Below are positions 1-23,314 of a DNA stretch of 23,314 nt, piece after piece. A program made the translations under genes and the position numbers. The first letter of the stretch is position 1. The number at the start of each line of letters is the position of its first letter. Under the pieces are notes generated by a model, which was not told the origin of the DNA, ran no database searches, and saw nothing but the letters and a program-made list of their open reading frames with translations. Source of the DNA: a virus; the IMG/VR virus record IMGVR_UViG_3300042463_000760, positions 1 to 23,314 of that record, one strand, 5' to 3'.

Positions 1-20
1 CGGGCGCCGCAAGGCGCCCG
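1..20 (-). terminator. GC-rich hairpin after the leftmost minus-strand gene
   Basis: A perfect 8-bp stem (CGGGCGCC/GGCGCCCG) with loop GCAA on the plus strand (TTGC on the minus strand) starts 9 nt beyond the TAA of the minus-strand gene 29-1093. Any U-tract would lie outside the window, so an intrinsic terminator cannot be confirmed. It differs in loop from the four cUUCGg hairpins upstream. Confidence 0.5.
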
Positions 21-28
21 CCAGAGGC

Positions 29-1093
29 TTAGAGAGACCCGCCGCGCTTCCTACCCTTGCCGGAAGGGGTAGGGGCTTCAGCGGTCGCCACAGGGGCGCC
101 AAACGCAACGCCTGGGGCGTCGGGTTCGGATTCGGCTTCAACCTGGGGAGTCACTGCGCCAGCATCAAATGCCGCCGCGACCGAGTCCTTGAAGCCTTCG
201 CGCGTGATGCGAGTCAGCACCATTTGCGCCATTTGCAGGAAAGCTGAGTCTTGGGAACGGCTTCCACCATTTGCTTGCAGGAATTCCACAAGCGCCAGCG
301 CCTTGCCAGCCTCACCTTCAATAGTGACAGTTTTTTCGTGCTTGCCACCATTGTCGAGAAAAGCGTCGAGAACGTCATCACGCAAAAAGGCTTCACCGTG
401 TTGCATGTAAAGCCGACTCGCTTCAGCAAGTTGCGAGTCACGGTTAGTCGCGCCTTTGTAGGGAAGCGCGATACCATTAACTGTTTTTGACGGGCGGCCA
501 GTATGAGTCGCGCGCTTCCCGTCAATATCGGGATTCCCGCCTTCAACCGCAGGACAGAGCTTGGCGAGCTTGGTAAAGCGGTCAGATTCGGCGATCATGC
601 GCGCTTTTTCGGCGGGGGACATATTGGAATCGGCTTTGTATGAGTCCGCCGCGTTTTCCCAATACTTCACGCGACGATTCAGCGCCGCAATAAGAGTCTG
701 GGCTGAATCACCAAGGCGAATTGTGGTGGTATATCCCGCATGTTTCCCACCTTTGGCGCTCTTATCGGTTTGAGCCGTGAAGGACGCAACAAAAGAGCGA
801 GCCGCGGCTTCCGCCGCATCACGCGCTTGCGCGCCTTCAAAATCGTTCACTTTCCCGTGAATCAGGAACGTGGCATAGGCTTGGCCGACTCGCGCAAGCC
901 CCGCGAATCGCGGCGAGCCAAAGCCCGAAGATTCGCGCTTGAGTGCTTGCGATTCGCCGCTCAATTCAGCTTGAGATTCAGCGAGTCGCTTTTCCTTTGC
1001 ACCATGCGCTTGCGTGGATTCCAATGCTTCGCGGCCAATGGTCGCGGCGAGAGCATTTAAGGTTTCAAGCGCGGAAAGATATTGAGAGTCCAT
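29..1093 (-). CDS. Unrecognised 354-aa phage protein, GANTC-rich gene
   Basis: I do not recognise a family. The protein is hydrophilic. Residues 1-60 are Ala/Glu/Gln-rich and look helical, the middle is Lys/Asp-rich, and the last 40 residues are Pro/Ala/Glu-rich and end in a basic tail (GKGRKRGGSL). No signal peptide or membrane segment is visible. The ATG at 1093 has a GGAG 9 nt upstream; an ATG-TAA pair lies between the two. The gene appears to be transcribed alone from the leader element at 1197-1253 and ends at a hairpin at 1-20. It holds about 24 GANTC sites by my hand count, roughly half in frame as Asp/Glu-Ser and the rest in the other two frames. A charged, soluble, possibly nucleic-acid-associated protein is plausible, but the function is unknown. 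Confidence 0.85.
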   Translation of the reverse strand: MDSQYLSALETLNALAATIGREALESTQAHGAKEKRLAESQAELSGESQALKRESSGFGSPRFAGLARVGQAYATFLIHGKVNDFEGAQARDAAEAAARSFVASFTAQTDKSAKGGKHAGYTTTIRLGDSAQTLIAALNRRVKYWENAADSYKADSNMSPAEKARMIAESDRFTKLAKLCPAVEGGNPDIDGKRATHTGRPSKTVNGIALPYKGATNRDSQLAEASRLYMQHGEAFLRDDVLDAFLDNGGKHEKTVTIEGEAGKALALVEFLQANGGSRSQDSAFLQMAQMVLTRITREGFKDSVAAAFDAGAVTPQVEAESEPDAPGVAFGAPVATAEAPTPSGKGRKRGGSL

Positions 1094-1094
1094 G

Positions 1095-1178
1095 TTACAT
1101 GTCTCCGATATGCGCGACGCCTTGTCGCGGCGTCGCGCGGGGTTGAATCAGCGCGCTACACCATGCGGCGCGCTGCAA
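1095..1178 (-). other. Possible 27-codon leader ORF (TTG start)
   Basis: On the minus strand an AGGA sits 5 nt before a TTG at 1178. The frame stays open for 27 codons and stops with TAA at 1097-1095, one base before the ATG of the 354-aa gene. It spans two strong hairpins. The rare start and unremarkable peptide make chance likely, but the exact abutment would suit translational coupling or a leader peptide. Confidence 0.2.
1112..1175 (-). promoter_or_regulatory. Two consecutive hairpins in the leader of the 354-aa gene
   Basis: A 10-bp stem (1112-1121 with 1129-1138, GCGCGACGCC/GGCGTCGCGC, 7-nt loop) and an 8-bp stem (1149-1156 with 1168-1175, CAGCGCGC/GCGCGCTG, 11-nt loop) occupy the 5' leader between the 57-bp element and the ATG at 1093. 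They could be regulatory or RNA-stabilising structures. No U-run follows either on the minus strand. Confidence 0.45.
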
Positions 1179-1196
1179 TCGTTTCCTATTTAAGAG

Positions 1197-1253
1197 TCAA
1201 AGAGCATCGGGGCGAACCCCTCGTTTAAGGAATCGTCAGATTCCGGATTTGCG
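1197..1253 (-). promoter_or_regulatory. 57-bp leader element, copy 1
   Basis: This element matches 2669-2725. Read on the minus strand it has a 27-bp box (begins CGCAAATCCG, ends TCTGACGATTCCTT; one mismatch between copies), a 21-nt spacer containing GGGG-TTCG-CCCC, and a 9-nt box GCTCTTTGA. The order and spacing are identical in both copies although the spacer sequences differ. It lies about 100 nt upstream of the 354-aa gene. A transcription start with a structured 5' leader is the simplest reading. No good sigma70 -35/-10 pair is visible, so a phage-specific polymerase or regulator is possible. Confidence 0.55.
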
Positions 1254-1335
1254 GACTCGCGCGAGTCACGCGCCATGTGATGCGCCGGAGCCTCGCGCGG
1301 TGGGTGTGATAGCGCGTCTTGCGCGCGGTCAAAGG

Positions 1336-1355
1336 GAGGGGGCCGAAGCCCCCTC
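1336..1355 (-). terminator. cUUCGg hairpin B, likely end of the minus-strand unit 2656-1357
   Basis: On the minus strand the TAA of the 130-aa gene is followed after one base by an 8-bp stem GAGGGGGC/GCCCCCTC with a TTCG tetraloop closed by C-G, then CCCTTT. It is the longest of four such hairpins here. It is the only one followed by a run of three T's and then by a new leader element, so it may be the true terminator of the operon. Confidence 0.6.
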
Positions 1356-1356
1356 G

Positions 1357-1749
1357 TTACGCTGGTGTAAACTCAAGCTGCCGGGCGGTTGCGATGTCTT
1401 GCGCCCGCGTGGTGAACAGCATTTTGAAAGTATCGAGGTCAGCTTGCGCGTTGTAGTAAGAATCATCATGCGCCGACTGAAGTTCTCGGAGCAGTCTGAT
1501 GTGTGGAACAAGCGACGGAGCGCAGTCTTCAATCACGATTGCGGCGGGCATTACTTCAAGATTCGGAGAGTATTTAGAATCGCTGACCCACTGACCGACC
1601 GCGCAGCGCGATCCGTTGGGAGCGTGAAGCAGACACTTATCTTCGTCTGCGGATAGCTGCGCTTGCTGCATCACCGCATTGTAGGTAAGCGAGAACACTT
1701 CTTGTTCAGATAGCGTTTCGCCGTTTTCGATTCGATTAGACAACGACAT
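1357..1749 (-). CDS. Unrecognised 130-aa phage protein
   Basis: Acidic soluble protein with no domain I recognise. Its central part carries two Cys (KCLLHAPNGSRCAVGQW) and its C-terminal third looks helical (SAHDDSYYNAQADLDTFKML). The ATG at 1749 has GGAAAGG about 8 nt upstream. It is the last gene of a four-gene minus-strand unit (2656 to 1357). It is separated from the gene upstream by a cUUCGg hairpin and followed immediately by another. The position in a block of small early-type genes suggests a host-takeover or accessory role, but nothing in the sequence shows one. Confidence 0.8.
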   Translation of the reverse strand: MSLSNRIENGETLSEQEVFSLTYNAVMQQAQLSADEDKCLLHAPNGSRCAVGQWVSDSKYSPNLEVMPAAIVIEDCAPSLVPHIRLLRELQSAHDDSYYNAQADLDTFKMLFTTRAQDIATARQLEFTPA

Positions 1750-1772
1750 AGAGAAAGCCTTTCCAGGGTTGG

Positions 1773-1792
1773 GAAGGGGCCGAAGCCCCTTC
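1773..1792 (-). repeat. cUUCGg stop-hairpin C
   Basis: On the minus strand an 8-bp stem GAAGGGGC/GCCCCTTC with a TTCG loop begins 2 nt after the TAA at 1797-1795. The ribosome-binding site of the next gene follows about 10 nt after the stem. There is no U-tract, so an intercistronic processing or stability element is more likely than a terminator. Confidence 0.6.
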
Positions 1793-1794
1793 GG

Positions 1795-2043
1795 TTAAAC
1801 CACTTCACATAGAGCCGTGTTTCCGTGGCGATCTGTGACCCGCCAGCGTGTCGCGAACGGGACTTTCTTGCGGATACTTGAGACAAGCTCTTTGAGCTTC
1901 AGCTTGTCGTCTTTCGTCTCAACTTCGATGTGAGACGCAGCGGTTGACGCTGCCGTACTCGTTCGCCAATGCCGACACTTGGCGGTCTGTTCACCAAACA
2001 TAATGGTTATGGTGTAGGTTCGGCTACCAGTGAAACCACGCAT
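1795..2043 (-). CDS. Unrecognised 82-aa phage protein
   Basis: Small basic protein, probably alpha/beta: beta-like start (SRTYTITIMFGEQ), a Thr/Ser/Ala-rich linker around residues 25-38 (TSTAASTAAS), then a Lys-rich helix (KDDKLKLKELVSSIRKK) and a final strand. The ATG at 2043 has GGAG 8 nt upstream. It is the third gene of the minus-strand unit starting at 2656. A stop-hairpin follows at 1773-1792 and another precedes it at 2074-2091. No function can be assigned. Length and basic charge would fit a small nucleic-acid- or host-protein-binding factor, but this is inference only. Confidence 0.75.
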   Translation of the reverse strand: MRGFTGSRTYTITIMFGEQTAKCRHWRTSTAASTAASHIEVETKDDKLKLKELVSSIRKKVPFATRWRVTDRHGNTALCEVV

Positions 2044-2067
2044 GTTTGCGTCTCCATTGTTCGAGGA

Positions 2068-2098
2068 AAGGGAGCGGGGCCGAAGCCCCGCCTGTTAT
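2068..2098 (-). repeat. cUUCGg stop-hairpin D (31-bp exact repeat, copy 1)
   Basis: This 31-bp segment is identical to 2441-2471. On the minus strand it includes the stop codon (ATAAC), then a 7-bp stem GCGGGGC/GCCCCGC (2074-2091) with a TTCG loop, then CCCTT. The repeat therefore starts inside the reading frame of one gene and ends in the spacer before the next. Confidence 0.65.
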
Positions 2099-2415
2099 GT
2101 TTGGCGCTGCTTTAAGTGTACCTCGCGGATACACTCTGGGCTGTATTTGCGCCACATCACGCGCCCATGCGTAATACCGCCATCGGCCTTCTCAAACACT
2201 AGAACTAGAAGGGAGGGGTGTTTCATGCTGTCAGTGAAGGCGCTCAACCCAACAACGCCGTCATATTCATAAGCGTCGCGCCTCGATGAGATTCCGATAT
2301 TGACGTGTGCCAATGTAAGCCCTTTTGATTTTTCGGCAGCGCGAAGTGCGCTCGAAAGGGCCTTGTGTTTTTGCGTGCATACGCCTTCGATAACCAGAAC
2401 ATAAGTAGCAGTCAT
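2095..2415 (-). CDS. Unrecognised 106-aa phage protein
   Basis: Small mixed alpha/beta protein beginning MTATYVLVIEG. The N-terminal strand, a helix (KALSSALRAAEKSKG), a second strand and a hydrophobic strand (SLLVLVFEKADGG) suggest a compact fold, but I do not recognise the family. ATGs at 2421 and 2415 are both in frame. The GGAG lies 2 nt before the first and 8 nt before the second, so I chose 2415. It is the second gene of the minus-strand unit from 2656, and near-identical stop-hairpins flank it on both sides. Confidence 0.78.
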   Translation of the reverse strand: MTATYVLVIEGVCTQKHKALSSALRAAEKSKGLTLAHVNIGISSRRDAYEYDGVVGLSAFTDSMKHPSLLVLVFEKADGGITHGRVMWRKYSPECIREVHLKQRQT

Positions 2416-2440
2416 TTCCATAGCTCCATTTTTCTGAGGG

Positions 2441-2471
2441 AAGGGAGCGGGGCCGAAGCCCCGCCTGTTAT
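2441..2471 (-). repeat. cUUCGg stop-hairpin E (31-bp exact repeat, copy 2)
   Basis: Exact copy of 2068-2098, with the stem at 2447-2464. It begins at the stop codon of the 62-aa gene and ends before the ribosome-binding site of the 106-aa gene. No U-tract follows. Confidence 0.65.
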
Positions 2472-2656
2472 CCGTAAATCGCTGCCAACGCGCCCATCGT
2501 GCCATAATAGCCAATGGCGCCTGCTGCCAGGATCAAGCCAGCATTGAGCGATGCAGACATTGCCCGCTCTAGCTTGGGACGTGCCTCGCGCGTCACATAG
2601 AATGAGCCGCCGATACCACCGACACGCCAGAAGTATATTCCGCCTGACTTCTTCAT
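2468..2656 (-). CDS. Small 62-aa membrane-associated protein
   Basis: First gene of the minus-strand unit. The ATG at 2656 has AAGGGA 6 nt upstream and lies 12 nt after the 9-nt box of the 57-bp leader element. After a basic first half (residues 1-32, including REARPKLERAM), residues 34-62 are hydrophobic and small-residue rich (LNAGLILAAGAIGYYGTMG), consistent with one membrane-spanning segment and almost no C-terminal tail. A small early membrane protein (host-interaction, exclusion or holin-like) is possible. No family is recognised. Confidence 0.72.
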   Translation of the reverse strand: MKKSGGIYFWRVGGIGGSFYVTREARPKLERAMSASLNAGLILAAGAIGYYGTMGALAAIYG

Positions 2657-2668
2657 CTGATTCCCTTT

Positions 2669-2725
2669 TCAAAGAGCGAGTAGGTTGACCCTACAAACAA
2701 GGAATCGTCAGATTTCGGATTTGCG
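2669..2725 (-). promoter_or_regulatory. 57-bp leader element, copy 2
   Basis: Second copy of the element at 1197-1253: 27-bp box (2699-2725), 21-nt spacer (2678-2698) and 9-nt box (2669-2677). Here the spacer forms GTAGG-GTCAA-CCTAC on the minus strand, a different sequence folding at the same place as in copy 1. It directly precedes the ribosome-binding site and ATG of the 62-aa gene. It is probably the promoter and/or leader RNA of the minus-strand unit 2656-1357. Confidence 0.6.
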
Positions 2726-2731
2726 CCAGCG

Positions 2732-2752
2732 CCCCCACCCACCCCCACCCCC
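2732..2752 (-). other. G-quadruplex motif on the minus strand
   Basis: The minus strand reads G5-T-G5-T-G3-T-G5 within 21 nt, with single-base loops, which is the pattern expected of a very stable parallel quadruplex. It lies 6 nt upstream of the 27-bp box of the minus-strand leader element, in the 242-bp divergent spacer 2657-2898. The rest of 2753-2820 is C-rich with no gene. Confidence 0.65.
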
Positions 2753-2822
2753 ATCTGGACAACGCCCCCAGGCCCGGCCTTGAGGCAGGAGGTAAGCCCC
2801 ACATACCCCCGACACCAAAAAT

Positions 2823-2864
2823 AAAAGTATACTTTTACCCTTGAAACCCCCTAAAAAGTATACT
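2823..2864 (+). promoter_or_regulatory. Twin AAAAGTATACT operator-like sites
   Basis: AAAAGTATACTTTT at 2823-2836 is a perfect 14-bp palindrome. AAAAGTATACT recurs at 2854-2864. The GTATAC centres are 31 bp apart, close to three helical turns. The second copy overlaps the spacer and the edge of the -10 of the promoter at 2841-2869. A dimeric regulator binding both sites is an inference; the ribbon-helix-helix protein at 3436-3690 is a nearby candidate. Confidence 0.5.
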
Positions 2865-2869
2865 ATATA
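2841..2869 (+). promoter_or_regulatory. Sigma70-like promoter for the 2899-4249 operon
   Basis: TTGAAA at 2841-2846 is followed after exactly 17 nt by TATATA at 2864-2869. A start near 2876 would give a leader of about 20 nt before the ATG at 2899. The AT-rich block stands out in an otherwise GC-rich spacer. Confidence 0.6.
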
Positions 2870-2898
2870 CCCCCTATCCCCAACACCAAGGAGCCCCG

Positions 2899-3273
2899 AT
2901 GTCCCAAGAACATGAAATCGAAAAAATCCTGACCGACAAAGGCAAAAACGCGCCACGACTTACCCCCGAGATGATTGATTCGGTAATTGTCGGAGAGGAT
3001 TGCTACGTGTTTCCGAACACAACTTTGACTGTGTGTGTACTGAAGCTGCGCAATGGTTTCGTCGTGACAGGAGAAAGCGCCTCAGCGTCACCAGAAAACT
3101 TCGATGCCGATGTTGGCCGGCGCATCGCCCGCGACAACGCGCGCAAGAAAGTGTGGATGCTCGAAGGTTATTTACTGCGCCAACGACTCCATGAACTCGA
3201 ACCTCGCGACCTCGAACCTCGCGATCTCGAACCAAGACTCGACATGCAAACGGAGAATCAACCCAATGGCTGA
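2899..3273 (+). CDS. N4 gp49 / Sf6 gene 66 family protein
   Basis: A 124-aa protein. Residues about 20-98 match the remembered pattern of the N4 gp49/phage Sf6 gene 66 family: Thr-rich strand with Cys (TTLTVCVLKLRNGF), VTGES, NFD-x5-GR, then A-x-x-A-x-x-x-W and a hydrophobic helix (MLEGYLLRQRL). The family is common in proteobacterial phages and its role is not known to me. The C-terminal tail carries three 5-residue repeats (DLEPR). The ATG at 2899 has AAGGAG 5 nt upstream and a promoter just before it. It is the first gene of a four-gene plus-strand operon and overlaps the next gene by 8 nt. Confidence 0.88.
   Translation: MSQEHEIEKILTDKGKNAPRLTPEMIDSVIVGEDCYVFPNTTLTVCVLKLRNGFVVTGESASASPENFDADVGRRIARDNARKKVWMLEGYLLRQRLHELEPRDLEPRDLEPRLDMQTENQPNG
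3196..3240 (+). repeat. Three 15-nt tandem repeats encoding LEPRD
   Basis: Units at 3196-3210 and 3211-3225 differ only in the last base. The third (3226-3240) matches for 8 nt and then diverges. They encode an in-frame Leu-Glu-Pro-Arg-Asp tail extension of the gp49-family protein and look like a recent slippage expansion. Confidence 0.8.
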
Positions 3274-3433
3274 ATACCCATATATCAACCCTGCCGTGCC
3301 CACCGTCGTGAAAGTTGAACTGGACAACACGCGCCTTCCAGACAATCTATTCGTCCGTCCCGACGGAACGATTGTATTGCGCAACTGCACCATTACACGC
3401 GATAACCCGCGTCAGACAATTCGAGAGGAATGA
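3266..3433 (+). CDS. Small 55-aa hypothetical protein
   Basis: The ATG at 3266 overlaps the end of the preceding gene. GGAG lies 9-10 nt upstream. The protein (starts MAEYPYINPAVPTVV, ends TRDNPRQTIREE) has alternating polar and hydrophobic residues that suggest a small beta-rich fold (VVKVELDNT, TIVLRNCTITR). No family is recognised. Its stop lies 2 nt before the preferred start of the ribbon-helix-helix gene, so translation is probably coupled. Its overlaps and position within a compact operon support a real gene. Confidence 0.7.
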   Translation: MAEYPYINPAVPTVVKVELDNTRLPDNLFVRPDGTIVLRNCTITRDNPRQTIREE

Positions 3434-3435
3434 CG

Positions 3436-3690
3436 ATGGCGCGACGAAAACTCGATGAAAAACTCCAACCAATCACCATCAGGATTACCCCGATGCAGAT
3501 GCTTCGGTTGGAGCGCGTGACGGCCTATGACGGCCTGCCAACACAAGACCATATCCGCCGTGCGCTTGATCAATACCTTAACGAGTACGAGAAGGCGCAC
3601 AAACTCGCACCCCTTCACGAAATCAACAGTCTACTGCGCCAAGCAGAGGCGCTCCATCCGAAACAAACAGGAGAAGACCATGACTCGTAA
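3436..3690 (+). CDS. Ribbon-helix-helix (CopG/Arc-like) DNA-binding protein
   Basis: An 84-aa protein. Residues 11-55 fit the RHH pattern: a short strand with alternating residues (PITIRITP), then helix 1 (MQMLRLERVTAYDG) and helix 2 (TQDHIRRALDQYLNEYEK). RHH dimers insert the paired strands into the major groove and usually act as repressors of nearby promoters. The twin sites at 2823-2864 are a plausible target, by inference. Two starts are possible: ATG 3430 has GAGG only 1-2 nt away, whereas ATG 3436 has it 7 nt away, so 3436 is preferred. It overlaps the next gene by 11 nt. Confidence 0.82.
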   Translation: MARRKLDEKLQPITIRITPMQMLRLERVTAYDGLPTQDHIRRALDQYLNEYEKAHKLAPLHEINSLLRQAEALHPKQTGEDHDS

Positions 3691-4249
3691 AACTGCTGCG
3701 AATCCCAAGACAAAACCAAAAGCGAAGGGTGGTTCGACCTACGCGAACAAACCAAAGGTGAAGGTGAAACCAAAGACAAAGCGCGACGCCCGCAAGAGTG
3801 ACACGAAAGAGCTTCGCTGCGCGCCGACGTTCTATGTCATTCGCGCGTTCTGTATTCACTTCCTTGCCGAGCAGGGCATGCCGACGGAAGAAATCGCGCA
3901 GCGCCTCGATGTGAATCGCTCGTTCGTGATCAAGCAGTCAACGCTCGTCATGACGCCGCGCACGGAGCAGGAGAAGCGCATTTATGACATTGCGAAAACG
4001 ATGTCTGAAGCCTTCAGACTGGCCAACATTGACGGCCTGTTGTTTGGGCGCGATCTGGTGACGAAACTTGCCGGGCGCGTTTCCACGCCGCCAGCAAACT
4101 CGAAAGCAATGGAGCGTATGAAGGCGCGGGTAGAGAAGCCGAATATCTTGGCTGAATCCTTGGCCACATCTAAAACAAAGAAGGGTAGGCCGAGCGCGAA
4201 GAAGCTGAAGTTGGCGGCGCCGCAAAAACCGCTTGACATGAGGGATTAG
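3680..4249 (+). CDS. Basic HTH-like DNA-binding protein
   Basis: A 189-aa protein. Residues 1-45 are extremely Lys/Thr/Pro-rich (KPKVKVKPKTKRDARK). Residues about 58-88 look like a helix-turn-helix (FLAEQGMPTEEIAQRLDVNR, then SFVIKQS). A helical region follows, and a second basic tail (KTKKGRPSAKKLK) ends in DMRD. It is probably a DNA-binding regulator or nucleoid-type protein. A small-terminase role is possible from the HTH but less likely, because another candidate lies next to the large terminase. ATG 3680 has GGAG 6 nt upstream inside the end of the previous gene. It is last in the operon, followed by two hairpins. Confidence 0.75.
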   Translation: MTRKTAANPKTKPKAKGGSTYANKPKVKVKPKTKRDARKSDTKELRCAPTFYVIRAFCIHFLAEQGMPTEEIAQRLDVNRSFVIKQSTLVMTPRTEQEKRIYDIAKTMSEAFRLANIDGLLFGRDLVTKLAGRVSTPPANSKAMERMKARVEKPNILAESLATSKTKKGRPSAKKLKLAAPQKPLDMRD

Positions 4250-4266
4250 CCCCTCATAAAGTCTCT

Positions 4267-4291
4267 AGGTGGTTTGGTTCCCCAACCACCT
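4267..4291 (+). terminator. Hairpin after the 2899-4249 operon
   Basis: AGGTGGTT (4267-4274) pairs with AACCACCT (4284-4291), 8 bp with a 9-nt loop, 17 nt after the TAG of the HTH gene. A weak T-containing tail follows (TGACGTTTCC). It is a likely first terminator, in tandem with 4313-4362. Confidence 0.5.
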
Positions 4292-4312
4292 TGACGTTTC
4301 CTCCCTAAACTT

Positions 4313-4362
4313 CCCCGACGTAAGATGTGGACTGCAAAACCGCTATTACGTCGGGGCTTTTC
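4313..4362 (+). terminator. Strong hairpin with U-tail just upstream of tRNA-Arg
   Basis: CCCCGACGTAA (4313-4323) pairs perfectly with TTACGTCGGGG (4346-4356), 11 bp with a 22-nt loop, followed by CTTTTC. It has the form of an intrinsic terminator apart from its long loop. The tRNA begins at 4365. If it terminates fully, the tRNA needs its own promoter, which I do not see; it may instead be a processing structure. Confidence 0.6.
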
Positions 4363-4364
4363 AA

Positions 4365-4441
4365 GCGCCTTTAGCTCAGCAGGATAGAGCAGCGATTTTC
4401 TAAATCGAGGGTTGCTGGTTCGAGTCCAGCAGGGCGCACCA
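4365..4441 (+). tRNA. tRNA-Arg (anticodon UCU)
   Basis: A complete 77-nt cloverleaf. The acceptor GCGCCTT/AGGGCGC has one T-G pair. The D stem is GCTC/GAGC, the anticodon loop TTTCTAA (4397-4403) has anticodon TCT at 4399-4401, and the T arm is GCTGG-TTCGAGT-CCAGC. Discriminator A is followed by an encoded CCA. It decodes AGA (and AGG by wobble). The layout closely resembles bacterial tRNA-Arg(UCU). The first anticodon-stem pair (27-43) is G-A, a mismatch. It lies alone in the gap between the convergent units ending at 4249 and 4565. It may support the AGA/AGG-rich tail fibre gene. Confidence 0.96.
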
Positions 4442-4506
4442 AAGCGTTGACACAAACGCGAACATGCAGTACATACCGAACAGGCCGGCGTCTCGCAACG
4501 TGGCCG

Positions 4507-4559
4507 TCGCCAGTTCTGCCCTGGCGATACGCCCCCAGGTGGTACCAACGCCTGGGGGC
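4507..4559. terminator. Two hairpins in the convergent gap beyond the large terminase
   Basis: TCGCCAG/CTGGCGA (4507-4513 with 4521-4527, 7-nt loop) and GCCCCCAGG/CCTGGGGGC (4531-4539 with 4551-4559, 11-nt loop). The second starts 5 nt after the TAA of the minus-strand terminase and probably stops or stabilises that transcript. Neither has a U-run on either strand. On the plus strand the second stem is followed by ACCA, as at a tRNA 3' end. Confidence 0.5.
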
Positions 4560-4564
4560 ACCAA

Positions 4565-6061
4565 TTACGTCCACCCCTTAGCATCAATACGCATTTGAGG
4601 GTCGCGAGCCCGCACCTGCCCATCCAAACGTCGGCGGATGTCGCGTTTGAGCATTTGGTGGAACCCACCCTGAACGCACAGAGCGCCGTATTGCAGGGCG
4701 TCAACGAGGTCGGACCAGGGATGCTTTTTCTCAGGTATGGAGCGGTTCTCGCCGTCTTTCCGTTTGGCATAGAGGTATTTGGTGTGAAGTGCCTGCACGA
4801 GACGCGGGCAGCGCGTACCGTCAATATGGAGCATGGGCCTGCCGCCGATATTCTGCGCCAGAAGGGATTCCACAGCTTGGATTCGTAGGTCAATATCGTT
4901 CGTGGGCGCCGGGTATGCGATGAATCCTTGGGATTCCAGATAGGCGAACATGTCCAATTCGGAGATTGAGTTTTTAGCCACACCGGACGGGTCGCCAACG
5001 AAAATGACCGACTTGCCGATGTATTCCGGCTTGCTCAGGAGCGGGCGCACGTTCTGCGCCACATGCAGTTCGAGGCCCATATTCTGGGCTTCGATTTCCT
5101 CAAGGACCAGCACTTGACCGCGGTGGTTCGGCTGAAGGATAACCGCGCATGGGTTGCGCCCGAAATCCTGAGCGACGATGATTGGGAGTGAGTCTGAGGG
5201 TTCAAGCGGCGTCTTGGAGACGTGGAAATCGCGGTTGAAGCTCTCGCGAAACACCGCCGTTCCATCTGGGTCGTCGCCGTATTGCGCATGCACATAGCGC
5301 TTGACCCAATTCCCCGCGTGCTGCCGCGCCAGTCGCCGGTAGTATTCCCGGCCTTGGTCGAGCCGCTTTGGGTGATTCAGCGGCAGCTTGAGAGTCTCGT
5401 TTGTCTGGGTGAGGTAATTGAGGTTCTCAGCGCCTTCGCTCAAGCCGCCCGGCTGGATATGCACCGACCAGTCCTCGGGTTTGTTCACATCGAGAAGCTC
5501 ATGCCAGCGTGAGCCAGCGTTGGGCATATTACTGTCACCAATGATGCCGAACCATGTGGGACCACCTTGCGCGGCTGATGGGTAACGGCCAAGGCGACCG
5601 GCGATTGCGGGAATCAGATCAGGGTCCACTTCAATGAACTCGTTGATCCATGCCCACGATAGCTGAAGCGAGAGAAGACGCTGCTGGTTCGCCGGGTCGT
5701 CGAGTGGGATCAGGTACCAGTCGCTATGCACGTCACCCACACGGATTTGGATGAGGTTTTCCGATGCCTTGAAGTAGGCGATGGAGCCAAGCCACGTCTC
5801 CACATCCTTGAGGACGGTCTGCTTCATCTGCGAGAGGGTATTACGCACAATGACCGCGCGTGTGCGCCTGATGCCGTCTGGCCCTGGCTGCTGCTCGCAT
5901 GCACGGCGAAGGGACTCGAACAAGCAGCCAGTCGTCTTACCAGAGCCCACGGGGCCGAGAATGAAGCGAACGAACGCCTCGCTCTCCATGAAGGACGAGA
6001 CGGTGGCCGGCGCGTTGTAGCTGATCTCGTTGCCGACGATGCTGGTCTTCTGTTTACTCAT
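4565..6061 (-). CDS. terL: Terminase large subunit
   Basis: A 498-aa DNA-packaging motor: the N-terminal ATPase translocates DNA through the portal and the C-terminal nuclease cuts concatemers. Walker A is GPVGSGKTT at residues 36-44. Walker B-like WAWINEF is at 136-142 with catalytic Glu141. The RNase-H-like nuclease acids are D299 (VAQDFGRNP), D357 (FVGDPSG), and D451/D454 (SDLVDAL). The length is normal for podoviral TerL. ATG 6061 overlaps the preceding gene by 8 nt, with GGAG about 10 nt upstream. It is the last gene of a minus-strand unit of three, reading away from the portal, an uncommon arrangement for a late gene. A hairpin follows the stop. Confidence 0.96.
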   Translation of the reverse strand: MSKQKTSIVGNEISYNAPATVSSFMESEAFVRFILGPVGSGKTTGCLFESLRRACEQQPGPDGIRRTRAVIVRNTLSQMKQTVLKDVETWLGSIAYFKASENLIQIRVGDVHSDWYLIPLDDPANQQRLLSLQLSWAWINEFIEVDPDLIPAIAGRLGRYPSAAQGGPTWFGIIGDSNMPNAGSRWHELLDVNKPEDWSVHIQPGGLSEGAENLNYLTQTNETLKLPLNHPKRLDQGREYYRRLARQHAGNWVKRYVHAQYGDDPDGTAVFRESFNRDFHVSKTPLEPSDSLPIIVAQDFGRNPCAVILQPNHRGQVLVLEEIEAQNMGLELHVAQNVRPLLSKPEYIGKSVIFVGDPSGVAKNSISELDMFAYLESQGFIAYPAPTNDIDLRIQAVESLLAQNIGGRPMLHIDGTRCPRLVQALHTKYLYAKRKDGENRSIPEKKHPWSDLVDALQYGALCVQGGFHQMLKRDIRRRLDGQVRARDPQMRIDAKGWT

Positions 6062-6299
6062 CCTTGAAGAACTCCTTACGCGCCGTGTTTTCGAGCGTCA
6101 TTGAAGCAAGAGAAAGCTCGGAGACTCGCATACTAGACCAGTCAACAGCGTAAGAGTCATCATCCCATTGAATGATTATAGTGACAGCCTTGATGTGCGG
6201 CAGTTTGGTAAGCGTGCGGTGAAGCACCACTTCGGGGGTAAGTTTCGTCCCTGGAAGGTGGATAATCTTCCGTTCGAATTTGGGGGTGTCTTCACTCAT
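6054..6299 (-). CDS. Small protein between the terminase genes (81 aa)
   Basis: I do not recognise a family. The protein is acidic at both ends with a beta-rich centre (IKAVTIIIQWDDDSYAVDW) and a helical C-terminus. It overlaps both neighbours, TerL by 8 nt and the putative TerS by a few bases, so expression is tightly coupled to packaging. A GTG at 6302 and an ATG at 6299 are adjacent; GAGG lies 6 and 9 nt upstream respectively. I used the ATG. A packaging accessory or assembly factor is a guess from position only. Confidence 0.75.
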   Translation of the reverse strand: MSEDTPKFERKIIHLPGTKLTPEVVLHRTLTKLPHIKAVTIIIQWDDDSYAVDWSSMRVSELSLASMTLENTARKEFFKDE

Positions 6300-6789
6300 C
6301 ACTCGCTTCCTCTGCGCTACCCTCGATAATCGGGGCCTTTTGTACGCTCACGCTATGACCGCCGAAATTGATGTTGATGGACACGCCACCACCGCTCTCC
6401 CCCTCGTTGATTCGAGTAGGACCACCGAGTCCGGCGATTGACTGAAGGAGCTTGGCCCCGTCAATTCGCACAGCCGCCCCCGTCTGAGGGTTGTTGATAA
6501 GCGAGTGCAGGTTCGGCAGCGTCATTTCAAGACTGACGAGGGACTTCAACTGGACTCGCCGCCTTGTAGAGTCCGCAGCGTTCCATTCTTTGACTGATTC
6601 GGCCAATAAACGCCTGAAATCGGCACTTTTTTCGAGGAAAATCCACCTCGGATCGGTGGTTCCAGTGAATCCATAATCCTTGAGAATGTCGTCAGGAAGG
6701 CGTATATCTTGGGCCAGTTCACGCGCCATGGACGCTAAACTTGGGTCAAGAAGGGCCGGTACTTGTAGTTCCATGTCAGTCTGTGCCAT
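6292..6789 (-). CDS. Putative terminase small subunit
   Basis: A 165-aa protein, first gene of the minus-strand packaging unit. The N-terminal half is helical (PSLASMARELAQDIRLPDDI, then LKDYGF); a central helix-rich part follows (FRRLLAESVKEWNAADSTRR, then VQLKSLVSLEMTLPNLHSLI); the C-terminus has a beta element typical of oligomer rims (VSININFGG) and an acidic tail. Similar proteins sit directly before TerL in many podoviruses and are probably the DNA-recognition subunit, but no clear HTH is visible. ATG 6789 has AGGAG 7 nt upstream. The assignment rests on position and overall pattern. Confidence 0.7.
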   Translation of the reverse strand: MAQTDMELQVPALLDPSLASMARELAQDIRLPDDILKDYGFTGTTDPRWIFLEKSADFRRLLAESVKEWNAADSTRRRVQLKSLVSLEMTLPNLHSLINNPQTGAAVRIDGAKLLQSIAGLGGPTRINEGESGGGVSININFGGHSVSVQKAPIIEGSAEEASDE

Positions 6790-6861
6790 TATATTGCTCC
6801 TGCCAGGGGGTCTAGCCGCGCCCTTAACTTGGCGACTTTCTTATATGAAGGCAACAACACG
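6790..6861. other. 72-bp divergent spacer between packaging and head operons
   Basis: Both the minus-strand packaging unit and the plus-strand late operon start here. I see the AGGAG of the small terminase (minus) and a weak AAGG about 10 nt before the portal ATG, but no sigma70-type -35/-10 pair and no copy of the 57-bp element on either strand. Late promoters may be of a phage-specific type or lie inside the flanking genes. Confidence 0.4.
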
Positions 6862-9078
6862 ATGAGCAACTCAATTCTTGAAGCTACTCAAGGCCCGCCC
6901 ATCGCAGCGCCGGTCCAAACCGCTATGGTCCCAAATAGAGGGGGGCTTTTGAATGTAAAGAGCCCCGCGGAATTGAACGCGATGGACCGCGACCGCGAGG
7001 AGAAGGCGCGGATGGCCCGGGAGTTGAAGTTGCAGCCGGCGTATGACGAACTCGCCATGTATATCCGAAGGCAGTTTGACATTATGAAGCGCCATCGTGA
7101 TGGTTCGCAGGGCTGGACATCACGTATGCTCGAAGCATTGCGAATGTTCAACGGTGAGTACGAACCTGAAAAACTCGCGCGCATTAAAATGTTCGGCGGG
7201 TCTGAAGTTTACGCCCGCATCGTCGCCGCTAAGTGTCGCGGCGCTACCGCTTTGCTGCGAGACATCTACCTCGGTGCCGACCAGCGGCCATGGTCAATCG
7301 AGCCGACACCGAACCCAACTGTCCCTGACGACATGCGCGCGTCGGTTGATAACCTGATCGCCGCGGAACTGGCCACCGCATCAATCGCAGCGCAGACCGG
7401 CCTTCCAGATATGGAGACTGGTCAGCCGCTTGCCTCTCCATCTGAAGAAGAAGTCGTCGCCCGCCGCACGGCGCTTGAAACAGCGCTTGAGCAGTCAGTT
7501 CGCAAGAAGGCTATTGACGAAGCAAAAGAGGCGATGCGTTACCTCGACGATCTACTTGTAGAGGGTGGGTTCTACAAAGCGCTTTCTGACGTGCTTATGG
7601 ACCTATCCATGTTCCCGTTTGCCTGCATCATTGGGCCGACCGTCCACATGACGCCATCTATCAAGTGGGTGCGTGGGCCTGACGGTAAGATGAAGGTGGA
7701 AAAAGTTACGTCGTCGCGCATGTATTGGCACAGGGCGTCTCCATTCGATGTTTGGTGGTCGCCTGGGGCGTCAACCGTCGAATCGGCGGATTTTGTTTAC
7801 CGGCAGCGGAAATCACGTTCAGAAATCAACGCGCTTTTGGGCGTCAAAGGGTTCAACGAAGACAATATCCGCAAGATTCTGGACGAATACCAGAACGGGT
7901 ACGTTGAATCGCCGGATGGAACAGATTCGACTCGCGCGCAGCAGGAGAGTCGGGAAAACCCGCATCTTAACGAGAGTGGGATGTTCGACTGCTTGACATT
8001 CTTTGGGTCTGTACGCGGAAGCCTGCTCCGTCAGTTTGGTATGAGTGAAAAGGATGTCCCTGACGAGACGCGGGATTATTCTGTCCAGCTATACATGATC
8101 GGCAATTACGTCATCAAAGCGATGCTGTCCCCGTCACCGCGCGAGCGCCCTCCCATCTACATCACGAGCTACAACAAGGTTCCCGGTACAATGGTGGGGA
8201 ACTCCCTGCCGGATGTGCTTGGCGACATTCAGGATGTGTGCAACGCAGCGCTGCGCGCCCTCGTGAACAACATGAGCATGGCGTCTGGCCCACAGGTAGC
8301 CATCAACGAAGACCTCATCTCCGCTGGTGAGGACACGTCGCAGTTGTTCCCGTGGCGGGTCTGGCGGTTCAATACTCGTCCTGGCATGCCTGTGAACAGC
8401 ACGCCCGTTTCTTTCTTCCAGCCGGCGTCGAACGCGCAGCAGCTTCTCGGTGTCTATGAGAAGTTCACCCAGATCGCAGACGAGACGAGCGCCATTCCTC
8501 GCTATATCACTGGCTCAGAGCGTATGGGTGGGGCGGGACGTACCGCGTCTGGCCTTGCGATGCTCATGGGCAACGCGAGTAAGATGCTTCAGACGGTAGC
8601 GAGCAATGTTGATATAGACATCTTTGAGCCGTTGCTTCAGTATCTATATGACATCGTGATGTTGACGGACACGACAGGGCGGCTCAAAGGTGATGAGCGA
8701 ATCGTTGTCAAAGGAGTCACAGTTGCTATTCAGCGCGAAACCGAGCGTCAGCGCCAGCTTGAGTTTCTTCAGGCTACAGCAAATCCGATTGACACGCAGA
8801 TTCTCGGTACTCGTGGTCGCGGAGCGGTTCTACGGGCCGTCACCAGCACGCTTGGTCTTGACGGGCAGTCAATCGTCCCAAGTGATGAAGAACTTATCCA
8901 GCGCGAAAAAATGGCCCAAGCTGCCGCTATGGCACAAACCATGCCGCCGCAGGCGCCGGGAACCCCGCAGGATGAAACCGCAGCGCAAGCCCAAGGAAAC
9001 CAAACGGGCGGCGAAGAAACAGGTCCAAGCGCGATTCAGGGGCCGCGCGTGAACCTCCAATCCCAAGCCCCGCAGTGA
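6862..9078 (+). CDS. Portal protein
   Basis: A 738-aa head-tail portal of the large podoviral type (similar in length to P22 gp1). It forms the dodecameric channel through which TerL pumps DNA. Typical features: early helical region (YDELAMYIRRQFDIMKRHRD), MFGGSEVYARIVAAKCRGA, a WxxxSPFDVWWSPG-like segment near residue 300 (MYWHRASPFDVWWSPG), KVPGTMVGNSLPDVLGDIQD, and ITGSERMGGAGRTASGLAML in the last third, then a Gln/Ala-rich disordered C-terminus. A TTG further upstream is in frame, but the ATG at 6862 (MSNSILEA) fits better despite a weak AAGG 10 nt upstream. It is the first gene of the late operon. Confidence 0.92.
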   Translation: MSNSILEATQGPPIAAPVQTAMVPNRGGLLNVKSPAELNAMDRDREEKARMARELKLQPAYDELAMYIRRQFDIMKRHRDGSQGWTSRMLEALRMFNGEYEPEKLARIKMFGGSEVYARIVAAKCRGATALLRDIYLGADQRPWSIEPTPNPTVPDDMRASVDNLIAAELATASIAAQTGLPDMETGQPLASPSEEEVVARRTALETALEQSVRKKAIDEAKEAMRYLDDLLVEGGFYKALSDVLMDLSMFPFACIIGPTVHMTPSIKWVRGPDGKMKVEKVTSSRMYWHRASPFDVWWSPGASTVESADFVYRQRKSRSEINALLGVKGFNEDNIRKILDEYQNGYVESPDGTDSTRAQQESRENPHLNESGMFDCLTFFGSVRGSLLRQFGMSEKDVPDETRDYSVQLYMIGNYVIKAMLSPSPRERPPIYITSYNKVPGTMVGNSLPDVLGDIQDVCNAALRALVNNMSMASGPQVAINEDLISAGEDTSQLFPWRVWRFNTRPGMPVNSTPVSFFQPASNAQQLLGVYEKFTQIADETSAIPRYITGSERMGGAGRTASGLAMLMGNASKMLQTVASNVDIDIFEPLLQYLYDIVMLTDTTGRLKGDERIVVKGVTVAIQRETERQRQLEFLQATANPIDTQILGTRGRGAVLRAVTSTLGLDGQSIVPSDEELIQREKMAQAAAMAQTMPPQAPGTPQDETAAQAQGNQTGGEETGPSAIQGPRVNLQSQAPQ

Positions 9079-9086
9079 GGTCCAAC

Positions 9087-9269
9087 ATGAAGGGTATGAG
9101 TGGTAAAGGTAAGATGGGCGCGTCCAAGGGTTCCAAGGTCGTGTCCAAAGGCAAACTGCCGGGTATCGCCAAGGGCGGCGGGTCCAGCATGAGCAACCCG
9201 ATGGGCGGCGTGACGACGACCGGCGCCGCGGTGCCGAAGGTGCGCAACCGTATGCCCAAGGCGTACTGA
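9087..9269 (+). CDS. Small basic Gly/Lys/Ser-rich protein (60 aa)
   Basis: A low-complexity, strongly basic protein (MKGMSGKGKMGASKGSKVV) with repeated SKG motifs followed by a Gly/Ser/Met/Thr-rich middle and a PKVRNRMPKAY end. The ATG at 9087 has GAGG 6 nt upstream; the gene starts 8 nt after the portal stop. Comparable tiny basic proteins between portal and scaffold occur in related phages, possibly as minor virion or DNA-binding components. No family is identified. Confidence 0.8.
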   Translation: MKGMSGKGKMGASKGSKVVSKGKLPGIAKGGGSSMSNPMGGVTTTGAAVPKVRNRMPKAY

Positions 9270-9273
9270 CGTC

Positions 9274-9555
9274 ATGCAAGACACCCCCGCGAACCCGGTG
9301 GCGCTTGAAACTGCATTTCAAGCGATTCGCCGGGGCTCACAACACAACTTCGACGCACTTAAAAAGTGCGTAATTGATATGGAATCGAGGTTGGCTGCTT
9401 TAGTAGCAGCGACTTCCAACTGCCCGTATGCTACCTTCAAGTTGATTGGGCAGCTTGCTTCCGTTCAGAATTTCCGGCAGGCGATGGAAGATTGCGACGC
9501 GCGCATTGAGGAATATAACCGCCGCGTCGCTATGAAACAAAAAGGAGTCTATTGA
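9274..9555 (+). CDS. Hypothetical helical protein (93 aa)
   Basis: Almost entirely helical by composition (FDALKKCVIDMESRLAALVA and SVQNFRQAMEDCDARIEEYN), with three Cys and no membrane segment. The ribosome-binding site is weak, so expression may depend on coupling with the gene 4 nt upstream. It overlaps the scaffold start by one base (TTGATGA). Its place just before the scaffold suggests a head-assembly helper, by inference. Confidence 0.8.
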   Translation: MQDTPANPVALETAFQAIRRGSQHNFDALKKCVIDMESRLAALVAATSNCPYATFKLIGQLASVQNFRQAMEDCDARIEEYNRRVAMKQKGVY

Positions 9556-10661
9556 TGAGTGAATCCAATATCCCAGAGGCGATCAAAACGCGCGCCGCCG
9601 AAGTGGACGCGATGATTCGTGGGCTTTCCGCTCCCGCCCCAAATAATGGGGGTGTTGATGGGGCGGGTTCGGAGCAGGCAAGCGATACTCCCGCTCCCGC
9701 TCCGACGGATACGGGGGGCGCAGGGATGCAGCCCGAACCTGAAAAGGTAGCGCCCCCCGTTGACGACACGCCGCCACCGCCAAACACCAACGAGGTTGAT
9801 CAGCTTCGCCAGCAGCTTGCCAAGGTGGAAAACGACCTTCGGACATGGCGGGGGCGTTATGATGCCGAATTGCCGCGTGAGCGTGACGCCAGGGCGCGAC
9901 TCGAAGCAGAGCTTGAGTCTCTCCGCGACCGGATCGCTGAAGCCCCAAAACAAGAACAGGTGCCGGAATACACCCTTCCATCGAAGGATGAACTCTCCAA
10001 CTATGGAGAGGATTTGTTCGAGATTGCGAAGCGGTTCATCATGCCCGACGTGGTTAAATCCCTCGCTGCTCTCGAAGCTCGACTCGCGAATCGTATCGAG
10101 TCTCTCAATAAGGATGTCGGGACCGCGAAAACCCAGGTCGCGCAGACTGCCAAGGATCGCTTTGTTGAGCGCCTTACTACGGCGGTCCCAGACTGGGCGA
10201 GGGTGGACACGTCGGCTGAGTTCAACGACTGGTTGGACCAGATTGACCCCCTTTACAACCTGCCGCGTAGAAATGCCCTTGACACGGCGGTTCAGAACCT
10301 CAATGATGAGCATACAGCGCGCATCTTTACCGCGTTCCTGAGCCAGCAGGGCGCGGGGGGGTCGCAAAGTACAAAGGTGTCGGGTCCGACACCGGCTTCT
10401 GGTACGGAGCCTTCAGTGGCCACCGCCCAACAGCCGGCATCGGGTCCGACACTGGAAGACTTCGCCGCCCCTGGGAAGCCATCGCCCTCGCAGACGCCGG
10501 AGCCGGCCAAGCCTGGGGCAAAAATCTGGACAGTTGCGGAAATCCAAGCCTTCTATCGCGAAGTCTCGCGTGGGGCGTATCGGAGCCGTCCTGACGAAAA
10601 GGACCGCATCGAGCGCGACATCGCTGAAGCGCAGAAGGAAGGCAGAGTGAAGCCCGCATGA
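9555..10661 (+). CDS. Capsid scaffolding protein (putative)
   Basis: A 368-aa acidic protein. Residues 25-80 are Pro/Ala/Gly-rich and disordered; residues 80-130 form a coiled coil (EVDQLRQQLAKVENDLRTWR). Helices follow, then a second Pro/Ser/Thr-rich linker with an internal repeat (ASGPT twice), and a compact C-terminus (KIWTVAEIQAFYREVSRGAY...EGRVKPA) of the kind that contacts coat protein in podoviral scaffolds. It lies immediately before the coat gene, the classical scaffold position. ATG 9555 has GGAG 7 nt upstream. It would direct procapsid assembly and leave before packaging. Confidence 0.85.
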   Translation: MSESNIPEAIKTRAAEVDAMIRGLSAPAPNNGGVDGAGSEQASDTPAPAPTDTGGAGMQPEPEKVAPPVDDTPPPPNTNEVDQLRQQLAKVENDLRTWRGRYDAELPRERDARARLEAELESLRDRIAEAPKQEQVPEYTLPSKDELSNYGEDLFEIAKRFIMPDVVKSLAALEARLANRIESLNKDVGTAKTQVAQTAKDRFVERLTTAVPDWARVDTSAEFNDWLDQIDPLYNLPRRNALDTAVQNLNDEHTARIFTAFLSQQGAGGSQSTKVSGPTPASGTEPSVATAQQPASGPTLEDFAAPGKPSPSQTPEPAKPGAKIWTVAEIQAFYREVSRGAYRSRPDEKDRIERDIAEAQKEGRVKPA

Positions 10662-10679
10662 TCCCATTCAACATCTGAG

Positions 10680-10703
10680 CCGATAGCCGCGATAGGCTAT
10701 TGG
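10680..10703 (+). promoter_or_regulatory. Hairpin in the leader of the coat protein gene
   Basis: Nine paired positions, 10680-10688 with 10695-10703 (core ATAGCC/GGCTAT, one G-T), around the loop GCGATA. It lies between scaffold and coat genes, 20 nt before the coat ATG. No U-run follows, so RNA processing or 5'-end stabilisation of the coat mRNA is likelier than termination. Confidence 0.5.
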
Positions 10704-10723
10704 TTCGCCAGTAGGAGACAGGA

Positions 10724-11704
10724 ATGTCTTACCCTATCGCGGCAACGCCGTTTTCCGGGTCAAACCCGAACCCCGCTTATACGACCAATTTCATTCCTGA
10801 AATTTGGTCCACGAAGCTCATCGAGAAGTTCTATGATGCGACGGTTCTCGCCGCAATCTCGAACACCGATTACGAAGGCGAGATCAAAAAGTATGGTGAC
10901 AAGATCATCATGCGTCAGCGCCCGACCATTACGATTCGCAATTACGAGGCGAATCAGGAGCTTCTGGTTGACCGCCCCTCGGCGCCGACCGTTGATATGC
11001 TCATTGACCAGGGCAAATACTTCAACCTGCACCTTGATGATGTGATGAAGGTCCAGAGCGACATTGACCAAATGAACCAGTGGTCGGCTGACGCTTCTGA
11101 ACAAATGAAGATCGTCATTGATACGGACTGTCTCGTGCAGTTGGTCAATAACGCCACCGCGCGCAACCGTGGTAGCGGCGCCGGGCGCCTTTCTCAGAAC
11201 ATCAGCCTTGGTGTTGCTGGTACGCCTGTGACCCTTTCCCGTAACAACATCATTGATTATCTGATCCTCATGGGTCAGGTGCTTGATGAACAGAACATCC
11301 CTGAGAACGGTCGTTGGGTCACGATCCCGGCCTGGGCATCGTCGCTGCTGAAGCGTTCTGACTTGCGTGACGCCTCTCTGACCGGCGATGGAGCGTCCGT
11401 CGCTCGTAACGGGCGCCTGGGTATGATTGACCGCTTCACGCTGTATAGTTCCAACCTGTTGCCGACTTCCGTGACGGATGGTGTGGCAGGTAACGACACT
11501 GACGGCGCGACGTACATCTTCGCCGGTCACAAGAACGCCTTCACGTTTGCGTCGCAGATGACGGAAATGGAAGTGATGCGTTCCGAGCGTACCTTCGGCA
11601 ACTTGATGCGCGGCTTGCAGGTCTATGGGCGCAAGGTCATTGACTCGACCGCCTACTGCCAGTTGTACGCGAAGCCTGACGCCGCTGCCGGCGCTCCTAC
11701 CTAA
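10724..11704 (+). CDS. Major capsid (coat) protein
   Basis: A 326-aa protein with the look of an HK97-fold podoviral coat protein: N-terminal arm (NPAYTTNFIPEIWSTKLIEK), a charged E-loop/spine region (KKYGDKIIMRQRPTITIRNY), QGKYFNLHLDDVMKVQSDID, and an Asn/Gly-rich A-domain-like C-terminal half. It is the only coat candidate and follows the scaffold. AGGAG lies 6-7 nt before ATG 10724. Its codons are strongly biased: by my reading every Arg is CGT or CGC, as expected for a very highly expressed gene. Hairpins sit on both sides of the gene. Confidence 0.92.
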   Translation: MSYPIAATPFSGSNPNPAYTTNFIPEIWSTKLIEKFYDATVLAAISNTDYEGEIKKYGDKIIMRQRPTITIRNYEANQELLVDRPSAPTVDMLIDQGKYFNLHLDDVMKVQSDIDQMNQWSADASEQMKIVIDTDCLVQLVNNATARNRGSGAGRLSQNISLGVAGTPVTLSRNNIIDYLILMGQVLDEQNIPENGRWVTIPAWASSLLKRSDLRDASLTGDGASVARNGRLGMIDRFTLYSSNLLPTSVTDGVAGNDTDGATYIFAGHKNAFTFASQMTEMEVMRSERTFGNLMRGLQVYGRKVIDSTAYCQLYAKPDAAAGAPT

Positions 11705-11725
11705 TCTGGTAGGGTTCTGGTAATA

Positions 11726-11753
11726 TGGTGGCCCGTCGCTTGGCGGGCCACCA
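11726..11753 (+). terminator. Strong hairpin after the coat protein gene
   Basis: A ten-pair stem: TGGTGGCCCG (11726-11735) with CGGGCCACCA (11744-11753), 8-nt loop, 22 nt after the coat stop. No U-tract follows, so it probably attenuates transcription or protects the coat mRNA 3' end while letting downstream late genes be expressed at lower level. Confidence 0.6.
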
Positions 11754-11770
11754 CCATAGAGGGGTTCACG

Positions 11771-12121
11771 ATGGCGCGTACAGTTGGGAACGTAGTGCAG
11801 GCGGCGCGGAATATCCTCCAAGACACTCGCCAGCCCTACAGGTACTCAGACGACTCCCTCGCTGGCTACGTCTCAGAGGCGCTTTCTGAGGCTCGCAGGC
11901 TGCGTCCTGATATGTTTCTAGCGACCTTCAGGGATGCGGTTCCGGTCTACACGTCAGCGTCTATGGGGACCAATGTACCCCTTCCAGACATGCTTTTCCC
12001 GCAGGTCGTGAATTACGTCGTAGGTCGGTCTGATCTCCGTGAAGACACGTTCTCGCAAGATGGTCGCGCGGTTCTTCTCATGCAGGCTTTTGGGCTTGCT
12101 ATGGTTGGGGGCAAGCAATGA
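11771..12121 (+). CDS. Head-tail connector/adaptor-like protein (116 aa)
   Basis: The N-terminus fits the phage adaptor pattern (NVVQAARNILQDTRQPYRYS followed by DDSLAGYVSEALSEARRLRP), seen in podoviral adaptor proteins such as the DUF6682 type, which dock under the portal. A further segment (VPLPDMLFPQVVNYVVGRSD) is typical of the connector fold. It is shorter than single-chain adaptors of about 200 aa and may work together with the next gene. ATG 11771 has GAGGGG 6 nt upstream. It overlaps the next gene by 4 nt. Confidence 0.75.
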   Translation: MARTVGNVVQAARNILQDTRQPYRYSDDSLAGYVSEALSEARRLRPDMFLATFRDAVPVYTSASMGTNVPLPDMLFPQVVNYVVGRSDLREDTFSQDGRAVLLMQAFGLAMVGGKQ

Positions 12122-12744
12122 GCGATACGCTCGGCATACTTGAGATGATCCGGCAGGCGGCGATTGTGCGCCTCACTGGCGCCACGCCCGACGTTGTTGA
12201 CCTTGAGTCGCGGTGGGTCATTTCTGACTTCCTTGCGCGTTCTCGTTTGTGGCAGCGAACGGTTCAGGTGCCGCTATCGCCAGGTGTGGTGTCCTACGCC
12301 ATTCCGGGAGTTCAGACATATGAATCGATGGTCCTGATGCTTGAGGCGTCATATAAATCCAGGCCGCTTCTATTGTCCGATTTCCCAATCGTCACAGCAG
12401 AAGATAGTACGCCGTCTTCTGTTAGGTTGGGAAACGACCGGACACTAGAGGTTTACCCGGCGCCCGATGCGAGCATCACAGACAACCTATCGGTAAAGCT
12501 GGCGGCTACGATTCTACCAGCGAATGAGAATCCGATTCCAGCAGTCATCAGACCGTACCACCAAGCCGTTCTCGATGGCGTGCTGGCGCGCATGTATATG
12601 ATTCCTGACAAGCCGTACACGAACACCCGGCTTGCCCCGGTGCATCAGGTGGCTTACGAGCGTGAAATCTCCAACGTGCGGCGGATTGTCGGCGGGGGGC
12701 GCGGAAGGAACGCGCTTTTTGTCCAGTTCGCCCCCTTCGCGTGA
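12118..12744 (+). CDS. Head-tail connector / tail completion protein (208 aa)
   Basis: Structural protein with a beta-rich centre (VQVPLSPGVVSYAIPGVQTY; LEVYPAPDAS) and a C-terminal helical hairpin (PYHQAVLDGVLARMYMIPDK, PYTN, VAYEREISNVRRIVG) characteristic of podoviral adaptor/gatekeeper proteins whose helices insert into the tail tube. The ATG at 12118 shares the stop of the previous gene (ATGA-type overlap), consistent with stoichiometric expression. Exact equivalence to P22 gp4 or T7 gp11 cannot be claimed from this alone. Confidence 0.75.
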   Translation: MSDTLGILEMIRQAAIVRLTGATPDVVDLESRWVISDFLARSRLWQRTVQVPLSPGVVSYAIPGVQTYESMVLMLEASYKSRPLLLSDFPIVTAEDSTPSSVRLGNDRTLEVYPAPDASITDNLSVKLAATILPANENPIPAVIRPYHQAVLDGVLARMYMIPDKPYTNTRLAPVHQVAYEREISNVRRIVGGGRGRNALFVQFAPFA

Positions 12745-12753
12745 GGACAAGAT

Positions 12754-14535
12754 ATGCCAATCGTTTTCAAGAACAACGCCGCAACGACGATTGCCAATCA
12801 GGTTCTCTTGTCGGATACGACGGTTGTGGTCGCGGCTGGAACTGGCTCGCGTTTCCCCGCACCTTCCGGTGGTGATTCGTTCTTCGCGACGATTCAATCC
12901 GGTACGAACTACGAAATCGTAGAGGTCACGAATCGCTCTGGCGATGTTCTGACGGTCGTTCGCGGGCGTGACGGGACTCTTTCGCAGTTGTGGAATCCTG
13001 GCTCATCCATTGATATTCGGATTCCGAATATCGTCCTGAACAGGTTTGTTCAGATGGATGCTTCTGGGAATGTGAATGTTTCTGGAAATGTTGGGATCGG
13101 CACTGCGCCTGGAACATTAGGGATTACGGCGCGGTTGGAGTTGATCACACCGAATGGGACGGCGAGCCGACTCCTGTTGGGGCAATCTGGTGTGTCTAAC
13201 TATTCGTGGATGATTCCGGCCTCAACCGATGCACTAGCTTTGGTTTATGGTTCAGCCGCAGAACGCATGCGTATTGACGCAAGCGGTAACGTCGGCATCG
13301 GCACAAGCGCGCCTACTGCGAAGTTGGAAGTCGCTAATGGCGCTATTGCGCTAAGAAGCGCAGTACCTGAAGTCGTTTGGTATGAAACAGACACCAGCAC
13401 TACATTCAGGACTTTAGTTGACGCCGGATCGTGGGACGTTCGGCGTAACGATTATACAAATTTATTTTCTGTGTACTATCTAACCGGAAACACACTTTTA
13501 TGTCCGATAGCGGGAAACGTCGGCATAGGTACAAGTGCACCCGCCACCAAATTGCATGTACTTGGTGGTGATGGGTCGTCTATCGTTCGAATTGCCGGAC
13601 CTTCATATGCCACCCGGTTTGTATCAGCACCGGGCGCGGGCAGTTATATTGAGTCCACTTCTCCAAATGGGTCCACTTACGAACCGCTTATTTTGGGCGG
13701 TTCTACGCTTATTTTCACAACTTTCGGCATGGAAAAGGCCCGTATATCCGGCACGGGAAATTGGGGTTTCGGGCTCACGAACCCTGGGTATCCTGTAACA
13801 ATCGCGGCGAACGGCACCTCTGCCGCACTGCGTCTTGTCGGGAGACCGACTGACAATATCTCGACTCTTGAGTTTTCAAAAAATGACCAGTCAGATGCTT
13901 GCGCGTTTATTCAAGCTGGCACTGATTACCTTCAGTTCGGGCCTGGGACAACGCCTAGGTTTTACCTAGGAAGTGACGGGTCCAGACTCTCAAAATCTCA
14001 AGGAGTCACCGACTGGCTCCCCGAGTTCATGTGCCGCGCCGTAGCCAACTTCAGTGGTGTACCACTCGCCGGTACGTACTCGCGCACTGATACGACAATC
14101 ACAGTGACAATGACCGCCCACGGGATGACAACCGGGCAGCGTGTGGAGCTTGACTTCACTACTGGCGCCGGCACCGATGGGAGTTATATCGTTACGGTTG
14201 TTAATGCAAACACGTTCACAGTAACCGACACCGCCTCGGGAGCGACTTCAGGTAACGTCACGCGGTTGACTTGGCTCCGACATGGTGGGAACATTGCGCG
14301 TATCGAGAAAGTGTCAACAGGGCGGTATAGACTCACGTTTTCAACCGCAATGCCGACCAGAACTTACGTCGTGAACCCCTCAGCAAGTGCAGACAACGTA
14401 GCCATGAACGCTGTTGTACCTATGGTCTGGGGCGATACTAGATTAACAACAAGTTTTGAGGTCGGTATATCTGACAACAACACAGACACAGGACCGTTTG
14501 ACTATCCTCAGATAGATATATCCGTCTTCCGCTAA
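12754..14535 (+). CDS. Tail fibre protein
   Basis: A 593-aa fibre. Residues 1-100 are a phage-proximal domain (VVVRGRDGT-like: EVTNRSGDVLTVVRGRDGTL). The shaft has four spaced GNVGIGT-type repeats at about residues 110, 178, 254 and 335 (the fourth is degenerate, GNWGFGL). A small beta domain at about 445-505 (TITVTMTAHGMTTGQRVELD) resembles Ig-like modules of fibres. The C-terminal domain (TGRYRLTFSTAMPTRTYVVN) probably binds the receptor. No S74 self-cleaving chaperone is present. ATG 12754 has GAGG 7 nt upstream. Codon use differs from its neighbours, with about nine AGA/AGG Arg codons, suggesting exchange of this gene between phages. Confidence 0.88.
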   Translation: MPIVFKNNAATTIANQVLLSDTTVVVAAGTGSRFPAPSGGDSFFATIQSGTNYEIVEVTNRSGDVLTVVRGRDGTLSQLWNPGSSIDIRIPNIVLNRFVQMDASGNVNVSGNVGIGTAPGTLGITARLELITPNGTASRLLLGQSGVSNYSWMIPASTDALALVYGSAAERMRIDASGNVGIGTSAPTAKLEVANGAIALRSAVPEVVWYETDTSTTFRTLVDAGSWDVRRNDYTNLFSVYYLTGNTLLCPIAGNVGIGTSAPATKLHVLGGDGSSIVRIAGPSYATRFVSAPGAGSYIESTSPNGSTYEPLILGGSTLIFTTFGMEKARISGTGNWGFGLTNPGYPVTIAANGTSAALRLVGRPTDNISTLEFSKNDQSDACAFIQAGTDYLQFGPGTTPRFYLGSDGSRLSKSQGVTDWLPEFMCRAVANFSGVPLAGTYSRTDTTITVTMTAHGMTTGQRVELDFTTGAGTDGSYIVTVVNANTFTVTDTASGATSGNVTRLTWLRHGGNIARIEKVSTGRYRLTFSTAMPTRTYVVNPSASADNVAMNAVVPMVWGDTRLTTSFEVGISDNNTDTGPFDYPQIDISVFR

Positions 14536-14546
14536 AGGAGAAAACC

Positions 14547-14699
14547 ATGAACCTCAAACTCGAACTCACCGTCAACGAGATCAATACCATCATGCAGGCG
14601 CTTGGGCAGATGCCCTACGCCTCTGTGTATGAGCTTGTGGCGAAGATCAAAACCCAGGCTGAAGCGCAGTTGGCGCCGCAGGAGAACCCCGATGCCTAA
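14547..14699 (+). CDS. Small 50-aa helical protein
   Basis: The ATG at 14547 is preceded by AAAGGAG with 6 nt spacing. The 50-aa product (MNLKLELTVNEINTIMQALG then QMPYASVYELVAKIKTQAEA) begins with a strand and continues as two amphipathic helices. Similar short proteins beginning NLKLELTVNEVN are common in phages near tail genes; the role is unknown to me. It overlaps the next gene by 8 nt, so both are coupled. Confidence 0.82.
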   Translation: MNLKLELTVNEINTIMQALGQMPYASVYELVAKIKTQAEAQLAPQENPDA

Positions 14700-15018
14700 G
14701 AGCATGCAATGGAAGATCGAAAGCCTTGAGTGCAGTCCAAACTTGGATGGCAAGCAAGATTTCGTCGTCACTGCGCATTGGCGTCTTGCGGGGACATGCG
14801 ATGGGCACTACGCTTCGGCTTATGGCAGCGTGTCGTTCAAACCCGACGGCAGTGCGCCGTTCACCCCGTATAACCAACTGACGAGCGAGCAGGTGATTGG
14901 GTGGGTGCAAGCCACTCTCGGCGCCGAGCAGGTTGCCAGACTCACGGAGTCCGTGTCTAAAGAACTCGACGACCTCGCTACTCCACAAGTCGTCACCAAG
15001 CCGCTTCCTTGGTCGTAA
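14692..15018 (+). CDS. DUF7936-like phage protein (108 aa)
   Basis: Recognisable by the N-terminal pattern WKIESLECSPNLDGKQDFVV, then TAHWRLAGTCDGHYASAYGS and PFTPYNQLTSEQVIGWVQATLG, and the end PLPWS. It belongs to a widespread family of small phage proteins (DUF7936 to my recollection), probably virion or tail-assembly associated. ATG 14692 has GGAG 7 nt upstream, inside the previous gene. The fold is likely a beta-sandwich with a C-terminal helix. Function not established. Confidence 0.82.
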   Translation: MPKSMQWKIESLECSPNLDGKQDFVVTAHWRLAGTCDGHYASAYGSVSFKPDGSAPFTPYNQLTSEQVIGWVQATLGAEQVARLTESVSKELDDLATPQVVTKPLPWS

Positions 15019-15035
15019 CAGAAAGGACCACGAAC

Positions 15036-15446
15036 ATGCCTTCTCGTTCTCAGCGCGCTCTACGGTTCCGCAACGGGGTGGATAACTCTGGCGTTACTGC
15101 TTATCAGCGTGGCGAACTCTCCCGGCGCACAAACCTAGCGCAGCGCACCGAAGCAATCCGCATCGGCGCTAAGCCGCCTCCGGCGAACACTGTCGCCCCC
15201 GCCGTAACCGGTACGTCCACCGTCGGCCAAACGCTCACCACGACAAATGGGACGTGGACTGGCGTTGCGACGCCTACCTATACTCGTCAGTGGTTCCGCG
15301 GAAACACCCCAATCGCCGGGGCCGTCAACTTGACGTATGTTCTAGTAGCCGCTGACCAGGGCTTTCGCATCTTCTGCCGCGTTCGCGCGACTGATGCGAA
15401 TGGGTCGGCTCACGCGGATTCCAACATTACGAACCCCGTGGCGTAA
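15036..15446 (+). CDS. Ig-like domain protein, possible virion decoration
   Basis: A 136-aa protein. Residues 1-45 are basic and Arg/Gln-rich. Residues about 50-136 form one Ig-like beta-sandwich of the bacterial surface/phage type: APAVTGTSTVGQTLTTTNGT, W-x-G, TYTRQWFRGNTPIAGA, TYVLVAADQGFRIFCRVRAT, DANGSA. Such domains decorate capsids and tails and bind carbohydrates weakly. The basic N-terminus could anchor it to the particle. ATG 15036 has AAGGA 8 nt upstream; an in-frame TTG upstream is less likely. No signal peptide. Placed between tail and lysis genes. Confidence 0.82.
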   Translation: MPSRSQRALRFRNGVDNSGVTAYQRGELSRRTNLAQRTEAIRIGAKPPPANTVAPAVTGTSTVGQTLTTTNGTWTGVATPTYTRQWFRGNTPIAGAVNLTYVLVAADQGFRIFCRVRATDANGSAHADSNITNPVA

Positions 15447-15480
15447 GACTCGTGCCTGTGATGAGAATCAGGAGAGAATC

Positions 15481-15744
15481 ATGCACATAGACGCAAGCAC
15501 AGTCTGGATAGCCGCGCTGACGCTTCTCATTGGCCCCCTCGCGTACTTTCTACGTGGGAGCCTTGAGCGGCTGCGAGAGTTGGAAACGTGCATGTTCAAA
15601 ACCCGCGAAGAACTGGCGAAACACTACGCGACAAAGACCGATCTTCACGCCGATGTTGGTCGGGTTTTGGAACGTCTGGATAAATTGGACCGGAAGATGG
15701 ACCAGATCATCATGAACGCTGCCCGCCTGAAGGATGACCACTGA
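15481..15744 (+). CDS. Small membrane-anchored coiled-coil protein, lysis-associated
   Basis: An 87-aa protein with one N-terminal membrane segment (residues 7-24, TVWIAALTLLIGPLAYFL), then charged helices ending in a heptad-like coiled coil (ADVGRVLERLDKLDRKMDQI). It is immediately followed, with one-base overlap, by the holin and then the M15 endolysin. This arrangement suggests a holin partner or XhlA/spanin-like lysis protein; no lipobox is present, so it is not an o-spanin. ATG 15481 has GGAG 6 nt upstream. Confidence 0.8.
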   Translation: MHIDASTVWIAALTLLIGPLAYFLRGSLERLRELETCMFKTREELAKHYATKTDLHADVGRVLERLDKLDRKMDQIIMNAARLKDDH

Positions 15745-16259
15745 TGCTGGATAAAGTCATTGACGTTGTACGCACGGTCGCGCCTGGGATCGCCACGGCG
15801 CTTGGTGGGCCTCTGGCCGGCACCGCGGTACAAGCACTCTCCAACGCCATCTTTGGTAGGCCCGACGCCACTCAAGACGAGGTAGCTGAAGCTATCCGCA
15901 CGGCTGACCCTGAATTGCTGCTGAAGATGAAGCAGGCAGATCAGGCGTTCGCGGTCAGTATGGAGGAACTCAAGATTGATCTTGAGCAGATTGCCGCCAG
16001 TGATCGTGATAGCGCCCGCAACCGCGAGATCAAGACCAAGGATACGACTCCGAGAATCCTGGCGTATATTGATTCCATCGGGTTTTTTGTTGTGCTTGCG
16101 TACATCCTCCAATATGGCCTGCCGGAAAAAGGCGGGGAAGCTCTTGTCTTGCTTCTAGGCTCCCTGGCTACCGCGTGGGTTATGGTCAGAACGTACTACT
16201 ATGGTTCAAGCTCCGGCTCCGCGGCCAAAAACGACATCATTGAGAGGCTCAAGAAGTAA
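15744..16259 (+). CDS. Holin of the three-TM (GTA release) family
   Basis: A 171-aa protein. Residues 11-37 form a small-residue hydrophobic helix (VAPGIATALGGPLAGTAVQA), followed by a long charged helix, and the conserved block ASDRDSARNREIKTKDTTPR before two membrane segments (about 106-124 and 132-153), ending in YYYGSSSGSAAKNDII. This order is that of the 3-TM holins found in gene transfer agents and many phages. It permeabilises the inner membrane so that the M15 peptidase can reach the wall. Its start overlaps the previous stop. Confidence 0.88.
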   Translation: MLDKVIDVVRTVAPGIATALGGPLAGTAVQALSNAIFGRPDATQDEVAEAIRTADPELLLKMKQADQAFAVSMEELKIDLEQIAASDRDSARNREIKTKDTTPRILAYIDSIGFFVVLAYILQYGLPEKGGEALVLLLGSLATAWVMVRTYYYGSSSGSAAKNDIIERLKK

Positions 16260-16261
16260 CC

Positions 16262-16714
16262 ATGTGGAAGTTTTCAGAGCGAAGCATCGGCAATCTCGTC
16301 GGTGTGAAGCCTATCCTCGCAGAGATCACCCATCACGCGCTTGCGTTGAGCGCGGTTGATTTCGCGGTCATTGAGGGCGTTCGTACCCTTGAGCGTCAGA
16401 AGAAGCTCTTTGAGGATGGCGCTAGTCAAACCATGCAGAGTAAGCACCTTGACGGCAGCGCGGTGGACCTCATGGCGTACATTGGTGATCGAGCGTCCTG
16501 GGAAATCGCGTTTTACGACGAGATTGCAGAAGCGATGCGTATGGCGGCGCGCGAGCGCGGGGTGGCCCTTCGGTGGGGCGCCGCTTGGAATGTTCCAGAC
16601 ATCACCAAATGGACGGGGACAATGGAGCAGGCGTACAATTTCTACGTTGATGCGCGCCGGGCGGCGGGCAGGCGACCCTTCATTGACGGCCCGCATTTTG
16701 AACTTGTGGACTAA
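16262..16714 (+). CDS. Endolysin, peptidase M15 (L-Ala-D-Glu or D,D-type)
   Basis: A 150-aa zinc peptidase cutting peptide cross-links of peptidoglycan. The family motif S-x-H-x-x-G-x-A-x-D is present as SKHLDGSAVD with zinc ligands H62 and D69; the third ligand is H145 in GPHFEL. The preceding EGVRTLERQ is the usual substrate-binding turn. Full length for single-domain M15 endolysins, with no signal peptide, so release depends on the holin encoded 2 nt upstream. The ribosome-binding site is weak, suggesting coupling to the holin. Confidence 0.93.
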   Translation: MWKFSERSIGNLVGVKPILAEITHHALALSAVDFAVIEGVRTLERQKKLFEDGASQTMQSKHLDGSAVDLMAYIGDRASWEIAFYDEIAEAMRMAARERGVALRWGAAWNVPDITKWTGTMEQAYNFYVDARRAAGRRPFIDGPHFELVD

Positions 16715-16778
16715 ACCATTGCAACCTGTTCGATTTTGGCGGTATAACCGCTGAGACGACATACTGGTGGAGGGCTTA

Positions 16779-17144
16779 ATGCCTACCGATGTGTACACCG
16801 GCGAAGCCATCATCCCAGGTGGCGCCGCGGTTTCTCAAGCGATTCCTTTCATGGAATACCACACGATTTCTCTTTGGTTGCCGGCAGCGTGGACAACCGC
16901 CGCCCTTACCATGCAGGCTTCTCGCCTCGGTGGCCAACCAACCGCAGAAGGCGACTGGAACTCGGTGTATACTGATTCCGCGGAGCTTGTGTTGGCTGCG
17001 GGTGCGGCCCGTGTGCTGACCGTCCCTGCGGGGATTCTCGTCCCTGCCGGCACGCGATGGATTCGACTTGTTTCAGGAGTCGAGGCGCTCCGTGTCAACC
17101 AAGCCGCAGAGCGAATCATCCATACTATCTTTAGGAGGTTCTGA
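16779..17144 (+). CDS. Probable minor structural protein (121 aa)
   Basis: Beta-rich protein with a small-phage-structural look (YHTISLWLPAAWTTAALTMQ; AARVLTVPAGILVPAGTRWI) resembling single-domain virion proteins that adopt a jelly-roll fold. Arg residues cluster near the end. An in-frame GTG lies upstream; ATG 16779 has GGAG 6 nt upstream. It follows the endolysin after a 64-bp gap with a small 5-bp hairpin (16739-16751), and ends overlapping the next small gene by one base. Placed before a larger structural protein that may be its partner. Confidence 0.78.
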   Translation: MPTDVYTGEAIIPGGAAVSQAIPFMEYHTISLWLPAAWTTAALTMQASRLGGQPTAEGDWNSVYTDSAELVLAAGAARVLTVPAGILVPAGTRWIRLVSGVEALRVNQAAERIIHTIFRRF

Positions 17145-17278
17145 TGTCTCGCCGGTATCTTCCGTTGATCGGCTCCTATTTTGGAGTTTACGGCGGTTTC
17201 TCTCCTGATTTTGTCGGCAGGTGGCTGTTCGACCGCCCGGCGCAATCTGGCCACCTTCTGACGAGTGGGGTGCTGTAA
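17144..17278 (+). CDS. Small 44-aa protein with strong ribosome-binding site
   Basis: The ATG at 17144 overlaps the previous stop (TGATG) and is preceded by AGGAGGT, one of the best Shine-Dalgarno matches in the window. The product (MSRRYLPLIGSYFGVYGGFS then PDFVGRWLFDRPAQSGHLLT) is aromatic and Gly-rich with no family I know. The stop is 1 nt before the ATG of the 444-aa structural gene, whose own site is weak. Translating this short gene may therefore bring ribosomes to the larger one. Confidence 0.72.
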   Translation: MSRRYLPLIGSYFGVYGGFSPDFVGRWLFDRPAQSGHLLTSGVL

Positions 17279-17279
17279 T

Positions 17280-18614
17280 ATGACGTTGATCGTTAAAGAC
17301 GCATTTGGTGTCAACCAGCCGGTTGCTTCTTCCCTGATCGCGGGGGAACACGTTCCACTGCACCAACCGCTCGGGTATGATCCGCTAGGAGAAAAGCTCC
17401 TTGTCGGTACCGCGAGAGACCGATTTTTCGACGGGTTCAACCCATTCGATACATCACTCACCGGGCATTGGGAATTGGTTCAAACTGGACCTGGGATGAC
17501 TATTACCGGCCCTCTAGGCGGGGCTGTTGCAGGCGCGGTTCCGTATATCAACATTGCGAGTGGTGTAAGCGCAGCGAGCAAGACAATCCTTTTATCTCGC
17601 GCATCTTTCATGATGCCGCTTGATTTGCGGTATCAGATAAGCGCGAACCAGCGAATCGCGAATAACCACCTCATCATCGGGTTTGTTGAAGTTGACCCGG
17701 TGACGGGTGCGATTGTTACGAGTAACTCGCTAGTCGCTGAACCAGAGGCGTTGAACGCCAGGAATGCCGTCTATCATAAGCACGACGGTACTGTAGCCAC
17801 CACGGCAAGCCTACGTGCCCGCGCCGTTGGTTCCGCGCTTGATACGCTTGCTAATGCGTTTGGCACTGCTTTCTCAACCACCGCCACTGGCACGTCTCCG
17901 AATTTTATACCAGCGACAACCTTCGGATTTATGCTGGAACGCGAAAAAATCTTGTCGCGCGCCTGGGGCCAAAACCTACTGACGAATACTGGCGGTCAGT
18001 TTGCATTCGACAGAGTGATGCTCGACCCAACCAAGCGATACAAGCTGGTGATCATTGTAGAGAACGTCGCCGCCCCCGCCTCCACGACAGATTGGCGTAT
18101 CCATAATATCAACGTGATGGATGCTACTCGCGTTGATGTATCTCCAAGAAATCCAGGCAGCAGCGATGGGGCGAAGTCGTTTCCAGCGTGGATTTCTGGC
18201 GGTGCGCTTGGTTCGCTTGGTACACTGACAAACGCGGGTACGCCCGCGGCTCCCGCTACACCGTATTTCGTCAATTCGGCGGCTGGCACCAACGCGGCGC
18301 TGGTGCTGACCGGAACATCTGGCCTGAGCGCTTTATGGGCCTCAAACATTGGCGCGGCGGCTGCGTTTGTAAAGCTGTTCAATAAAGCAACGCCGCCTGT
18401 GCCTGGAACAGACGTGCCGGAAATGATCATCCCTGTCCCCGCCGCTGTGGGGGGTGTCCCCGGTGTTGCGGAAATCTCCCCAGGATTCAACAACTACCGC
18501 TTCCCTCTTGGGCTCGGTATCGCTATTACTGGCGGAGTTACCGGTGCCGCCGATACCGACACCACGGCGGTCGCTGCCGGCCAAGTCAAAGTCAAACTGT
18601 CGAGGACCGTATAA
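17280..18614 (+). CDS. Phage structural protein (444 aa), beta-rich
   Basis: Large protein without Cys-rich or membrane features: Gly/Ala/Thr-rich beta pattern. The N-terminal domain is followed by a jelly-roll-like middle (FDGFNPFDTSLTGHWELVQT; ITGPLGG) and a C-terminal module (FVKLFNKATPPVPGTDVPEM, then ITGGVTGAADTDTTAVAAGQ) common in phage minor capsid and tail proteins. ATG 17280 lies 1 nt after the preceding stop; an in-frame GTG lies upstream but reads through the end of the 44-aa gene. It is probably a virion surface component; the exact location is unknown. Confidence 0.82.
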   Translation: MTLIVKDAFGVNQPVASSLIAGEHVPLHQPLGYDPLGEKLLVGTARDRFFDGFNPFDTSLTGHWELVQTGPGMTITGPLGGAVAGAVPYINIASGVSAASKTILLSRASFMMPLDLRYQISANQRIANNHLIIGFVEVDPVTGAIVTSNSLVAEPEALNARNAVYHKHDGTVATTASLRARAVGSALDTLANAFGTAFSTTATGTSPNFIPATTFGFMLEREKILSRAWGQNLLTNTGGQFAFDRVMLDPTKRYKLVIIVENVAAPASTTDWRIHNINVMDATRVDVSPRNPGSSDGAKSFPAWISGGALGSLGTLTNAGTPAAPATPYFVNSAAGTNAALVLTGTSGLSALWASNIGAAAAFVKLFNKATPPVPGTDVPEMIIPVPAAVGGVPGVAEISPGFNNYRFPLGLGIAITGGVTGAADTDTTAVAAGQVKVKLSRTV

Positions 18615-18844
18615 TGGCGACGTATGAAATCATTGAGAACAACGCACCGTACTATAAAATCGCAGTGCGTTTTGGACGTAATCGCTTCGAGCAGTCGGTT
18701 ATTGCTGAAGGAACCGCAGAGGAAGCCGCCTCCAAACTTCAGAAGTACGCAGACGACTATGAGTGCGATTGGGACGTTATGATTGAGGTCAACCAGCAAG
18801 CGGAACAGTCATCCACTGACTCCGAACCCACGGAGAATCCGTGA
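18614..18844 (+). CDS. Small acidic hypothetical protein (76 aa)
   Basis: An N-terminal beta-rich domain (TYEIIENNAPYYKIAVRFGR, then NRFEQSVIAEGT), a helix (EEAASKLQKYADDYE), and a disordered acidic tail (SSTDSEPTENP). No family recognised; the pattern is that of a small protein interacting with a larger virion component. GAGG lies 8 nt upstream of ATG 18614, and the start overlaps the previous stop by one base. First of a chain of four small genes with one-base overlaps. Confidence 0.78.
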   Translation: MATYEIIENNAPYYKIAVRFGRNRFEQSVIAEGTAEEAASKLQKYADDYECDWDVMIEVNQQAEQSSTDSEPTENP

Positions 18845-19005
18845 TGGCGAAGCCCCCTCTTGGCTCAGGTGAGCGGTTCAAGAAATTGACCGCAAAACTC
18901 TCGCGTGAAGGGGTTGAAGACCCCAAAGCGCTTGCCGCTTCGATTGGTCGGCAGAAATATGGCAAGAAGCGCTTTCAGGCGCTTGCGGCAAAGGGGAAAA
19001 AGTGA
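18844..19005 (+). CDS. Small basic phage protein (53 aa)
   Basis: The product (MAKPPLGSGERFKKLTAKLS, then REGVEDPKALAASIGRQKYG, ending AAKGKK) fits a short family found near structural genes of many phages, recognised by the GVxDPxALAAxIGRxKYG core. It is highly basic and helical; role unknown, possibly DNA-binding or head-completion. GGAG lies 8 nt upstream of ATG 18844, which overlaps the previous stop (TGATG). Confidence 0.8.
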   Translation: MAKPPLGSGERFKKLTAKLSREGVEDPKALAASIGRQKYGKKRFQALAAKGKK

Positions 19006-19091
19006 TGGCGAAGAAACCGATGAAACCCTGCAAAGGGTGCCCGACACCGGCCAAGTGCAAGAAGGCCGGAAAGTGCCTCGGGTGTAAGTGA
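19005..19091 (+). CDS. Tiny Cys-rich protein (28 aa)
   Basis: A 28-aa product, MAKKPMKPCKGCPTPAKCKK followed by AGKCLGCK. Five Cys are spaced C-x2-C-x5-C-x5-C-x2-C among Lys residues, consistent with a small zinc knuckle. Start and stop both overlap neighbours by one base (TGATG at each end), with GGGG about 8 nt before ATG 19005. Comparable KPCKGCPTP mini-proteins occur next to DUF6321 genes in other phages, which supports a real gene despite its size. Confidence 0.72.
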   Translation: MAKKPMKPCKGCPTPAKCKKAGKCLGCK

Positions 19092-19345
19092 TGGCGAAGA
19101 CACCAGCCTGGACTCGCAAAGAAGGGAAGAATCCGGCTGGTGGGCTTAACGCCAAAGGCCGGGCGTCCTACAACCGTGCGAACCCTGGGAAGCCAGGACT
19201 CAAGGCCCCGCAACCTGAAGGCGGTCCCCGCCGTGATTCCTTCTGCGCCAGGATGAAAGGGATGAAGGCGAAGCTGACATCCGAGAAAACGGCGAACGAC
19301 CCAAACTCGCGCATCAATAAATCCCTGAGAGCATGGAGATGTTAA
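19091..19345 (+). CDS. DUF6321-like phage protein (84 aa)
   Basis: Strongly conserved phage family recognised by AWTRKEGKNPAGGLNAKGRA, SYNRANPGKPGLKAPQPEGG, PRRDSFCARMKGMK and the end DPNSRINKSLRAWRC. It is very basic, with two Cys, and widely found in marine and freshwater phages; its role is not established, but charge and neighbours suggest binding to DNA in the virion or to the connector. ATG 19091 overlaps the previous stop and the TAA overlaps the next ATG by one base. Confidence 0.85.
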   Translation: MAKTPAWTRKEGKNPAGGLNAKGRASYNRANPGKPGLKAPQPEGGPRRDSFCARMKGMKAKLTSEKTANDPNSRINKSLRAWRC

Positions 19346-19842
19346 TGGAAGTAATCATCTTCGCCGCCATTGGCGCGGTGCTATTTCGCCTTCGCGGCTC
19401 TGCGCTATTCGCTCGCGTCACTGGTCGCGGAAAGACGACGGCAGACGCGGTATACGCGGTAGGGCTTGCGCTCTTGTTCGCCCTCACGATGCCGTGGTGG
19501 GGCGTGCTGGCGCTTGTGCTTGCGTTGTGGCTTGGGGGTAGACCGGGGTGGTGGAAGTCGCTGTCTCTTGGGCGCAACCCTTCTGACGGTTCCGTGAGTG
19601 CGCAGTTTGCCCGCCATACTTTGCGGGGTGTTGTATGGACTGCGCCGGCAGCGGTGATTGCTTTCGCCCTTGATGCGTCCCCTATCCCGCTGGTCTTGGT
19701 TGGCGCGGCGTGCGCGCTCGTGTATGAAGTGGGATACCGACTCTCCGATAGGGGTGGAGTCTTTGGTAGACTCGGTGGTACAGAGTGGGGTGACTTGTTC
19801 TTTGGGGCGATGATCGGGGTGGGGCTGGCGCTCACCTTCTGA
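19345..19842 (+). CDS. Polytopic membrane protein (165 aa)
   Basis: About five to six hydrophobic segments (residues 2-14, 34-48, 52-64, 97-110, 112-129 and 150-165), joined by short Arg/Gly-rich loops (GGRPGWWKSLSLGRNPSDGS). Three in-frame ATGs are close together; the one at 19345 has GGAG 6 nt upstream and overlaps the previous stop, so I chose it. A membrane protein in the structural operon is likely to act at DNA entry, superinfection exclusion or lysis; the sequence does not say which. Confidence 0.8.
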   Translation: MEVIIFAAIGAVLFRLRGSALFARVTGRGKTTADAVYAVGLALLFALTMPWWGVLALVLALWLGGRPGWWKSLSLGRNPSDGSVSAQFARHTLRGVVWTAPAAVIAFALDASPIPLVLVGAACALVYEVGYRLSDRGGVFGRLGGTEWGDLFFGAMIGVGLALTF

Positions 19843-19863
19843 AGATGCTTTCGGGGGTGTTGT

Positions 19864-21741
19864 ATGGTCGCACTTCGCATAGACACGTTCGCTGGTATGG
19901 CGCCGCTTGTGTCGCGGCGCCTGTTGCCGCAGAACATGGCGGAGTACGCCTATAACGTCGTCCTCCGTAACGGCGAACTGCGCAGCCTGCGCCAGCCCTT
20001 CAAGATCAAAGAATATCCGGCGTCTCCGGCGTATGGATGGGCGGTGCGGGTACCAGACCCCGCCGACCCATCGCTTCCCGTATGGATTCCGTTCAACTCA
20101 AAGCACGCGGATTTTTACCCGAACCCCCTGACCAATGACCTATATGATAGGTACGTATGGGTGGATAATAACGGCCCTGGTGTCGCCAGCGCCCCGATGC
20201 AGAACAGTTTTGCGCGCATCAAAGCCGCGCAGCCGGCCATTCAACTTGGTGTGCCGTACCCAACGGCGGCACCAACAGTCGTCGTAACTGGTGGGTCCAA
20301 CATCCACGTCACCCGCGGATACCTTTACACCTACGTCAACATCTTCGACGAGGAAGGCGCGCCTTCAGAGCCGAGAACCATAACCGGCCACCTTAACGGC
20401 ACATGGACGGTCTCGGGCTTCGTCAACCCTGCGAACGCTGCGACTCGCGGCCTCAACCGAATCCGTCTTTATAGGACGATCTCGGGGGCCACCGGCACGC
20501 AGTATTTTAGGGTTACTGAGTTCGCCATCAACACCACTTCATATGTGGATTCTCTATCTGATGCGGCGGTTGCCTTGGTCGGCACGACACTTGAGTCTAC
20601 CCTCTGGACGGAGCCGGAAACCCTGGAAGGCATTGCTATTATGCCGAATGGGTTTTTCGCCGGCTGGAAGGGAAAGAACATCTATTTCTCGGAGGCATAC
20701 CGCCCTTGGGCGTGGCCTGTCGAATACACGCTTTCCGTTGATTACCCGGTGATTGATTGCGGCGTCGTCGGGCAAACGCTGGTCGTTCTCACAGCAGTCT
20801 CGCCGGTTCTCATCACTGGCGTCTCCCCGTCTGCCATGACGATTGCCAAGCTCACGCAGGTAGAGCCGTGCATATCGGCACACTCGGTCGCCTCGACGCC
20901 TGAAGGGGTCTACTACGCGAGCCCGAACGGGCTTGTGCTTGTCTCGCCGCAGGGTATCTTACCTGTAACGCGCTCTATCGTCAGCCGCGAAACTTGGTCC
21001 AAAGACTATGCGCCGATTATAGAAGACGCGGTTGTGTATGATTCCCAATACATTGCGATTGGTCCAAGTGGGAATGGGTTCGTGTTTGGGGCGAATGGCG
21101 AGCAGCCGTTTGTATCCAACTTGATCAACTTCCCGACCATCACCAGTATGTGGACTGACCCGTACACGAGCGAAGCGCACATGATGATGGGCAACGATGT
21201 GTATATATGGGATTCCGTCTATACTCCGTACTCTGTGTCGCAGTGGATAAGCAAAGAGTTCCAGTTCCCGCGCCCGATCAATCTCGGGGCGATGTCTGTT
21301 TCGTTCGACACGAAATATGCCATACCCACAGAGAGCGTACCCTCAAACGTGGCCGTCATTGATTCCAACATACCGACAGGTGGCCCGTGGCCCGAACTCG
21401 TCAGTATTGTCGGGTACAACCTAGTACATGGCCTGACGATAAACGGAGCGCCGGCAGACGGGGCGTATCCGCCTGGGAATACCGCGTCGGTCGCCACTTG
21501 GCCTTACTGGTATGGTGTCGCGACCGACCTACCCGAAATCTCCCTGCCGGTTGACGTGGAATGTGAAGTCACCGTTCTTGTTGACGGGGAGGCGCTGTGG
21601 ACAGGGTACGTTGAAGACTCCATAATATACCGACTTCCAAGTGGGTATAAGTCGGAGCGCTGGCAGATACGGATTCAAACCCGCGTGCCGGTGTACAACC
21701 TCCAAATCGCTGAGACGGCTAAGGAGTTGATTCTTGTCTGA
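19864..21741 (+). CDS. Large tail protein, T7 gp12 (nozzle)-like
   Basis: A 625-aa beta-rich protein. The N-terminus (MVALRIDTFAGMAPLVSRRL, LPQNMAEYAYNVVLRNGELR) matches the pattern of podoviral tail-tube/nozzle proteins, which begin by listing filler-gene-like loci: F-x-G-x-x-P, LLP-x-x-A-x-x-A-x-N-V-x-L-x-x-G-x-L. Ig/fibronectin-like and propeller-like stretches follow (RGYLYTYVNIFDEEGAPSEP; WTDPYTSEAHMMMGNDVYIW). It probably closes the tail end or forms its hub. ATG 19864 has only a G-rich stretch as ribosome-binding site. It overlaps the next gene by 8 nt. Confidence 0.8.
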   Translation: MVALRIDTFAGMAPLVSRRLLPQNMAEYAYNVVLRNGELRSLRQPFKIKEYPASPAYGWAVRVPDPADPSLPVWIPFNSKHADFYPNPLTNDLYDRYVWVDNNGPGVASAPMQNSFARIKAAQPAIQLGVPYPTAAPTVVVTGGSNIHVTRGYLYTYVNIFDEEGAPSEPRTITGHLNGTWTVSGFVNPANAATRGLNRIRLYRTISGATGTQYFRVTEFAINTTSYVDSLSDAAVALVGTTLESTLWTEPETLEGIAIMPNGFFAGWKGKNIYFSEAYRPWAWPVEYTLSVDYPVIDCGVVGQTLVVLTAVSPVLITGVSPSAMTIAKLTQVEPCISAHSVASTPEGVYYASPNGLVLVSPQGILPVTRSIVSRETWSKDYAPIIEDAVVYDSQYIAIGPSGNGFVFGANGEQPFVSNLINFPTITSMWTDPYTSEAHMMMGNDVYIWDSVYTPYSVSQWISKEFQFPRPINLGAMSVSFDTKYAIPTESVPSNVAVIDSNIPTGGPWPELVSIVGYNLVHGLTINGAPADGAYPPGNTASVATWPYWYGVATDLPEISLPVDVECEVTVLVDGEALWTGYVEDSIIYRLPSGYKSERWQIRIQTRVPVYNLQIAETAKELILV

Positions 21742-22042
21742 CCGTTTCCCCTCAATCCCAACGGTCGCTGAGTCCGTTGGGTCTCTGTACCGCACAGTTG
21801 ACGCGCTCAAGCAGGCGGTTGAGCTTCTCGTGGGCACGCGCGGCAACGGCATGCTTGCTGCGGTGCTGCGCAAAGACCAAGAAGTGAAGCCCGTGCGGCT
21901 TCCAGAGTTTACCGTGCAAGAGCTACCACTTGCCCGAGACTGGCGAACGTGCATAGCTTACGTAGTGGACGGGCAGGGCGGGCGGCACATCGTTGTGAGC
22001 GACGGGTGGGTTTGGAAATACGCCGACGGGGGTAATGTATGA
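21734..22042 (+). CDS. Hypothetical protein with TTG start (102 aa)
   Basis: The start is TTG at 21734 because AAGGAG lies 7-8 nt upstream and the first in-frame ATG (residue 40) would remove the conserved-looking N-terminus (MSDRFPSIPTVAESVGSLYR, then TVDALKQAVELLVGTRGNGM). Residues 10-35 form a helix with heptad character; the second half is beta-rich (WRTCIAYVVDGQGGRHIVVS). Likely a small tail or virion component. It overlaps both neighbours (8 nt upstream, ATGTATGA downstream). No family assigned. Confidence 0.78.
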   Translation: MSDRFPSIPTVAESVGSLYRTVDALKQAVELLVGTRGNGMLAAVLRKDQEVKPVRLPEFTVQELPLARDWRTCIAYVVDGQGGRHIVVSDGWVWKYADGGNV

Positions 22043-22494
22043 AGACCGTCGTGCTGAATGACGTTCAGGTTGGGGAGTTCGTCGCTGCGGCGGCGAAGTG
22101 CGAGTATAACCCCGGTGTGCATACCACCATAGGGGTTGTTGACGACTCGCAGCCCATTGGGAGTCCAGCCCGCGTACACGGCGGGGTCATCTTTTGTTCT
22201 TATACCGGAGCGTCAATCTGGATTCACGTTGGGGCGCGTAATGAAAAATGGATCACGCCGGATATGCTCTGGTGTACGTTCCATTACCCATTTGAGCAAC
22301 TAGGGTGCAGCCGTTTGTATGGGCTTGTTGAAAGTGTCAACGAACCAGCGCTAAACTTCGACCTGAAGCTCGGCTTCGAGGTCCAGGCCGTGCTACCGGG
22401 GATGTTTGTTTCCGGCGCCGGAGTTGTGCTATGTATGGAACGGCACAAGTGTAGGTGGTTGAAGATTAAGCCACGGAAACTGAAAGGGGGCTGA
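22039..22494 (+). CDS. GNAT-like acetyltransferase fold protein
   Basis: A 151-aa protein with the late-strand pattern of phage GNAT proteins: FHYPFEQLGCSRLYGLVESV (strand 4 and the Q/R-x-x-G-like loop), NEPALNFDLKLGFEVQAVLP (helix 4 to strand 5, with the LGF signature) and a final strand with VLCMERHKCRWLKI. Such proteins use acetyl-CoA in cells; in phages of this type they occur in the tail region and may modify a host or virion protein. The acetyl-CoA loop is not clear, so activity is uncertain. The ATG overlaps the previous stop. Confidence 0.75.
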   Translation: MKTVVLNDVQVGEFVAAAAKCEYNPGVHTTIGVVDDSQPIGSPARVHGGVIFCSYTGASIWIHVGARNEKWITPDMLWCTFHYPFEQLGCSRLYGLVESVNEPALNFDLKLGFEVQAVLPGMFVSGAGVVLCMERHKCRWLKIKPRKLKGG

Positions 22495-22495
22495 T

Positions 22496-23314
22496 ATGGG
22501 CGGCGGTAAAGGTCAGAAAGTCGCGGCTCCCGATTATACGCCGGTAGCAGCAGCGAACAAAGAAGCGGCGGAAATCTCCGCGACCGTTGCGCGCGAGCAG
22601 CTTGCTTGGGCGCGTGAGCAGTACGCTCAAGATCGCGAAGTGACGCAGCAGTTCCTAGACGTGATGCTGCCGAATATGGTTCGCGAATCGGAAGCCGGTC
22701 AGCGGGAGCGCGAGCGCTACCAAGAGGTATTTCAGCCTGTCGAGGATATGCTTGTGCAAGAGGCGCGCGATTACGCCTCGCCTGAGCGTATGGCGCTTGA
22801 AGCCGGCAAGGCGCAGGCTGACGTGGCTCAGGCGTTTGACGCGCAGCGGCGCGGGGCGCTTGCTACCCTAGAGAGTTATGGTGTTGATCCGTCCCTGGCT
22901 AGAGCAGGGGCGCTTGACCGTTCGGCGCGTGTCTCTCAAGCAGCCATGAGTGCCGGCGCGGCCAACTCCGCACGGACTCAGGTGGAGAACGTGAGTCGCG
23001 CGCTCCGCGGCGAGGTCATCAACATTGGCCGCGGGTATCCAGGCAGCATCGCTCAGGCGTACAATACCGCTCAGCAGGCAGGCGGTGGCGCGGTGCAGGC
23101 GAACCTTCAGACGACGGCCTCGGGCGCGAACACGATGGGCACCGGCATGCAGTGGACCGGGTTGCAGTCTGGGTTCCTCAATAATTGGGGTCAGAATCTT
23201 GCGTCGCAAGGTCAAACTTGGGCGGCGGGGCAGCAGGCACGGTCACAGGCTATAGCGGGTATCGGCGCCGCCGTTGGTGGGTTGGCTGGTCTTGCTATGG
23301 CGCCCTATTCCGCT
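22496..23314 (+). CDS. Internal-virion/ejection-like protein, 3' end outside window
   Basis: The ATG at 22496 (1 nt after the previous stop, AAGGGGG 5 nt upstream) opens a frame of 273 codons that runs off the right edge without a stop. The N-terminus is MGGGKGQKVAAPDYTPVAAA, followed by long charged helices (NKEAAEISATVAREQLAWAR; VRESEAGQRERERYQEVFQP), a Gly/Ala/Gln-rich region, and a hydrophobic Gly/Ala stretch near the edge (AGIGAAVGGLAGLAMAP). This matches a phage family next to tail genes thought to be internal or DNA-ejection proteins. A downstream internal-virion cluster is expected. Confidence 0.85.
   Translation, partial: MGGGKGQKVAAPDYTPVAAANKEAAEISATVAREQLAWAREQYAQDREVTQQFLDVMLPNMVRESEAGQRERERYQEVFQPVEDMLVQEARDYASPERMALEAGKAQADVAQAFDAQRRGALATLESYGVDPSLARAGALDRSARVSQAAMSAGAANSARTQVENVSRALRGEVINIGRGYPGSIAQAYNTAQQAGGGAVQANLQTTASGANTMGTGMQWTGLQSGFLNNWGQNLASQGQTWAAGQQARSQAIAGIGAAVGGLAGLAMAPYSA

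Follow-up and report, generated by a model that had tools for sequence, protein, structure and literature searches.

Antitermination in phages is usually described as the work of phage proteins (N or Q) or of an RNA acting alone, as in put. In the nut sites of lambda, boxA comes first and boxB follows. The rRNA operons have the order boxB, boxA, boxC, and boxA is necessary and sufficient for assembly of the complex (PMC10250234). BoxA also occurs outside rRNA operons, as in the 5′ UTR of suhB, and the gammaproteobacterial form of the motif is GYTCTTTAANA (PMC5725501). The put RNAs of HK022 are paired stem-loops in early phage leaders and are not known to be built on boxA (PMC9378689).

The window analyzed here is the whole 23,314-nucleotide stretch of an IMG/VR viral contig, and its portal, terminase, and major head genes point to a phage of the short-tailed type. 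An Rfam scan of the window returned nothing but one tRNA, and named phages showed no DNA similarity to it. Two related contigs (L003/L015 and L004/L016) are 81–90% alike to it in DNA over shared segments. The closest named relative is Rhizobium phage RHph_TM3_14A (L014 and L090; hereafter TM3_14A), which is complete at 60.9 kb and has a terminase 53% identical. The sole match among prophage relatives was one distant Nitrospirae MAG.

Two elements on the minus strand of the window share the same architecture. Their 27-bp boxes, at 1227–1253 (element 1) and 2699–2725 (element 2), are identical at 26 of 27 positions, and the expected number of chance pairs of 27-mers with one mismatch or fewer in the window is ~3e-6. 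Each box is followed by a spacer of exactly 21 nt (1206–1226 and 2678–2698) and then by a 9-nt box, TCAAAGAGC (GCTCTTTGA on the minus strand), which is identical at 1197–1205 and 2669–2677. On the minus strand, element 1 (1253–1197) reads CGCAAATCCGGAATCTGACGATTCCTT-AAACGAGGGGTTCGCCCCGAT-GCTCTTTGA, and element 2 (2725–2669) reads CGCAAATCCGAAATCTGACGATTCCTT-GTTTGTAGGGTCAACCTACTC-GCTCTTTGA. The spacers form hairpins of different sequence at the same place, GGGG-TTCG-CCCC at 1220–1209 and GTAGG-GTCAA-CCTAC at 2694–2680. The box pair with its single mismatch, the fixed spacer with the shared 9-nt box, and the paired hairpins had all been proposed in a sequence-only reading of this DNA and were confirmed at both elements. 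That reading also placed each element at the head of a minus-strand transcription unit. This is fully apparent for element 2, which lies in a divergent intergenic region ahead of the gene for a 62-aa protein (2656–2468, minus strand), whereas element 1 sits inside a same-strand gene series, in a 260-bp gap ahead of the gene for a 354-aa protein (1093–29, minus strand) that has no family match. The element 1 region follows a terminator-like hairpin, AGGGGGCTTCGGCCCCCT (1354–1337, minus strand), and a T-rich tail follows this hairpin in L003/L004 and L008. The 62-aa gene is very short, and its product carries the motif GGxxFWxxG..GGSFY; several relatives also start the leader unit with such a gene, with counterparts in L008 (5887) and L078 (12533) and a weaker one in TM3_14A (L014, 8646). 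Further copies of the 27-bp box before early genes would have supported that reading; this record holds no third one. Exact searches of viral contigs for the box, and for TCTGACGATTCCT plus CTCTTTGA, gave no match, because the 27-bp box itself diverges.

Judged from its letters, the 9-nt box is a boxA of the alphaproteobacterial rRNA-leader type. The comparison set was 13 alphaproteobacterial rRNA leaders from plasmids and chromids, with a Burkholderia leader as the outsider, and a weight matrix was built from 12 distinct boxA sites of alphaproteobacterial rRNA leaders without any phage sequence. Host examples are GCTCTTTGAAAATTGAAT (Gemmobacter) and GCTCTTTGACATTGTTAG (Sphingobium). The alphaproteobacterial form contains TTTGACA, and the base that distinguishes it from the gammaproteobacterial form is G in the phage. 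The boxA of element 2, GCTCTTTGAAAAGGGAAT (2660–2677, minus strand), scored 21.8 bits and outranked every other site on either strand of the window, the best of 200 shuffled windows reaching 21.5 bits with this alphaproteobacterial matrix, which may not be that of the window's host. The boxA of element 1, GCTCTTTGACTCTTAAAT (1188–1205, minus strand), scored 10.8 bits and ranked fifth in the window; its first 9 nt are identical to those of element 2, and its match to the rRNA boxA is limited to these nine. Its orthologues scored 17.1 in L008 (rank 1), 21.0 in L078 (rank 1), and 13.5 in L015 (rank 3). The leader site was also the top matrix site in L015, L008, L018, L078, TM3_14A (L014), L066, and L086. 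The six best matrix sites over the loci of all relatives (in L033, L086, L014, L016, the window, and L078) are each preceded directly by a strong hairpin, against a background of 14%, and the best sites in distant relatives, TM3_14A included, are hairpin–boxA leaders that mostly head early genes. GCTCTTTGA is rare among the relatives, with five sites in 16 records, the leaders of L078 and TM3_14A among them. Weaker boxA forms are found in element 2 of L007 and L008 (GCTCTTTCTC) and of L018 and L078 (GCTCTTTCAC). By eye, a boxC-like CGTGTGCGGCGG follows boxA in L066 only, as in host leaders, and none was evident downstream of boxA in the window.

A hairpin lies immediately 5′ of boxA in both elements and in the relatives, and most of the 13 host rRNA leaders examined likewise have one just ahead of boxA. 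We refer to this boxB-like structure as hairpin 2 (1209–1220 in element 1 and 2680–2694 in element 2, minus strand). Across the window, L015, and L008, two of the four pairs of hairpin 2 in element 1 are changed on both sides, and all four stay paired. In element 2, every pair is kept in five sequences, and one of six varies (G-C, A-U, or G-U). These compensatory changes are support rather than proof of a conserved hairpin; the alignments are small (three and five sequences), and the shuffle controls (56/500 and 200/500) were not decisively passed. The support comes from the relatives, since neither window element folds more stably than shuffles (z of −1.6 and 0.04), and an alternative predicted fold of element 1 pairs boxA with the hairpin.

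The leaders can be followed through the relatives. L003/L015 and L004/L016 have both elements in the same places as the window. Both are also present in L008, and element 2 in L007 and L009. The more distant L018 and L078 share CGATTCCT, GCTCTTT, and a hairpin with these leaders. In TM3_14A, the divergent region before the early genes contains a large hairpin, then TAGGC-GGTG-GCCTA, and then GCTCTTTGACATCGTGAATAGG. Two tandem hairpins occur in the window clade, TM3_14A, and L033. Between boxA and the first gene, TM3_14A, L033, L066, and L078 have 300–500 nt with no clear gene. As to the surroundings of the leaders, L078 carries cctgctgtg in tandem copies in the interval separating a terminator from the leader (14020–14135), and L018 has three repeats of ~50 nt ahead of it (12930–13060).

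The 27-bp box behaves differently from boxA. Its core in element 2, CGATTCCT (2707–2700), is retained in L007, L008, L018, and L078, and the copy of element 1 is kept in close relatives. The stretch preceding CGATTCCT varies from phage to phage, with the copies in any one phage nearly identical. From the window to L015, both copies changed in parallel (T to G and A to G), and both-copy changes are seen in L015/L016, consistent with a trans-acting factor or with conversion between the copies. A third copy occurs in L078 (13488), where it comes with a hairpin, lacks boxA, and precedes a single-gene unit closed by a strong terminator. The box is a phage-specific element separate from the putative antitermination signal and is most likely a promoter or operator region. 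Sigma70-like −35/−10 hexamers are absent from it, and no minus-strand promoter-like site was found in 1–4300. The earlier suggestion that a phage-specific polymerase may use a promoter here is unsupported: a T7-type polymerase (PF00940) was detected in none of 15 related records, including the complete TM3_14A, in a search whose control was also without a match, and the polymerase on which boxA acts is that of the host. A second hairpin within the box, hairpin 1, reads GGAATC-TGAC-GATTCC in element 1 (1229–1244, minus strand), where five of six pairs are invariant and one is broken in L008, and GAAATC-TGAC-GATTCC, an imperfect stem, in element 2 (2701–2716, minus strand). Hairpin 1 was rejected as a conserved RNA structure; it has mismatches in element 2 of the window and in L008 without compensation and is absent in L018 and L078.

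In element 1, hairpin 1 also forms a GANTC dyad. GANTC is 1.55-fold enriched in the window, and GAYTC-N12/13-GARTC pairs (start-to-start distance of 17 or 18 bp) occur 21 times, with ~0.5 expected per spacing, about one per kb, also within genes (for example, at 676, 887, 5374, 6409, 7929, 10933, 13985, and 22975). The same spacing peak was found in L015, L008, L078, L018, L020, and L105–L108. The GANTC pairs are a distributed dyad site. The opposite is seen in the complete TM3_14A (60.9 kb; L014 and L090) and in 17 kb of L023, from which GANTC is wholly absent.

Other elements flank the leaders. Upstream of the element 1 leaders, GCGCTATCACACC (1303–1315, minus strand) is conserved in the window, L003, L004, L008, L018, and L078, and is possibly part of a promoter or operator. 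A G-rich element, CCAGATGGGGGTGGGGGTGGGTGGGGG/CCAGATGGGGGTGGGGG (2731–2758, minus strand), lies upstream of element 2, and its CAGATGGGGG is conserved in L007, L008, L009, L015, L016, L027, L063, L066, L067, L078, and TM3_14A. Even phages with terminases no more than 40–55% alike keep it ahead of the leader, and it may be a G-quadruplex, an origin, or a packaging site. Farther into the divergent region (2822–2880), AAAAGTATACTTTT is found with a second GTATAC palindrome; the GTATAC palindromes lie near the gene for a small ribbon-helix-helix-like protein (3430–3690) and are possible repressor operators. Terminator-like hairpins follow most early genes, and nearly identical GGGGCTTCGGCCCC hairpins stand after early genes at 1766–1795, 2063–2098, and 2436–2471 on the minus strand, with copies up to 97% alike.

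Here, we propose that both elements act as 5′ leaders of early units on the minus strand and probably carry an antitermination signal of the rRNA type, acting via host Nus factors, based on the sequence match, the conservation of the hairpin, and the position. The host RNA polymerase would start near the 27-bp box and transcribe hairpin 2 and boxA. The signal would be the boxB-like hairpin followed within 0–4 nt by boxA (GCUCUUUGA). By analogy with rRNA operons, host NusB–S10 would bind boxA in the nascent RNA and, with NusA, NusG, and SuhB, would make the host polymerase resistant to Rho and perhaps to the terminator-like hairpins that separate early genes. An N-like protein from the phage would not be required. 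These Nus steps follow the general picture of rRNA antitermination. Resistance to Rho would fit both the gene-free stretches of 300–500 nt after boxA, a typical Rho target, and the terminator-like hairpins after the early genes. The phage leader resembles the rRNA leader, with its NusB, S10, NusA, NusG, and SuhB, in having an alphaproteobacterial boxA with a hairpin directly upstream, in the same order, at the head of a long unit; it differs in preceding phage protein genes, in having a phage-specific 27-bp box, and in the lack of a clear boxC in the window. The antitermination leader of the sequence-only reading is strongly supported by sequence, because the 9-nt box is a host rRNA-type boxA after a conserved boxB-like hairpin, and the position and kind of the leader are conserved in distant relatives.

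The same features can be read without antitermination. If the 27-bp box were a promoter read with a phage-encoded factor, the hairpin could be a stabilizer of the mRNA 5′ end, and the 9-nt box could be kept for another reason, such as its start-site or ribosome-binding context. The near identity of the box within a phage and its divergence between phages, except for CGATTCCT (the window, L008, L018, and L078), agree with such a promoter, as does the third copy in L078, where box and hairpin precede a single-gene unit without boxA. This explanation is unlikely, however, as it accounts neither for the match to the host rRNA boxA in unrelated leaders nor for the hairpin–boxA order, and the box has no sigma70-like hexamers. 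As in suhB, where it lowers expression (PMC5725501), boxA might instead repress translation of the first gene or favor its early termination. In element 2, boxA adjoins the ribosome-binding site, 13 nt before the ATG (2656). In element 1, TM3_14A, L033, L066, and L078, by contrast, boxA lies 100–500 nt before the first gene, and we regard a role of this kind as very unlikely. In suhB, moreover, boxA represses a host gene; the leaders here head early units of a phage and place a hairpin ahead of boxA.

Two phage systems also have to be weighed. A lambda-type nut site, in which an N-like phage protein would bind hairpin 1 or 2 and act with boxA, is suggested by the lambdoid phages, which head early operons with a hairpin and boxA (PMC10250234; mEpimmI phages, PMC11893012), as the leaders do here. 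However, the order of hairpin then boxA is the reverse of that in lambda nut and is of the rRNA operon type. The stems and loops of hairpin 2 are wholly different between the elements (TTCG versus GTCAA), unlike those of a bound boxB, and ten proteins scanned around the leaders gave no match to an N-like family, N being short and diverse and the record a fragment. A nut site is thus quite unlikely. The tandem hairpins of the window clade, TM3_14A, and L033 recall the paired stem-loops of put, which would act directly on RNA polymerase. Since L018 and L078 have no hairpin 1, the aligned sequences show no compensatory changes in it, and boxA is conserved instead, a put-like RNA is highly improbable.

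The rRNA-type signal that we favor may extend well beyond this phage. Among viral contigs, 53 stretches contain the 18-mer GCTCTTTGACATYGTGAA, which is of the same boxA type, and one contains the reversed 18-mer that served as control; a second boxA form was found in at least 120 stretches. A strong hairpin directly upstream was 2.4 to 3 times as frequent at the boxA matches as in the background (21% versus 8.7% for the 18-mer), and by this crude test most of the viral matches are without one. Contamination by rRNA operons was rejected as their source; no 16S gene began within 700 nt of a tested match, and 13 loci covering both boxA patterns contained no rRNA. One viral contig, L176, also carries a type II hammerhead ribozyme (1416–1484). 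We tentatively suggest, as an idea somewhat short of an even chance, that a widespread class of phages has replaced N–nut by copies of the antitermination signal that hosts use for rRNA, adapted to the host clade's boxA dialect and joined to a fast-evolving, phage-specific start-site box whose copies change together within one phage. No description of phages copying this host signal was found in the literature searched, which covered few subscription journals. If true, this would be an antitermination route without a phage protein and would explain how phages lacking such genes pass Rho, and the boxA dialect of an uncultured phage would serve as a sequence-based clue to the clade of its host.
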